Shown here: positions 1 to 60,512 of the stretch, one piece after another
Layout: every line of letters starts with the position of its first letter
How positions within the stretch are numbered: the first letter of the stretch is position 1
Notes under the pieces: generated by a model
Database searches by the model: none
What the model was told of the DNA's origin: nothing
Seen by the model: only the letters and a program-made list of their open reading frames with translations
Position numbers and translations under genes: made by a program
Source of the DNA: Nitrospira sp.
GTDB taxonomy: Bacteria; Nitrospirota; Nitrospiria; Nitrospirales; Nitrospiraceae
Length of the DNA: 60,512 nucleotides
Reading direction: 5' to 3'
Assembly (NCBI GenBank): GCA_030444405.1
Contig: JARFPM010000006.1
Span: 1 to 60,512 of the forward strand

Positions 1-2
1 AG

Positions 3-194
3 GTTGAAATCTGGTTTGGGATCTTTGCGCGAAAGACGCTCAAGGGGGCCAGCTTTCGAAACATCGAGGAATTGCGTCAGGCCATCGAAGCGTTTGTGGC
101 CGCCTATGGACCCACAGCCAAACCGTTTGTGTGGCGCAAGAGAGAAGTCAAAGGCTCTCAACTCAGAAACACTATCGTGAACTTACGCAATTAA
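3..194 (+). pseudogene. IS630-family transposase, C-terminal end only (cut by window edge)
   Basis: An open frame enters from the left edge and ends at TAA 192-194. The roughly 63 visible residues include IWFGIFARKTLKGASF and a closing region rich in basic residues, which match the end of DDE transposases of the IS630/Tc1-mariner type. The catalytic part lies outside the window, so I cannot say whether the gene is intact. A terminal inverted repeat is not evident in the 30 bases before the next gene. Confidence 0.6.
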
Positions 195-225
195 GCACTA
201 GCGGCCTTCTAGAATTGTCCCTGAC

Positions 226-1674
226 TCATCGTGACAGTGAACCACTGTTGACGGTTTGCGCGGCCAGCCTGCTGTGTTTCATCCCATAAGCGGCATACAC
301 GAGAATGCCAATAATGGTCCATACCCCGAAACGGATCCATGTTGCCCAAGGCAAACCAGCCATCAGGTACAGACATGCCGCGATGCTCAAAATAGGCACG
401 AGAGGCATCAAGGGAAGACGAAAGGGCCTGGGCAGATCCGGCTTCGTGTACCGGAGGAGCATGACACCAAAGCTGACCAGGACAAAGGCGAAGAAGGTTC
501 CGATGTTGGTCATATCGGCCGCTTCCCCGATCTGGAACAGTGCCGACAAGGTTGCGACCGCGAGGCCTGTCAGAATAGTCGCACGATGAGGGGTCCCGAA
601 CGTTGGGTGAACCTTGGATAGTCCCGGACTCAGAAGCCTATCGCGCGACATGGCAAAGAACACGCGGATTTGTCCCAACATCATGACGACCAATACGCTC
701 GTAATACCCGCGACAGCCCCAATGGCCACGATGGCAGCACCCCATTTGAACCCGACGAGGCTGAGCGCTTCAGCCACCGGAGCATGTATGTCAATTTGGC
801 TCACGGGAACCAGGCCGGTGAGTACAGCTGCGACGGAAATATAGAGCACCGTACATACAGCCAGTGAGCCGATGATCCCGATCGGTACATCTCGCTGGGG
901 GTTCCGAGCCTCCTCTGCAGCAGTCGAGACAGCATCAAACCCGATATACGCAAAAAAGATGATGGCCGCCGCGGCCCGGACCCCCTCAAATCCGTTCGGC
1001 ATGAAGGGCGTCCAGTTGTCGGGGCTGACAGAGGGAGCCCCAACGGCGAGGAAGAAGAGAACCACAGCAAGTTTCAGCAGAACGATCATGCCCGCGGCGC
1101 GGGCACTTTCCTTGATTCCTATCACGAGGATGGCCGTGACCAACAATACAATGATGGCAGCTGGAAAATTAGCGATGCTTCCTTCCGGACCACCCGCCCA
1201 ATGCGGGGGATTGGTCGCCCAATAGGGCAATTCCAGGCCCGCAAACTTCAGTAATTTGTTGAAATAGCCGGACCAGCCGATGGCAACCGCTACGCAGGCC
1301 ACACCGTATTCCAAGATCAGATTCCACCCCGTGAGCCAGGCAAGAAACTCACCAAGCGTGGCATAAGAAAAGGTGTACGCTGAGCCCGCGACCGGGATCA
1401 TCGCCGAAAATTCGGCATAGCACAGCGCGGCTAACGCACAGGTGAAGCCGGAGAGAATGAAGGAGAGGACAATCCCCGGTCCCGCTCCTGGCCGGTGTGC
1501 ATCACCGACTATGGCAGTACCGATGAGGACGAAAATGCCGGTCCCAATAATCGCGCCGATCCCAAGCGCGGTTAGATCCCACGCCGTCAACGTCTTCTTG
1601 AGACGATGCTCTGGATGCTCGGCATCGGCCAGGATTTGATCGATAGATTTCGTCCGGAGAAGTCGGCTGCTCAC
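226..1674 (-). CDS. APC-superfamily amino acid permease (cationic amino acid transporter type)
   Basis: A 482-residue inner-membrane secondary transporter. The soluble N-terminus (KSIDQILADAEHPEHRLKKTL) is followed by the first-helix signature LGIGAIIGTGIFVLIG, typical of APC transporters of the CAT group, and by about 12 hydrophobic segments. It probably imports amino acids by proton symport; the substrate cannot be read from sequence. I start at GTG 1674 because GGGAAGAG lies just upstream and the family N-terminus begins there; an ATG at 1836 would add 54 atypical residues and run into the neighbouring gene. The next gene upstream on the same strand starts at 2536, so the two may be co-transcribed. 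Confidence 0.88.
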   Translation of the reverse strand: MSSRLLRTKSIDQILADAEHPEHRLKKTLTAWDLTALGIGAIIGTGIFVLIGTAIVGDAHRPGAGPGIVLSFILSGFTCALAALCYAEFSAMIPVAGSAYTFSYATLGEFLAWLTGWNLILEYGVACVAVAIGWSGYFNKLLKFAGLELPYWATNPPHWAGGPEGSIANFPAAIIVLLVTAILVIGIKESARAAGMIVLLKLAVVLFFLAVGAPSVSPDNWTPFMPNGFEGVRAAAAIIFFAYIGFDAVSTAAEEARNPQRDVPIGIIGSLAVCTVLYISVAAVLTGLVPVSQIDIHAPVAEALSLVGFKWGAAIVAIGAVAGITSVLVVMMLGQIRVFFAMSRDRLLSPGLSKVHPTFGTPHRATILTGLAVATLSALFQIGEAADMTNIGTFFAFVLVSFGVMLLRYTKPDLPRPFRLPLMPLVPILSIAACLYLMAGLPWATWIRFGVWTIIGILVYAAYGMKHSRLAAQTVNSGSLSR

Positions 1675-1795
1675 GGTCTCTTCCCGATTCAACGTGCCAG
1701 GACTTGCTGTGATGGGATTGCTGCGCTGCGGCTCCAGTATAGCAGGGGGCCACTGGAAGCTGTTGGTTCTGATTGGTTGGAACGGTCTAGAGAGA

Positions 1796-2536
1796 TCATG
1801 CACGCGTCCGGCTGGCTGCGCGTAATAGGGCTTCAAACAGCCGACGATGGACCGTATGCCGTTCGAACAAGAATTCGGGGTGCCATTGGACAGCGAGTAG
1901 AAATCGATGCGCGGCGGATTCGATCGCTTCTATAATCCCATCGGGTGCCACAGCACTTGCCCGGAGCGACGGAGCCACCGTCTTGACCGATTGGTGATGG
2001 GAACTATTCACCATGAGCTTTCTCCTTGCGACCACCTTGTTCAAGAGGCTCTTGGGCGTCACGGTCACCGGATGAGCGACATGGATCGCCTTCGCTTTTT
2101 GACGATGATCCAACGCACCGGGGACCTGTGCGGGAATGTCCTGATACAGACTCCCTCCACAGGCGACATTCACCGTCTGCATCCCTCCACAGATTCCCAG
2201 GAGTGGAAGATCCAACTTCCTGGCTTGAAGGACTAACTCCAACTCAAAGTCGGCGCGGCGAGCGCTCACCAGTGGAAACTTGAAGCGCTGCCGCTCACCA
2301 TAGAGACTTGGTGGGAGGTCCGGTCCACTGCCGGAGATGAGCAGCCCGTCGACACGGTCAAGAAGCCGTCGTCGGGCGGACGCTTCCGCTACCAGAGGAA
2401 GGATCAGAGGAATACCGCCGAGTTCTTCAACAGCTCGAATGTAGCGAGCGCGCAAAAAGTAGGTTGGTTCGTGCCCGCCCATATCCTTCCTGTCACCGGC
2501 ATTAAAGTCTGGGGTCACGCCAATGACAGGCTTCAT
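1796..2536 (-). CDS. Gamma-glutamyl-gamma-aminobutyrate hydrolase family (class-I glutamine amidotransferase fold)
   Basis: A 246-residue cytoplasmic protein of the peptidase C26/PuuD family. The nucleophile is Cys116 in LLGICGGMQ; the His/Glu pair is H219 and E221 in VQWHPEF; HHQSVK near residue 180 is also typical. Such enzymes hydrolyse gamma-glutamyl amides, for example gamma-glutamyl-GABA in putrescine breakdown. No other puu genes are present, but the amino-acid permease just downstream would fit amine or amino-acid turnover. The full catalytic set is present, so activity is likely; the exact substrate is inference. Confidence 0.88.
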   Translation of the reverse strand: MKPVIGVTPDFNAGDRKDMGGHEPTYFLRARYIRAVEELGGIPLILPLVAEASARRRLLDRVDGLLISGSGPDLPPSLYGERQRFKFPLVSARRADFELELVLQARKLDLPLLGICGGMQTVNVACGGSLYQDIPAQVPGALDHRQKAKAIHVAHPVTVTPKSLLNKVVARRKLMVNSSHHQSVKTVAPSLRASAVAPDGIIEAIESAAHRFLLAVQWHPEFLFERHTVHRRLFEALLRAASRTRA

Positions 2537-2551
2537 ATCTCGATGCGCAGG

Positions 2552-2935
2552 CTAGTTCGTCGCTGCCGGGGTGGTTGGCATCCCCTCACTTTCAGCCGCA
2601 ACTCCTAGGAAACGTACAGGACGATCGCCGCTGAGATGCTCGGGAGTGATGTACCAGGTACCGTACATAGTGGGGATCCAGACACTCTTCGCGGTTTGCT
2701 CATTGAATCCCGAAAAAACATAGGCGAGGCCACCGACAATTCCACCACCGATGGCAAATGCCGCTTTAAACGGGAGATACAAAACGGTGCAAGCCCCTGC
2801 AGCAGCTCCCATACCAGCTCCGGAAGCAGTGGCCGCTTCCTGAGTGCCAGCGGACGACGACTGACTCCAAGCTGGAGCGACAAGCATTAAACAGTAGGTG
2901 ATGACAACGATGAGAACCACGATTGGGAGTCTCAC
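2552..2935 (-). CDS. Hypothetical exported protein, 127 aa
   Basis: The N-terminus has a basic start and a hydrophobic stretch (VVLIVVITYCLMLVAPAWSQ) that looks like a signal peptide with cleavage after AWS or AWSQ. A Gly/Ala-rich hydrophobic segment follows at about 40-75 (ASGAGMGAAAGACTVLYLPF, then AFAIGGGIVGGLAYVFSGF), perhaps a glycine-zipper-like membrane segment. The C-terminal 45 residues are polar (WIPTMYGTWYITPEHLSGD). I know no function. It lies 15 nt upstream of the amidotransferase-like gene on the same strand. Confidence 0.7.
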   Translation of the reverse strand: MRLPIVVLIVVITYCLMLVAPAWSQSSSAGTQEAATASGAGMGAAAGACTVLYLPFKAAFAIGGGIVGGLAYVFSGFNEQTAKSVWIPTMYGTWYITPEHLSGDRPVRFLGVAAESEGMPTTPAATN

Positions 2936-3057
2936 GTGAAGCGTCTCCTTTCCTTTTCAAATCCACAACGATGCGATGCCTGAACGATCATACACTAGTG
3001 CTGGCATGCGTCATAGCAAATTCGTTGCTGAATGCAACCCCCTCTTGGACCTCGACA

Positions 3058-3543
3058 TTAACAGGAAGATGGCAACTGATCAGGGGCGAGATCCAACTCT
3101 CCCAAAATGTAGGCGACTACATAATCTGCACGTTTGCTGGCATCTTGATCCAATTCGATCGTCCACTCATCGGCTTGGATTCGCTGATTTTCTTGGGCCA
3201 GACCCGCCTGCAGTTTGAGATCGAGCTTGCACCAACAAACAGCTTGTGCAAAGAAATCCGCAATGCGTTCTTGATAGTGAGAAAGCTCGTGGGGGTCGAG
3301 TGTCGTCAAACTACTCGCGAGTCGATCAGCTAGGCGCATCTTCTGTCGAAGAACCGCCAGCTGGCCGGTGCTCATCTCGACAGAGACCTGGATGCCCGCT
3401 TTCCAGCTCCGCTTTTTCACGTTGAACACACAGACCAGCACGTTAGGTTGCCCCTCGACTGGCTCAGGCCCGAAGAAGAACGTGACTCGATAAGATGGGA
3501 CGTCTCGATTTGATTCTGGACCCATGGGGCGCCATTGTACCAT
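3058..3543 (-). CDS. Hypothetical protein, 161 aa
   Basis: An uninterrupted frame with coding-like composition and no signal peptide or membrane segment. The N-terminal half contains strand-like hydrophobic runs (YRVTFFFGPEP, NVLVCVFNVKKRSW); the C-terminal half is probably helical and acidic (ADRLASSLTTLDPHELSHYQERIADFF). I do not recognise a family. It is divergent from the M24 peptidase gene that starts 64 nt away on the other strand, so the two promoters must share that gap. Confidence 0.6.
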   Translation of the reverse strand: MVQWRPMGPESNRDVPSYRVTFFFGPEPVEGQPNVLVCVFNVKKRSWKAGIQVSVEMSTGQLAVLRQKMRLADRLASSLTTLDPHELSHYQERIADFFAQAVCWCKLDLKLQAGLAQENQRIQADEWTIELDQDASKRADYVVAYILGELDLAPDQLPSSC

Positions 3544-3606
3544 GATTCACAAGGAGACCCGGGGCTTGATTGACGCCCTACTAGCTCAAAGATAAGATGG
3601 AAGCGT

Positions 3607-4809
3607 ATGAATAGCTCTGTGCACCATAAGCGGATCGTTGCCATCCAAGAGGCACTTGGAGACATGCAAACGGTTGATGGATGGCTTTTCTACGACTTTC
3701 GCGGCAGCGACCCATTAGCCTATCGGGTTTTGCTCCTTGATCCAACCCAGCATGTCACACGGCGCTGGTACTATTGGATCCCTACGACGGGGGAACCGGT
3801 CAAACTCCTTCACAGGATCGAACCACATGTACTGGATGAGTTACCCGGTCAGGTCCAGCAGTACGTCTCATGGGAACATCAACGTATGGTAATGGCTTCC
3901 CTGTTACGAGGTCGACGGCGAATCGTCATGCAGTACTCACCTTTCAACGCTGTTCCGTATCTGTCTAGAGTGGATGCGGGTACCATTGAGTTGATTCGCA
4001 GTTTTGGGCTCGATGTGGTCACATCAGCCGATCTCGTCCAACGATTCGAGGCAGTCTGGACGGATGAGCAACTGGAATCCCATCGGTACGCCGTAACGGC
4101 GCTCAGGAACATCGTCGACGAGACCTTCGCCCATGTGGCGTCTTGTCTCGCCAACGAACGCCCGTTATCTGAATATGGTCTACAACAATTCATTCTCTCA
4201 CGTATTCGCGATGCGGGCATGACGACGTCCAGTGCTCCAATTGCAGCTGTTGATGCCCATAGTTCCGATCCCCATTATGGGCCGACTGAGTCAGGCTCTT
4301 CACTCATCACTCGAGACAATTTGGTTCTGATCGATTTATGGGCGAAACAAACGGCACCGGGCTCGGTCTACGGGGATATCACCTGGACAGGCTATACCGG
4401 CATGCAGGTGCCAGCAAAACAGCGCATGATCTTTGAGCATGTTCGGCGCGGACGCGATGCGGCACTGTCGTTTGTCCAGGATCGGGTGGCCACAGGCCGA
4501 TTTCCTTGCGGATGGGAGGTTGATGATGTCTGCCGCAATATGATTCGCGCGGCGGGCTACGGCGACTTCTTCATTCATCGAACCGGCCACTCGATCGGTG
4601 AGGAGGTCCATGGCAATGGAGCCAATATCGACAACCTGGAAACTCAGGATGGTCGTCGGCTCCTACCGAGAACCTGCTTTTCTATCGAGCCGGGGATCTA
4701 CCTGCCGGGAGAGTTTGGGATCAGGAGCGAGCTTGACGTCTATGTATCGGATCGAGAAGCCGTGGTGTATGGCTTACCACTTCAAACTGAAATTATGTCT
4801 CTTCTCTGA
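3607..4809 (+). CDS. M24-family metallopeptidase (Xaa-Pro aminopeptidase-like)
   Basis: A 400-residue protein with a creatinase-like N-terminal domain and a C-terminal pita-bread domain. All five dinuclear-metal ligands are visible: Asp in LVLIDLWAK, Asp in YGDITWTG, His in HRTGHSIGEEVHGNG, Glu in FSIEPGIYL and Glu in IRSELDVYV. Such enzymes remove the N-terminal residue from peptides, usually before proline; some relatives cleave non-peptide C-N bonds. It is cytoplasmic, with no signal peptide. The family is certain from the ligands; the substrate is not. Confidence 0.9.
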   Translation: MNSSVHHKRIVAIQEALGDMQTVDGWLFYDFRGSDPLAYRVLLLDPTQHVTRRWYYWIPTTGEPVKLLHRIEPHVLDELPGQVQQYVSWEHQRMVMASLLRGRRRIVMQYSPFNAVPYLSRVDAGTIELIRSFGLDVVTSADLVQRFEAVWTDEQLESHRYAVTALRNIVDETFAHVASCLANERPLSEYGLQQFILSRIRDAGMTTSSAPIAAVDAHSSDPHYGPTESGSSLITRDNLVLIDLWAKQTAPGSVYGDITWTGYTGMQVPAKQRMIFEHVRRGRDAALSFVQDRVATGRFPCGWEVDDVCRNMIRAAGYGDFFIHRTGHSIGEEVHGNGANIDNLETQDGRRLLPRTCFSIEPGIYLPGEFGIRSELDVYVSDREAVVYGLPLQTEIMSLL

Positions 4810-4843
4810 CCTTTCTGTCTGACCGTTCTGCTCCCACCCTTTC

Positions 4844-4873
4844 TTGACACCATGTCCGAAGGGCGGCTAGATT
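4844..4873 (+). promoter_or_regulatory. Sigma-70-like promoter for tatA
   Basis: TTGACA at 4844-4849 and TAGATT at 4868-4873 are separated by 18 nt, about 47 nt upstream of the tatA start. The -35 is perfect, the -10 fair. Confidence 0.45.
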
Positions 4874-4919
4874 CAGTCATCCCACAAGGGCACTCTTCGG
4901 ATCAAATGGGAGGCCATGC

Positions 4920-5723
4920 ATGTTCGGCACAATGGGTTTCTCGGAACTCATTATCATTCTCGTCATCGTGCTGATCATTTTCGGAGCGGGCCGTCTGCCC
5001 CAGATCGGCGAGGGTGTCGGCAAAGCGTTGAAAGGCTTTAGAAAAGAAGTCAACGACGTGCCCCAACCCGCTTCAGGGCAGGTTCAACAAGAAACCGTGC
5101 AACCACAGGCAATTCAGCCTCCGACAAACATGGCAGCGACAGTTCCTCCCCCAGGCACAGGATCATCGCCAGCAACGACTAGGCCAAACGCTCCCTTTGT
5201 CCCTGGTCCGGAACTGACGCCCGGCACGACTGCCTCGTTGCTGTACAACACAAGCCTTCACACTCCGCAAACAACGGCTCCTTCCCCAAATCAAGCAGCT
5301 ACATCTGCCTCCAGCCCGGTGCTATCGATGGAGGAACGGGCTGCAGCTCCCCCTCCGAGGGCTCACGCTTCGTATCCACCTTTGCCGGCTGGTTCCCAGG
5401 CAAAACCGACCGCCAAACGTCCTTCCGCCATTGTGAACAAAGATGCGGTGGCTCGCGTACAGGCGCAACAGACCGCGCTTAAAGCCAAAGCGACGCAATC
5501 GGCCGCGGGAGTATCGCCCGACGACCTGCAGCATCTCGGTGAAGGCCTCGGAGAGGTCGTGCGAACGTTCCGGCAAGCCGTGACCGATGTCCGCAATAGC
5601 GTCGATCCTCAAATGTGTACGATTCAGGCCGAAATGGACATGGCCAAGAAAGAAATCAAGCAGTCCATCGAAGCGGCTAAAGAATTACCGCCTGTGCAAG
5701 AAAATCCTCAGAAATCTACGTGA
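4920..5723 (+). CDS. tatA: TatA/TatB-type twin-arginine translocase subunit with long Pro/Ala-rich tail
   Basis: Residues 1-45 are a classic TatA/B head: a short periplasmic start MFGTMGFSE, one transmembrane helix (LIIILVIVLIIFGAGRLP) and an amphipathic helix ending GKALKGFRKEVND. TatA oligomers form the passage for folded proteins with twin-arginine signals. The usual length is 60-100 residues; this one has 267. The extra part is a low-complexity Pro/Ala/Thr-rich linker to about residue 190, then a charged helical region (HLGEGLGEVVRTFRQAVTDV) that resembles a second, degenerate TatA/B amphipathic helix. TatB proteins can have such tails, so A versus B is unclear. No tatC is nearby. Confidence 0.82.
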   Translation: MFGTMGFSELIIILVIVLIIFGAGRLPQIGEGVGKALKGFRKEVNDVPQPASGQVQQETVQPQAIQPPTNMAATVPPPGTGSSPATTRPNAPFVPGPELTPGTTASLLYNTSLHTPQTTAPSPNQAATSASSPVLSMEERAAAPPPRAHASYPPLPAGSQAKPTAKRPSAIVNKDAVARVQAQQTALKAKATQSAAGVSPDDLQHLGEGLGEVVRTFRQAVTDVRNSVDPQMCTIQAEMDMAKKEIKQSIEAAKELPPVQENPQKST

Positions 5724-5834
5724 ATCCCATCTCACGGCTTTCCACATTCTCTCAAATTCTTGCGGACTGATGTGTGCCCTCTTCGCACCACGATATACGG
5801 AATCGCTGTCGCTGTAGGTTATTACCAAGACACC

Positions 5835-5992
5835 CTGGCCCCCGGAACGTGTACGAGACCTTCTTTGGCGCTGTTCCGGGGGATACTACCCAATCATTTA
5901 TCAATAGGCCTTCCCCGCTTCAGAGAAACGATGGCCTATTAGACGAGGCTGCATCTACTGGATCAGCGGTGGGACGATGCTGTCGTCTCCGT
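5835..5992. other. Structured gap between convergent genes (5724-6111)
   Basis: This 388-nt gap between tatA and the first PilZ gene holds no credible gene but three inverted repeats: CCCCCGGAAC 5839-5848 with GTTCCGGGGG 5873-5882 (perfect 10 bp), AATAGGCC 5903-5910 with GGCCTATT about 5934-5941, and GACGA/TCGTC around 5975-5990. None is followed by a convincing T-run, so they are not plain intrinsic terminators. A structured RNA or a bidirectional termination region are both possible. Confidence 0.4.
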
Positions 5993-6111
5993 TGTAGGGG
6001 AAGCAACTTCCTGTCTTCGGTTCTTGATGGTCGGATCTATGTGGACAAATGTTGCCCGGGTGGAACGACCATCTGCACGTTACATGCTGATCAGGATAAG
6101 CTTGCTCTTAC

Positions 6112-6630
6112 TCATGAGGGGTTTCGACTTCTATTCAGGGCCTCAACCAGTCCAACCAGTTGCTCCTGTACCTTCTTATCCAACTCCACAAACTGGATGC
6201 CCATACCTGGAAACAGAAGGTATCGCTCCGGTTTGTTGCGGACCCAGGCGACCTTCGCCTTCGCTTTCAGCTTGTCTCCCGGCCGATCCGGAAGTGCAAA
6301 TTCGACTGTCAGCTCGGTGCCCGGGCTGAGAGGAGCGCCACTCTCGATAAAGAGCCCACCGCCGCCGATTCCCCCGGTTAGACTATCGAACTGCTTTCCT
6401 TCTGACGTTGTATACCGGATCTTCAGAGCGAGAGGCGCGCGGGGCTGCGCACGACAATGGGCAAACCGGGCATCTTCACCGCTGACCAGTACTCGCTCGA
6501 TGAGTGCACCCCATGACATGCTGCCCAACAACTGCCCCGAGGCATCGTGTACGTTGATCGTCTCTCGCCCAGAGTCAACAATGAGAGATTTCCCCTGATG
6601 CCCCGTAGTGGAAACGACCGCAAACGTCAT
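6112..6630 (-). CDS. PilZ-domain protein, divergent motif (paralog 1)
   Basis: A 172-residue protein: an N-terminal domain of about 65 residues with no known name, then a PilZ-like beta barrel. The usual c-di-GMP signature is RxxxR plus D/NxSxxG; here the first part is HCRAQPRAPLALKIRY and the second reads LTGGIGGGGLFIES, so the Asp/Asn and Ser are replaced. Nucleotide binding is therefore uncertain. Domain end motifs GTELTVEFALPD and GMGIQFVEL fit PilZ. The gene at 6672-7190 is a full-length paralog of exactly the same size, 41 nt upstream on the same strand: a tandem duplication. Confidence 0.78.
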   Translation of the reverse strand: MTFAVVSTTGHQGKSLIVDSGRETINVHDASGQLLGSMSWGALIERVLVSGEDARFAHCRAQPRAPLALKIRYTTSEGKQFDSLTGGIGGGGLFIESGAPLSPGTELTVEFALPDRPGDKLKAKAKVAWVRNKPERYLLFPGMGIQFVELDKKVQEQLVGLVEALNRSRNPS

Positions 6631-6671
6631 AGAACCATCTCTTTTCCAGGTGGCCTAAGTCAGGAACGGAA

Positions 6672-7190
6672 TTAGGCTGCTTGCCCCATGTTCTGGATTG
6701 ATTTCACTAACTCATGGATTCGATCGCGGACATCTTCCGCAATCTCAGTGAACCGTATCCCCATTCCAGGACTGAACGTATATTGGTCGGCTTTCGGACA
6801 GACCCAGGCGACAGTTCCTTTTGCCGGCATCCATTCCTGGGATTTCTCCGGAAACGAGAACTCCATAGCCAGCCTGGTCCCTACAGGAAGAGGGGTCTGG
6901 CTTTCGATAAATAACCCTCCGCCGCCAATACCACCTGCTCGACTTTCGAATCGCAGCCCTTCTGGACTGTTGTAGCGTACCCGGAACGCGAGGGCAATCC
7001 GAGGCTCTGATCTGACTTCCTTTTGAACAGACACCTTGCGGTAGGCCAGAATTTGATCGATGACGAAGTCCCACGACAGGCTGCCGATTACATCCCCATT
7101 AACACCCAGCAAGACCACCATTTCACGTGCCGCGTCAAGTTCGATGACTTTGCCTTTGTGCCGAAGACTTGAAGAAACAGGGTATTTCAC
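6672..7190 (-). CDS. PilZ-domain protein, divergent motif (paralog 2)
   Basis: I start at GTG 7190 because the protein then aligns without gaps at its N-terminus to the neighbour (MKYPVSSSLRHKGKVIELD against MTFAVVSTTGHQGKSLIVD), both become 172 residues, and GGAGGG lies just upstream; the frame is open further but has only weak starts there. The C-terminal PilZ-like domain has RSEPRIALAFRVRY and AGGIGGGGLFIES, again with the usual D/N and S missing, and GMGIRFTEI near the end. It may act as a cytoplasmic adaptor, perhaps c-di-GMP-responsive, but the motif change leaves this open. Confidence 0.75.
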   Translation of the reverse strand: MKYPVSSSLRHKGKVIELDAAREMVVLLGVNGDVIGSLSWDFVIDQILAYRKVSVQKEVRSEPRIALAFRVRYNSPEGLRFESRAGGIGGGGLFIESQTPLPVGTRLAMEFSFPEKSQEWMPAKGTVAWVCPKADQYTFSPGMGIRFTEIAEDVRDRIHELVKSIQNMGQAA

Positions 7191-7368
7191 AAACCCTCCA
7201 TCCGAGACAGGCACGAGGCAAGTATAGCGCGGCGTTTCTGATTGTCGAGGAAGACGAGAGTGATAGATAAAGAAAGGGAGAGAGCTACCTGGAGGCAAAA
7301 AGAGGTCAATTCGGCCCCGTACGAGTTATAGGTTACGGGCCATCATCAATATAGACTTTTGCCAGTCT

Positions 7369-8625
7369 TTACGCTGTCTTAGCGTCTTTTTCCTGTTCAA
7401 ATATGCGCATCGGCGGGTTTTTGCCCGAGATAGCATCTTCCGTGATTACCACCTCGACGATCTGTTTCTGTGAGGGGGCATCGTACATGATGTCAAGCAT
7501 CACTTCTTCAAGGATCGCTCGAAGGCCTCTGGCGCCAGTCTTCTGCGCATAGGCTTTTCGTGCTACCGCCCCCAATGCCCCTTCCGTGAATCGGAGTTTG
7601 ACCTTTTCGAACGACAGTAGCTTTTCGTACTGCTTGGTCAAGGCATTGCGTGGTTCAGTAAGGATACGGATCAAGGCTCGTTCGTCCAGCTCCTCCAACG
7701 TGGCCACGACCGGTAACCGTCCCACGAATTCGGGTATCAGGCCGTACTTCAGAAAATCCTCGGGCTGAACCTTAGCCAGCAGGTCGCCCAAACGAATATC
7801 GCTTCTTCCGCGGATTTCAGCTCCAAATCCCATAGCTTTTCGATTCAGACGCTGTTCGATGATCTGTTCTAAACCGACAAACGCTCCTCCACAGATGAAC
7901 AAAATGTTGCTGGTGTTGACCTGAATAAATTCTTGATGCGGATGCTTTCTCCCTCCCTGTGGTGGAACATTCGCGACCGTGCCCTCGATCAACTTCAGCA
8001 AGGCTTGTTGAACACCTTCGCCGGATACGTCCCGTGTAATTGACGGGCTGTCGCTTTTCCGACTGATCTTATCGATTTCATCGATGTACACGATTCCACG
8101 CTCAGCACGTTCCACATCGTAGTCCGCGGCTTGCAAGAGCTTCAGGATGATATTCTCGACATCTTCGCCCACGTAACCGGCTTCAGTCAGCGTCGTCGCA
8201 TCAGCGAGGGTAAAAGGGACGTCCAGATACTTAGCCAAGGTCTGGGCCAAGAGGGTCTTCCCCGTGCCGGTTGGACCCACCATGAGGATATTGCCCTTCT
8301 GGAGCTCGATATCATCAACCTCTTTTTCCTTTGACGAGATGCGCTTGTAATGATTGTGCACGGCCACAGACAGAATGCGTTTAGCTCGCTCCTGCCCGAT
8401 GACATACTGATCGAGGTGATGTTTGATTTCCGCTGGTTTCTTGAGTTTGGACGAAATTTCCTCCTTGGCTTCTTCCCAGTCCTCCGCGATGATGTCATTG
8501 CAAAGGTTGACGCATTCATCACAGATATACACCGTCGGTCCGGCAATCAGCTTTCGCACTTCATCACGGCTTTTCCCACAGAAAGAACATCGCAAGTGTC
8601 GGTCCATCTTTTCCTGCTTGGCCAT
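7369..8625 (-). CDS. clpX: ATP-dependent Clp protease ATP-binding subunit ClpX
   Basis: 418 residues, the normal ClpX length. The N-terminal zinc-binding domain has Cys13, 16, 35 and 38. The AAA+ core shows Walker A GPTGTGKT at 117-124, Walker [12 protein letters not shown], the pore loop region GYVGEDVE, and the arginine finger region PEFVGRLPV. ClpX unfolds tagged substrates and feeds them to ClpP. It is the last gene of tig-clpP-clpX on the minus strand, 13 nt after clpP, the common bacterial order, so co-transcription is likely. Confidence 0.98.
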
Positions 8626-8638
8626 GTACCCTCCTGCG

Positions 8639-9277
8639 TTACTTGCCTTTAATCCCGTCTTTTGCTCCGTCGCCGGATTCTACCGCTCTCATAAATTTGG
8701 GGGGGCGTGTAATAACCTCGTCAATGAGACCGTACCGCTTCGCTTCCTCTCCGGACATGAAATAGTCCCGTTCCGTGTCATGCGCAATCTTCTCGATCGG
8801 TTGCCCAGTGTGCTTGGCCATGATTTCATTGAGGCGTTCGCGAATTTTCAGAATTTCCCGCGCATGGATGTCAATTTCCGTAGCCTGCCCTTGGAATCCG
8901 CCCAATGGTTGGTGGATCATCACGCGGGCATTAGGCAGGGCAAACCGCTTGCCTTTCGTTCCCGCGGTCAATAGGAGCGCCCCCATACTGGCAGCCTGAC
9001 CAAGGCATATGGTGTTGATAGGGGGCTTCACATACTGCATGGTATCGTAGATGCCCAATCCGGCTGTCACGCTGCCTCCCGGCGAATTGACGTAAAGATT
9101 AATATCTTTCTCAGGATCTTCCGCTTCAAGAAAGAGAAGCTGCGCAATCACCAAGTTGGCAAAAACATCGTCGATTGGCGCTCCAAGGAAAATGATACGA
9201 TCCTTAAGAAGGCGTGAGTAGATGTCATAGGCTCGTTCGCCTCGATTAGTTTGCTCGACTACGATCGGAACCAACAT
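8639..9277 (-). CDS. clpP: ATP-dependent Clp protease proteolytic subunit ClpP
   Basis: 212 residues from ATG 9277 ([19 protein letters not shown]), which has AAGGAA upstream; the frame is open 52 codons further but that part is not ClpP-like and overlaps tig. The catalytic Ser is in [11 protein letters not shown], the His in [11 protein letters not shown], and the handle region is intact. ClpP forms a tetradecameric serine protease chamber that works with the ClpX encoded just downstream. Confidence 0.97.
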
Positions 9278-9341
9278 ATCGCTCAATTCCTTTCGTGGAC
9301 AAATTCTGGCCGCTACGATTCCGTGTACAACAATCGCGCGC

Positions 9342-10658
9342 TTATCCTTGAATGACCGCTTGACGATAGACAACATCCAGTGCCTTGTCAGCCAAGATCC
9401 TCGCGCGTAATTCCTCAATGGAGTCCTGACCACCAGCCTGGATCATTTTCACGAGATCGGCCATCGGTACCCTGAGCTCGGTGGCTAGTCGAGTCACTTC
9501 ATTGTTCAAATCGTCCTGGCTCACCGACAAGCCTTCTTTCTCAGCGATGGCCTCAAGGATCAAGCCCGCTTTCACGCGACGATTTGCCTCCTCACGGTGC
9601 TCTTCGCGAAGCCTCTTCAATTCTTCCGCATCTGGAGCAGGAAGGGAATCGGTGACTTTGCCACGCTCTCGTGCTTGTAATTTCTGTCGCACAATCGTGC
9701 TGAGCTCTCGTTCTACGAGTGTGTCAGGCAGATCGAAATGATGAGAGTCGATGAGGCGCTTGAGAAGGGCATCCTTGTAGGACTCCTCGATATCTTTCTT
9801 GAGCGCCTTTTCCATTTGGCCACGCAACTTGTCCCTTAACTCGTGGAGCGACGCGTATGATCCGCAGTCCTTGGCAAACTCATCGTCAAGTAGGGGGAGC
9901 TTTTTCTGCTTGACTCCCTTTATGACGAGGCGGAAGCTGACAGCTCTTCCCGCGACTCGTTGGTCCGGATGACTCGCTGGATAGGTCTGAGGAATTTCTA
10001 CAATATCCCCTGCCTGTCTTCCGATCAGATGAGAATCGATTTCAATCCCCAACAAGGCGGCCTTCGATCCTACCTTATAGAGCTGGCCTTCCTTCTTTGT
10101 GCCTTCGAGAGGAGCACCATCCAGAAATCCTTCGAGATCGACGATGGCATAATCCGCTTCAGATAGCACCGTACCGACTTGAGCCTCATCCAGCCGAGCG
10201 TGTTGTTCACGCAATACCTCCATGGCGCGGTCTACCTGTTCTTCCGCAACTGTGCGCTTGTCGGCCTGGAGAGCAATAGGATTGGGGGATTTATAGTCTC
10301 GAAGTTCGATCGTGGGTTTGATTTCAACTGTCGCCGTGAAAGTAAACGGGGAGTCTTTTTTGATTTTCACCCGATCCAGAGGGGGAATATCCACCACTAC
10401 CGGACTTATCCCGGCCTGTTTGATGGCCCGTCCATAGAAATCCGGCACCAGTTTTCGAATGACATCGTCTTCGACCGTTTTAGCATAACGCTTTTCTAAA
10501 ATAGACAAAGGGGCTTTTCCTGGTCGAAACCCTGGAATCTGAACCTGACGGTTCAGTTCCTTATACGCTCGTGAAAACTGTTGTGTCACCTCATCGGCTG
10601 GCACCTCGATTTTCAAAGCGCGTTTCATCGGTCCTAACTCGGTCACTTCCATTTTCAT
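9342..10658 (-). CDS. tig: Trigger factor, ribosome-associated chaperone and peptidyl-prolyl isomerase
   Basis: 438 residues. The N-terminal ribosome-binding domain holds the signature [10 protein letters not shown] at about 40-49 (GFRxGxxP). A FKBP-like PPIase domain follows at about 150-240 ([13 protein letters not shown], with [18 protein letters not shown]), then a helical C-terminal chaperone domain. It binds at the ribosome exit tunnel and holds nascent chains. First gene of the tig-clpP-clpX set; tRNA-Leu lies upstream on the same strand. Confidence 0.96.
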
Positions 10659-10703
10659 CGTCGAGATCAGACTCCCTGCTAAGGGGGATCATAATCGCAC
10701 TCA

Positions 10704-10786
10704 TGGTGCGAGAGGGGGGACTTGAACCCCCACGGTTGCCCACGAGATCCTAAGTCTCGCGCGTCTGCCAGTTCCGCCACTCTCGC
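10704..10786 (-). tRNA. tRNA-Leu (anticodon TAG)
   Basis: On the minus strand the acceptor GCGAGAG pairs with CTCTCGC followed by A and an encoded CCA; the anticodon loop is ACTTAGGAT with TAG; the T arm is GGGGGTTCAAGTCCCCC. A long variable arm fits leucine. Confidence 0.95.
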
Positions 10787-10861
10787 ATGGTTGAGGATTC
10801 CGCAGAGCTGTCACTCTAACATAAGATGGCAGAGCGACCGAGACTGCAAAAACACGCGATG

Positions 10862-11101
10862 TCATGTAGCGTTGTACCGTTGGACACCACTAATGTCAAC
10901 CCATACGACCGAGGGTGCCCTAGGTCTAGCATCAATGGCCCAACCAGGCTCTTTGCTGATCTCGGCTATCCCCCGTTGCTCACCGAAAAACTTCACATCT
11001 ACGTTCGCTATGATACAATGGAATATCTTCGAGTGACCTTCTTGATGGGGGAATTGCCTCCCGTCAAACTCATAACTAACAGCAACCTTCTTGAGGGCCA
11101 T
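10862..11101 (-). CDS. Possible small hypothetical protein, 79 aa
   Basis: This frame lies in the 374-nt gap between tRNA-Leu and tRNA-Ser. ATG 11101 is preceded by GGCAAGGTGA, a fair ribosome-binding site, and the product has protein-like composition (VAVSYEFDGRQF, SKIFHCIIANVDVKFF). No family is recognised and no membrane or signal segment is seen. Plus-strand frames through the same DNA look less protein-like. Apart from this frame the gap shows nothing. Confidence 0.35.
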   Translation of the reverse strand: MALKKVAVSYEFDGRQFPHQEGHSKIFHCIIANVDVKFFGEQRGIAEISKEPGWAIDARPRAPSVVWVDISGVQRYNAT

Positions 11102-11160
11102 TCACCTTGCCGGTCATGAACACGCATGCTAAGATGCTACCCCTTTGCACTTCTCGATGC

Positions 11161-11250
<90 letters not shown>

Positions 11251-11371
11251 TACCGCACTTCGTATATAGCTCCCGCTCTGCATCGCTGTATCGTAATTTC
11301 TGCGGGCAGCTAGATACCTCAAGTGTGGACAGTGACTGTAACTATATTGGAGGGTCGAGTTGAGAATCTTA

Positions 11372-11472
11372 GGGGCTGGGCCCTGTGCAATGGAACCCTG
11401 TGAACCCCGCCAGGTCCGGAAGGAAGCAACGGTAAGCAGCCAGTTCTGTGTGCCGCAGGATCACCTGGCCCC
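11372..11472 (+). ncRNA. ffs: Small signal recognition particle RNA (4.5S type)
   Basis: The diagnostic core is present: GCAATGGAACCCTGTGAACC early, then CAGGTCCGGAAGGAAGCA with its GGAA tetraloop, then GGTAAGCAG. The ends GGGGCTGGGCC and GGCCCC can pair to close the hairpin. It binds Ffh to form SRP. It sits upstream of dnaX on the same strand, a frequent bacterial arrangement. Confidence 0.93.
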
Positions 11473-11569
11473 ACTCTTGATGTGAGGCGTAAGGCGACAA
11501 CATCTTCGGCTTTATATCGCCTTGCTTTGCACTCCTTACGCCTTACCCCTCCTTCCTGACGGCCTTTTT

Positions 11570-13363
11570 ATGGACTACCAAGTCTCCGCTCGCAAATATC
11601 GTCCCGGTACGTTTGACGATGTGATCGGTCAGCCCCATGTCGTCCAAACGTTAATGAACGCAGTCTCGACGAAGCGGATCGCACATGCCTATCTATTTTC
11701 CGGCACGCGAGGCGTGGGGAAAACGACCGTCGCGCGAATCCTCGCGAAGGCACTCAACTGTGAACGAGGACCGACAAGTCGTCCCTGCGACACCTGCGAG
11801 AACTGCCGCGAGATCGCGCAAGGGAACTCGGTTGATGTCATCGAGATCGACGGTGCATCCAACACCAGCGTGGACGATGTGCGAGAGATCCGCGAGAACG
11901 TCAGGTTCACGCCGTTTCGTGGTCAGTTTCGAGTCTACATTATCGATGAAGTCCACATGCTCTCAAACTCGGCGTTTAATGCCCTCTTGAAGACACTCGA
12001 AGAACCACCGGCGCATGTGGTTTTCATCTTTGCGACGACGGAGATTCACAAAATCCCCGCAACGATTCTCTCGCGATGCCAGCATTACAACTTTCGTCGC
12101 ATTGCCAGAACCGAAATCATTGAACGACTTCGACACGTGGCAGCGCAAGATCAGTTGGCGCTTGAGGAACGAAGTTTCGTGGCCCTGGCTCGCGCCAGTG
12201 AAGGGAGTATGCGTGATGCCTTGAGTTTGCTCGATCAGGCCGTGGCATATGGCGGCAAGGCCATCAGCCACGCGGATCTCGAGCTGCTGTTGGGAGCAGT
12301 CCCTCAAGAACTGGTGCAGGAACTCGTTAAAGCGATTATGGCTCAAGACAGCCCTGCGGCCCTTGCCAGCCTGGCCAATCTGTTAGACCGGGGACATGAC
12401 TTGCGGGCGTTCTGCGCGGAAGTAGTAGAACACATCCGCAATCTGCTCGTGGCGGCAGTCGTTCCCGGTACGACCGAACTGCGTAGCCTCATTGAAACCT
12501 CAGAAGACGATCTGAACCAGCTGTCGATGAATGCAAAGGCACTGACTCCGGAACAGCTTCAGGAGCTGCTGGCAATTTTCATTCAAGCGGAAGATTCTTT
12601 ACGATTCAGCAGCCACCCTCGTTTTGTGCTGGAAACAGCGGCTGTTCGAGCCACACGGTTGTTGCGCCAACGAGAGGGTACAGAGGCGCGCCCGGTACAG
12701 ACAGCGTCGTCTTCCAGCCAGAAACCTTTAGCTGAGCCGGGAGGACGTAAGAGTGGGCCAGCAACTCCTCCGGCTTTGCGCCTAGGCGTTCCGGTTGCGT
12801 CAAGGCCCACCCCTAAACCTGCTCACAGGTCCAGGGGGGAAGCGGATGAAGGGCCATCGACCTCACCTGGACCATCTCACAATCCACCGACCGATGTGGC
12901 GACAGCCATCCCAGCCACCGTGCCGCCTATAGTCTTCGGTCCACAACCGACGTTGCAGTGGGAATTAGTCCAAGAAGAGGTTGCAGCTTCATTTCCCAAT
13001 ATCGCGCCGTTTCTCGAAGCCGGCCGGTTTGTTGGGATGGAGGGTGGTTTTGTCACCATCGGGTTTGGCAAGCAGGCAACCCTCGCCAGAGCTAGATTAG
13101 AGAAGGAAGAGAATCTTCTGGTGTTATCAAAGTTGTGCGAGCGTCAGTTGGGACATCCCTTACGTGTCCGCATCATCGAGCTGACAGAGACCCATCCACC
13201 GGGACCGACCATGGCCCAAGTACGAGCAGCCAAGGAACAAGAACAACGGCTGGTCTTGTTCGAACGTGCGAAAGCGAACCCGACGGTGAAGCAGGCCCTG
13301 GAGATATTCGGCGTCGAATTGGCCGAGGTTCGTACCATAGCCCAGCAGGAGGCAAGCGAATGA
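11570..13363 (+). CDS. dnaX: DNA polymerase III subunit gamma/tau
   Basis: 597 residues from ATG 11570 (MDYQVSARKYRPGTFDDVIG). Walker A GTRGVGKT is at 45-52, zinc ligands Cys64, 73, 76 and 79 follow, then Walker B IIDEVHML and sensor region LSRCQHYNFRR. It is the clamp-loader motor. Residues beyond about 380 form a Pro/Ser-rich linker and a C-terminal tau-like domain with a long charged helix. I see no obvious slippage run that would make a short gamma form. It overlaps ybaB by ATGA and heads dnaX-ybaB-recR. Confidence 0.96.
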   Translation: MDYQVSARKYRPGTFDDVIGQPHVVQTLMNAVSTKRIAHAYLFSGTRGVGKTTVARILAKALNCERGPTSRPCDTCENCREIAQGNSVDVIEIDGASNTSVDDVREIRENVRFTPFRGQFRVYIIDEVHMLSNSAFNALLKTLEEPPAHVVFIFATTEIHKIPATILSRCQHYNFRRIARTEIIERLRHVAAQDQLALEERSFVALARASEGSMRDALSLLDQAVAYGGKAISHADLELLLGAVPQELVQELVKAIMAQDSPAALASLANLLDRGHDLRAFCAEVVEHIRNLLVAAVVPGTTELRSLIETSEDDLNQLSMNAKALTPEQLQELLAIFIQAEDSLRFSSHPRFVLETAAVRATRLLRQREGTEARPVQTASSSSQKPLAEPGGRKSGPATPPALRLGVPVASRPTPKPAHRSRGEADEGPSTSPGPSHNPPTDVATAIPATVPPIVFGPQPTLQWELVQEEVAASFPNIAPFLEAGRFVGMEGGFVTIGFGKQATLARARLEKEENLLVLSKLCERQLGHPLRVRIIELTETHPPGPTMAQVRAAKEQEQRLVLFERAKANPTVKQALEIFGVELAEVRTIAQQEASE

Positions 13364-13683
13364 AAAATCCTTTCGGCAACATGAGCAACATACTCAAGCA
13401 AGCCCAGGCCATGCAGGAACAAATGGCCAAGATTCAAGAGCAAGCGGCGTCAAAAACCGCCAGCGGGACGGCCGGCGGCGGGATCGTTACCGTCACGGCG
13501 AACGGGGCGATGCAGATCGTCAGCGTGGCGGTCGATCCCGAGGTTGTCAAGAGCGGCGATGTCGATATGCTCCAGGATCTTGTAGTAGCCGCGACGAACG
13601 AAGCGCTCCGCAAAGCCAAGGAATTGATGGAAGGCGAAATGAAAGCGCTGACCGGCGGGATGAAAATTCCGGGTCTGTTCTAG
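13360..13683 (+). CDS. ybaB: YbaB/EbfC-family nucleoid-associated protein
   Basis: 107 residues from ATG 13360, which overlaps the dnaX stop (ATGA), indicating translational coupling. The sequence MKNPFGNMSNILKQAQAMQEQM is the family's N-terminal helix; ITVTANGAMQIVSVAVDPEV-like strands and a C-terminal helix ending GGMKIPGLF follow. It is a small dimeric DNA-binding protein almost always found between dnaX and recR, as here. Confidence 0.95.
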   Translation: MKNPFGNMSNILKQAQAMQEQMAKIQEQAASKTASGTAGGGIVTVTANGAMQIVSVAVDPEVVKSGDVDMLQDLVVAATNEALRKAKELMEGEMKALTGGMKIPGLF

Positions 13684-13685
13684 CG

Positions 13686-14288
13686 ATGCCCGTCGATCAA
13701 CAGGGCTTGTTGTCGAGATTGATCAAGGAACTGGTCCGTCTCCCCGGAATCGGTCATAAAAGCGCCCAGCGGTTGGCCTTTCACCTCATGAAGGCAGAGC
13801 GAGAGGATGCTTTGCGGCTAGCGGATGCCATTCGTGCGGTGAAGGATGGGTTGACGTTTTGCAGACAATGTCGCAATATCGCCGAAGCGGACTTGTGCGA
13901 GTTTTGTCTCGACCCGAAACGCGATCGAACCAAGATCTTCGTGGTTGAAGAACCGAGTACCCTGTATGCCGTCGAACGGGCAGGTGCCTATCGCGGCCTC
14001 TACCATGTCCTCTTGGGAGCGCTCTCCCCACTCGACGGCATAGGTCCGGGAGACATTAAAGCTGATGAACTTGTTGAGCGCGTGAAACTGGGCGGGGTTG
14101 AAGAAATCATTCTTGCGACGAACCCCACCATTGAAGGAGAAGCCACAGCGATCTATCTGACCCGATTGCTCAAGCCCTTCGGCGTACGCGTTTCCCGAAT
14201 TGCTTATGGGATTCCGGTGGGTATGGACATTGAGTACGCGGACGAAGTGACCTTGCTGAAATCGATCGAAGGTCGGCGTGATCTATAG
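13686..14288 (+). CDS. recR: Recombination mediator protein RecR
   Basis: 200 residues, normal length. A helix-hairpin-helix (RLPGIGHKSAQRLAFHL) opens the protein; the zinc ligands are Cys59, 62, 71 and 74; a Toprim domain follows (IFVVEEPSTLYAVERAG) and the Walker-B-like end GIPVGMDIEYADEVTLLKSIEGR. RecR works with RecO and RecF to load RecA at gaps. It starts 2 nt after ybaB, as the last gene of the operon. Confidence 0.97.
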   Translation: MPVDQQGLLSRLIKELVRLPGIGHKSAQRLAFHLMKAEREDALRLADAIRAVKDGLTFCRQCRNIAEADLCEFCLDPKRDRTKIFVVEEPSTLYAVERAGAYRGLYHVLLGALSPLDGIGPGDIKADELVERVKLGGVEEIILATNPTIEGEATAIYLTRLLKPFGVRVSRIAYGIPVGMDIEYADEVTLLKSIEGRRDL

Positions 14289-14313
14289 CCTGTACAGGAA
14301 GTTCCAACCCTCG

Positions 14314-14343
14314 TTGACCCCTTCACATTTAGATTGGTATAGT
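14314..14343 (+). promoter_or_regulatory. Sigma-70-like promoter for the DksA/TraR-type gene
   Basis: TTGACC 14314-14319 and TATAGT 14338-14343 with an 18-nt spacer, about 32 nt before the start of the gene at 14376. Confidence 0.5.
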
Positions 14344-14375
14344 TCGCCGTTTTCCTTACACGCAGAACCTTAGCC

Positions 14376-14825
14376 ATGAAGACACGCCGTTCCGCTCCAC
14401 GCACTCCTTCGACAAAATCGGAAGGCCCGGTGCGCGCCAGGCGTTCGGTGAAAAAGCCAAAATCAGGCGCACAGAACGTCAAATATCCCGACATCCGTCG
14501 TGACCTCGAACGCCAACGCGCAGCCATTCTGAATGATGTCGGGGAAGTCCTGGCCCATCGAGACGACCCTGCCGCATGTCCCGACGTCAGCGACCAAGCA
14601 TCAGCCGAGGTCGACCAGAATTTTTCCATGCGAATTCGGGACCGCGAACGGAAGCTGCTCAAGAAGATCGACGAAGCCCTGGAGCGGATGGACGCCACCA
14701 CATACGGGACTTGCGAACGCTGCGGCGGAGACATTCCCTACAAGCGGCTTAAAGCCCGCCCGGTAACCACTCTCTGCATCGAATGCAAAACCCTTCAAGA
14801 ACAGGAAGAGCAAGCTCGAGGCTGA
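14376..14825 (+). CDS. DksA/TraR-family C4 zinc-finger protein with basic N-terminal extension
   Basis: 149 residues. The first 40 are Arg/Lys/Pro-rich and probably disordered. A coiled coil follows (RRDLERQRAAILNDVGEVLAHRDD, then RDRERKLLKKIDEALERMD), then the zinc finger YGTCERCGGDIPYKRL with CIEC, four cysteines. The family binds the RNA polymerase secondary channel and, with ppGpp, tunes promoters. The Asp pair of DksA's coiled-coil tip may correspond to RDDPAACPDVSDQ but this is uncertain, so a DksA-like role is inferred from the fold only. Confidence 0.82.
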   Translation: MKTRRSAPRTPSTKSEGPVRARRSVKKPKSGAQNVKYPDIRRDLERQRAAILNDVGEVLAHRDDPAACPDVSDQASAEVDQNFSMRIRDRERKLLKKIDEALERMDATTYGTCERCGGDIPYKRLKARPVTTLCIECKTLQEQEEQARG

Positions 14826-14881
14826 ATCGTTTTCTTCACGCGAATCAATTGCGCAAGAATGATTCCGGTAGGACGCGGGAA

Positions 14882-16051
14882 CTACTGCTTCAAGGCCTTG
14901 ACCCGTTCCTTGGCGTGGGCGATACGGGCTTCCTCTTCGGCTATCCCCTCGACAAGAGCAAGGTAGGTTTCGTACTCGGAGATAGCGCGTTTAGGGTTCG
15001 TGCCTTCACACGCTTCGGCTAGATTGAACCGGGCCAAGGCATAGTTGGGACGCAGTGACACCGCCTTTTCAAACAAGCTTAAACCAGCCGCTCTATCCCC
15101 CAATTTGACCTGGACGGTACCGAGATTGTTCAGGACCTCCGGGATGTTAGGCCTAAGGGCAAGTGACTGCAGCAACTCCGCTTTCGCTTTCTCAAATTGT
15201 CCCTTCGCTTGCCAAGTGACTCCCAGTTTGTGATGAGCTTCGGCAAGCCATACCTTATTCGTGAATCCACTCGCAATCGCCTTTTGATACGCATCGGCCG
15301 GGATATCATAGTTCTTGTCACCGCAGTATGCGAGCTGGGCAGCTTGGCCACGAGCGAATTGCTGCAAAGACGAGAACGGTTCCTTATCCTCGGTTCCCTG
15401 ACTCTCCATTTTTTGCCCCCCCCCGCCACCTGCCGGATTGCGAAGCCGATCAAGAAACTCCCGCCGGTACGGGGAGAAGAGCCGCACATAGGGATCAATA
15501 GTGAACGAGGCCTGAAGCAGGATTGGTTGTTCTCCGAGACCGATGACGAGATACTGGGTCGTGGTTTTCTCGTCTCCAGTTTCAAGGAGAGCGCTGCTCT
15601 CCATGTTTGTCCTCGTCTCCAACTGGGCTACATTCAAGTAGAACTCCACCGACGGCTTCAACTGTGAGAGCGTGCGCCGGAGCATAGGATAAGGTTTGAG
15701 GTCCAGCCCTTTAGGGAACGTGAAAAGCGCACCGACCAGGACACCATCTTCGTCGAAAAAATAGGATTCTTCTCCCTTTGAAGCGCTGTTCTCAGACGGA
15801 ATCGTGAGTTCGTGGCCACTTCCCCAGTTCTTCGAGGTGTGGGCCGTGGCGGGATATTTTCTCATGAAGTCGATCTTGGGCTCGCAGAGCGCCGTTGAGG
15901 CGAGCAGAATGAGATCGGTCTTGGAAGGAGGAAGCGGGGGCTTGACGGGAGCGGGTGAACCGCTACACCCCATCACCAGGCCAGCAACCCCGAAGAATCC
16001 GACCAAAGACATGTACCGGAAGGAATTCACCGAAGAATTCTTGCACTGCAT
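14882..16051 (-). CDS. TPR-repeat lipoprotein, 389 aa
   Basis: The N-terminus has a hydrophobic stretch (MSLVGFFGVAGLVMGCS) ending in a lipobox with Cys29, so it is probably lipid-anchored. A middle domain of about 170 residues is not recognised. From about residue 240 there are TPR-like units (WLAEAHHKLGVTWQAKGQFEKA, EVLNNLGTVQVKLGDRAAGL, ALARFNLAEACEGTNPKRAI) that probably bind partner proteins. It is convergent with the DksA-type gene. Confidence 0.75.
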   Translation of the reverse strand: MQCKNSSVNSFRYMSLVGFFGVAGLVMGCSGSPAPVKPPLPPSKTDLILLASTALCEPKIDFMRKYPATAHTSKNWGSGHELTIPSENSASKGEESYFFDEDGVLVGALFTFPKGLDLKPYPMLRRTLSQLKPSVEFYLNVAQLETRTNMESSALLETGDEKTTTQYLVIGLGEQPILLQASFTIDPYVRLFSPYRREFLDRLRNPAGGGGGQKMESQGTEDKEPFSSLQQFARGQAAQLAYCGDKNYDIPADAYQKAIASGFTNKVWLAEAHHKLGVTWQAKGQFEKAKAELLQSLALRPNIPEVLNNLGTVQVKLGDRAAGLSLFEKAVSLRPNYALARFNLAEACEGTNPKRAISEYETYLALVEGIAEEEARIAHAKERVKALKQ

Positions 16052-16101
16052 GCTGTCAACAATACACGATTTGAGGGGTGCTTCGCGAAGAGGAAATAAA
16101 A

Positions 16102-16127
16102 GGCCCGCTCCTTGAGAAGAGCGGGCC
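16102..16127 (-). terminator. Intrinsic terminator downstream of the 16155-16496 gene
   Basis: GGCCCGCTC 16102-16110 pairs perfectly with GAGCGGGCC 16119-16127. On the minus strand it is followed by CTTTTATTT, a T-rich tract, 28 nt after the stop of the small lipoprotein gene. Confidence 0.85.
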
Positions 16128-16154
16128 CTCGCTGTAACGTAGGTATTACCAGGA

Positions 16155-16496
16155 CTACCGGCGCTGGGCGTTCACCATATTGTCTTCGGCTGTATAGCCG
16201 AAAAGATAGGGAGACCCGCTTGCCAGGCTATAGATCGGGCGATTGATCCCATGATCTAAAGCAACGCCGAGCGGGTGCACCATAAACCCGAACCAGCGAA
16301 GAGGATGATCGTTGACGGCCGAACCAGCGGCGGGGTCCGAGTAAACCAGCGCGGTGCTGTCCAGAATGTTGTAGATACTGGTCGGAGGCGTGTATTCCAG
16401 GGAATCGACACTCGCGCCTTGTTGGCGCGTTGTGCTGCAACCGGTGGCGACCAGGGTCAGCATCATGATGCCCAGAATTGTCGATGTCACGTTCAT
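16155..16496 (-). CDS. Small hypothetical lipoprotein, 113 aa
   Basis: A signal sequence with lipobox (GIMMLTLVATGCS, Cys20) predicts a lipid-anchored envelope protein. The mature part contains LRWFGFMVHPLGVALDHGIN and SGSPYLFGYT, a pattern I recall from small Nitrospira lipoproteins of unknown role. A clear terminator lies just downstream, so it is the last or only gene of its unit. No function can be given. Confidence 0.7.
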   Translation of the reverse strand: MNVTSTILGIMMLTLVATGCSTTRQQGASVDSLEYTPPTSIYNILDSTALVYSDPAAGSAVNDHPLRWFGFMVHPLGVALDHGINRPIYSLASGSPYLFGYTAEDNMVNAQRR

Positions 16497-16670
16497 AATA
16501 TGACCTCTCTTGTTTCGCTCCTCATCACTTGACGCTCAGTCCAGATACGGTACCAAGACAATCAGAAGTGTAACCGACCTCTCGGTTTCTGTCTACAAAG
16601 TGAAGGTTTTGTCATGCTTAGGAAAGATTAACGTTTCTGAGGGGATAGAAGAGCGCGACGCAAGAGCACA

Positions 16671-16718
16671 TGGTGGGCGATACAGGTATCGAACCTGTGG
16701 CCTCTTCCGTGTGAAGGT
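16671..16718 (-). pseudogene. 3' half of a tRNA-Val (CAC) gene
   Basis: On the minus strand the anticodon loop CTTCACACGG, T arm CAGGTTCGATACCTG, acceptor strand TATCGCCC, A and CCA are all present, but upstream of the anticodon loop the D arm and 5' acceptor are missing and replaced by unrelated AT-rich sequence. This is typical of an attachment-site scar left by an integrating element. It marks the left edge of the accessory region. The rest of the 580-nt gap 16497-17077 shows no gene. Confidence 0.7.
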
Positions 16719-17077
16719 AAAAAGATAGGTTTTCGAATTTGCTCGCTGTTGCAACGGTTTCCCCACTTAGCTTAGCATTTGCGCGGGGTTCGGAGCTTTC
16801 CATAAGCTCTACTAGGTTCACTGCTTCTGGTGCTTCCTGATTGTTTCTGGAACAAAAGTAGCCACAGTGGAAGTACGTAGATTCGCTAAGCGCATAGAGG
16901 GTTCCTGACTCGAGGAACTGAGAGTAATGCCGAATGCTTCATTCCGACGGCGCTAACTATATGTGAATCGAACCCGTGTTTCAATTCGACTGCGACTTCG
17001 CCCTTCATTTATGCGACTTTTCACGATTTATTTAAAGTCAGAAACGGGTGCGACTACAACATGCAGACCCGCGTTTC

Positions 17078-18193
17078 TCATTCCCACCAGCTCGCTACAC
17101 CAGCAATGGTCGTTTTGTGTTGCCTGGTCTCGACAACCATTCCTTCCGGAGCATAGTACACTCGGCGGATCGGACTCTGTGTCACAATCGATCCAAGGTA
17201 GATTCCGTCCTCCCGGAACCACCGGAAGCGCTTCTTCTCAATGAGACCAAATCCTGTCTGTGCCACCATGATATTCCCGCCGTCGACGGTGTCGACGAGT
17301 GCATGTAGGGCATCACTATGCAGGACATAGAGGCGGGTGTCCGTAAGAAAGTAAAGATGGTCACCTGTGTCGATGACCTTCCGCGGGACTGCGCCAATGT
17401 CGTAGGCGCCCACGGGTTCACCTTCGCCATCCACCTGAACGATTCGTCCAGAATATCCAGCGAGGAAGGCACCATGTGAGCGGCCCGCAAAATTGGCAGC
17501 ATAGATCCAGTCCGCTGCATTCACCTCACTCACTTGCATCGCCATTGCAACGGTGAACTTCGTGGCCCCGACCTCAAACTCCTGTCGGTTCATTTCTTTG
17601 GCGAAGGTTGCGCCGGTGTAGCGTGGTAGCGCCGCTCGATCAATCCCGGTGAGGATCTCTGCTGCGCCTGTGAGCGCCTTCATCCGCTCCTCAACACTCG
17701 CATTCCCCGGGTTCAAGTCTGAATGCCACCGCTTCGCGAGTTCGCGGTAGCGTCGCTTCACATCATCGGGCGTGATCGGAAGGGTCAGACTCATAACCTC
17801 AAGAACTTGCATCACCTCAGCACTCGTTCCGAAGGAAGCAGTTGTTTCAGCGACACGCGTCCACCCCTCCTTGAGCGGCAGCTTTATCCCCCACAGAGCA
17901 TGCCCCTTCATGGACACACACCATGCCTCATCAATACCTGTGAAGAGATACCGGCTGTTGTCGTGAGCGAGAGCAGTACAATGGAGGTAGTTCTTGAGCC
18001 TGTCTGGTTCGATCCCAAGTCCCTGCTGCAACGTGGGAACCTCTGGTGATTCTCGAAGCGGCGTCTCCAGGATGACGTTGAACTCGTCATCGTATGCACG
18101 GACAATGCAGTCCTTCGACATAGCGATCAAACCATGGCCAAAGGCATTCACCCCGAGACGATAGACGTCGTGAATGAGCGGCGCTTCCACCAT
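17078..18193 (-). CDS. J-domain-like protein with propeller-like repeats, N-terminus probably truncated
   Basis: From ATG 18193 the product has about 371 residues; the frame is open to 18283 but runs into transposon sequence, so the true N-terminus may have been lost. Near residues 140-190 is a DnaJ-like segment (LPITPDDVKRRYRELAKRWHSDLNPGNASVEERM) in which the essential HPD motif reads HSD. On both sides are strand-rich repeats (FGHGLIAMSKDCIVRAYDDE, HGAFLAGYSGRIVQVDGEGEP, DHLYFLTDTRLYVLHSD) like a beta-propeller sensor. J proteins stimulate DnaK through HPD; with HSD that ability is doubtful. It lies inside mobile-element debris. Confidence 0.62.
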   Translation of the reverse strand: MVEAPLIHDVYRLGVNAFGHGLIAMSKDCIVRAYDDEFNVILETPLRESPEVPTLQQGLGIEPDRLKNYLHCTALAHDNSRYLFTGIDEAWCVSMKGHALWGIKLPLKEGWTRVAETTASFGTSAEVMQVLEVMSLTLPITPDDVKRRYRELAKRWHSDLNPGNASVEERMKALTGAAEILTGIDRAALPRYTGATFAKEMNRQEFEVGATKFTVAMAMQVSEVNAADWIYAANFAGRSHGAFLAGYSGRIVQVDGEGEPVGAYDIGAVPRKVIDTGDHLYFLTDTRLYVLHSDALHALVDTVDGGNIMVAQTGFGLIEKKRFRWFREDGIYLGSIVTQSPIRRVYYAPEGMVVETRQHKTTIAGVASWWE

Positions 18194-18260
18194 TATCCCA
18201 ACTTCCGCAGTTCGCGAGGTCAGAGTGAGGGATTTCAACGGCTTGCACAAAAAGTCGCCA

Positions 18261-19498
18261 CTACAACGGGTGCGCACTGGCAAGCGTCGGACTCACGCGG
18301 AGTCGTTGGGGGAAATCCACGCCCAGGCGATCCAAGAGCATGGCCTGAGCCTGATCCGGCCCACGACGCAGCGCAGCCGCACTTCGCGGCCATCCGTCGT
18401 CGGCAACACGACATCGGTGCTCTGAATGGTCTGGAGTTCCTCCAAAATGGTCCGCGGACTATGGCCAAGCCCGGCCCGCTGTTGCCACTGCTCCAGGGTC
18501 TTCCACAGCACATAGGCCAAGAAGCACACCAGAATGTGAGCCTGCACTCGGTCGGCTCGTTGATGCCAGATGGGCCGCAGGGCCAGGTTGCTTTTCTGAA
18601 TGCGGAAGGCGGCTTCGGCGTCAGCGAGTTGGACATAGGTGCGACACAAGTCCTCCGGACTCCAGTCCGTAATGTTGGTGCGCAGCACGTAGCAGCCTGC
18701 GCTTGAGCGGGCCCAGTCATCCCACTCTGGCTGGACGCGCCAGGTCACCCGGAAGCCCGCCGCAGTATTCGGGTCGGCCACCACGTCGATCACGTACCGG
18801 CCGGCAGCACGGGGATTCTGCGCCAGCAGACGGCCGATCTGTCGCTCAATCGGGCCGCGCTCCAGAGGACGGCGCGCTCGGCTGACTCATTGGGCCAAGC
18901 GTGTCACGCCGCGTTCAATGCGCTGCCCGAAACACGTGTGCATCGCCTGCTCCTTCTCGCGCCGCTCAGCCGACCGAACCAGCAGGAACGTTTCGGTTCC
19001 CGTGGGCCCGAGGCAGGTTTGCGCGGTCAGTCCCTCGCGCACCGTCGTCCAGTCGCGCTTGTCCATCAGCGCCCGCGCCCACTTCCGCAACTCACTCTTG
19101 GGCGTGCCGAGGAGATAGCGGCGGCCGCTGGCTCGCAGCCAGGCCAGATTCTCTTCGCTGGTCATCCCCCGATCCATCACCCAGATCCGCTGCGCCAGTC
19201 CATAGCGAGCCTCCAAGGTCCCGACAATGTCTTCGACCGTGGTCACGTCCGTGCGGTTACCGGCAAAGACCTCATAGCCCAGAGGCAAGCCTTCTCGCGT
19301 GACCACCAGCGCGATGCGTACTTGCTTGCAGTCTGGTCGGTGATCCCGGCCGTAGCCTCGCTGGGCGAGAGGATTGTCGGCCGCGTGCCCTTCGCAGTAG
19401 GTGCTGGTGACAGCATAGAGCAGCAGGTCATAGTCCAGCGCGAACAGCTCCCGAAGGCGGGCAACCAGGTGGAACTCCAGTGCGCGCTTGTGGGGTGT
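18261..19498 (-). pseudogene. IS1634-family transposase, decayed
   Basis: Minus-strand reading gives family segments in order: LLLYAVTSTYCEG, then NPLAQRGYGRDHRPDCKQV, VVTREGLPLGYEVFAGNRTD, WVMDRGMTSEENL, then [20 protein letters not shown] and [17 protein letters not shown]. The N-terminal third is missing, cut near 19498 where another element starts. An in-frame TGA at 18887-18889 falls in a conserved region, and a frameshift near 18365 separates the last 30 residues ([17 protein letters not shown]). It cannot make a working transposase. Confidence 0.82.
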
Positions 19499-19536
19499 GG
19501 GGCCCTTCTTTCACTTTTCACCCCTCCAGGAGGTGG

Positions 19537-20451
19537 TTGCTGGCCTACGAATCCTTTTCCGCTGAACGCTTTTTCACCGAAATCACCACAGAGGCCGAGG
19601 CTCGAACCCTGCTGTGGCAAGGTCGCTTCCAGGGCAAAGAGTTTCACTGCCCGCATTGTCATGCCGAGCAATTTTATGCCCTGGCGACTCGACCTGAAGT
19701 GCGCACCTGCAAAGGCTGTCGGCGACAATTGCGTCTCCGCGCGGGCACCATCTTCGAATCCTCGAAGACGTCTCTGCTGCTCTGGGTCAACGCGCTGTGT
19801 TCTGTCATGCAAGGCAAACGCGGGATATCTGCCCAAGAGCTCCGGCGGCATTTGGGGGTCAAATCTTACGGCCGAGTGTGGAGCATGCTCCAGAAGATTC
19901 GGGCGGCGTTGCAACACCGAGATGCAGGCTACCAGGTGGGCGATGGTGTCATTGAGCTGGATGCGGGAACGTTTGGGCGCCGGGAAACCGGCACTCAATG
20001 CGACGTCCTCGTGGCCATTGAGACCAAGGCCTGGGTGAATGCCAAAGGCCAAGCGCGCAGTCGAGCGGGGGTTGCCAAGGTGTTGGTGGGCAAGGAAACC
20101 AAGGCGCACGCCCAACAGCTGGTGGACACCGGGGTGCGAGCGGGGGCCATTGTCAATACCGACGGCAGCTGGAGTTTCCGAAATGTGATAGGGGTTGATG
20201 ACGACTATCAAGTGGTCTCTGGTGATCGATCCGCGTGCGAGCGATGGTTGCCGTGGGTCCATAAGTTTATTTCGAATGCCAAAGCCTGGATCATTGGGAC
20301 GCACCATGGGGTGAAGGACAAACATATGAGGCGGTACGTGGGAGAGTATACCTATCGCTTTAACCGCCGCCATGATGTGCCCCGCATATTTCATCGAGCA
20401 CTGGTGGCCCGTGCTCTTGCCCCACCCGTAAAGTTATGTGCACTTTGCTGA
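19537..20451 (+). CDS. IS1595-family (ISXO2-like) transposase
   Basis: About 304 residues, family length. The N-terminal zinc ribbon has CPHC and CKGC; the DDE-like part includes VIELDAGTFGRRETG, AIVNTDGSWSF and HHGVKDKHMRRYVGEYTYRFNRR, the typical last block. The start is uncertain: AGGAGG at 19528-19533 is close to TTG 19537 and CTG 19540, while the family usually begins just before AYESFSAERFF; no ATG fits. The element appears to have inserted into the IS1634-like gene at about 19498. I could not define terminal repeats. Confidence 0.82.
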   Translation: MLAYESFSAERFFTEITTEAEARTLLWQGRFQGKEFHCPHCHAEQFYALATRPEVRTCKGCRRQLRLRAGTIFESSKTSLLLWVNALCSVMQGKRGISAQELRRHLGVKSYGRVWSMLQKIRAALQHRDAGYQVGDGVIELDAGTFGRRETGTQCDVLVAIETKAWVNAKGQARSRAGVAKVLVGKETKAHAQQLVDTGVRAGAIVNTDGSWSFRNVIGVDDDYQVVSGDRSACERWLPWVHKFISNAKAWIIGTHHGVKDKHMRRYVGEYTYRFNRRHDVPRIFHRALVARALAPPVKLCALC

Positions 20452-20531
20452 TAGGCATGCAAATTTAGCACATGGCTAAGGATCAACACGTACGATGAGG
20501 CGAGAACATCACTCAAACTGCGTGATTTGTT

Positions 20532-20573
20532 TAGTGAGCCAGCTGGGACTCGAACCCAGGGCCCTCGCCTTAA
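20532..20573 (-). repeat. 3' half of a tRNA-Lys gene, direct repeat of 23284-23325
   Basis: The 40-bp stretch 20534-20573 matches 23286-23325 in the same orientation with one mismatch (A/G at 20541). It covers the anticodon loop, variable loop, T arm and acceptor 3' strand. The encoded CCA is changed to CTA and the 5' half is absent. The anticodon here reads CTT while the intact gene has TTT. This fits an attachment-site copy left by integration at a tRNA-Lys gene. Confidence 0.75.
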
Positions 20574-20697
20574 GAGTTCGAATCAAGGGTCTTTGACATC
20601 GAGAAGGATTCACCTCCTGAATCCCCAGCAAGCGGGGATGCACTGAACAAGGTTGACCCCCTATTTCCGCCGACTGGAACAAGTTGTGTAGGGAAGA

Positions 20698-20727
20698 TTT
20701 TACTCACAGCACAAACTCTGCTATACC
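20698..20727 (+). promoter_or_regulatory. Candidate promoter of the Lys/Ala peptide gene
   Basis: TTTACT 20698-20703 and TATACC 20722-20727 are spaced by 18 nt or fewer, about 48 nt upstream of the small gene; a second TATACAAT lies just downstream. Confidence 0.3.
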
Positions 20728-20775
20728 ACACCTATACAATCACCATTTTTGAAATCGAAGGGAGGTGGAGTACTC

Positions 20776-20832
20776 ATGGCAACGAAGAAAGCAGCGAAGA
20801 AGCCTGCAAAGAAGGCGGCCAAGAAGAAGTAG
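20776..20832 (+). CDS. 18-residue Lys/Ala-rich peptide, histone H1-tail-like
   Basis: ATG 20776 follows GGGAGGTGGAG, a strong ribosome-binding site, and the frame ends at TAG 20830-20832. The product MATKKAAKKPAKKAAKKK is half lysine and otherwise Ala/Pro, like the tail of eukaryotic H1 and the bacterial Hc1/AlgR3-type proteins, so binding to DNA or RNA by charge is plausible. A perfect 10-bp hairpin follows 11 nt later and a promoter-like pair lies upstream, which together argue for a real transcription unit rather than a chance frame. Known bacterial H1-like proteins are longer, so this could also be a truncated remnant. Confidence 0.5.
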   Translation: MATKKAAKKPAKKAAKKK

Positions 20833-20843
20833 TCGCCGCACCA

Positions 20844-20873
20844 TGAGGAGGCGTCGGCCACGTCGCCTCCTCA
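20844..20873 (+). terminator. Hairpin downstream of the Lys/Ala peptide gene
   Basis: TGAGGAGGCG 20844-20853 pairs perfectly with CGCCTCCTCA 20864-20873 around a 10-nt loop, followed by CCTTCCC. The position fits a terminator, though the T-run is poor. Confidence 0.55.
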
Positions 20874-21098
20874 CCTTCCCGCATCCTCGATCTTCCTCAG
20901 TCCTAAACCGCATCGCACGAGTCGCTGTCCGATCGAACACTTCCTCAGCAACGCTTCCGATAGACTCGACCACCCGAGAGAACCCGCGTCACCGACGAGA
21001 GCTCCCCTTCTCTGACCAGCTCTCCATCGGGATGGAATCGGCGAAGGTGTCTGGATGCAACCGGTCACGCCAGCGAAGCGCACCTCATGAGATGAAGA

Positions 21099-21198
21099 AT
21101 AAGGCAAAAGAGGGCGGAACGACCGGCAGGCTCAGGTCACGACAACAAAGAAGCGGCGCGGCAAAAGAAAGGGGAGGTGATGGCCACATCACCTCCCC
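21099..21198 (+). other. Lys/Arg-rich frame without start codon, ending in a perfect 12-bp hairpin
   Basis: After a TAA at about 21099 a 25-codon frame runs to TGA 21179-21181 and ends in TTKKRRGKRKGR, very basic. No ATG, GTG or TTG opens it with a ribosome-binding site. GGGGAGGTGATG 21171-21182 pairs with CATCACCTCCCC 21187-21198 around GCCA; on the minus strand the stem is followed by TTTCTTTTG. The layout echoes the Lys/Ala peptide plus hairpin upstream, so a decayed relative is possible. The remainder of 20874-21425 shows no gene. Confidence 0.3.
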
Positions 21199-21425
21199 TC
21201 GTTCCTTAGCGCCAGGGGAGACTCCATGGCGTAAAGAAAGCAGCACGTCAATCTTAGCATGAACCTTCCCCCGAAAAAAGAATAAAGATATCAATACAAT
21301 CAATTACTTGAGAAATTCTATCTGGAGAGGCTAACTGGAAGGGCTGTGTGACCTTCCCCCCTGAAAACTAGACCATTGGCTTGGAAGTTCACCTGTGCTG
21401 AGATCGGCCCCACAGGAGGGGGGCC

Positions 21426-21695
21426 ATGACCAGGAAACGGCACACGGAGGAACAGATCATTGCCAGTGCTCAAGGACGCCTAGGCGGGGCATCGGGGGTC
21501 TAAGAGCTCTGCCGCAAGCGCAGCATCTCGGACGCCATCTTTTATAAGTGGCGGGCGAACTATGCCGGGCTTGAAGTCAGTGATGTGAAGAAGCTCCGTC
21601 AGCTGGAAGACAAAAACCGGCGATTGACGCAGATGGTGGCGGAGCAAGCCCTGGACATTCAGGCGCTAAAAGCGATCACCGCAAAAAACTGGTAA
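21426..21695 (+). pseudogene. IS3-family (IS407-type) OrfA, disrupted by an in-frame stop
   Basis: ATG 21426 follows GGAGGGGGGCC. The reading MTRKRHTEEQIIASAQ is a typical helix-turn-helix start, but a TAA at 21501-21503 replaces a conserved residue; after it the family continues in the same frame (LCRKRSISDAIFYKWRANYAG, then LRQLEDKNRRLTQMVAEQALDIQALK) to TAA 21693-21695. A left end resembling the IS407 inverted repeat (TGTGACCTTCCCCCCTGAAA) lies near 21340. Confidence 0.8.
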
Positions 21696-22066
21696 CGCCC
21701 AAGGCGAAACGAACCGCGGCCCAGTGGATGGCCGAGCGCTTTGGGCGGAGTCACCGACTCGTCTGTCGGTTGCTCGAAGTGGATCGGAACAAGCTCCAGT
21801 ACCGCAGAAGGACGAACATTGTCGAGTCGCCCTTCGCCTCCGTCCGGCTCCGCACCGACGCGTCTCGTCGCTACAAGAGAGTCGAGGGGGCTCATGCCAT
21901 CATCTGGAAGATGTTCCGGGTCGCCGAGCAGGAGTGGCGAAGACTCAATGGGCCGCATTTGCTGCCGCTGGTCGCCTCCGGTCTGCCCTTCAAGGATGGG
22001 AGAATGAGACAATCAGGAAGTGTGAACCGCAGCAGAACCGATCAGTCCGAGAGGACCGCCGACTGA
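21689..22066 (+). pseudogene. Chimeric transposase remnant: IS3 OrfB start joined to an IS256-like C-terminus
   Basis: The frame opens with LVTPKAKRTAAQWMAERFG and LVCRLLEVDRNKLQYRRR, the usual start of IS3 OrfB in the overlapping frame to OrfA. Right after LQYRRR it switches without a frame break to NIVESPFASVRLRTDASRRYK and WRRLNGPHLLPLVASG, the end of mutator-type (IS256) transposases. The DDE core of both is missing. It records a deletion or insertion between two elements and is not functional. Confidence 0.7.
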
Positions 22067-22114
22067 TTCCATCTACACACCTATTGACAGGATCTCATGG
22101 GTTCTTAGGTTCTC

Positions 22115-22179
22115 GTGTGCAATGACCGGAGGGCTATTGCACGCCCCTGAGGGAAGCCCCGGAGGGCTAGAGGCTTCCC
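22115..22179 (+). ncRNA. Candidate structured RNA: two tandem hairpins with the same loop sequence
   Basis: Hairpin 1: GTGTGCAAT 22115-22123 with ATTGCACGC 22136-22144 (one G-T pair). Hairpin 2: GGGAAGCC 22151-22158 with GGCTTCCC 22172-22179. The stems differ in sequence, but both present CCGGAGGGCTA (22126-22136 and 22159-22169) in or at the edge of the loop. Different stems holding one conserved loop is the signature of a selected RNA motif. Strand and function are unknown; on the plus strand the loop exposes GGA, as in CsrA/RsmA-binding RNAs. Confidence 0.4.
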
Positions 22180-22733
22180 AATGAAGACTGCTCAGCGCTT
22201 CAAGGCATGAGCGGTGATCCACTCCTTCGCCTCAAAGGCGACAGTCATGATGGCTTCGAGGTCATTGAGACCGAACGAGGTGCCATTGCGCCAGGCGCCG
22301 GAGTGATCTTTGAACGGTCGGGAAAAGGTTGTTGCGAAGAATGGTCCCTTCTCGCTGGCGTTCTACCAGATCGTCGCCTTGATGTTGCCGCAGCGTAGCG
22401 TGTTGGCTGGTCGTTTGGATGAGTTGGTGGTCGCCACGGTGTTTCCGCCTTATGTGACCTCATAATAAGTCTCTCACGGGAGGAGGAGAGGCGCCGCACA
22501 GGTCACAGAGGAAACAGGAGGCAATAGCCGGAACGGGGGGGCCGGAGAGGATCACGCAGCGGGTGTGACAGTCTCATTGGCACGAGCGATGGGCCTCGCA
22601 GGTGTTAGCCGGTCGGTCACAGCCGGTGGCGACCAGATACATGCGACCAGAGTGTGATACCGGACGGGCAGACGTCCCCAGACAAGATTCCCGGTACCTG
22701 TTCACCGGTTCGATCTGATTGATTGATCCTTCG
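22180..22733. other. Accessory gap with no supported gene
   Basis: Open frames here are short, lack ribosome-binding sites and have composition unlike the flanking proteins. I see nothing recognisable; it is probably mobile-element debris. Confidence 0.5.
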
Positions 22734-22904
22734 CTATTCCGTCTCTTCGCCGCCTTCAATGCAGGCTTCGCATTGGTCTAATTCCACGGTGCCGTGCTCA
22801 CTACAGAAATACCGGCGGCAGCGATTGCACGTCATGAAGGTCATCCTGACTCGGTCTTCGGCTTCGCATCGATCACACTGGCCAGCGCTGCGGGCTTTGG
22901 GCAT
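22734..22904 (-). CDS. Small cysteine-rich, zinc-ribbon-like protein, 56 aa
   Basis: From ATG 22904, with GGAG upstream, the product is MPKARSAGQCDRCEAEDRVR and onward with CDRC, CNRC, YFCSEH and CEAC: paired cysteines plus a histidine that could bind two zinc ions. The frame is open upstream but that part does not look protein-like. The family is unknown to me; the pattern (CxxC-x14-CxxC, CSEHG) recalls FYVE/RING-like or B-box-like folds. It could bind nucleic acid or protein. It is the only apparently intact gene between the IS debris and tRNA-Lys; the 379 nt upstream (22905-23283) hold nothing I recognise. Confidence 0.55.
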   Translation of the reverse strand: MPKARSAGQCDRCEAEDRVRMTFMTCNRCRRYFCSEHGTVELDQCEACIEGGEETE

Positions 22905-23283
22905 CGCTATGTCTCCACGATAGGTCGCATGAGTTCTCGGGACATCCTTCCCATGAGGTGGCGATGACTGTAGGAAGTGGGCCCCCGTCCGCCACACGGT
23001 GAGTTCTACACTGATAACACATCGGGGTTCGTCGCTCCAATTCAAAACAGACATGCCATGCGTTGGTGTTGCGAATCACAATCGCAAGGGCATCGTTTTG
23101 AAGCCTCACACATCTTGCTGCAGCTGATGAGGAGTTCGCTAGACCAAACTCTTAAGGGAGGATGAATTTGCGAGCTGTTTCGCGTACTAAACCGGTCGTG
23201 GCCTCATTCACCCGATAGGGCTGAGACTATGCAGGCGGCCTGAGGATGAAGGTCGTGTTGAACGTGCTGTCTCTTGTAACACG

Positions 23284-23359
23284 TGGTGAGCCGGCTGGGA
23301 CTCGAACCCAGGGCCCTCGCCTTAAAAGGGCGATGCTCTACCGACTGAGCTACCGGCTC
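23284..23359 (-). tRNA. tRNA-Lys (anticodon TTT)
   Basis: Acceptor GAGCCGG pairs with CCGGCTC, then A and encoded CCA; the D arm is GCTCAGTCGGTAGAGC; the anticodon loop is CCTTTTAAG with TTT; the T arm is CTGGGTTCGAGTCCCAG. Its 3' end points towards the accessory region, as expected for an integration target. Confidence 0.96.
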
Positions 23360-23460
23360 ACGATATTGATTGATGGTGTGCTGCGACTGGATGACCGGCC
23401 AGTCCAATGCTCACGCGCGCATCATAGCATTCATGAATAGCGGATAACCATGGACGATTT

Positions 23461-24777
23461 TCAGGGGCGTTTGGGGCGTCGGCGAGAGCAATCCAAGGGA
23501 TTCCGCAGCATGATTGTTTCCGCGCGCTTGGACCCGGTCGAAATCATATCGATTCGGCACTGCGCCAGTTCTTCGATACGGGCCAGGTAGCGTTTCGCTT
23601 CGACCGGGAGCTGCTTGTAGTTGGTCGTGCCTGTTGTCGCGGTGCTCCACCCCTTCATCCGTTGATAGACCGGCTCGCAGTTGGTCAACACATCCAAATC
23701 AGCCGGCATGGCCTTATAGATGGTACCCCCATGTCTGTAGCCGATGCAGAGTTTTAACTCCTTGCAGCCGTCAAGGACATCGAGTTTGGTCAGAGCCAGG
23801 GATGTGAGCCCATTCACCAGCGTCGCGTGACGAACCACGACCGCATCAAACCAGCCGCAACGCCTTGCCCGTCCGGTGGTCGAACCAAATTCTTTCCCTC
23901 GTTCCTGGAGTCCTCGTCCGATCTCATCGGTCAGTTCGGTTGGAAACGGCCCGCTGCCGACTCTTGTGGAGTAGGCTTTGGCGATGCCCATGACTGCGTC
24001 AATCATTGTGGGACCGACACCGGTACCCGTACAGGCCCCACCGGCCGCCGCACTGGACGAGGTCACATAGGGATAGGTGCCGAAGTCCACATCCAGGTTC
24101 GTGCCTTGCGCCCCTTCAAATAAGACCGTCTTGTTCTTCTCTATGGCGCGATTCAACAATACAGTGGTGTCGACGATATGGCTCCTGAGTCGATCAGCAT
24201 AACCCATATATTGATCGAAGATTTTGTCGACTAGAAACGTCTCGACTTTGTACAATCGCTCTAAAAACCAGTTCATCTCGACAAGATTCTCTTCGAGTTT
24301 CTTCCTGAACAACGATGAGTTCAGCAGATCCCCCGTGAGAATTCCGATGCGCGCCATCTTGTCAGCGTACGAGGGCCCGATCCCGCGTCCGGTCGTGCCG
24401 ATTTTCCGTGACCCTTTGGACTGTTCCAACGCGCGGTCGATCGCTTTATGATAGGGCAGGATCAGGTGCGCCCGCTGACTGACGGCAAAGTTCTTACCGA
24501 TCGTGATGCCCTTGGTCTGGAGCAGATCCATCTCTTCGATCAGAGAACCAGGATCGACGACGACGCCGTTGCCGATGACACAGGTCGTCCCCCGGTACAA
24601 AATTCCCGACGGGATAAGATGGAAAATATAGATCCCCCGCTCGTTGATCACAGTATGCCCGGCGTTGGAGCCACCTTGATAGCGCACGACGATGTCGGCG
24701 TTTCGGGCTAAGATATCGACGATCTTGCCCTTGCCTTCATCGCCCCACTGAGCGCCGATAATGACGAGATTGCCCAT
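23461..24777 (-). CDS. purA: Adenylosuccinate synthetase
   Basis: 438 residues. The GTP-binding start GAQWGDEGKGK is at 8-18, then YQGGSNAGHTV, the catalytic loop region GTTGRGIGPSYADKMAR, FEGAQGTNLDVDFGTYPYVTSS and GSTTGRARRCGWFD. It makes adenylosuccinate from IMP, aspartate and GTP in AMP synthesis. It is transcribed from its own promoter at 24856-24884; a terminator-like hairpin lies between that promoter and the start codon, suggesting attenuation. Confidence 0.98.
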   Translation of the reverse strand: MGNLVIIGAQWGDEGKGKIVDILARNADIVVRYQGGSNAGHTVINERGIYIFHLIPSGILYRGTTCVIGNGVVVDPGSLIEEMDLLQTKGITIGKNFAVSQRAHLILPYHKAIDRALEQSKGSRKIGTTGRGIGPSYADKMARIGILTGDLLNSSLFRKKLEENLVEMNWFLERLYKVETFLVDKIFDQYMGYADRLRSHIVDTTVLLNRAIEKNKTVLFEGAQGTNLDVDFGTYPYVTSSSAAAGGACTGTGVGPTMIDAVMGIAKAYSTRVGSGPFPTELTDEIGRGLQERGKEFGSTTGRARRCGWFDAVVVRHATLVNGLTSLALTKLDVLDGCKELKLCIGYRHGGTIYKAMPADLDVLTNCEPVYQRMKGWSTATTGTTNYKQLPVEAKRYLARIEELAQCRIDMISTGSKRAETIMLRNPLDCSRRRPKRP

Positions 24778-24808
24778 AGTTAAAGCGACCCTCAGCCGGA
24801 GTCAGCAC

Positions 24809-24844
24809 GAAAAAATAGCTCTGACCCGATTGGGAGATCAGAGC
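24809..24844 (-). terminator. Terminator-like hairpin in the purA leader (possible attenuator)
   Basis: GCTCTGA (minus, from 24844) pairs with TCAGAGC ending at 24818, loop 13 nt, followed on the minus strand by TATTTTTT. It starts only about 5 nt after the predicted transcription start and ends about 32 nt before the purA ATG, so purA transcripts must read through it. Confidence 0.7.
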
Positions 24845-24855
24845 CAAGGGGCCCC

Positions 24856-24884
24856 ATGGTAGGTGCGACCTATTCTTTTGTCAA
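24856..24884 (-). promoter_or_regulatory. Sigma-70 promoter of purA
   Basis: On the minus strand a perfect TTGACA (24884-24879) and TACCAT (24861-24856) are separated by exactly 17 nt. Confidence 0.65.
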
Positions 24885-25048
24885 GATGATCGTTGCGATG
24901 CTTTGCATTCAAATCTTTCTTCGCGATCATGACACTGTGAGGCAACAACTGGTCGGTTGACTGGCTCAAAGCTGCGTGTTAGCATACTAGAAGTTGTTTC
25001 AACGCCTTAATTTTCCATATTAATTTCGATTTTTGAATCTCCCAAGGT

Positions 25049-25124
25049 GGGGCTGTAGCGCAGTTGGGAGCGCGCGTGAATGGCATTCACGAGGTCGCCG
25101 GTTCAATCCCGGCCAGCTCCACCA
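25049..25124 (+). tRNA. tRNA-Ala (anticodon GGC)
   Basis: Acceptor GGGGCTG pairs with CAGCTCC (one G-T), then A and encoded CCA; the anticodon stem-loop is GTGAATGGCATTCAC with GGC; the T arm is GCCGGTTCAATCCCGGC. Confidence 0.96.
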
Positions 25125-25313
25125 AACCGCACGTCGTGCGTATCGCCGGATAAACACCTCAAGGGTTTGGGATTCTAGAATGGTTACCTTGTACGCATCA
25201 CTTATGCTCAGCTTTCTTCAGCTCCCTCGCCTTCCAACCGGTTAGCTGTTTCCCTCGTTCACGTTCATCTCGGGTGACCCGGTCGTCCCATTTCACGTGG
25301 AAGGTTTGTGCCG

Positions 25314-27152
25314 ATGCTCCAAATTGAATCCATCAGCAAGCAATATTCCACGAAGGTGCTCCTTACTGATGCCTCTGCGCATCTTCGACCGAATTCAAGA
25401 GTCGGCTTGGTCGGACCGAACGGCGCCGGGAAAACGACGCTTTTTCGCATGATCCTTGGCGAAGAGTCACCGGATAAGGGCTGGATCCGCAAGCGGCCTC
25501 GGCTTCGGATCGGCTACCTCCCACAGGAGCTCGAAACGATTACCGGGAAGACCGTCCTTGATGCCGCGCATCGCGATGAGTACCCGGAGCATGAAGCCAA
25601 ACGCATCCTGATGGGGCTGGGGTTTACGGAGATCGATTTTGATCGTCATGTCGAGAAACTGTCGGGGGGCTACCGGATGCGGGTCGCGCTGGCGCATCTG
25701 CTCTTATCCAACCCCGATGTGTTGATGCTCGACGAGCCGACCAACCATTTGGATAAACCGACCCAACGTTGGTTCGAACAGTTTCTGCTCCAATCCGGCA
25801 TGACGCTCCTGATCATCAGCCACGACACCGCTTTTCTGGATCGCGTGGTCACGCACATCTGGGAACTCCGCCATCATAAGATCGAGGAGTACCGCGGCAA
25901 CTACTCGCTCTTCCGCAAACTGAAAGCCGAAAAGGATGCACAGCTACAAGCCTCGGCGGCTCGGCAGTCCAAGGAGATCGCTCGGGTTCAAAAGTTTGTC
26001 GATCGCTTCCGATACCAGGCCAATAAGGCCAGCCAGGTGCAGTCGCGGCTCAAGCAACTGGAAAAGGTCAAGCGGATTGAAATCCAGCGAGATCCAAAAC
26101 GAGTCAAGTTTCGGTTTCCTCTCCCTTCGACAAGCGGCCGTCAGGTATTGGACTTGGCCGGGGCCAGTAAGCGCTACGGCGAAAAGGTGGTCTACAAGAC
26201 GCTCGATTTTTCCGTAGAGCGTGGCCAACGTATCGCACTGGTCGGTGAGAACGGAGCCGGAAAGAGTACGCTCTTGAAGATGCTCGCTGGCGTCCTTCCT
26301 CCCGATACCGGCACCAGAACCGTCGGACACGGCGTGACCCTGCACTACTTCGCCCAGCATCAGGCGGAAACCTTGAACCCTGAGCATTCGATCCTCGAAT
26401 CGCTTGAAGAGGTCACCAAGCATGCGGAGATGAATTTCCTGCGCGGGATCGCAGGGGCCTTCTTGTTTTCAGGTCAGGATCAGAAGAAACCGATCAAGGC
26501 GTTGAGCGGCGGGGAGCGGAACCGGGTCGCGTTAGCTCGTATGCTCGTGGAACCTGCCAATACTTTGCTGCTTGATGAGCCGACGAATCACCTGGATCCT
26601 GCCTCCGTGGATGTGCTCACCGACGCATTGGCCGAGTTCCCCGGAACCATCATCTTCATATCCCATGACCCCACGTTTCTGGCCCGAATCGCCACCAGGG
26701 TTGTTGAGATTGAAGAGGGGCAGGCGCGGAACTTCATTGGTGACTACGAGTATTATCTGTGGAAGAAGGCCCAAGAATTTGAATCGATCAAGGAAACGAG
26801 CGAGGAGCTCGAAAGAGCATCCCCTCCCTCCTCCGGCCCTACTCGCGCAATGGAACAACAAGTACTGCCAAAAGGGCGTGGGGGGGAGCGGCGGGACCTG
26901 TCCAAGACGCAGGCGCGATTGGAGAAGCAGGTATCACGCGCCGAAACGGAGATTAGTGAGGCCGAAGGGAAGATCAAGACCCGCGAGGCAGAATTGGCCG
27001 ATCCGAAGCTCTACGAACAGTTCGACCGGTGGAACCTTCTGCATCAAGAACAGGAAGAGTGGAAACGCAATCTTGAGCGACTGACCGCCCGTTGGGAATC
27101 ACTGTCTGCCGAATTAGAAACTGTGAAACAACAGCTGGTCTCGCTGGGCTAG
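25314..27152 (+). CDS. ABC-F family ATPase (translation factor / antibiotic-resistance type)
   Basis: 612 residues from ATG 25314, with GGAAGG upstream; GTG 25308 is the alternative. Two nucleotide-binding domains: Walker A GPNGAGKTT and GENGAGKST, signatures LSGGYRMR and LSGGERNR, Walker B LMLDEPTNHLD and LLLDEPTNHLD. The inter-domain linker has the charged helix of the P-site tRNA-interaction motif, and the C-terminus is a coiled coil (about 540-610). There are no membrane segments, so it is a cytoplasmic ribosome-associated ABC-F of the Uup/YdiF type. The subfamily cannot be fixed by eye. Confidence 0.93.
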   Translation: MLQIESISKQYSTKVLLTDASAHLRPNSRVGLVGPNGAGKTTLFRMILGEESPDKGWIRKRPRLRIGYLPQELETITGKTVLDAAHRDEYPEHEAKRILMGLGFTEIDFDRHVEKLSGGYRMRVALAHLLLSNPDVLMLDEPTNHLDKPTQRWFEQFLLQSGMTLLIISHDTAFLDRVVTHIWELRHHKIEEYRGNYSLFRKLKAEKDAQLQASAARQSKEIARVQKFVDRFRYQANKASQVQSRLKQLEKVKRIEIQRDPKRVKFRFPLPSTSGRQVLDLAGASKRYGEKVVYKTLDFSVERGQRIALVGENGAGKSTLLKMLAGVLPPDTGTRTVGHGVTLHYFAQHQAETLNPEHSILESLEEVTKHAEMNFLRGIAGAFLFSGQDQKKPIKALSGGERNRVALARMLVEPANTLLLDEPTNHLDPASVDVLTDALAEFPGTIIFISHDPTFLARIATRVVEIEEGQARNFIGDYEYYLWKKAQEFESIKETSEELERASPPSSGPTRAMEQQVLPKGRGGERRDLSKTQARLEKQVSRAETEISEAEGKIKTREAELADPKLYEQFDRWNLLHQEQEEWKRNLERLTARWESLSAELETVKQQLVSLG

Positions 27153-27224
27153 TGCTGTGATCCGTCTTAGGGCTCGTATGTGAAGCGATTAGGGAATGAC
27201 GCGATGATCTTGGAGGTGATCGTA

Positions 27225-27617
27225 TTAGACAGAGGCCTTGAGGGTTTCTTCTAGATAGTAATACAGCCAGCGGTTCTTCTCTTTCGTCACCAATTCATCC
27301 CAGACGACCCCGATCAAGAATCCTTTCTTTTCCCAGGGCCTGACCCAGGCGACGGTCCCATCGAGCTTTTCCTGTTGCTCGACTCGATCGGAATCGAGGA
27401 AGGCGAGCGAGACAGTGACTTTCTCGTTTGATGGGAAGCGATCCTTGGTATGAAGCCCGGCCCCGATCTTGTTCACATTATCCAGGACTGCAGTACAGGC
27501 GCGCCCGCCGCTTTTCGGCGAAACCAAGGCCGAGCCGACCAATGTGGCCCGGACAAATTTCCTCCGCTCACTCAGTGCAGTCGCGCTGGCTGACGATTTT
27601 CCTTCCCCTCGCTTCAT
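27225..27617 (-). CDS. PilZ-domain protein, 130 aa
   Basis: A single PilZ domain after a short Lys/Ser-rich start. The first motif is ERRKFVRATLVG (RxxxR) and the second LDNVNKIGAGLHTKD, close to D/NxSxxGxGL but with Asn for Ser. TVAWVRPWEKKGFLIGVVWDEL is the usual last strand pair. It is nearer to canonical PilZ than the two paralogs at 6.1-7.2 kb, so c-di-GMP binding is more likely here. It probably acts as a soluble effector; targets are unknown. Convergent with the ABC-F gene. Confidence 0.78.
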   Translation of the reverse strand: MKRGEGKSSASATALSERRKFVRATLVGSALVSPKSGGRACTAVLDNVNKIGAGLHTKDRFPSNEKVTVSLAFLDSDRVEQQEKLDGTVAWVRPWEKKGFLIGVVWDELVTKEKNRWLYYYLEETLKASV

Positions 27618-27667
27618 TGGTCTAAGTATAACCGATTAGACAAGAATGTAAACTAGGACAATAGGCC

Positions 27668-28963
27668 CTATTCCCGAGGCTTTGGACGGTAGTACCGTCG
27701 ATCTCCGAGTGGCGGCGGGAGGTGGGTTTGTTCCGTTCGTGCCGGCGGATCGTCGTGGACATAGCGGTAGCCGGTCCCATAGCCTAGGTCTTTCATCAGA
27801 GACGTCACCGCGTTCCGGAGGTGAAGGGGAACCCCCAGGTTGCCATAGGTTTTCGCGTCCTTTAGCGCTTCCAGGAGACCGACGTAGGACGCGTTGTCTT
27901 TGGGTCGCGACGCCAGGTAGGTGGTGCCCTGAGCCAGGTTGATCTGCGCCTCTGGGAGTCCCACGAACTGGACAGCTTGTGCCACAGATGTAGCCACGAG
28001 AATGGCCAACGGATCGGCATTGCCGACATCCTCTGACGCGAAAATTACCATCCGTCTGGCGATGAATTTCGGATCTTCCCCGGCATCCAGCATCCGGGCC
28101 AGCCAGTAGAGGGCTCCGTTTGCATCTGAATCGCGAAGGCTTTTGATGTAGGCCGAGATGACGTTGTAATGTTCTTCGCCGGTTTTGTCGTACCGCAGCG
28201 CCTTTTTGCCCAGCGCGGCTTCCAACGTCGCTCCATCAATCTCACGCACGCCATCGGACCCAGCCGGCGCTTGCGCCACCACAAATTCCAGCGATGTGAG
28301 CAGCGCCCGCGCATCACCATTGCCGAACGCAATCAGCCGTTGCCTGGCCTCTGGAGAAAAGCGCGCCTTCCATGTTCCTAACCCTCGTTCAACGTCGACG
28401 AGCGCACGATCCAGAATCTGCCCCAACGCTTCTTCTGTCAGTGGTTTGAGCACGACGACCAGCGAACGTGACAAGAGGGGGCTGATGATTTCAAAGGACG
28501 GATTCTCCGTGGTCGCACCGACAAGAATGATGGTGCCTCGTTCGACATGGGGGAGAAAGGCGTCTTGCTGCGCCTTGTTGAAGCGGTGGATTTCATCCAC
28601 AAAGAGGATGGTCCGTTGCCCATTGATCGCTCGGAGTTGTTCAGCCGCCTTGATGATCGTGCGTAACTCTGGCACGCCGCTGGTCACAGCCGAGAATGGG
28701 ATAAACTGTGCCTTCGTATGCCGGGCAATCAGATGGGCTAGGGTCGTCTTCCCCGACCCGGGGGGGCCCCAGAAGATGACGGAAGAAAGCCGATCGGCTT
28801 CAATTGCTTTTCGCAAGGGACAATTCGGCCCAACAAGCTCGTCTTGCCCGACGAAATCGGCAAACTCACGCGGCCGCATCCGCTCGGGGAGCGGGGCTTC
28901 AACCGTATATTGGGGGTCTGAGGGGGTGAATAGATCAGGGGCCTGATCGCGAGAGCGGGTCAT
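27668..28963 (-). CDS. rarA: Replication-associated recombination protein A (RarA/MgsA) AAA ATPase
   Basis: 431 residues from ATG 28963, which has AAGGAG 5-6 nt upstream; the open frame extends 50 codons further without family likeness. RMRPREFADFVGQDELVG opens the clamp-loader-like AAA core, with Walker A GPPGSGKTT, Walker B ILFVDEIHRFNK and sensor ATTENPSF. The C-terminal part carries the MgsA/WRNIP1 tetramerisation region (YNVISAYIKSLRDSD, ARMLDAGEDPKFIARR). It acts at stalled replication forks. It is divergent from the hydrolase gene. Confidence 0.96.
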   Translation of the reverse strand: MTRSRDQAPDLFTPSDPQYTVEAPLPERMRPREFADFVGQDELVGPNCPLRKAIEADRLSSVIFWGPPGSGKTTLAHLIARHTKAQFIPFSAVTSGVPELRTIIKAAEQLRAINGQRTILFVDEIHRFNKAQQDAFLPHVERGTIILVGATTENPSFEIISPLLSRSLVVVLKPLTEEALGQILDRALVDVERGLGTWKARFSPEARQRLIAFGNGDARALLTSLEFVVAQAPAGSDGVREIDGATLEAALGKKALRYDKTGEEHYNVISAYIKSLRDSDANGALYWLARMLDAGEDPKFIARRMVIFASEDVGNADPLAILVATSVAQAVQFVGLPEAQINLAQGTTYLASRPKDNASYVGLLEALKDAKTYGNLGVPLHLRNAVTSLMKDLGYGTGYRYVHDDPPARTEQTHLPPPLGDRRYYRPKPRE

Positions 28964-29075
28964 CGCACTCCTTGGGAATAGCGGAAATTGTATACGTCGC
29001 TCCGTAGGATCGCAAATGGCCTCTTGACCATCCAGACAGCCGATGGTAGGAACAGCGCATTTTGCGGAGCAGACC

Positions 29076-29870
29076 GTGAAAGCCAGGATTAACGGCATTA
29101 CCCTCTCGTTCAACGATCAAGGGACAGGCCTTCCCATCATCTTTCTCCATGCCTTTCCACTCAACCGCACTCTGTGGGCGGAACAGGAGGAAGCGCTCTC
29201 GTCGCAGTTCCGAGTCATTACGATCGACCTGCGCGGGCATGGCGAATCCGATGCTCCGCTTTGGCACTATACCTTGGACCAGGCAGCCGATGATGTCCGT
29301 GGTCTCCTCGATCACCTGTCGCTCCAGCAAGCAGTCTTCGTCGGACTCTCGATGGGCGGCTACCTCCTCTTCGCCTTCTATCGAAAGTATGCCGAGCGTG
29401 TGAAAGGAATGGTTTTGGCCGATACCAGACCCCAGGCAGATTCCGAGGAAGGAAAGCAAGCGCGGTTTGAGATGGCTCAAGTCGCATACAAGCAGGGTGT
29501 GAGCGCTGTTGCCGACATCATGATTCCGAAATTGCTGAGTCCCGCAACGATCCAAACGAAGCCGGACCTTGTGCGACGAGTACGCATGATGATCGAGGGC
29601 AACCAGGTCAGTGGCATAGCGGGAGACTTAATGGCAATGGCGGAGAGGCCCGATTCCATCCCACTCTTAAAACAGATGACCTGTCCTGCTCAAATTATTG
29701 TCGGGGAACTGGATCTCCCCACCCCACCTTCCGACGCCAAACTCATGGCCGACCAGATTCCCGGCGCCCACTTGGCCATTATTCCAGGAGCTGCCCATCT
29801 TTCGAACCTGGAACAGCCCGGCCTGTTCAATGAAGCCGTCCGTTCTTTTGTCGGGAATGTCATGAGCTAA
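29076..29870 (+). CDS. Alpha/beta-fold hydrolase
   Basis: 264 residues from GTG 29076 (GGAG upstream); an ATG at 29043 lacks a ribosome-binding site. The fold is clear: oxyanion region IFLHAFPLNRTLW, then VITIDLRGHGESDAP, nucleophile elbow VGLSMGGYL with Ser, acid Asp in VGELDLPTPP and His in PGAAHLSNLEQP. It resembles 3-oxoadipate enol-lactonase-like or BioH-like esterases, but the substrate cannot be inferred. It ends 32 nt before the convergent folE. Confidence 0.88.
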   Translation: MKARINGITLSFNDQGTGLPIIFLHAFPLNRTLWAEQEEALSSQFRVITIDLRGHGESDAPLWHYTLDQAADDVRGLLDHLSLQQAVFVGLSMGGYLLFAFYRKYAERVKGMVLADTRPQADSEEGKQARFEMAQVAYKQGVSAVADIMIPKLLSPATIQTKPDLVRRVRMMIEGNQVSGIAGDLMAMAERPDSIPLLKQMTCPAQIIVGELDLPTPPSDAKLMADQIPGAHLAIIPGAAHLSNLEQPGLFNEAVRSFVGNVMS

Positions 29871-29902
29871 GCAGGAAAGCCGAGGGAGCGATTGTCTGGA
29901 AC

Positions 29903-30583
29903 TCAGTCTGGTTCGCCGACGCTGCCGCGTCGGATCAATTTCAAGAATTCCAGGCGAGTCTGTGATTGGCTGCGGAATGCTCCCAACATCGAGCTGGTGA
30001 CGGCGACCGTGTTCTGTTTTTCGACCCCGCGCATCATCATGCAGAGATGTCGCGCTTCGACGACGACTCCGACGCCGTGGGCGTTCAACTTTGAGCTTAA
30101 GGTTTCCGCGATTTGGACAGTCAGCCTCTCCTGAACTTGCAGCCGCCTTGCGAAAGTATCGACAATCCTGGGAATCTTGCTGAGGCCGACCACCTTCTTA
30201 TTCGGCAAGTAGCCGACATGAACTCTGCCGAAAAACGGGAGCAGGTGGTGCTCACACATACTGAAGAAATCGATGTCTTTGACGATGACCATCTCGTCGT
30301 ATTCGATCGGAAACAGCGCACCGTTCAACAGGTGGTCGATATCACGCTGATAGCCCTGTGTCATAAAGGCCAACGCTTTAGCCACCCGTTCGGGGGTCTT
30401 GAGCAGACCGTTTCGACCGGGTTTTTCTCCAAGCGCGAGCAACATTTCGGTGACCAGCGATTGAAGTACCGGCAGATCTGCGGGCTTACCACTCCCGCTG
30501 GTGTCTTCCACTTGTTCCAGTCCCTTCTCTCTCTTCTGTTGCTTTCTCACTGCCTTCCCCTCTGGTTTATGCGGCTCCCGCAT
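29903..30583 (-). CDS. folE: GTP cyclohydrolase I
   Basis: 226 residues from ATG 30583; a TTG at 30619 would add 12 residues. The first 40 are polar and variable, then the conserved core: [12 protein letters not shown], the zinc and active-site segment [22 protein letters not shown], and [13 protein letters not shown] with the second zinc Cys. It converts GTP to dihydroneopterin triphosphate, the first step to folate and queuosine. The start lies inside the end of queD (17-nt overlap), so the two are coupled; QueD uses the FolE product. Confidence 0.96.
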
Positions 30584-30971
30584 ATTCGAAATAGTTGTCT
30601 CTCGTCTCGATGACCCCAACCTTGTATAGACTGCCAGCAGGCAGGAACGGTTCCAAGATGTCCCAGATCACTTTGACGAGATTCTCACCAGTCGTCGTCA
30701 AGGCAGCGAAAGCCGGATCACCGTTGAGGTCGCGATGATCAAAGCGCTCGACTATTTTCTCGCTGACGATGTGGTCAAGGCGATCTAGGGCGCTCGTTCC
30801 CTGGGCCGCTCCGCTCCTAATCGTCACCAGCACCACATAGTTATGCCCATGACCGTTCGGGTTATTACATTTTCCGAACGCAGCCCAATTTTCTTCGGGA
30901 GAAAGGAGATCCGTGTGAAGCCTATGGGCGGCGCAAAAGCGATAGCGCCTCGTCACATGTACGTGAGACAT
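30567..30971 (-). CDS. queD: 6-carboxy-5,6,7,8-tetrahydropterin synthase (QueD / PTPS family)
   Basis: 134 residues. Zinc ligands are His in FCAAHRL and the pair in NGHGHNYVV; the catalytic Cys lies in [12 protein letters not shown]; the DHRDLN and ETRDNYFEY segments are also typical. It turns dihydroneopterin triphosphate into carboxytetrahydropterin for queuosine, or, in some lineages, into a folate intermediate. Overlap with folE suggests a shared operon and pathway. Confidence 0.93.
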
Positions 30972-31004
30972 TGAATCTAGTGTCTCGTGGGTGGAAAGGA
31001 AATG

Positions 31005-31035
31005 CTAAGACTGCTCGCACATCGAGCAGTCTTAG
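31005..31035 (-). terminator. Perfect 13-bp hairpin downstream of the ErpA/IscA-type gene
   Basis: CTAAGACTGCTCG 31005-31017 pairs with CGAGCAGTCTTAG 31023-31035 around a 5-nt loop. On the minus strand CATTTCCTTTCC follows. It separates the Fe-S genes from queD-folE. Confidence 0.7.
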
Positions 31036-31082
31036 CCCGGAGGTCCTTTGTCGATATTCCTATGGTGATCCGGTTGCGACGT

Positions 31083-31403
31083 TTAGGCACTAAAGGAGCT
31101 GCCGCAGCCGCACGTCGTTTTGGCCTGAGGATTCTTGATCGAGAAGCCCGAACCTTGAACGCTGTCCACGTAGTCGACTTCCGCGCCTTGCAACAAAGGA
31201 GCGCTCTGTGAATCCATGATGAGCTTCACCTCACCCTTTTCGATGATAGTATCGTCTTCGGCCATTTTGGATTCAAAGGCCATCCCATACTGATAGCCAT
31301 GGCACCCGCCGCCCCGGACGTATACCCGCAATCCGACGACGTCTTTTTCCTCGGCCATCAACTCCTTGATTTTCTGCTCCGCCACTGTCGTGATTGTAAC
31401 CAT
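31083..31403 (-). CDS. erpA: A-type iron-sulfur carrier (ErpA/IscA/HesB family)
   Basis: 106 residues with the three conserved cysteines: one in RGGGCHGYQYGM and two in the C-terminal CGCGSSFSA. Such proteins carry and deliver 2Fe-2S or 4Fe-4S clusters to apo-enzymes. The upstream gene on the same strand encodes a ferredoxin, and NuoF before it also needs clusters, so local cluster delivery is plausible. IscA versus ErpA cannot be told apart by eye. Confidence 0.92.
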   Translation of the reverse strand: MVTITTVAEQKIKELMAEEKDVVGLRVYVRGGGCHGYQYGMAFESKMAEDDTIIEKGEVKLIMDSQSAPLLQGAEVDYVDSVQGSGFSIKNPQAKTTCGCGSSFSA

Positions 31404-31479
31404 CGTCTTCCTCCTCTATAGATCAGCCCAACCCGCACCAACGGGCTGGAATGTTAGTCTAACACCTCTCTCTCGAATA

Positions 31480-31815
31480 TCAACCCCATGCTTCTGTCGT
31501 GGCAGTCCTTGGATTCTCCCATTTGGCTTCCGGCACGCGCACGACGACATCGCCCAAGACACGTGCCTGGCACGCAAGGCGATGCCAGGGCTCCGTCAAC
31601 GCTTCTCGGTCCAGCAAGTCTTGCTCGTCGAAATCAATCTCCGAGAGGTGCTCATGCCCCATCTGGACCTCCACTCGACAGGTGGTGCAGGAGGCATTTC
31701 CGCCACAGTCGTGATTCAACCGGAACCCCACTTCTTTTGCGGCCTCGAGGAGGGAAATGTTCTCTTCCACTTCCCCGCTTCGCCCGTCCGAATGAAGAAA
31801 AGTCACCCGCGGCAT
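31480..31815 (-). CDS. 2Fe-2S ferredoxin (adrenodoxin-like)
   Basis: 111 residues with the cluster motif HDCGGNASCTTCRVEV and the fourth Cys in HRLACQARVLGDVVVRVP. The acidic helix region EIDFDEQDLLDRE is typical of the vertebrate/Isc-type group. It is a soluble one-electron carrier. It begins 8 nt after the nuoF-like gene, so the pair is likely made together and may exchange electrons with NADH. Confidence 0.92.
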   Translation of the reverse strand: MPRVTFLHSDGRSGEVEENISLLEAAKEVGFRLNHDCGGNASCTTCRVEVQMGHEHLSEIDFDEQDLLDREALTEPWHRLACQARVLGDVVVRVPEAKWENPRTATTEAWG

Positions 31816-31823
31816 GACTCCAC

Positions 31824-33128
31824 CTAGGAATGAGCATCAATCACGGCCGCTGCTTCCTGATAGGGACACCTCTGCAGCCGAATATGATCTTCGTATTCGT
31901 GACGGAACAGCTTCAAACTGCTTTGCACCAATACCGAGGCTCCGGTCACGAGGGTGCAGTACCCGGTCCCTTTGACGAATCCACAGAGCTGCAGCATGCT
32001 GTCGAGGTCTTTCTGAGTGCCCTGCCCCGATTCAATCTTCGTCATCAGCACGGCTAAGTTGTTTGTGCCCATTCGACAGGGGGGACACTGACCGCAACTC
32101 TCGTTCTTAAAAAAATTGGAAAAATGCAGCGTCTTGGCCACCATGCAGGTTGCATCGTCCACGACAATCACACCGGCCGAGCCCAACCCCGTGCCGGCTT
32201 TCTTCAACGAATCGAAGTCCATCGGTAGATCGAGCTGGTCCGCCGTTACCATGGAAAACGCGGGACCACCGGGAAAGACCGCTTTGATCTTGCGACCATT
32301 AGGCACGCCACCGCCACATTGCTCGATCAGATCTCGAATCGTCACGCCCATTGGCATCTCGTACACACCAGGCCGATTGACCGCTCCACTTAGTGAAAAC
32401 ATCATCGTGCCGGGACACTTCTCCGTCCCAGTTTGGGTGAACCACCCGGCGCCCTTGTAGAGAATCCGAGGTATATTGCACAGCGTCTCAACGTTATTGA
32501 CCAAGGTCGGTTTGCCATAGAGGCCGAAGTCCGTCGGATAGAACGGTGGCTTCTGCCGCGGCATCGCGGGACGGCCCTGCATCGACTCCAACATCGCTGT
32601 CTCTTCGCCGGCTACGTAGCTTCCATGACCTTCAAAAACTTCCAATTCTATATCGAAGCCGCTTCCCAACACATTCTTGCCGAGCAGTCCCCGTTCTTTC
32701 GCCTGAGCCAAGGCCTTCTTAAGATTCTGCTGCTCTTCACGGTACTCATGATTCACATAGATAAAGGAGGCCTTCGCCTGCACCGTGTAGGACGCGATCA
32801 AACAGCCCTCGATCAATTGGTGCGGCAAGGTCTTCAACAAATGGCGGTCCTTAAACGTGCCCGGTTCGTGTTCGCCGGCGTTGCAGACGAAATATCGCTC
32901 TTTTACCCGGTGATTGAGGACCTTGTCCCACTTGATTCCCGTCGGAAATCCTGCTCCACCCCGTCCCCGCAGGCCCGACCTCTTCAGCTCATCAATCACT
33001 TGAGCAGCTTTCAGTTCCTTGACACAACGCTTCCAGGCTTCATAGCCACCGACTTTGAGATACCCTTCGATCTCCCAAGGGGCTCCCTCCGTCTGTTGGA
33101 CAAGGCGTGGTTCTGCAGTCGTAGGCAT
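31824..33128 (-). CDS. nuoF: NADH-quinone oxidoreductase subunit F-like flavoprotein
   Basis: 434 residues from ATG 33128. FMN/NADH site GRGGAGFPTGIKW, then CNAGEHEPGTFKDR (the usual form is NGDESEPGTxKDR), GAYICGEE replaced by GSYVAGEETAML, and the 4Fe-4S ligands ESCGQCPPCR plus a late Cys in GTGYCTLV. NuoF is the NADH-oxidising subunit of complex I, but no nuoE or nuoG is adjacent; instead a 2Fe-2S ferredoxin gene follows. It may work as a stand-alone NADH:ferredoxin module. The exact partner is inference. Confidence 0.88.
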   Translation of the reverse strand: MPTTAEPRLVQQTEGAPWEIEGYLKVGGYEAWKRCVKELKAAQVIDELKRSGLRGRGGAGFPTGIKWDKVLNHRVKERYFVCNAGEHEPGTFKDRHLLKTLPHQLIEGCLIASYTVQAKASFIYVNHEYREEQQNLKKALAQAKERGLLGKNVLGSGFDIELEVFEGHGSYVAGEETAMLESMQGRPAMPRQKPPFYPTDFGLYGKPTLVNNVETLCNIPRILYKGAGWFTQTGTEKCPGTMMFSLSGAVNRPGVYEMPMGVTIRDLIEQCGGGVPNGRKIKAVFPGGPAFSMVTADQLDLPMDFDSLKKAGTGLGSAGVIVVDDATCMVAKTLHFSNFFKNESCGQCPPCRMGTNNLAVLMTKIESGQGTQKDLDSMLQLCGFVKGTGYCTLVTGASVLVQSSLKLFRHEYEDHIRLQRCPYQEAAAVIDAHS

Positions 33129-33300
33129 ACCTGTACCGATCGAGCTCCTCAATATGGAAGGTTGTACTATACGGCTCCGCCTCTTCATCCGTCAAGGCGA
33201 CGAGGCTAAATAGGCCTGAATCTCAATCAGTTAGGGCTAGGGGGCCTATTCTGAGGCTGGGCATAGAGGGCAGCAGAAATAAGGGTCGCGGTGTCAAACC

Positions 33301-33327
33301 TGGCCGGTAGGAGTAACCTACCGGCCA
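33301..33327. terminator. Perfect 11-bp inverted repeat between the nuoF-like and Urate_ox_N-like genes
   Basis: TGGCCGGTAGG 33301-33311 pairs with CCTACCGGCCA 33317-33327 around AGTAA. It lies 15 nt past the stop of the gene at 33343-33930. The T-run on the minus strand is weak (GGTTTGAC). Confidence 0.6.
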
Positions 33328-33342
33328 AGAATAGCACCGGTG

Positions 33343-33930
33343 TTATCTAAAATGGCTACCGGCTCCCATGAAAAACAACATGGGAATCGAGAGCATGAAA
33401 TTCACGCGCGAGGCCAGCAATGCGGTCCGTCCCCATTGAGCCATCTCAGGTGGGGCCGGAGTCCCCTGAGCGGCCGCAGTCACTGCGGCAATCACCTTCT
33501 TCTGGTTCGGCCAGATAATCCCATGAACATTGCCCATCATGATAATGCCGAGCAGTCCACCGATTGCCAAGGCCACCGCTCCTGTTCCGCCCTTGTGATA
33601 CATGTGGCCGTATAAAAGAACTCCGGCCAGCACGGTCACGGTGGCCCCATGCCGGAACCAATTGAGTGCCGCCGGCATGAGTTTCGGAATCACGATGTTC
33701 TTGGTCGGCCCATCCAGGCTTTTCAAGAAGGCCGCATTGATCAGGTTGAAGAAATACAAGAGCCCGATCCAGGTGATCCCGGCCAGGAAGTGAATCCAGC
33801 GAAGGATCATCTGGCCCCAGTCGCCTTCACCCGCGCCAATGCCCGTTAAGCCTAGATATATCATGATCAACACGACGGTGAGGGCAAATCCCACTCCCAT
33901 CGTCTGCATCGGATCTTCAAGAAATTTCAT
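33343..33930 (-). CDS. Membrane protein resembling the Urate_ox_N (urate hydroxylase PuuD N-terminal) domain
   Basis: 195 residues with about four to five membrane segments (GVGFALTVVLIMIYLGLTGIG, MILRWIHFLAGITWIGLLYFF, GATVTVLAGVLLYG, AVALAIGGLLGIIMMGNV). HFLAGITWIGLLYFFN and GNVHGIIWPNQKKVI are typical of the Urate_ox_N family. Urate oxidation itself is unlikely without the cytochrome c part and purine genes; stand-alone copies are of unknown role, perhaps haem binding through the conserved His residues. Confidence 0.7.
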   Translation of the reverse strand: MKFLEDPMQTMGVGFALTVVLIMIYLGLTGIGAGEGDWGQMILRWIHFLAGITWIGLLYFFNLINAAFLKSLDGPTKNIVIPKLMPAALNWFRHGATVTVLAGVLLYGHMYHKGGTGAVALAIGGLLGIIMMGNVHGIIWPNQKKVIAAVTAAAQGTPAPPEMAQWGRTALLASRVNFMLSIPMLFFMGAGSHFR

Positions 33931-34072
33931 AGCTCCCTCTCGTCAAACGGTTGACTGTTAACCCAACCTCTCTACTGCAGTGTTTCTCCGAATGTCAAGC
34001 CCACGAGTGACCTTGGTCGGCGCGACGGTGGCCGTCCAACGGGCGCTGTCGATAAATGGTCGAGGGGGTTCC

Positions 34073-35014
34073 TTACGCCATCAGCCGATCCACGGTGCGA
34101 CAGAGTTCCCGCACCGCGTCGGCCGAAGTTTCCAACGCCGCTCGTTCGTCGTTGGTCAGTTCATACTCCACGATCTGTTCGGCTCCACCCCGTCCGATCT
34201 TCACCGGAACCCCGACCACGACGTTTTTGAGTCCGTACTCTCCTTCACACAGCACCGCACAGGGCATCACTTGCTTCTCGTCCTTAAGGATCGATTCAAC
34301 CATCGCCACAGCGGAAGCGGACGGAGCATAGAAGGCACTGCCCGTTTTCAAAAGACCCACGATTTCGGCTCCTCCGTCCCGCGTTCGTTTGACGATGGCG
34401 TCGAGTTTCTCCTTCGACATCAGTTCCGACACCGGCCTACCCCTCACGGTCGTATAGCGCGGCAGCGGTACCATCGTATCGCCGTGTCCGCCCAACACCA
34501 TTGCCTGCACCTCCGTGGCCCGTACGTTGAGTTCAGCCGCAATGAACGTCCGCATTCTTGCCGAGTCCAGCACTCCGGCCATCCCGATGATTCTCGATTT
34601 CGGGAGACCGGTGACGGAACGCGCCACATGGACCATGGCATCCAATGGATTAGTGACGAGGATGAGGACAATGTCCGGAGAGCGGGAGACCAATTCCATG
34701 ACGACGGATTTCACGATTTTCGCATTCGTCGCCAACAACTCGTCTCGACTCATGCCCGGCTTTCTTGGAATGCCGGACGTGATCACGGCGATCGACGATC
34801 CAGCGGTTTGCACGTAATCGTTGGTGCCGACCACCATCGTGCTGTACCCGCAGACCGGCCCTGCCTGTGAAATATCGAGCGCTTTGCCCTGTGGAACCCC
34901 TTGGACAATATCGACCAATACCACGTCGTAGAGATTCTTTTCGGCCAACCGCTGCGCCGTCGTCCCTCCGACGTTCCCCGCACCTACTACCGTAACTTTC
35001 GGTCGTTCCATCAT
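34073..35014 (-). CDS. mdh: Malate dehydrogenase (LDH-like type)
   Basis: 313 residues from ATG 35014 with GAGGTGG upstream; a second ATG follows directly. NAD motif [14 protein letters not shown], substrate-binding Arg pair in [14 protein letters not shown] (marking malate rather than lactate), [13 protein letters not shown], and catalytic His in [11 protein letters not shown]. It interconverts malate and oxaloacetate with NADH in the oxidative or reductive citric-acid cycle. Downstream member of the minus-strand set VWA protein, hypothetical, mdh. Confidence 0.96.
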
Positions 35015-35083
35015 TACCACCTCGTGAAGCGTGAAACGTACCAAGTGACGCCTAACATTCTCTTACACCTCACCATGTAGCCG

Positions 35084-35491
35084 TCACGCATGTTCGTGCT
35101 CCGTCCAGCCCGCAACTTTGAAGTTAATCGTGCAGACGAAATTATCTCCGTCATAGAAATTGACCTTGATCTTCTTCTTGCCGAATGTTGTTGCCAGAAA
35201 CTCCTCCGGATTGTCGACGAGCTCCTGAAAGCCACCCGGAGGATATTCACCCAGGTCATGAAAGACCACGATCATCCCTTCTTTGACTTCCTGCAATACC
35301 TTTATTCGGCAACGAGGATAAACTTCCCAGAACATTGCGTCGATCATCTCTCTCGTCGGCTCTGGACGGTCTTCACCTGGTTTCAGCGCCTGTCCGAACT
35401 TGGCCAATCGACGGACGTAGGGATACTGATGCCCTGTGAAGAGCTTATATAACCATGCAGGGATCGTCGGCTTTCGGATCGAGTTTGTCAT
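35084..35491 (-). CDS. Hypothetical protein, 135 aa, between the VWA gene and mdh
   Basis: No signal or membrane segment. It contains AWLYKLFTGHQYPYVRRLAKFG, then VYPRCRIKVLQEVKEGMIVVFHDLGE and a strand-rich end KKIKVNFYDGDNFVCTINFKVAGW. I do not recognise a family. It starts 12 nt after the VWA gene ends and lies 69 nt before mdh, so it is probably in the same transcript. The strand pattern of the second half suggests a small beta-barrel; function unknown. Confidence 0.72.
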   Translation of the reverse strand: MTNSIRKPTIPAWLYKLFTGHQYPYVRRLAKFGQALKPGEDRPEPTREMIDAMFWEVYPRCRIKVLQEVKEGMIVVFHDLGEYPPGGFQELVDNPEEFLATTFGKKKIKVNFYDGDNFVCTINFKVAGWTEHEHA

Positions 35492-35503
35492 GTTCTTGAG
35501 TTC

Positions 35504-38497
35504 TTACGCCGTCAATCGCCTGTAAATTCCAGGCAACTTCGTCGGAAGGGCATCGACGTGGTCTATGACGCAGTACTGTACATCGGCGTACATGCGGCGT
35601 AGATAATTCTCAGCTTCCCGATCGATCGTGACGCAAAAAGTCTCGACTCCCCGTTGTCTTGCCTCCCGGAGTGCCGCCTTCGTATCTTCCAACGAGTATT
35701 CGTCCTTGTACTGGTCGTCCAATGGTCTTCCGTCGCTCAACAGCACGAGGATGCGATTCTTCGCTTCCCGCGCCAGCAGCTTCGCCGTGGCGTGCCGGAT
35801 GGCCGCACCGTCGCGATTCTGATGACGAGGAGCCAAGCCACCAAGCCGATGAGCCGTCGCCGCCCCAAGTCGATCGTCAAAGTCTTTGATCGTGAGAAAC
35901 TCGATCCTCGCTCGTCCTTGGCCCGAGTAGGCATAGAGTCCATACTGATCGCCGAGGGCATCCAGCGCTTCGCAGAGCAGCACCAGACCTTCCTTCTCAA
36001 TGTCGATCACCCGTCGACCGGTTCCGAGGTCTCGGCTTGTTGATCCACTGATATCAATGAGGAAGGCCACCGCCACGTCGCGCTCTCGTTTTTCCCGCCG
36101 GATGTACAGCCGATCATCGCCTTCCATACCTGCCCGCTGTTCCACTGTTCGCCGGACAACGGCATCGAGATCCACATCTTCGCCGTCGGATTGCCCCGCG
36201 ACGCGGCGGAAGGCTGGTGGACGCAAGCCTTCAAAAAACCGGCGCAGCGACCTGACGGTACTTTGATGAGAGACCAACGTCTCCGTGACGAAGTCGTCGG
36301 ACCCTGGGTCCGCTGGTCGTTCTACCACGCGACACCAATTCATCCGGTAATCCTCAATCCGATAGTCCCACTCAGCGTAGAGGGTGGCTCGCCCGTCATG
36401 AGTCGTGAGCTGCCGAATCGGTTGGGTTTCCACCTCAAGTGCGAGGCACTCTTCCACGATGGACGGCAATGAACGCCCCTCGCTCAACATATCGCTTCCG
36501 GAATGTTGCTCACCGCTCCGGACATTCTCCCTCGTTCGCCCGTCGGATTGTGCCGGAAGCCCATGGTGCTGGTCGAATTGTTCCTGACCCCACGTGATGA
36601 ACTCCGGATTCATCGAGCCACGATAGACCAAATTGGTCAGTGCTCGATATTGGTCACCCGGTTGTTCCGGTTTCGCCTGTTCCGTTTCTGTATCTTTCGG
36701 CTCCTCGCGCCATCCTGCACGTATCATCTCGCCACGAGCCGCCAGCAGTTCTTCCAATCGAACATAGACCTGATCAACCACCCGAACTGTCTCCTCCGCT
36801 GTAGCCGCGGTTTTAAGAATGGAATGGCACAGGCTCCAAAGGATCGCGACTTCTTCTTTGACTGCCTTAGGAACGGCAGAATCCGTCGATTCACCGGTTG
36901 TGAGTCTCAAGAGGCAGTCGAGGACCAACTCCTGTATCGTCAAACCCTGAGCCGGATCACGTGGGGTGATGGATTCCGCCGCCAATCGAGCAAGGTCGCA
37001 CCGGAGTCCTGGATATTCAGTTTGCAGCAAAAATTCGATACGAGCATCTTCTAGCACGGTCCACAGGTCCCGCACCAGCGCGGGGTTCGGATACATCTGG
37101 AAAAGGCCGACCAGCGTCTCCGGTCTCGCTTCATTGGATCGACCATACCGGCGTCGTACGGTTTCGACCAAGTCGGTGAGAGCTACGAGCCGGAGACGGT
37201 AGGTACCGAATTCCACATGTCCAGCTTCATGCGCCGCCATCACGAGATAAAGACGCTCGTTTTCCGCGGCCGTCGGATACCGACGGAGAAGCGCCGGCAA
37301 CGAAATGGTTCTCCCGTCGCCGCTGACTGTCGCGCGGGCTGGGGAAGTCACCGAATCAGGAAGCGCCGTGACGGCGATGTCGGTTCCACAGAGTCCCTGG
37401 ACGAACAGTTTCACTCGTCGCGCGACCTGCCGAAATGGCACCCCGCTCAAGGCTTGTTCGACCGAAGCCAGTGCTTTCCTCGACTCCATTGAAAAGTAAG
37501 CCCGCGCTCCGTCTGGGCTGTAGGCCGCTACTTCCATCCCCGCCTTGAACCAGTTTTCAAACCGCGTGAGCGCTTCGGGTCCATTTCCAATGAGTTCGAC
37601 GAGTTCGGGGGCACGACGCAGGTATTCAAGTGTCACGTCAGCGTGCTTCTCGGCAAGCAAAGCACCGTACTGCAACAGCCGGATCCGCCATTCCATTGAC
37701 GGCAACATTCCCAAGCGGTCGGGTGACTCTGCGAGCCACGTGATACTGGATTCAGGGGAATGTTCGGCCAACTGGAGACACAGCGATACGACCTTTTCCC
37801 GAACGGGAGGGTCTTGGATATTTCCAAGAATCGACGGGCTGGTCCTGAGAAACTCCATGGTCGCCACATAGTCCGGCTTCCCGAGGCTATTCGGCACAAT
37901 CAATTTCATGCCCACCGTGGCCCAGCTACGCACACTCTCCCAAGGCAGCACGGGGGCCAAGTTGGAGATTTGTCGGATGAACTCAAGCCCCACGACCACA
38001 TTGACTTGGGTCAGTTGAATGCCGATATCGAGCCAGGGTCGCAACTGTGTGGCAGGAACATCGGACAGAATCTGCGGGGCGTGCCTGATGTATTCGAGCG
38101 CAACATTGGGATCTTGTTCGGCAATTTCCAGACCGATTGTTAAGACTTCCGTGCGCGCTTCGACTGGTTCGATCAGTCCGAGGACCAATGGACTATCTTT
38201 GAAATACTTAAGCGCGCATGCCCCGGAGGACTGTGCCAGTGCCACTCCGAGATCGAGCCACAAAATGATATGCGAGAGGCCGGCCCGTCGGTCAAGCTCA
38301 GGCAATGCCGCCATCGCTGAGCCGGCTGCTTTTTCCGACAACTCTTGGAGTTCGTCCAGTAAGGTCAGTACCCGTGCCTCGGCATCCGGTTTGCCGGTGG
38401 CTTGCGCCAAACCAACCACCAATGTCTCTGCGACCGCCGGACTCAACTCGGAGACCAGCCGTTGCAGCAAGATCTGTCGACTCGACATGTCCGTCAT
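35504..38497 (-). CDS. Large VWA-domain protein, NorD/CbbO-like
   Basis: 997 residues. The first 330 are helical repeats of about 35 residues (LEFIRQISNLAPVLPWESVRSWATVG, ALEYIRHAPQILSDVP), HEAT-like. Near 420 is AAHEAGHVEFGTY with an HExxH pattern. The last 200 form a von Willebrand A domain with MIDAS motif FLIDISGSTS, a later Thr/Ser region and LVLLSDGRPLDD. NorD and CbbO pair with MoxR-type AAA ATPases (NorQ/CbbQ) to activate metalloenzymes such as nitric oxide reductase or RuBisCO. No such ATPase is in the window, so the client is unknown. Confidence 0.85.
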   Translation of the reverse strand: MTDMSSRQILLQRLVSELSPAVAETLVVGLAQATGKPDAEARVLTLLDELQELSEKAAGSAMAALPELDRRAGLSHIILWLDLGVALAQSSGACALKYFKDSPLVLGLIEPVEARTEVLTIGLEIAEQDPNVALEYIRHAPQILSDVPATQLRPWLDIGIQLTQVNVVVGLEFIRQISNLAPVLPWESVRSWATVGMKLIVPNSLGKPDYVATMEFLRTSPSILGNIQDPPVREKVVSLCLQLAEHSPESSITWLAESPDRLGMLPSMEWRIRLLQYGALLAEKHADVTLEYLRRAPELVELIGNGPEALTRFENWFKAGMEVAAYSPDGARAYFSMESRKALASVEQALSGVPFRQVARRVKLFVQGLCGTDIAVTALPDSVTSPARATVSGDGRTISLPALLRRYPTAAENERLYLVMAAHEAGHVEFGTYRLRLVALTDLVETVRRRYGRSNEARPETLVGLFQMYPNPALVRDLWTVLEDARIEFLLQTEYPGLRCDLARLAAESITPRDPAQGLTIQELVLDCLLRLTTGESTDSAVPKAVKEEVAILWSLCHSILKTAATAEETVRVVDQVYVRLEELLAARGEMIRAGWREEPKDTETEQAKPEQPGDQYRALTNLVYRGSMNPEFITWGQEQFDQHHGLPAQSDGRTRENVRSGEQHSGSDMLSEGRSLPSIVEECLALEVETQPIRQLTTHDGRATLYAEWDYRIEDYRMNWCRVVERPADPGSDDFVTETLVSHQSTVRSLRRFFEGLRPPAFRRVAGQSDGEDVDLDAVVRRTVEQRAGMEGDDRLYIRREKRERDVAVAFLIDISGSTSRDLGTGRRVIDIEKEGLVLLCEALDALGDQYGLYAYSGQGRARIEFLTIKDFDDRLGAATAHRLGGLAPRHQNRDGAAIRHATAKLLAREAKNRILVLLSDGRPLDDQYKDEYSLEDTKAALREARQRGVETFCVTIDREAENYLRRMYADVQYCVIDHVDALPTKLPGIYRRLTA

Positions 38498-38596
38498 GAC
38501 TTATTACGAGAATCAGCTGAAGGGACAGATTGTAAAGCAGCGAATTATCCTTGTAAACTAGCGTGTCTGGCCGTCATCGCTCGGAGGAGAAAGTCC

Positions 38597-39037
38597 ATGG
38601 CTGAACCGACGCAGGAAAGCCTCGATAAGATCCGGAAGTTCGTACAGGGGTTTGCGGAGAAAAGCGGAACCGCGATGCATCCCAATACTGCTGTGACGGA
38701 GGCGGTGGTCAAGGGATTAGCGTCCCATATCGACGAACTCGGGAAACCGCTCTGCCCTTGCAACTTTTACAAGGACAAGGAAGCTGAAGCCAAGCTCCGG
38801 CGCTGGATCTGCGCGTGCGACGAAATGCAAATCTACAAATACTGTCATTGTCTTCTTTTTGTTCGCGAGGATGGGATGCCAATTACGGAATATTTGCCGG
38901 ACGGTCACGAAGGTCGCGACGTGTATGGTCTGGTCACCGATCCAACGCCTGACAAAGGTCGCGCTCTCAAACACAAGGCCGTCCCATCTCCAACCGTGTC
39001 CGAAGAGTCCGCCTCGGCGTCGGCTTCCTCGACATGA
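38597..39037 (+). CDS. Ferredoxin:thioredoxin reductase catalytic-subunit-like protein
   Basis: 146 residues from ATG 38597, with GGAGGAGA upstream. The cysteine pattern CPC-X16-CAC-X8-CHC matches the catalytic beta chain (usually CPC-X16-CPC-X8-CHC), which holds a 4Fe-4S cluster beside a redox disulfide and reduces thioredoxin with ferredoxin electrons. The last 30 residues are a Ser/Ala/Pro-rich tail. No variable subunit gene is seen; many non-phototrophs lack it. Stop overlaps the next start (ATGA). Confidence 0.88.
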   Translation: MAEPTQESLDKIRKFVQGFAEKSGTAMHPNTAVTEAVVKGLASHIDELGKPLCPCNFYKDKEAEAKLRRWICACDEMQIYKYCHCLLFVREDGMPITEYLPDGHEGRDVYGLVTDPTPDKGRALKHKAVPSPTVSEESASASASST

Positions 39038-39651
39038 CGTGGCGTGACAGGCAACTCAGACGCTGGCTCGCAGGTTTGTTGCTGATCAGCGGCTTCCACG
39101 TAGCGCTGGCACACGCGGTGGGATCGGGCACGTCGAACCCTCCGATCTTCAACGATAAAGAACTCTTCGCCTATAGGGCGAAAGGTCGGGGAAGTGCGGC
39201 TGGACAAGTCTTCCTGCGCGCATCCTCTGGAAAAGCCGTGACTCAGGCGGGGGCCTCGATCTACCTGATTCCGATGGTTTCCTATACTCGCGCTTGGTTC
39301 GATAAGAATGTGCGAGAGAACTCCTGCACATCAAAAGGTGGGACATCGTCCCCAGAGAACTCCGTGACTCAGGGGTCGCCTGTGGAATGCCTTCGTGAGG
39401 TCATGGCCCAACTGCTGACCGATAAGAGACTGATTCCCTATCTCCGTACGACGAGGGCCAATCCAACCGGTCATTTTTGGTTCACGAAAGTTCCTCCTGG
39501 CCGCTATTATATTGTCACCCTCCTTGAGGGGAGCGGTGGGGCCCACCAGGACGAACGGGCGATGGGAATAGCCTGGCTGACGATCGAGCTCGATGCTGAC
39601 GAAAAAGCAACCAACCTGGTGGTCACCGATTGTAAGAGCATCCTCTGTTGA
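39034..39651 (+). CDS. Hypothetical exported protein, 205 aa
   Basis: Start overlaps the previous stop (ATGA), so translation is coupled. The N-terminus is a signal peptide (RRWLAGLLLISGFHVALAHA). The mature protein contains SGKAVTQAGASIYLIPMVSYT and GHFWFTKVPPGRYYIVTLLE, which resembles a carboxypeptidase-regulatory/transthyretin-like beta fold, with a probable disulfide pair CTSKGG and VECLRE. Role unknown; coupling to the thioredoxin-reductase-like gene could hint at redox handling, but this is inference. Confidence 0.72.
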   Translation: MTWRDRQLRRWLAGLLLISGFHVALAHAVGSGTSNPPIFNDKELFAYRAKGRGSAAGQVFLRASSGKAVTQAGASIYLIPMVSYTRAWFDKNVRENSCTSKGGTSSPENSVTQGSPVECLREVMAQLLTDKRLIPYLRTTRANPTGHFWFTKVPPGRYYIVTLLEGSGGAHQDERAMGIAWLTIELDADEKATNLVVTDCKSILC

Positions 39652-39702
39652 CCCACTGCTTCCTTCGCTGCCGGTCTGCGTAGTCCAATCATGAGGTAGG
39701 CC

Positions 39703-40386
39703 ATGAGAATTCTTCTCGTTGAAGATGACGCGGATCTGGCTCAATTCATCAGAAAAGGATTGAAAGAAGAGCAGTATGTGGTGGACGTGGCCGTCGACGG
39801 CGAAGCAGGCTTAGCGTTGGCTCTGGACAATTCCTATGACCTGATGATCCTCGACATCATGTTACCCAAGCTTGACGGTTTGACGCTCTGCCGCCGCATT
39901 CGTGACAAGAAGATCATGACGCCGGTGCTCTTATTAACGGCGCGCAACACAGTGGAAACCAAGGTCTCCGGCTTCGATACGGGCGCGGATCAATTTTTAG
40001 CAAAGCCGTTCGCTTTTGTGGAACTGCTCGCCCGGGTCCGAGCCCTCCTGCGGCGGGGCAGCTCCCAGCAAATTGCTCGTCTTCAAGCGGTCGACCTACG
40101 GTTAGACCCGGCTTCTCACCGTGTCTGGCGCGCAGGACAGGAAATCTCCCTGACGAATAAGGAGTATGCCTTGCTTGAGTTCCTCCTGCGGAACAAGAAT
40201 CGCGTGCTCACCCGAACCGCAATCATTGAACACGTGTGGGATATCAGTTATGACCCCATGACGAATATCGTCGACGCCCACATTCGAGCCCTCCGTGCGA
40301 AGATCGACCGGGACTTTTCGCCGCCCTTAATCGCCACGGTGCGCGGCGCAGGGTATATGCTCGAAGACCCGGACGATTCTGCATGA
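39703..40386 (+). CDS. OmpR/PhoB-family response regulator
   Basis: 227 residues. Receiver domain with acidic pair VEDDADLAQF, phospho-acceptor Asp in LMILDIMLPKLDG, Thr in LLLTARN and Lys in FLAKPFAF. The C-terminal winged helix shows LTNKEYALLEFLLRNKNRVLTRTAIIEHVW and VDAHIRALRAKID. It resembles the CusR/CopR metal-responsive group in its end ATVRGAGYMLED. It overlaps the kinase gene (ATGA). Tandem 11-nt half-sites upstream of the two peptides downstream are candidates for its binding sites. Confidence 0.94.
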   Translation: MRILLVEDDADLAQFIRKGLKEEQYVVDVAVDGEAGLALALDNSYDLMILDIMLPKLDGLTLCRRIRDKKIMTPVLLLTARNTVETKVSGFDTGADQFLAKPFAFVELLARVRALLRRGSSQQIARLQAVDLRLDPASHRVWRAGQEISLTNKEYALLEFLLRNKNRVLTRTAIIEHVWDISYDPMTNIVDAHIRALRAKIDRDFSPPLIATVRGAGYMLEDPDDSA

Positions 40387-41819
40387 AATCCCTGCGCAGC
40401 TTGATCAGTTGGTCCGCCTTTGTCTTGATGGCGGGGCTTCTCGTGTTCTCTGCCCTGGTATATGCCGCCAGCGAGATCTTGTTGCAGCGTTTTGTGGATG
40501 GTCGCCTCCTCGTGTTGGCGGAAACCCTCGCCGAGTTTGTGGAACGGCATCCCGAGTTCTTTGAACAGAGCGGCCAGGATACTGCCCCGACCACCGAATT
40601 GACCCAAAGCACCACGGAACAGCACGTCCTGCCAGACGTGACCCACGCCCTTCGTGTCTTTTCAGCCGACGGCTCGCTCTTGTGGAGAAGTTCTCACGCA
40701 ACTGTTGAAGGGCCGCTCTCCCCCCACGTGCTCGAACAGGTTCGCCTCAAGAACATCCTGTTCGAGACACTCGACGCTCCCGATGGTACGCCTGCGCGGC
40801 TCCTGTTTCTCTGGCTCACAGGCAAGGGTCATGTGCGGTACATCTTGCAGGCGGAAACCTCCTTGCGCCACTATCAGGAAACTCTCCATGGCCTTGTGTT
40901 TCTGCTCGCCCTTGGATCGGGGGCCACTCTTATCCTGGCCTGGGTCGGCAGCCTCTGGCTGGCAAAGAAAGTGATGGCCCCCATTGAGGCCTTGTGTACG
41001 GGCGCCGAAACCATGTCGGAAGCTGACCTTGGGAAGCGACTGGAGATGGATTCACCCTATCGAGAATTTCGGCGACTCACCCAGGCGGTCAATTCCGTAT
41101 TGGATCAGTTCCAACGAAGTAGCGAGGTCCAACGGAACTTCTGCGAGATCGCCGCTCATGAGATGAAGACCCCCCTGACCATCCTGCAAGGCAACCTAGA
41201 GGTCGCGCTCATGAAAGCGAGGACCGCCGAAGAATATCACGAGGTGCTTCTCAACAATCTCCACCAAGTGGAGCGCCTGATCGCCCTGACGCGCCCATTA
41301 TTGACTCTCGCGAAGTTCACCAGTAGCAAGCCGCCGGTCAATCTTGTCCCGCTCGCCCTGGAACCTCTGATTCAAGAGATCGTGGATGAGCTGATTCTCT
41401 TGGCGGATGACCGCCGGATTACCATGCGGTTTGAATCCCAGCCGGTTCCGTTTGTGCTCGGCGATGCCCAGTGGCTCAAACAGGCATTGATCAATTTGCT
41501 CGACAATGCGCTGCGTTACACTCCATCCGGTGGAGCTGTCTCCATCCGCCTGCAGGCCGTAGGTCAAGAAGTGGTGGTGTCGGTCGAGGACACAGGCCAC
41601 GGAATCGAGCCGGAAAATATTCCCCATCTGTTCGAACGATTCTACCGCACCGATTGGGCCCGAGCGAAAGACTCCGCCGGTACCGGGCTTGGGCTTCCCA
41701 TCGTGAAGGAAATCATGGATGCCCACGGCGGGAACATTTATGTCACAAGCGAAGTCAACAAAGGCTCCGTCTTCACCCTGCGCTTACCAGCCCTTGCCCA
41801 GCAGACAGTCCCTGCCTAA
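40383..41819 (+). CDS. Membrane sensor histidine kinase (HAMP, HisKA, HATPase)
   Basis: 478 residues. Two membrane helices (LISWSAFVLMAGLLVFSALVY and LVFLLALGSGATLILAWVG) flank a periplasmic sensor domain of about 140 residues of no named family. HAMP follows, then the H box EIAAHEMKTPLTILQG, N box QALINLLDNALRYTP and G boxes VEDTGHGIEPE and GTGLGLPIVKEI. It phosphorylates the response regulator encoded just upstream. Architecture matches metal- or envelope-stress kinases; the signal is unknown. Confidence 0.94.
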   Translation: MKSLRSLISWSAFVLMAGLLVFSALVYAASEILLQRFVDGRLLVLAETLAEFVERHPEFFEQSGQDTAPTTELTQSTTEQHVLPDVTHALRVFSADGSLLWRSSHATVEGPLSPHVLEQVRLKNILFETLDAPDGTPARLLFLWLTGKGHVRYILQAETSLRHYQETLHGLVFLLALGSGATLILAWVGSLWLAKKVMAPIEALCTGAETMSEADLGKRLEMDSPYREFRRLTQAVNSVLDQFQRSSEVQRNFCEIAAHEMKTPLTILQGNLEVALMKARTAEEYHEVLLNNLHQVERLIALTRPLLTLAKFTSSKPPVNLVPLALEPLIQEIVDELILLADDRRITMRFESQPVPFVLGDAQWLKQALINLLDNALRYTPSGGAVSIRLQAVGQEVVVSVEDTGHGIEPENIPHLFERFYRTDWARAKDSAGTGLGLPIVKEIMDAHGGNIYVTSEVNKGSVFTLRLPALAQQTVPA

Positions 41820-41947
41820 GCTTTCTAGTATCCGGCCCCCCTTCCCCACGATCTCTGTCGGTAGATTCAATACCACTAGGGCGCTCACCGTGGAACGGTG
41901 TCGTGCTGAAACGACACTCCTCAACTACGTTGGAGGAGGCGCACATT

Positions 41948-42001
41948 ATGAAGGACTCTTCATGACCCCCTCATGGAGGCTTCATCTTGAAGGCGTATAG
42001 A
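41948..42001 (+). promoter_or_regulatory. Operator and promoter of small membrane peptide 1
   Basis: ATGAAG-GACT-CTTCAT palindrome at 41948-41963. TCAT half-sites start at 41960, 41971 and 41982, an 11-nt period, then a 10-nt gap, then TATAGA 41996-42001. Direct repeats at 11 nt ending about 10 nt before the -10 match promoters activated by OmpR/PhoB-type regulators. Confidence 0.6.
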
Positions 42002-42033
42002 GATAGAAAAGTAAAAGGAGGTGAACAACTATT

Positions 42034-42114
42034 ATGATTTCCTTTATCGAAGTGTTCTTATTAGCCGCCATATTTGGGGTGTTGTACGCAATGTTGCAGC
42101 TCGCCAGCAGGTGA
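42034..42114 (+). CDS. Small single-span membrane peptide 1, 26 aa
   Basis: ATG 42034, preceded by GGAGGTG at 42017-42023, a near-perfect ribosome-binding site with a 10-nt gap. The product begins MISFIEVFLLAAIFGVLYAM and ends LQLASR: one hydrophobic helix with a small polar end, so an inner-membrane miniprotein. It aligns without gaps over 26 positions to the peptide at 42629 (8 identities, the rest mostly hydrophobic in both; FG and Y conserved). It lies 214 nt after the histidine kinase. Known miniproteins of this size act as subunits or modulators of membrane complexes (KdpF, CydX); the role here is unknown. Confidence 0.68.
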   Translation: MISFIEVFLLAAIFGVLYAMLQLASR

Positions 42115-42539
42115 CCCGACCCGGTCGATGCCGTGGAGAAACCAGCTGTAGACGGGGGCCGGGCAGAGAGGGTCATGCTTGCCAGTCAAGTACGCACTTG
42201 TGACCCCCTGCTCGCCCCCGAGAGAGAGTGAGCAACTTCCGCATGGTCTCTGAGTTGTGCAGCAATCCGGGCTGACCACAGTCTGCACCATCGTGGGCGC
42301 CTGGTTGATATTGCATTGGGCTTGCGCGCTTTGACAGCGACCCCGGGCCCGAGATTTCATGGAGCCTGGCGCCGCCCACATGATTGCGCAAGTCCTTCCC
42401 AGCATGAGAAGTATCGCTTTCTAGACAATTCCCTTCTTGTTTCGCTGGCTTCTTCTTCGATGATTCACCCTGATATCTCTCACCCGACACCCGATGACTA
42501 CATGTGGCAAATCAACAGGATAGGTGGCCAAGGTCATTG
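42115..42539. other. Gap between the two peptide genes
   Basis: No gene is supported. Minus-strand frames here lack ribosome-binding sites and have Cys/Arg/Gly-rich composition unlike the neighbours. Possibly the trace of the duplication that separated the peptides. Confidence 0.45.
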
Positions 42540-42597
42540 AATTATGAAGATTTCTTCATAATTTCATCATCGACCATTCATATTCGAGCAGTATGCC
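42540..42597 (+). promoter_or_regulatory. Operator and promoter of small membrane peptide 2
   Basis: A 24-bp perfect palindrome with 11-bp arms spans 42540-42563, containing ATGAAG-N4-CTTCAT. TCAT half-sites start at 42556, 42567 and 42578 (11-nt period), then a 10-nt gap, then TATGCC 42592-42597. The layout copies that of peptide 1. Confidence 0.6.
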
Positions 42598-42628
42598 TTT
42601 TAGAGATCAAAGGAGGTGAAGATCTATG

Positions 42629-42709
42629 ATGACGATATTCTTTGCGTTGCTCGCACTGACCGCTGTTTTTGGACTGGTGTATAAGGCGATATACCTTGAC
42701 CGTGAATAG
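42629..42709 (+). CDS. Small single-span membrane peptide 2, 26 aa
   Basis: Two ATGs in a row (42626 and 42629). I choose 42629: it makes the gene 81 nt like its paralog and places GGAGGTG (42612-42618) exactly 10 nt upstream, as in peptide 1. The product begins MTIFFALLALTAVFGLVYKA and ends IYLDRE: one membrane helix and a short charged tail. FG-x-x-Y is shared with peptide 1. The promoter copy upstream suggests both peptides answer to the same regulator. The 235 nt that follow show nothing further. Confidence 0.68.
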   Translation: MTIFFALLALTAVFGLVYKAIYLDRE

Positions 42710-42945
42710 TAAAATAGAAGCATCTCCTCCTTACGACCAGAGAAGAGAAGGCCGTTGTTCCTTCGGAATAGGATACAGGGTATCCACTCGTACTGACACA
42801 ACCGATGCGCGCCGTGTATGGCACCCGCTTCCCATGGAGGGCGACACGGTGCGATTTTCTTGTTGTGTCAGTCTAGTCCGTTGAGGTGGATGTGGAGGGG
42901 CTTCTCGATCGTCAATGCACGTTGAACGAATAGGGAACTTCCACC

Positions 42946-43419
42946 CTACTTCCGCTCTTTGATCGCTCGCTCAACTTCTCTACCAGCTTCCCGAGCTTTG
43001 ATTGATTCTCGACGATCATGCTGCTTCTTTCCTTTGGCTAATCCCAGTTCGACCTTGGCCTGGCCTCGCTCCGAAAAATAGATTCGTAGCGGGATCAGCG
43101 TGAGACCCTTCTGCTGGGTTTTCCCCAGGAGCTTGTTGATCTCCTTTCGATGAAGGAGCAGTTTGCGCGTCCTGATCGGATCGTGGTTCATAATGTTGCC
43201 GTGGCTATAGGGGCTGATGTGGCAGTGATGAAGAAAGACCTCTCCCTCCTTCACACTGGCATAGCTATCCTGTAAATTCACCCGCCGATCACGGAGCGAT
43301 TTTACCTCGGTCCCCTTGAGGACAATCCCGGCCTCGAATTTTTCTTCGATAAAATAATCGTGGTAGGCTTTCCGATTGGTGACCACGACCTTCCGTTGAT
43401 CTTCCGTTTCTTTAGCCAT
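42946..43419 (-). CDS. smpB: SsrA-binding protein SmpB
   Basis: 157 residues. [28 protein letters not shown] opens the OB fold, followed by [45 protein letters not shown] and the basic tail [26 protein letters not shown]. It binds tmRNA and brings it to stalled ribosomes. No tmRNA gene was recognised in this window. Divergent from the DciA-like gene. Confidence 0.97.
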
Positions 43420-43471
43420 GATCCGACACCGACAGCTTGATCTATTTCTCCGCTACCGCCTATCATGCCAT

Positions 43472-43975
43472 ATGATCGGTCCAGGTACACTCGATTCCTT
43501 CGGCAGCATCCTTTCGGGTCTTTCCAAGCGGCTCGGTCTCGAATCAAGACTGGTGGAACTTCGTTTGCAGCATCGATGGCGCGACATCGTGGGCGAGCCC
43601 ATGGCTTCCCACACCTGGCCGGCCCAGATTCGCTTCAAGAAACTCTACCTAACCGTCAGAAATTCCGTCTGGCTGCAACAGCTGACGTTCCTCAAACCGG
43701 CGCTCTTGGCGAAGCTGCAGGCAGAGTCAGGAATGGAGTCCGTAACGGACATTGCGTGTCGCGTCGGAGAGATCCCCGGTGAGACCGAGGTTTCCCCCGC
43801 AAGTCTCCCCACCGACATCGGATCGACTCGGTCAGAGACATCGTGGGCCGAGCTGGTCTCGTATACCGCCATGATCCAAGATCCTTCCATCCGCGAGCGG
43901 CTTAGAGAGGTGATATCGAGATACCCTGCTCAGCGTCCTCCTCGACCGGCAAAGGGTCCGTCACGAGCCCCTTGA
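43472..43975 (+). CDS. DUF721/DciA-like protein
   Basis: 167 residues from ATG 43472; an ATG at 43418 in the same frame is possible but has no better ribosome-binding site. The DUF721 core is seen: LRLQHRWRDIVGEPMASHTWPAQIRFKKLYLTVRNSVWLQQLTFLKPALLAKL. Proteins with this domain include DciA, the helicase loader used where DnaC/DnaI are absent. Its position near gyrA-gyrB-dnaN-dnaA fits a replication role. It overlaps the convergent hypothetical gene by 74 nt. Confidence 0.8.
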   Translation: MIGPGTLDSFGSILSGLSKRLGLESRLVELRLQHRWRDIVGEPMASHTWPAQIRFKKLYLTVRNSVWLQQLTFLKPALLAKLQAESGMESVTDIACRVGEIPGETEVSPASLPTDIGSTRSETSWAELVSYTAMIQDPSIRERLREVISRYPAQRPPRPAKGPSRAP

Positions 43976-44513
43976 AGAGGATCCGTGTGTCACTGGCGAC
44001 CCGGCCATTCTTGGGGATAGGGCCTATTCCTCCTTCTTCATCCTGGTCTTGCAATCGATAGTATCCTCGCATGGATCGTTCATAGTCCTTGATGACCGCC
44101 GCATCCCCGGCCAGATACTTTGCCAGCAGCTCTGGATCGGTCCATCCGTGGTTGTCGAAGACATAGATCACGATCTGTCTGTACCGACCTCCTGGATCCT
44201 CCGGAGTCGTCGGGTAGATCTTCATAGGGCCGAAATCGCGCGTCTGATGCCCGACCTTTCGAAAACGCTTCAGCAGCTTTTCGATCTGATCATCTTGGGT
44301 CCCTGAAGGGACATGTGCGGCAACAACATGGCCTGATTGAGAGCCGACGGTATAGGGAGGAATCGATCGATCGGGGCGACTAAGATACATACCCCCCCAG
44401 ATCAAGGCGAAGGACCCCACAAAGACACCAAGCGCGAATTTGACGACGAAATCGAGTGGCTTCTTGGTCTTCGGACCGTCGGGAGGCATGGAAGAGGACA
44501 GCTGCTGATGCAT
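43902..44513 (-). CDS. Hypothetical single-pass membrane protein, 203 aa
   Basis: A cytoplasmic start of 23 residues is followed by one membrane helix (FVVKFALGVFVGSFALIWGGMYLS) and an extra-cytoplasmic domain of about 150 residues (DDQIEKLLKRFRKVGHQTRDFG, YRQIVIYVFDNHGWTDPELL). No family is recognised. It lies 25 nt downstream of gyrA on the same strand. The 3' end overlaps the DciA-like gene, which is unusual but both frames look protein-like. Confidence 0.72.
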   Translation of the reverse strand: MHQQLSSSMPPDGPKTKKPLDFVVKFALGVFVGSFALIWGGMYLSRPDRSIPPYTVGSQSGHVVAAHVPSGTQDDQIEKLLKRFRKVGHQTRDFGPMKIYPTTPEDPGGRYRQIVIYVFDNHGWTDPELLAKYLAGDAAVIKDYERSMRGYYRLQDQDEEGGIGPIPKNGRVASDTRILFKGLVTDPLPVEEDAEQGISISPL

Positions 44514-44538
44514 TGAACGATTACGTGGCTCGGGCGGG

Positions 44539-47016
44539 TCAGGCTTCGGGGATGTCTTCCGAACCCGTGTCCTCCCGTTCTACCACTTCCGCGAGTCTCG
44601 CGACGCCTACGACTCGGTCTCCTTCACCGTCGAGGTCAAGAATGCGGACACCTTGGGTATTCCGACCAATCTCGCGGATATCGTCTACCTTACAGCGAAG
44701 CACTTTACCCTGCGCAGCCATCAACATGATCTGATCGCCATCTCGTACTTGAAGGAATCCCACGGCTAGACCGTTTCGCTCCGTTGTCTTGACGCTGATA
44801 ATACCTTTGCCGCCACGACCCTGAATGCGGTATTCGCCCACGGGTGTTCGTTTGCCGTAGCCGCCTTCCGTGACGGTCAAAATGGATGTCGTGGAATCAG
44901 GGGTGATCGTTTCCATGCCGATAACTTCGTTCCCCTCTTCGAGCGTGATCCCTTTCACCCCATACGCCGTCCGCCCCATGGACCTCACCTCTTCTTCTTT
45001 GAATCGAATGGTGATGCCCTGCCGTGTCCCGAGAAGAATTTCCCGCTGTCCATCAGTCAGTTGAACGCCGATCAGCTTATCGCCGCTCTCAAGTCCCAAA
45101 GCGATGATCCCGCCTTGCCGTGGATTGCTGAACGCGGACAGTTCCGTTTTTTTGATGATGCCCTTTTTGGTACCCATCACGATATACCGGTCGTCCCTGA
45201 ACTCTTTCACCGGCAATGTGGCCGTGACCCTTTCATTACTCGACAGCGCGAGCAGGTTGACGAGAGCCTTGCCCTTTGCTGCACGGCTGGCCTCAGGAAT
45301 TTCATGGACCTTTAACCAATACACCTTGCCGGCGTCCGTGAAAAAGAGCAGTGAATCATGGGTGGAGGCCGTGAAGAGATTCACGACGAAATCTTCCTCC
45401 TTGATACCCATGCCGATCTTGCCTTTTCCTCCTCGTCGCTGGGCACGATAGAGCGACACGGCATTTCGTTTGATGTATCCAGCGTGAGAGATCGTAACAA
45501 TCACTTCTTCTGCTGCAATCAGATCTTCCAGGCTGATCTCCGCCTCTTCCTTGACGATCTGCGTCCGCCGTTCGTCCTTGTAGGCCTCACGAATTTCGGT
45601 CAGCTCGTCCTTAATGATGGTCCTGACCAACGCCTCGCTCGCGAGCACGGATTTCAGGTATTCGATCTGCTTGAGCACTTCTTGGTATTCTTCGACGAGC
45701 TTGGTACGTTCCAGCTGCGTTAAGCGCTGGAGCCGCATGTCGAGGATCGCATTGGCTTGGATCTCGGTAAGGCCGAACTGACGCATCAAACCGGCCCGCG
45801 CTTCATCGGGTGATTGAGACCGTCTGATGAGCGTGATCACGGCATCAAGATTGTCGAGCGCGATCTTGAGTCCTTCGAGGATATGCGCTCGCTCCTCTGC
45901 TTTTCTGAGCTCGAAGGCCGTCCGTCGCACCACGACTTCCCGTCGATGCTCAAGGAAATAATGGAGGATCTGTTTGAGGTTCAGAATCTCCGGGCGATTG
46001 TTCACGAGCGCCAACATGATGACGCCGAAGGTGGTTTCCAGCGGTGTGTGCTTGTAGAGATTGTTCAACACCACCAACGGGATTTCACCTCGCTTGAGCT
46101 CGATGACCACCCGGACACCCTCGCGATCCGAGGACTCATCTCGCAAGTCGGAGATGCCTTTGATCCGGTCTTCCTGAACCAACTCGGCAATCTTCTTGAT
46201 CAATGACACCTTGTTGACTTGATACGGAATCTCCGTCACGATGAGCCGTTCGCGCTCGGTGCGTTCATCGGTTTCTACAACGACTTTTGCCCGCAACTTC
46301 AAGAGACCCCGACCGGTCTCGTAGGCCTCCTTGATACCGCTCATGCCGTAGATGAACCCGGCCGTTGGAAAATCAGGTCCCGGGATTTTCTTCATCAACT
46401 GGGCAATTGTGACGTCTGGACTCTCTAAGAGCAGGAGCAATCCATCGATGATCTCGGCAATGTTGTGCGTCGGGATGTTCGTGGCATAGCCGACCGCGAT
46501 GCCGCCAGCCCCGTTAATGAGGAGATTCGGCACCCTGGTTGGTAGAACCAATGGTTCCTGCCTTGATTCGTCATAGTTGGGAGCGAAGTCGACCGTCTCC
46601 TTGTCGATGTCGGCCAGCATTTCCTCAGCGAGTTTGGTCATGCGCGCTTCGGTGTAGCGCATCGCAGCCGCTGAATCGCCGTCCATCGATCCATAGTTGC
46701 CCTGGCCGTCGACGAGGGGATAACGCATGTTGAAGTCCTGCGCCATCCGGACGAGGGTGTCGTAAATGGCCGTATCGCCATGGGGATGATAATTGCCCAT
46801 AATCTCGCCCACGATCTTGGCGGACTTGCGGTAGGCCCGATTGGAGGCGAGACCCATTTCGTTCATGCCGAACAGGATGCGGCGATGGACCGGCTTGAGC
46901 CCGTCGCGGACGTCAGGCAGCGCCCGTCCTACGATGACGCTCATCGCATAATCGAGGTAAGACGATTTCATTTCGTCTTCTATCGCGATGTGGCCTAGAC
47001 GTTCATCAGGGGGCAT
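44539..47016 (-). CDS. gyrA: DNA gyrase subunit A
   Basis: 825 residues, usual length. Catalytic Tyr121 in AAAMRYTEARM; the quinolone-resistance region reads HPHGDTAIYDTLVR, with Thr82 at the position of E. coli Ser83 and Asp86 kept. The C-terminal beta-pinwheel repeats are present, with the GyrA box as RRGGKGKIG (canonical QRRGGKG). With GyrB it introduces negative supercoils. Third in dnaA-dnaN-gyrB-gyrA from the origin. Confidence 0.98.
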   Translation of the reverse strand: MPPDERLGHIAIEDEMKSSYLDYAMSVIVGRALPDVRDGLKPVHRRILFGMNEMGLASNRAYRKSAKIVGEIMGNYHPHGDTAIYDTLVRMAQDFNMRYPLVDGQGNYGSMDGDSAAAMRYTEARMTKLAEEMLADIDKETVDFAPNYDESRQEPLVLPTRVPNLLINGAGGIAVGYATNIPTHNIAEIIDGLLLLLESPDVTIAQLMKKIPGPDFPTAGFIYGMSGIKEAYETGRGLLKLRAKVVVETDERTERERLIVTEIPYQVNKVSLIKKIAELVQEDRIKGISDLRDESSDREGVRVVIELKRGEIPLVVLNNLYKHTPLETTFGVIMLALVNNRPEILNLKQILHYFLEHRREVVVRRTAFELRKAEERAHILEGLKIALDNLDAVITLIRRSQSPDEARAGLMRQFGLTEIQANAILDMRLQRLTQLERTKLVEEYQEVLKQIEYLKSVLASEALVRTIIKDELTEIREAYKDERRTQIVKEEAEISLEDLIAAEEVIVTISHAGYIKRNAVSLYRAQRRGGKGKIGMGIKEEDFVVNLFTASTHDSLLFFTDAGKVYWLKVHEIPEASRAAKGKALVNLLALSSNERVTATLPVKEFRDDRYIVMGTKKGIIKKTELSAFSNPRQGGIIALGLESGDKLIGVQLTDGQREILLGTRQGITIRFKEEEVRSMGRTAYGVKGITLEEGNEVIGMETITPDSTTSILTVTEGGYGKRTPVGEYRIQGRGGKGIISVKTTERNGLAVGFLQVRDGDQIMLMAAQGKVLRCKVDDIREIGRNTQGVRILDLDGEGDRVVGVARLAEVVEREDTGSEDIPEA

Positions 47017-47076
47017 TCCGAACTCCTCGTCAATCGACTGATCAAGACGCTTCCGGCGTTTGACGCTGGACGATTT

Positions 47077-49665
<2,589 letters not shown>

Positions 49666-49728
49666 CTATGGGACGTTGAGCCTCTGGGTGACGCGAGAAC
49701 ATTGCCGGCGGACTTTTTCAGCATCCCG

Positions 49729-50856
49729 TTAAATCTTAATGGGCATGACCACACACTTGAACCCCGGGCTTTCCGGCTCCTGGATCAGACAGGGACTCAG
49801 CGGGGTTTCCATCTGAAGCGATATGGTTTCCCCGTCCATCACACTGAAGACATCCAGAAGATAACGGGCATTGAATCCCGTATTGAGAGTCTCTCCCTCG
49901 TACCGGGCGGGCAATTCTTCTGTGGCTTCCCCGTAGTCCGGACTGCTGGAAAACAAGGTCATCTTGCCGGATGAGAACGAAATCTTTACCGCGCTGGCTT
50001 TGTCCTTGGCCAGTACCGACACGCGACGCAAGGCGCTCTCCAATTCACCTCGACTCACGCTGATCTTCTTGCCGCTTTCCTTTGGAATGACCTGTTGATA
50101 GTTGGGGTAGTTGCCTTCCATCAGCCGCGATGTCAGCAGCAAACCGCTCTTGCGGAAGATCATCAGATTCTTCGAGAAACCGATGAGCGGTTCGGCGTCT
50201 CCGCCCTCCTCCAACAGGCGGCGGATTTCATGCGCAGCCTTCTTGGGTATGATCGCTTTCATTTCCTGCGGCACACCTTTGTTACCGGCCTTGCCGACTT
50301 CCTGCTCCGCCACCGCCAAACGATGGCCATCTGTGCCGATTAATCGAAGCGAGGTTTTGTTGTCGGTCGCAACCAGGGTGACCAGGAGGCCGTTTAAGAT
50401 ATATCGAGCATCGTTATCACCGGCGGCAAAGAGTGTCTTCCGAATCAACTCCAGAAGCCCCTCTCCCGAGAGAGGTATCAATCCCTCGCGTTCGATCGTC
50501 GGCAGTGCGGGGTACTCGCTACTAGGGAGACCGACGACCTTGAATTGGCTCTTCCCGGCCTGGATGGTGGTCCAGTTGTTGTCAGTCGCCGTCATTTCGA
50601 TGTCACCAGGGGGTAATTCTTTGACGATTTCGAAGAGCTTTCGGGCTGAGATGGTTACACCGCCGGTCGAAAGAACAGTCCCCTTGTACAGACCTCGGAC
50701 GCCGATCTCGAGATCCGTCGCCACGATCTCCACCCCGTCTTGCTTGGCTTCCAACAGAATGTTCGACAGAATCGGCATCGTGTTCCGTTTCTCCACGACA
50801 CCTTGGACCCGCTGGAGTCCTGTCAACAATTCATCCCGTCCAATACGTACTTTCAT
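49729..50856 (-). CDS. dnaN: DNA polymerase III beta subunit (sliding clamp)
   Basis: 375 residues in three similar domains. MKVRIGRDELLTGLQRVQGVVEKRNTMPILSNILLEA is the conserved start, LIGTDGHRLAVAEQEV marks the middle domain and the protein ends PGFKCVVMPIKI (family PMRL/PMKI). The ring clamps polymerase to DNA. It lies 23 nt downstream of dnaA and probably shares its promoter. Confidence 0.98.
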   Translation of the reverse strand: MKVRIGRDELLTGLQRVQGVVEKRNTMPILSNILLEAKQDGVEIVATDLEIGVRGLYKGTVLSTGGVTISARKLFEIVKELPPGDIEMTATDNNWTTIQAGKSQFKVVGLPSSEYPALPTIEREGLIPLSGEGLLELIRKTLFAAGDNDARYILNGLLVTLVATDNKTSLRLIGTDGHRLAVAEQEVGKAGNKGVPQEMKAIIPKKAAHEIRRLLEEGGDAEPLIGFSKNLMIFRKSGLLLTSRLMEGNYPNYQQVIPKESGKKISVSRGELESALRRVSVLAKDKASAVKISFSSGKMTLFSSSPDYGEATEELPARYEGETLNTGFNARYLLDVFSVMDGETISLQMETPLSPCLIQEPESPGFKCVVMPIKI

Positions 50857-50879
50857 GGAGAATTCTCCCTGCCAAGCTC

Positions 50880-52223
50880 TTAACTTCGAAGAATGTGCTC
50901 TTTTAAGGTTTCAAGCGTCGCCTGCAACACTGTGTCCGTCTCCTTGGCCTTCGCGACCTGACGACAAGCGTGAATGATCGTCGTATGGTCCTTGCCGCCG
51001 AATTGGCGCCCGATTTCAGGGTACGATGCATCGGTCAACTCGCGACACAGATACATTGCGATTTGTCGAGGATGCACCAGCGTCTTACTCCTTCGGCGAG
51101 ATTTCAGCTCCGTCATCTTTACGTGGAATTCTGTGCAGACCGCCTCTTGAATATCATCCATCGCAACGATCTTCTTCTTGTCCCCAATGAGATCGCGGAG
51201 GACGTTCTTGGCAAGATCGAGGGTTATCACTTGCCCGGTCAATGAGGCATACGCACCTAATCGAACCAGACTGCCTTCAAGTTCGCGGATATTACTCTTC
51301 ATTGTGGTTGACAGAAACTGGATGACGTCTTCCGGCAGTTTGACCCCCTCATCTTCTGATTTTTTTCTCAGAATGGCGATGCGGGTCTCCACATCAGGTG
51401 GCTGTAAGTCCGCAATCAGCCCCCATTCAAAGCGAGATCTTAGACGCTCCTCGATATCCGGCATGTCCTTGGGAAAACGATCACTTGAGAGGACAATCTG
51501 TTTATGCCCCTCATACAAGGCATTGAACGTATGGAAGAACTCTTCCTGTGTCCGTTCCTTCCCAACCAGAAACTGAATATCGTCGATCATGAGCATATCG
51601 ATATGTCTATAGCGTTTTCGTAGGTCCATCATCTTGTCATAGCGAATGGAGTTGATCACCTCGTTGGTAAACTGTTCCGTGGTCAGGTAAGCGATCCGCA
51701 GATCGCTCTTTTCAGCCACGTGATTTCCTATTGCGTTGAGGAGATGGGTTTTCCCAAGTCCTACACCTCCGTAAATGAAGAGCGGGTTATACGTCTGTCC
51801 CGGCTGTTCTGCCACCGCCATGCAGGCCGCATGGGCGAATTGATTCCCGGCACCCACGACGAAGTTCTTGAATGTATATTTTGGGTTTAGCTGGATTCCC
51901 CGCCGAGGCTTGGACTGTGTGGGGACCCGAGGGCTAGTTACAGCAGCTTGCGGTTCTGCCTCCTGCGCAGCTCCCCTCTGACGGACAGTGAAGGCGACAC
52001 CCAGCAGCCCACCGCCACGAGCCATGGCCATGGCTTCTGCCAGCAGAGGTCCATAATGAGCATCCAACCATTCTCCAAAGAATTTATTCGGAACCCCAAT
52101 GTGGGCGGTCGAGTTTTCAATCCGGTCCAGATGAACCGGTATAAACCATGTGTCATACACCTGCTTGGGAACTTTCCCTTGGATATACCGCAGTGCTTCG
52201 TGCCAAATAGTATCAATACTCAT
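50880..52223 (-). CDS. dnaA: Chromosomal replication initiator DnaA
   Basis: 447 residues. Domain I (IWHEALRYIQGKVPKQVYDTWF), a short linker, AAA+ core with Walker A GGVGLGKTH and Walker B MLMIDDIQFL, and domain IV with the DnaA-box signature GGKDHTTIIHACRQV. It opens oriC and loads helicase. The putative oriC is directly upstream. ATP-sensor residues are in place. Confidence 0.98.
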   Translation of the reverse strand: MSIDTIWHEALRYIQGKVPKQVYDTWFIPVHLDRIENSTAHIGVPNKFFGEWLDAHYGPLLAEAMAMARGGGLLGVAFTVRQRGAAQEAEPQAAVTSPRVPTQSKPRRGIQLNPKYTFKNFVVGAGNQFAHAACMAVAEQPGQTYNPLFIYGGVGLGKTHLLNAIGNHVAEKSDLRIAYLTTEQFTNEVINSIRYDKMMDLRKRYRHIDMLMIDDIQFLVGKERTQEEFFHTFNALYEGHKQIVLSSDRFPKDMPDIEERLRSRFEWGLIADLQPPDVETRIAILRKKSEDEGVKLPEDVIQFLSTTMKSNIRELEGSLVRLGAYASLTGQVITLDLAKNVLRDLIGDKKKIVAMDDIQEAVCTEFHVKMTELKSRRRSKTLVHPRQIAMYLCRELTDASYPEIGRQFGGKDHTTIIHACRQVAKAKETDTVLQATLETLKEHILRS

Positions 52224-52554
52224 AACACTTCAAACTTACTATTCACAGGATTATTCACACCTGTGGATAGTCATCCTCCCACCTCGTCTTGTCCTAAAAA
52301 AAAGCGACGCTGAATACCATGCCGCACGGGGTCATGTCGAGTTACATAAAAGGTGCCAGGACTGCCATATCCTCACTCCTCACAAGCTATTCACACATTT
52401 CAGCGCATCCATAAAGAACCAATCCACAATATTATCCTTCTCTACCCAGCAATAGTTACTTTTTAAAATCAACAACTTCACACTTATACTCTTTATTCAC
52501 TTCCCTACTATTACTCCCACTGCTACGGATTTTCTTTAGATAATAACTTCGGAG
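52224..52554. other. oriC: Putative replication origin (oriC) upstream of dnaA
   Basis: An AT-rich 330-nt gap with no gene. DnaA-box-like 9-mers: CTATTCACA 52239-52247, TTATTCACA 52251-52259, TGTGGATAG 52262-52270 (reverse of CTATCCACA), CTATTCACA 52387-52395, AATCCACAA 52421-52429 and TTATTCACT 52493-52501. The stretch 52435-52550 is the most AT-rich and could be the unwinding element. Confidence 0.75.
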
Positions 52555-52776
52555 TCATAGTGCTATTACCTTCTTACTCCCAAGGAGTATTTTGAGTACC
52601 TGGTCATAAGATAAAGTCTCTCCCTCTGTGAATCGGGTGTTATTCGTTGCACGCAATACCTTTCCTGGAAGAAGCGGATCTTCCAGAGAAAGCACCACCG
52701 CGGAACCCTCCCCAGAGAAGAGTGCAGGGGACAGGGTATGAAGTGGAGAACGAACAAGATAGACGACCGACGGCAT
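52555..52776 (-). CDS. DsrE-superfamily protein, DsrH/TusB-like, 73 aa
   Basis: Started at ATG 52776, with GGAG upstream. MPSVVYLVRSPLHTLSPALF opens the fold, and the end SYDQVLKILLGSKKVIAL resembles the end of TusB/DsrH (LLxLIxEADKVIxL). Those proteins join TusC and TusD in passing sulfur to tRNA or in sulfur oxidation. Last of three DsrE-type genes in a row; its stop is at the edge of oriC. Confidence 0.6.
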   Translation of the reverse strand: MPSVVYLVRSPLHTLSPALFSGEGSAVVLSLEDPLLPGKVLRATNNTRFTEGETLSYDQVLKILLGSKKVIAL

Positions 52777-52793
52777 AAAAGGGAACTCCAGAC

Positions 52794-53135
52794 TCAAAAA
52801 ACGAGTGCGCAGTCCATGGATCGAATAAAGGATCTGATATTTTCATCCTTTTCTCGTGTGATAGAGAACTCATCTCGAACTGGTATTTGATCCGGCGTAT
52901 CTTGCAGAATGAAAGGGATTTTAAGTTGCTCAATCGAGGGAAGATACTTTTCAAGAATCTCTACATCGAGAATGTCCTCGGTCTCATCTCCCAGGAGACG
53001 AGCAGCCTCCCCAAGGAGAACAACTGTTGTCATGTGAGACCCTGACGCAAGACCAAGAGCAATACGGAGAGCCTCGACAGGCCTATGGGTTTTTCGAGGA
53101 TCTTCTTGAATAACAACGGCTACATTTTTTGCCAT
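52794..53135 (-). CDS. DsrE-superfamily protein, DsrF/TusC-like, 113 aa
   Basis: MAKNVAVVIQEDPRKTHRPVEALRIALGLASGS fits the Rossmann-like DsrE fold, with a middle loop of variable sequence and a short end SMDCALVF. A conserved cysteine as in TusD/DsrE is absent, as is usual for TusC/DsrF. It lies between the other two DsrE-type genes with gaps under 20 nt, so the three form one operon, presumably a hetero-complex. Confidence 0.65.
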   Translation of the reverse strand: MAKNVAVVIQEDPRKTHRPVEALRIALGLASGSHMTTVVLLGEAARLLGDETEDILDVEILEKYLPSIEQLKIPFILQDTPDQIPVRDEFSITREKDENIRSFIRSMDCALVF

Positions 53136-53146
53136 AAGGAAGATAA

Positions 53147-53467
53147 TCAGGTAAACGACAAAAACGGATCACAGGCATCAATGAGTCCAGATAGCACGAC
53201 GAGACCACAGAGTGACATGTTAGGGTCTATGGTTTCGGTTGGAACGTGATGTTGGTGACACCCATAAGCACACGCAAAAACCCGGGCCCCTGCTTGGGCA
53301 AGACCTCGGTAATAGTCGGTGTGAATATTCTTCACGCCTTCATCGATAAGATATAAATAGACCTCGTGGCCAGTATTAAGGGCCGCGCGCGCCAGACCGT
53401 GCACAGTCTCAGCACTGGTGTGTGATGGGGGAAGAGCTAATAAAAAACCTACCTTCTTTGAATCCAC
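53147..53467 (-). CDS. DsrE-superfamily protein, DsrE/TusD-like, 106 aa
   Basis: GTG start at 53467 with only a weak ribosome-binding site. KKVGFLLALPPSHTSAETVHGLARAALNTGHEVYLYLIDEG is the DsrE fold start; cysteines lie in ACAYGCHQHHVP and LCGLVVLSGLIDACD, one of which may be the sulfur-carrying residue of TusD/DsrE. The first gene of the three; hisS lies 93 nt downstream of nothing shared, as it ends at 53561 upstream on the same strand. Confidence 0.65.
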   Translation of the reverse strand: MDSKKVGFLLALPPSHTSAETVHGLARAALNTGHEVYLYLIDEGVKNIHTDYYRGLAQAGARVFACAYGCHQHHVPTETIDPNMSLCGLVVLSGLIDACDPFLSFT

Positions 53468-53560
53468 AGGAATTTATGATTGATTCTAGATAGTTATATA
53501 TAAAATCACAGCCGAAGATTAAGTGGTTATTGAGAGAAAGTCAACCTGAAAAAGCGAGCT

Positions 53561-54823
53561 TCAGGACGTGGGAAGAAGGGACTGAATCTGAGGACTCAAG
53601 GTGGCGAGATTCACGTCATACTGTACTTTAGTCTCCATATCGCGAAGAATAGCTGATCCTTTCACTACTTCGTCATCCCCGATGATGAGAGTGAAGCGAC
53701 ACGCAAGGCGATCAGCTTGTCTTAAATGAGCCTTCAAGTTTGCGGATCGAAAATCGGAGACTGCGTGGATTCCAGCAAGGCGAAGCTCTTCAAGCGCCGT
53801 AAGACCAGCCACAGGACCGTGACTACCGAAGCCAGCGACATAGACAGCCACATCCTCCAGTCCTTTTCCCACTGAGGAGTCCGGTAGTAACATCAACATT
53901 CTTTCGAGGCCGACAGCAAAACCAACAGCTGGAGTAGGTGGCCCTCCAAGAGTTTCAACCAATCCGTCGTAGCGGCCGCCTGCTCCGACTGCATTCTGAG
54001 CGCCCAAGTTAGTCGCAGTGACCTCGAAGGTGGTGAGGTTATAGTAATCAAGACCTCGAACGAGCCGATGATTCAATGAGTAGGGAATCTTGATGACATC
54101 GAGAGCGGCTGAGACTTGTGTGAAGTAAGAACGAGCCGCTTCAGAAAGTGAGTCGCCGAGACGGGGCGCGGTCTCCGTAATGACGCGACACTCAGGGACT
54201 TTGCAGTCCAAGACTCGCAGAGGATTAACTTCAATGCGGTGCTGGCAATTCGCACAAAGGCCGGATTCATGTTGCTTGAGGTAAGTCACGAGGTGAGGCC
54301 GATAGGTGTCTCGATCAGCGCTGTAGCCTAGGTTGTTAATCTCCAAAGTGAGATTAGGTAGATTGAGGTCAGACAGGATCCGCCAGAGGAGGGCAATGAC
54401 CTCGACATCGGCTCGGGGATCAGCCATACCAATCGACTCGACGCCGAACTGATGAAATTGTCTGAGACGGCCTGCTTGCGGCCGTTCGTGACGAAACATC
54501 GGTCCGAAATAGAAATATTTCTGAGGAACGGGGATCGCGGCACGATTGTGCTCGATATAGGATCGGACGGTCCCAGCGGTCCCTTCAGGTCGAAGGGTCA
54601 GCGAGGTGCCGTCCCGGTCCTGGAACGTGTACATTTCCTTCTCAACAATATCGGTCGATGCACCGATGCTTCGCGCAAACAAGGTCGTCACTTCAAAGAT
54701 CGGAATGCGAATTTCATGAAATCCATACCGGCCCGCCCACCGCCTGGCAGCCTCTTCGATAAGGCGCCAACGAGGCGTCTCCTCTGGCAACAGATCTTTG
54801 ACACCTTTGATACCCTTGATCAT
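53561..54823 (-). CDS. hisS: Histidyl-tRNA synthetase
   Basis: 420 residues, class II. Motif 2 region FYFGPMFRHERPQAGRLRQFHQFGVE, histidine-specific loops LVRGLDYYNLTTFEV and AVGAGGRYDGLVETLGG, motif 3 PAVGFAVGLERMLML, and the C-terminal anticodon-binding domain. It charges tRNA-His. The DsrE-type genes follow on the same strand after 93 nt and might be co-transcribed. Confidence 0.97.
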   Translation of the reverse strand: MIKGIKGVKDLLPEETPRWRLIEEAARRWAGRYGFHEIRIPIFEVTTLFARSIGASTDIVEKEMYTFQDRDGTSLTLRPEGTAGTVRSYIEHNRAAIPVPQKYFYFGPMFRHERPQAGRLRQFHQFGVESIGMADPRADVEVIALLWRILSDLNLPNLTLEINNLGYSADRDTYRPHLVTYLKQHESGLCANCQHRIEVNPLRVLDCKVPECRVITETAPRLGDSLSEAARSYFTQVSAALDVIKIPYSLNHRLVRGLDYYNLTTFEVTATNLGAQNAVGAGGRYDGLVETLGGPPTPAVGFAVGLERMLMLLPDSSVGKGLEDVAVYVAGFGSHGPVAGLTALEELRLAGIHAVSDFRSANLKAHLRQADRLACRFTLIIGDDEVVKGSAILRDMETKVQYDVNLATLSPQIQSLLPTS

Positions 54824-54985
54824 AAAAAACTAGTCGGTTCCCTTGTGTGAGATCCTTCTCATCTCGCAATTCGGCGGACTATAACGGCGCGTTCTGCCGC
54901 AAGTCAACGGACCTGAGCTTGCGCCGTACGGAAGTGAGAGGTATAGTGCGCGGCCTACGGTCCAGTATGATGTGAGAGACCTTCT

Positions 54986-56473
54986 ATGAGTCAGGATCAA
55001 TCAGGTCGCCGGGTCGTGGCCATCGCTCCTATGCCGCCGGAGAAATCTGCTTATGCACTGGCTCGCTACAGCCGATCGCCGGACTCCATCGAACAAAGCA
55101 TCCGGTGGGTGCATGGACATTCCTCGGAAAAGTTCTGGGAGCAGTTTTATTTCGATTACGGTCATGCGTCAATCGCCGACCTCGGCCACGTCATCATCTG
55201 TTTTGAAGAGATTTCGGAACTCGCCGCCATTCGCCTGGAGGACGAGCCGCTCTGGGACGGTCAGGCGAAATCGAGCCGCTATCAGAATTTTGCCTCGAGC
55301 CGGTGGTTTGTGCCGGGCCAGATTCGAGGGAGCGAGACGGAGGCAGTCTATGAAGGCATTCTCCGGAGCCTGTCCGAAATTTATCGATTGCTGCACGATC
55401 CCTTGATCGCCTACCTCTCCGAACGGGAGCCGAGGCCGGAGTCCATGAAATCGGCCGATTATCAGCGGACGATCGCGGCACGTGCCTTCGATGTCACCCG
55501 TTACTTGCTTCCTCTTGCGGCAAAGACCAATGTCGGACAAGTCGTCAGTATCCGGACGTTGGAAAAACAGATTACGCGCCTCTTGTCGTCGCAATTGCCG
55601 GAACTGCGGGTGATCGGCGAGGAATTGAAAGAGGCCTGCCAACGTCCGCCGGTGAATCTGTGGAGCGAACTCTGCGGTCAGACCTCAGGCTTGAGCGAGC
55701 CTCTGGCACCAACGCTGGCACGGCATGCGAAGGCGAACGCCTATCAAGAATCGGTCTACTCCGATTTGGCTCGCCATGCGAAGGAGGCATTACGCGGCAC
55801 AGGGTTGGATCAGCCTAGTAGATGGGATGACGCAGAGTCGGTCGAGCTGATTGACCCGCACCATCCTCTGGACGAAATCGTCTCGACGCTGCTCTATCGC
55901 GTGTCGCAGGCCCCGTACCGGAAGATACTCGAGGTCGTGAAAGAGTGGTCTGAGAAGGAGAAACAAGCGACCATCGAAGTGGCCACAAGACGGCGCGGGC
56001 CATACGATGAACTGATCAAAGAGTTCCGCGGCGGCTATGCATTCAACTTCGATATCCTCATGGACATCGGAGCATGGCGGGATATGCACCGACATCGGCG
56101 GTGCCAGCAAGTGCAGCAGAACTTCACGACGATTCATGGCTATGATGTCCCACCACCGTTGATCAACGCCGGGTTGGATCAGGAATATCGGCAAGCGATG
56201 GATGCCGTGCGCAACGACATTGAGCTACTCAAGAAAAAAGACCAAGAAGCCTCGCTCTATGCCATTCCGTTCGGCTTCAAGGTGCGCTGTTTGTTTAAGA
56301 TGGATTATGCGGAAGCGGAGTATATCGCGAAACTCCGGTCCGGTGTGAAGGGCCATTGGTCGTACAGAACGGTCGCCTGGCAGATGAAGCAGCAGCTGGC
56401 CAAGAAATTTCCCTTCCTCGGCGAAGGTATCCAGGCGACACCGCCTGATATCGAAGACGCGCTGATTCGATAA
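54986..56473 (+). CDS. Double-length ThyX-like (flavin-dependent thymidylate synthase-related) protein
   Basis: 495 residues, about twice a normal ThyX. Each half carries part of the fold: the first has YFDYGHASIADLGHVIICFEEISELAAIRLED and KSSRYQNF, the second GGYAFNFDILMDIGAWRDMHRHRRCQQVQQNF. The standard ThyX motif RHRxxSxxxxSxRY is not intact in either: the first half keeps SSRY but lacks RHR, the second has RHR but lacks the serines. Flavin and dUMP binding could be shared across the halves or lost. No thyA was seen in the window. Confidence 0.82.
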   Translation: MSQDQSGRRVVAIAPMPPEKSAYALARYSRSPDSIEQSIRWVHGHSSEKFWEQFYFDYGHASIADLGHVIICFEEISELAAIRLEDEPLWDGQAKSSRYQNFASSRWFVPGQIRGSETEAVYEGILRSLSEIYRLLHDPLIAYLSEREPRPESMKSADYQRTIAARAFDVTRYLLPLAAKTNVGQVVSIRTLEKQITRLLSSQLPELRVIGEELKEACQRPPVNLWSELCGQTSGLSEPLAPTLARHAKANAYQESVYSDLARHAKEALRGTGLDQPSRWDDAESVELIDPHHPLDEIVSTLLYRVSQAPYRKILEVVKEWSEKEKQATIEVATRRRGPYDELIKEFRGGYAFNFDILMDIGAWRDMHRHRRCQQVQQNFTTIHGYDVPPPLINAGLDQEYRQAMDAVRNDIELLKKKDQEASLYAIPFGFKVRCLFKMDYAEAEYIAKLRSGVKGHWSYRTVAWQMKQQLAKKFPFLGEGIQATPPDIEDALIR

Positions 56474-56489
56474 GATCCTCACATCGCTC

Positions 56490-57521
56490 ATGACCACCCA
56501 TCAGCAACAATGCGAAACGGCCATCGTGGCCGGAGCATGGGACACCTTGTTTGCCGAGTCGATGGCCTGGAGCCGGGATCCGGACGGGGCAAGGGACCCG
56601 CGTCCTCTCTTCGCACGAAACGTCGTATATCTCTTGCAGGGCCGGTTTGCCGATGCCTGGAAAGCCCATGCGCTCTGCCTCCAAGTTGAGCAGGACATCG
56701 CGACGGTGGGAACGTGGATGAAGGTTCTGCTCGATCGGCACACGGAAAGTGGTTACGCCCATTTAGTGATGGGCCTGTTTCTCGCGCAGTCCGGTCAATC
56801 GGAACAATCCCTGCAACCCTACGCAGAAGCTGCCCAGTTGCTCCCGCAATGCCCCTATCCGCATTATTTTATGGCACAGATTCACGAACGGGCCGGTCAT
56901 GTTGAAATGGCGATCAAGGAGTATCGCGAAGCCGTCCGACTCGCTCCGGACTTTGCCCCGGCGCGGATGAATCTGGGAGTCGCCTATCAGGAACAAGGTC
57001 GGCTGGAGATGGCGATCAAAGAATATCGGGAGGTCATCAAGCTGACCCCCAACGATTCGGCGGCACACTCCAATCTCGCCTGTGCGCTCGCGGAACAAGG
57101 GAAAACGGAACCGGCGGTGCAATCCTACAAGACTGCCTTGAAATTGAATCCACAGGACGCCGAAGTCCATTTCGCGTTGGGCGGACTCTACGAAATGCGC
57201 GGGCGCTTGGACTTGGCACAAAAGAGTTATCAAGACGCACTCAACGCCAATCCGGACTTTGGCGCCGCCCATTCCGCACTCGGTTGGCTTGCATTAGGCA
57301 AGCATCGGCTTCAAGAAGCGGCAGATATCTTCAGCCGGGCGCTCAAGTGCAATGAGGAAGATGCGCGGGCCTATCACGGCATCGCTGAAATCTATGCGAT
57401 CCGCGGGAAGCGCCAAAGCGCGATGGAAAATTACACGAAGGCCCTGAATTACTACCGCGACCCCGAAAAAAGGAATCAGATCATGAACCAGCTGTTCCAA
57501 GAAGGACAGGTAGGGGATTGA
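56490..57521 (+). CDS. TPR-repeat protein, 343 aa
   Basis: At least six TPR units of 34 residues from about residue 85: YAHLVMGLFLAQSGQSEQSL, YPHYFMAQIHERAGHVEMAI, PARMNLGVAYQEQGRLEMAI, AAHSNLACALAEQGKTEPAV, EVHFALGGLYEMRGRLDLAQ, AAHSALGWLALGKHRLQEAA. The first 80 residues are not recognised. No signal peptide. TPRs bind partner proteins; the partner is unknown. It begins 16 nt after the ThyX-like gene, so the two are likely co-transcribed. Confidence 0.85.
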   Translation: MTTHQQQCETAIVAGAWDTLFAESMAWSRDPDGARDPRPLFARNVVYLLQGRFADAWKAHALCLQVEQDIATVGTWMKVLLDRHTESGYAHLVMGLFLAQSGQSEQSLQPYAEAAQLLPQCPYPHYFMAQIHERAGHVEMAIKEYREAVRLAPDFAPARMNLGVAYQEQGRLEMAIKEYREVIKLTPNDSAAHSNLACALAEQGKTEPAVQSYKTALKLNPQDAEVHFALGGLYEMRGRLDLAQKSYQDALNANPDFGAAHSALGWLALGKHRLQEAADIFSRALKCNEEDARAYHGIAEIYAIRGKRQSAMENYTKALNYYRDPEKRNQIMNQLFQEGQVGD

Positions 57522-57575
57522 GGGAATGGAGCCGGTGCTCGCTAAGTGCGCTTCACGAACGACGAGGGCCGTGTC

Positions 57576-57845
57576 TTACAGCTCGCGAATCGCGCCCTGC
57601 AGGATAGTAATCTGCGTGGTGGGATCACCCGTCGCTTTCAGTTCGTTGCGGATCTGATCCTTCAGGTAGGATGAATAGCCCACGCGGTCGATGAGGACAT
57701 CCAAGAATCGTTCGGCCGGTAGCAGGCTTTGCTCCTTGAGTTCTTCTACCGTGTCGTCACTCACCGGCACATACGTACTGCCGATGTGGAAGACTACATT
57801 GTAGTGACGTCCCTTGGCGATCCGCTCAAATTTCAAGCCCTTCAC
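57576..57845 (-). CDS. Hypothetical protein, 89 aa
   Basis: MKGLKFERIAKGRHYNVVFHIGSTYVPVSDDTVEELKEQSL, then two helices to QITILQGAIREL. No signal or membrane segment, compact and charged; the ATG at 57845 has GAGGAGGAA-type sequence upstream. Convergent with the TPR gene. I know no family. Confidence 0.65.
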   Translation of the reverse strand: MKGLKFERIAKGRHYNVVFHIGSTYVPVSDDTVEELKEQSLLPAERFLDVLIDRVGYSSYLKDQIRNELKATGDPTTQITILQGAIREL

Positions 57846-57859
57846 TGATTCCTCCTCGA

Positions 57860-57981
57860 CAGGATGTTGACAAACCGCGCCACCTTCGTTCTCGCATCGC
57901 TCAACGCCTCAACATACTAACAAGTATGCCTCAGCATCTCGCTCGCTGCGGCCTCGCTGGACGGCCTTTTTGAACATCCTG
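57860..57981. repeat. 122-bp interspersed imperfect palindrome
   Basis: The ends CAGGATGTT and AACATCCTG are inverted; the centre has CATACT-AACA-AGTATG; between them run CGTTCTCGCATCGCTCAACGCC and CTCAGCATCTCGCTCGCTGCGG-like arms. I recall many intergenic copies of similar sequence (GGCCGTCCAGCGAGGCCGCAG) in Nitrospira genomes. Only one copy is seen here. It may act as a REP-like or transcript-end element. Confidence 0.6.
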
Positions 57982-58126
57982 GAAGCGTTAATAGAACGCC
58001 CTTATTCTAGACAGGTTGCGGTCGGGAAGACAAGGGCAACCTCTCGGTTCCTGTGGTGGACAGCTGTCGCGGCGGGCATTTATCATGATCATTCCTTGCC
58101 TTGAAATGCAGGAGAGAACAGTTCTT

Positions 58127-59581
58127 ATGAATGCAACAGAACTCATCGAAGGGTGGATCGCTCGCCTCGAAGCCCAGCAAGCCCGACTGACTGAAACGGG
58201 ACATGATGCTCCTGTCGTGGCGTCGCAAGGTCGTCTGCTGCAAACAAGCGGAGGGCTTCATCTATACGAATTTATCGTGCCTGCTGACGTCCAACTGTCT
58301 GTCGACCTGCCGGTATCCGTCGTCCCTGCCGATGAGGAGGACACGACCGAAGGGATCGTCCTGCGGCAGGTCGGGAGCAGCCTAGCCATCCAACTGGTCG
58401 ATACCCTCGGATACGAAGTTCCTGCTGTTACCCTTGTTCCGGATCAGGCCGGCCTGGTCAGCAAGTCGGCCTCCCGTCTAAAAGATATGCTGGCGAAGCC
58501 GGACCTGTATCACCTCGGGCCAACCGAACGGTTAGCTTTGCTGTTGCAGATGCAAGAAGTCGAGGCTGAGACATTCCCCTCAGCCTCATCTGTCTTCGCA
58601 ACAGTGTGGTCGGATGACCGGTCAGTCCGTCGTCAAAAACTCGGGAGTCTGGCGATGGAGTTCATTCGCGCCAACAAACGCATCCTCCTGATCAGTCCGA
58701 ACCACCAAGAGTGCGATGAAATTGTGGGGATACTGGGGCGCACCATGAAGGCCGGCGGACTGAACCACAAAACGTGGATCACTCGGTATGAACTCCCGAT
58801 TGCCTCGCAAGCCGGCGGCATCGATCTTCACGAGCTGGGATTTGAGGCGCAAATGCATCAATTCTATGCCAAGTCACAAGGCGACAAGGCTTCCTTGAAA
58901 CATAAGTACGACCGTTTCCGAGAACTCGCACCTCTTTTGTCTCAGAAAGAAGCGAAACGGAAAGATCTAGACGAAGTCCGCCTATTGGAATGGCGCCTCG
59001 TCACCCAAGTGCGCGATCTTCAAGTGAAGATGGCCGATGTCCAGAAGATGCTCAAGGAATTTGAGAACCTACCACTATTTCAACGTCTGACGATGCAGGC
59101 GGTCGGGAAGAATGCGGAATCCCTCAGACAGTACTGCTTGCTATATCAGGGTCAGACGGATCAACTGAACAAAGAACTCGACGTCGCCAAAGGCCGCATT
59201 CAGCAGCTTGCTCCGGAGGCGGCCGTTCCCAAGGGGAACCGGGCCGAGTTTGAGGAACTCAAAGAACACATCACGAAATTGGGGGGAGCCAAAAAAGTCC
59301 GCGAGTTACTGGCGGCTGAAGAACATCCGAACCGCCAGGCCTTCATTCAGAATCGGCGAGTCGTTGCCGCCACCCCTACGCGAGTCGCGAGCGATCCCTT
59401 GTTCAGCCGGGTGCGCTTCGATGTCTTAATGGTCGATGAAGCCCCGAGGATCGCCGCGCCGTTGCTTCTGGCTGCGGCCGGACTCATACGTGAACGCATT
59501 ATCGTCAGCGGCGATCCACGTGAGATCGCTGCCCTCGAACAATGGGCTATGCCTCAGCCGGCCAGTCGTGTCGCACAGTGA
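58127..59581 (+). CDS. Helicase-like protein (UPF1/DNA2 type) without Walker A, truncated
   Basis: 484 residues from ATG 58127 with GGAGAG upstream. An N-terminal domain of about 140 residues is followed by SF1-helicase-like parts: motif Ia RILLISPNHQECDEIV, a coiled-coil insert (about 270-390), RVVAATPTRVASDPLF, motif II as LMVDEAPRI and motif III as IIVSGDPREIAAL. At the place of GxxGxGKT there is FATVWSDDRSVRRQKLG, so no ATP-binding loop, and the second RecA domain is absent. It may be a scaffold or non-catalytic DNA/RNA-binding protein. No family name is known to me. Confidence 0.68.
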   Translation: MNATELIEGWIARLEAQQARLTETGHDAPVVASQGRLLQTSGGLHLYEFIVPADVQLSVDLPVSVVPADEEDTTEGIVLRQVGSSLAIQLVDTLGYEVPAVTLVPDQAGLVSKSASRLKDMLAKPDLYHLGPTERLALLLQMQEVEAETFPSASSVFATVWSDDRSVRRQKLGSLAMEFIRANKRILLISPNHQECDEIVGILGRTMKAGGLNHKTWITRYELPIASQAGGIDLHELGFEAQMHQFYAKSQGDKASLKHKYDRFRELAPLLSQKEAKRKDLDEVRLLEWRLVTQVRDLQVKMADVQKMLKEFENLPLFQRLTMQAVGKNAESLRQYCLLYQGQTDQLNKELDVAKGRIQQLAPEAAVPKGNRAEFEELKEHITKLGGAKKVRELLAAEEHPNRQAFIQNRRVVAATPTRVASDPLFSRVRFDVLMVDEAPRIAAPLLLAAAGLIRERIIVSGDPREIAALEQWAMPQPASRVAQ

Positions 59582-59676
59582 ACGGGTGGGCCGGCGCTAG
59601 CTTGACGTGGGTGAGGAGAATTCAGGATAATTCAGATTGATTTCCGGTGCGGAAAATCTTTGAGCAGCCGAGCATT

Positions 59677-59763
59677 GCCGAAGTGGCGGAACTGGCAGAC
59701 GCACTAGATTCAGGGTCTAGCGCCCTCACGGGTGTCCGGGTTCAAATCCCGGCTTCGGCACCA
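59677..59763 (+). tRNA. tRNA-Leu (anticodon CAG)
   Basis: Acceptor GCCGAAG pairs with CTTCGGC, then A and encoded CCA; the anticodon stem-loop CTAGATTCAGGGTCTAG holds CAG; the variable arm GCCCTCACGGGTGT is long; the T arm is CCGGGTTCAAATCCCGG. Confidence 0.95.
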
Positions 59764-60169
59764 AGCAGCATGTGTGCGTATCGGCGTCTCATCAGGCGTC
59801 GCCTCTCTTCTGTGCGCCGCCCAGAGAAGCACCGCCAGTAGTTCTTGCCTTTCTAAGGCCGACTTGCTCGTACCGTTGGCTCTGTGGCTCAGTCTCCTAA
59901 TTGATGCCCACAGATAGACGCCGCCAGTGGTTCGACTCATTATCGGGTTCAGCGGATTGGCCGTCGATAGGTCACGACCTCAAGTGACGTTCCATCGATT
60001 GAGTTAAATACCGAAATCAATATTTTGATGACATCGTGGCCTCGCTCGACAAGAATGGGCTCATCCGCAGTCTGCTGTGCTATGGTGGAATGAAAAATTC
60101 GTTTTCTTGCAACCGAGCGCAAGACATGAGGTCTCGAGGCTCTTGGCGGTGCTGAAAGGCAGGTACACG
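59764..60169. other. Gap with no supported gene
   Basis: About 400 nt between tRNA-Leu and the Sel1-repeat gene. Frames on either strand lack ribosome-binding sites and protein-like composition. The last 100 nt presumably hold the promoter of the next gene. Confidence 0.45.
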
Positions 60170-60512
60170 ATGAGGCTAGTCGTGCTCGTAGGTGTGTTGA
60201 TCTTGACCAGTGCATCCGTCGTGGCTGCAGCGGACTCGGTACGTGGTGATTCGAAGAAAACGGTACCTTCGTCGATACCTTTGTCCGGAGAGGAGCCATA
60301 CGCTGCCTTGCAGCGTGGCGATTACCGAGTCGCGGCCGGACTCTTTTACCCGTTAGCGGAGAAGGGCGATGCACGAGCGCAGTACAATCTCGGACTGCTG
60401 TATGCCAGTGGCCTGGGAGTGACGCACGACTACCAGGCGGCATTGAAATGGCATCGCCAGGCAGCGCAGCAGGGCCACTTCGGGGCGCAGGGTGAATTGG
60501 GCCAGATGTATG
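60170..60512 (+). CDS. Exported Sel1-like repeat protein, cut by the window end
   Basis: ATG 60170 follows AAAGGCAGG. A signal peptide (LVVLVGVLILTSASVVAAAD) is followed by a short linker and Sel1/TPR-like repeats: QYNLGLLYASGLGVTHDYQAALKW and the start of the next, GAQGELGQMY. The repeats suggest protein binding in the periplasm or cell surface. The gene continues past 60512; about 114 residues are visible. Confidence 0.82.
   Translation, partial: MRLVVLVGVLILTSASVVAAADSVRGDSKKTVPSSIPLSGEEPYAALQRGDYRVAAGLFYPLAEKGDARAQYNLGLLYASGLGVTHDYQAALKWHRQAAQQGHFGAQGELGQMY

Follow-up and report, generated by a model that had tools for sequence, protein, structure and literature searches.

A predicted two-component regulon with small single-helix membrane peptides in comammox Nitrospira

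RESULTS

A regulator–kinase pair stands beside two short peptide frames with repeated promoters

We analyzed a 60.5-kb stretch of DNA, here called the window, from a comammox Nitrospira, a bacterium that oxidises ammonia completely to nitrate, with a genome of 3.46 Mb. Orthologues up to 90% identical in named Nitrospira genomes place the organism in this genus, and since the genome contains AmoC it is of the comammox type. All four of its AmoC matches are partial, and most of them lie at the ends of contigs, as would be expected if a repeated amoC had been broken in assembly.

At the locus, genes for a response regulator and a membrane sensor kinase are followed by two units of the same layout, in which an array of half-sites precedes a ribosome-binding site and a short single-transmembrane frame (peptides A and B, Table 1). 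On recomputation, the positions given in the first-pass annotation for the palindromes, the TCAT triples, the GGAGGTG sites and the −10-like hexamers were all correct. The flanking genes, which are those of a NorD-like VWA protein and a 205-aa protein on one side and an SmpB-DUF721-GyrA block on the other, keep this order in many relatives.

Table 1. Features of the locus and of the two further array sites in the same genome
Feature	Coordinates	Strand	Remarks
NorD-like VWA protein	35504-38497		
205-aa protein	39034-39651		
OmpR-family response regulator	39703..40386	+	227 aa; receiver (Pfam PF00072) and Trans_reg_C (PF00486)
Membrane sensor histidine kinase	40383..41819	+	478 aa; HAMP, HisKA, HATPase_c (domain matches)
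Array promoter 1	41948..42001	+	palindrome ATGAAG-N4-CTTCAT 41948-41963; profile R1 E 3.7e-14
Array promoter 1, half-sites	TTCAT 41959-41963, TCAT 41971-41974, TTCAT 41981-41985	+	
Array promoter 1, −10-like TATAGA	41996-42001	+	
Ribosome-binding site GGAGGTG, peptide A	42017..42023	+	90% identity across relatives
Peptide A	42034..42114	+	26 aa, single-transmembrane frame, MISFIEVFLLAAIFGVLYAMLQLASR
Array promoter 2	42544..42597	+	palindrome 42544-42559; profile R1 E 2.6e-13
Array promoter 2, half-sites	TTCAT 42555-42559, TCAT 42567-42570, TTCAT 42577-42581	+	
Array promoter 2, −10-like TATGCC	42592-42597	+	
Ribosome-binding site GGAGGTG, peptide B	42612..42618	+	
Peptide B	42626..42709	+	27 aa, single-transmembrane, MMTIFFALLALTAVFGLVYKAIYLDRE; start 42626 preferred over 42629
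SmpB-DUF721-GyrA block	42946-47016		
Array, PmoD-like 220-aa gene, start of amoC running off contig end	C55:1-961 (L156)		
Array before 106-aa protein and DEAD-box helicase	C1:30696-30747 (L208)		

The arrays have OmpR/PhoB-type promoter anatomy

In both window arrays the third half-site is separated from the −10-like hexamer by exactly 10 nt, and the distance from the end of the palindrome to the ATG is 70 nt for peptide A and 69 nt for peptide B (to the ATG at 42629). The triple TCAT-N7-TCAT-N7-TCAT occurs twice in the 60.5-kb window, against 0.01 occurrences expected from a first-order Markov background. We scanned the whole genome with sequence patterns and with a sequence profile, R1; the pattern TTCAY-N7-TCAY-N7-TCAT matched only the two window sites in 3.46 Mb, and its reversed control matched none.

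To define the promoter more widely, 58 array sites were gathered by the half-site pattern, with neither the ATGAAG nor the −10 used in the selection, and they share the consensus ATGAAG-N5-TTCAY-N7-TCAT-N6-TTCAT-N10-TAtnnT. Even though the sites were selected on half-sites only, the ATGAAG on the upstream side and, downstream, the TA of the −10 are kept, the T standing at the fixed distance in 56 of the 58 sites and the A in 52. The 11-nt half-site steps, present in both window arrays and throughout the 58 sites, are those of OmpR/PhoB-type promoters, and relatives match the copy in the window at 0.79–0.80 identity from the array through to the −10. The arrays share the word TTCAT, used as a direct repeat, with the reported CopR site of Synechocystis, TTCATN4-5TTCAT (PMC4182526), but differ from it in having N6 (an 11-nt step) rather than N4-5, and three half-sites plus an inverted one.

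The peptide frames are conserved as coding sequences

Identity of relatives to the copy in the window is 0.83 within the peptide A frame versus 0.48 past its stop, with no indels and with codon positions ranked 2>1>3; for peptide B it is 0.86 versus 0.49, again without indels. Pooled pN/pS values are 0.385 for A (15 copies) and 0.374 for B (7 copies). At the sequence level, this is the pattern of peptides that are translated and under selection. The first-pass annotation had named stops or indels in relatives, and arrays missing where peptides persist, as findings that would speak against it; neither refuted it, and across the genus both frames and arrays are conserved. In one groundwater MAG (L259), an internal deletion at the second array cuts the peptide B frame and leaves the promoter intact.

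Peptide B was first read from the ATG at 42629, as (M)MTIFFALLALTAVFGLVYKAIYLDRE. Since this codon is ACG in several relatives, where only the upstream start is available, translation probably begins at the ATG at 42626, which gives 27 residues and a spacing of 7 nt between the Shine–Dalgarno sequence and the ATG. The equal length and the exact 10-nt spacing that had been claimed for both peptides thus hold for A and probably fail for B. That the two are paralogues is plausible, as they fall within a wider family with the core [FLV]-G/A-x-x-Y, although they are only about 31% identical over 26 residues.

Neither peptide matched an entry in Pfam, NCBIfam or the PDB, and comparison with PHROG returned weak matches to families without a function. 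KdpF, CydX-like and other named small-subunit families were ruled out on the lack of any Pfam, NCBIfam or PDB match; in the case of Pfam KdpF, neither the window peptides nor 19 family members matched at E<=1, at a length of 26 residues where the power of a profile is low. The intergenic region contained no RNA element or tmRNA that we could find, and had no Rfam match.

Very short hydrophobic frames that stand behind a regulated promoter and recur as duplicates at several loci could also be membrane-acting stress peptides of the TisB/Ibs kind, which the regulator would induce to slow the cell under stress. We consider this improbable given the conservation pattern, which ends at the stop codon, and given that the frames have strong ribosome sites, no conserved antisense or leader RNA and no Rfam match, and are co-regulated with metabolic or envelope genes.

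The regulator and kinase are nearest to Cus/Cop-type systems

The regulator is 84–93% identical among its genus orthologues. Its nearest NCBIfam models are TIGR01387 (cztR_silR_copR), the CusR-type PRK09836 and HprR, and it scores 260 bits against TIGR01387, below the curated cut-off of 279.2; the kinase scores 238.6 bits against TIGR01386 (cztS_silS_copS), below the cut-off of 292.55. CusRS/CopRS/CzcRS is the nearest named subfamily for both proteins, yet both fall under its curated cut-offs. Among solved chains, the CusS core (7zp0, E 5.6e-40) is nearest to the kinase by sequence. In a predicted model, the periplasmic sensor of the kinase (about residues 30–170) is PDC/Cache-like (pLDDT 81); the best fold matches of this model are WalK, PhoQ and Cache sensors, including CitA, and the CusS sensor is absent among the fold matches listed. 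Within the kinase, 17 genus sequences all have His88 and His163, which are not invariant in the sister family. Because the scores lie under the Cus/Cop cut-offs and the sensor fold is generic, copper sensing was dropped as a firm claim. We saw no efflux genes at the array sites.

Other array sites precede a PmoD-type gene with an orphan amoC and a helicase unit

With profile R1, just four sites in the genome of the window score strongly: those of peptide A and peptide B, one on contig C55 and one on contig C1. The site on C55 is 71 nt upstream of the gene for a 220-aa PmoD-type protein, with amoC directly after it. At the C1 site, the 106-aa protein is conserved and belongs to no known family, and the unit of array, 106-aa gene and helicase gene is repeated in many relatives. 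A closed genome (G039) likewise has four sites, which precede peptide A by the regulator–kinase pair, PmoD-amoC, the 106-aa/helicase unit and another 27-aa helix peptide. In larger genomes, arrays also precede additional peptide loci, a 78-aa protein, genes for Slp-type lipoproteins (PF03843) and, directly, amoC. The array-controlled protein of 78–79 aa (MANIIAASMVCFPYVIVGLGQAII...), which lies downstream of the kinase in L031, L032, L039, L236 and others, has no known family and did not turn up in the genome of the window.

The amoC genes linked to arrays stand alone, outside amoCAB. The idea that arrays control the main amoCAB operon was dropped, as the three operons examined (G018, G019 and G021) have no array, and for this reason orphan amoC is favored as the target; an array next to amoC as a general rule was also rejected, since many orphan amoC copies lack one. 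Comammox genomes have at least one non-operonal amoC, and the orphan AmoC of ammonia-oxidising bacteria is stress-linked, AmoC3 of Nitrosomonas europaea being tied to a sigma-factor stress response (PMC6311188). AmoC3 and the array amoC genes are alike in being single amoC genes outside amoCAB with a regulated promoter of their own. The difference is that the array amoC has a two-component-type array promoter and goes with PmoD and transmembrane peptides.

The 220-aa protein aligns with PmoD 6CPD (E 5.9e-8) and has the two cysteines, signal peptide and C-terminal helix of a PmoD/AmoE homologue. The copper ligand motif of PmoD/AmoE is Cx7MxHxnC or Cx8MHxnC (PMC6189053), whereas the 220-aa protein carries Cx7LxHx14C, in which the ligand Met is replaced by Leu. 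It also differs from PmoD/AmoD/AmoE in an N-terminal extension, its first ~25 residues, that resembles peptide B; for this resemblance, the shuffle control for the best partner came out at 0 of 500 in all eight cases. The alignment reads as a peptide fused to PmoD, or as a shared origin of the two.

The same resemblance could be read in the opposite direction, with the peptide frames as functionless remnants of a promoter-plus-N-terminus cassette duplicated from PmoD or Slp genes. Array-driven PmoD N-termini, and more weakly that of one Slp gene, do resemble peptide B, including the Shine–Dalgarno region. A remnant of this kind would not be expected to keep a fixed length, its stop and freedom from indels in many species, nor a pN/pS of about 0.38, a codon-position bias and conservation that ends sharply at the stop. 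On this pattern we regard the vestigial origin as improbable.

Arrays co-occur with the kinase across the genus

We surveyed 79 genus genomes at an R1 site threshold of E<=1e-6. A close kinase orthologue is present in 59 of them. Array sites occur in 59/59 genomes with the kinase versus 5/20 without it (p=2.9e-12, ignoring shared ancestry), which supports the linkage of the arrays to the OmpR/kinase pair that had been proposed from the window. AmoC shows a similar distribution, with matches in 50 of the 59 genomes with the kinase versus 4 of the 20 without (p=2.5e-7, again ignoring shared ancestry). Four of the genomes with arrays (G004, G007, G058 and G076) have no close orthologue of the pair, only distant regulators or none, and their assemblies are fragmented, so that missing contigs or another regulator may be involved. 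A further genome with arrays, G085, has a regulator that is 67% identical.

The unit downstream of the kinase, which consists of an array, a GGAGGTG-like site and a 25–32 aa single-helix frame, recurs in relatives; an array with such a peptide follows the kinase at 41 of the 63 named Nitrospira loci, and the linkage of regulator, kinase, array and peptide persists at loci with different flanking genes (L268, L270). This persistence, in most loci and across changes of synteny, is also what one would expect under the main rival to our interpretation. According to this rival, the peptides act on the neighboring kinase as MgrB does on PhoQ: produced once the regulator is active, they would insert beside the transmembrane helices of the kinase and damp or sharpen its signal, and the orphan amoC would merely share the regulon. 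MgrB, which belongs to the PhoP regulon and acts as an inhibitor of PhoQ, is a membrane protein of 47 aa (PMC8404706); like the peptides, it is a short single-pass protein behind a two-component-type promoter. Feedback is also favored by a canonical nitrite oxidiser (L295) with a 49% identical kinase, which has an array and an unrelated-looking 36-aa transmembrane peptide.

Several observations fit feedback less well. The peptides are shorter than MgrB and exist in several diverged copies per genome; many genomes have up to five peptide loci, most of them far from the kinase, which exceeds the need for one feedback peptide. The PmoD of the amoC unit has a segment resembling peptide B fused to it, and several genomes keep the pair and the array without a peptide. 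We thus hold feedback on the kinase to be possible rather than probable. Some peptide loci adjoin unrelated genes, and at one of them (L107:283-816, G002:C144) a gene for a cupredoxin-like secreted protein lies divergently upstream of the array-peptide unit.

DISCUSSION

The system described here is a putative two-component regulon in which small membrane peptides form one class of members and not the whole. Our preferred explanation, to which as a whole we assign a probability of roughly 0.55, is that the regulator–kinase pair drives a small regulon that occurs mostly in comammox Nitrospira, with the locus as its regulatory hub and the peptides as accessory helices. The kinase would sense an envelope signal and phosphorylate the OmpR-type regulator. 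From promoter anatomy and co-occurrence, the regulator is predicted to bind the ATGAAG/TTCAT inverted pair and two further TTCAT half-sites spaced in 11-nt steps, in a stretch that lies upstream of the −35 and overlaps it, and to activate transcription from the −10 that lies 10 nt downstream. In the window it would drive peptides A (26 residues) and B (27 residues), each with a single transmembrane segment, and elsewhere in the genome the PmoD-type protein with the orphan amoC as well as the 106-aa protein with the DEAD-box helicase. The predicted link from the pair to the miniproteins, which the first-pass annotation had put forward, is well supported by conservation and co-occurrence, though not proven.

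What the peptides would do is a weaker part of this explanation. We infer that they serve as small accessory helices for membrane machinery made under the same signal, and in this way could tune a membrane complex, as had been suggested from the window; the best candidate machinery would be an ammonia monooxygenase (AMO) carrying the orphan AmoC and PmoD. That the peptides assist such a form of AMO is thus proposed less firmly than the regulatory link. The specific version, in which the peptides serve a stress-related or alternative AMO with orphan AmoC and PmoD, either as subunits of a single helix or as factors in its assembly, and one dedicated two-component system switches all of these on together, is tentative and, in our estimation, possible rather than probable.

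To our knowledge, the control of ammonia oxidation in comammox bacteria is poorly understood, and these bacteria do not lend themselves readily to manipulation. A promoter that can be recognised by its sequence, and that ties the regulator pair to orphan amoC, PmoD and unannotated peptides, provides a gene list that can be checked in existing transcriptomes and proteomes, for example those of copper, starvation or pH stress, and suggests that the ammonia-oxidising enzyme has a dedicated control circuit of a kind not described before. In the literature searched, mostly outside subscription journals, we found no description of the promoter, the regulon or the peptides. If the AMO assignment is true, the field would gain a protein family below the usual size limit of annotation, where subunits have been missed before: the extra membrane subunits AmoX, AmoY and AmoZ of archaeal AMO were missed until they were directly sought (PMC10030591). 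These occur in Archaea only, and our peptides, with one helix and 25–32 residues, are likened to them by description.

A link to AMO is not obligatory for the system, as the array and transmembrane peptide of the nitrite oxidiser L295 show. In the sister family, among genomes without AmoC matches, arrays precede lipoprotein and other genes, so that the array and regulator system may predate its employment at amoC and in comammox bacteria. At two loci of this family (g6; L113 and L116), the gene that follows the array encodes a lipoprotein.
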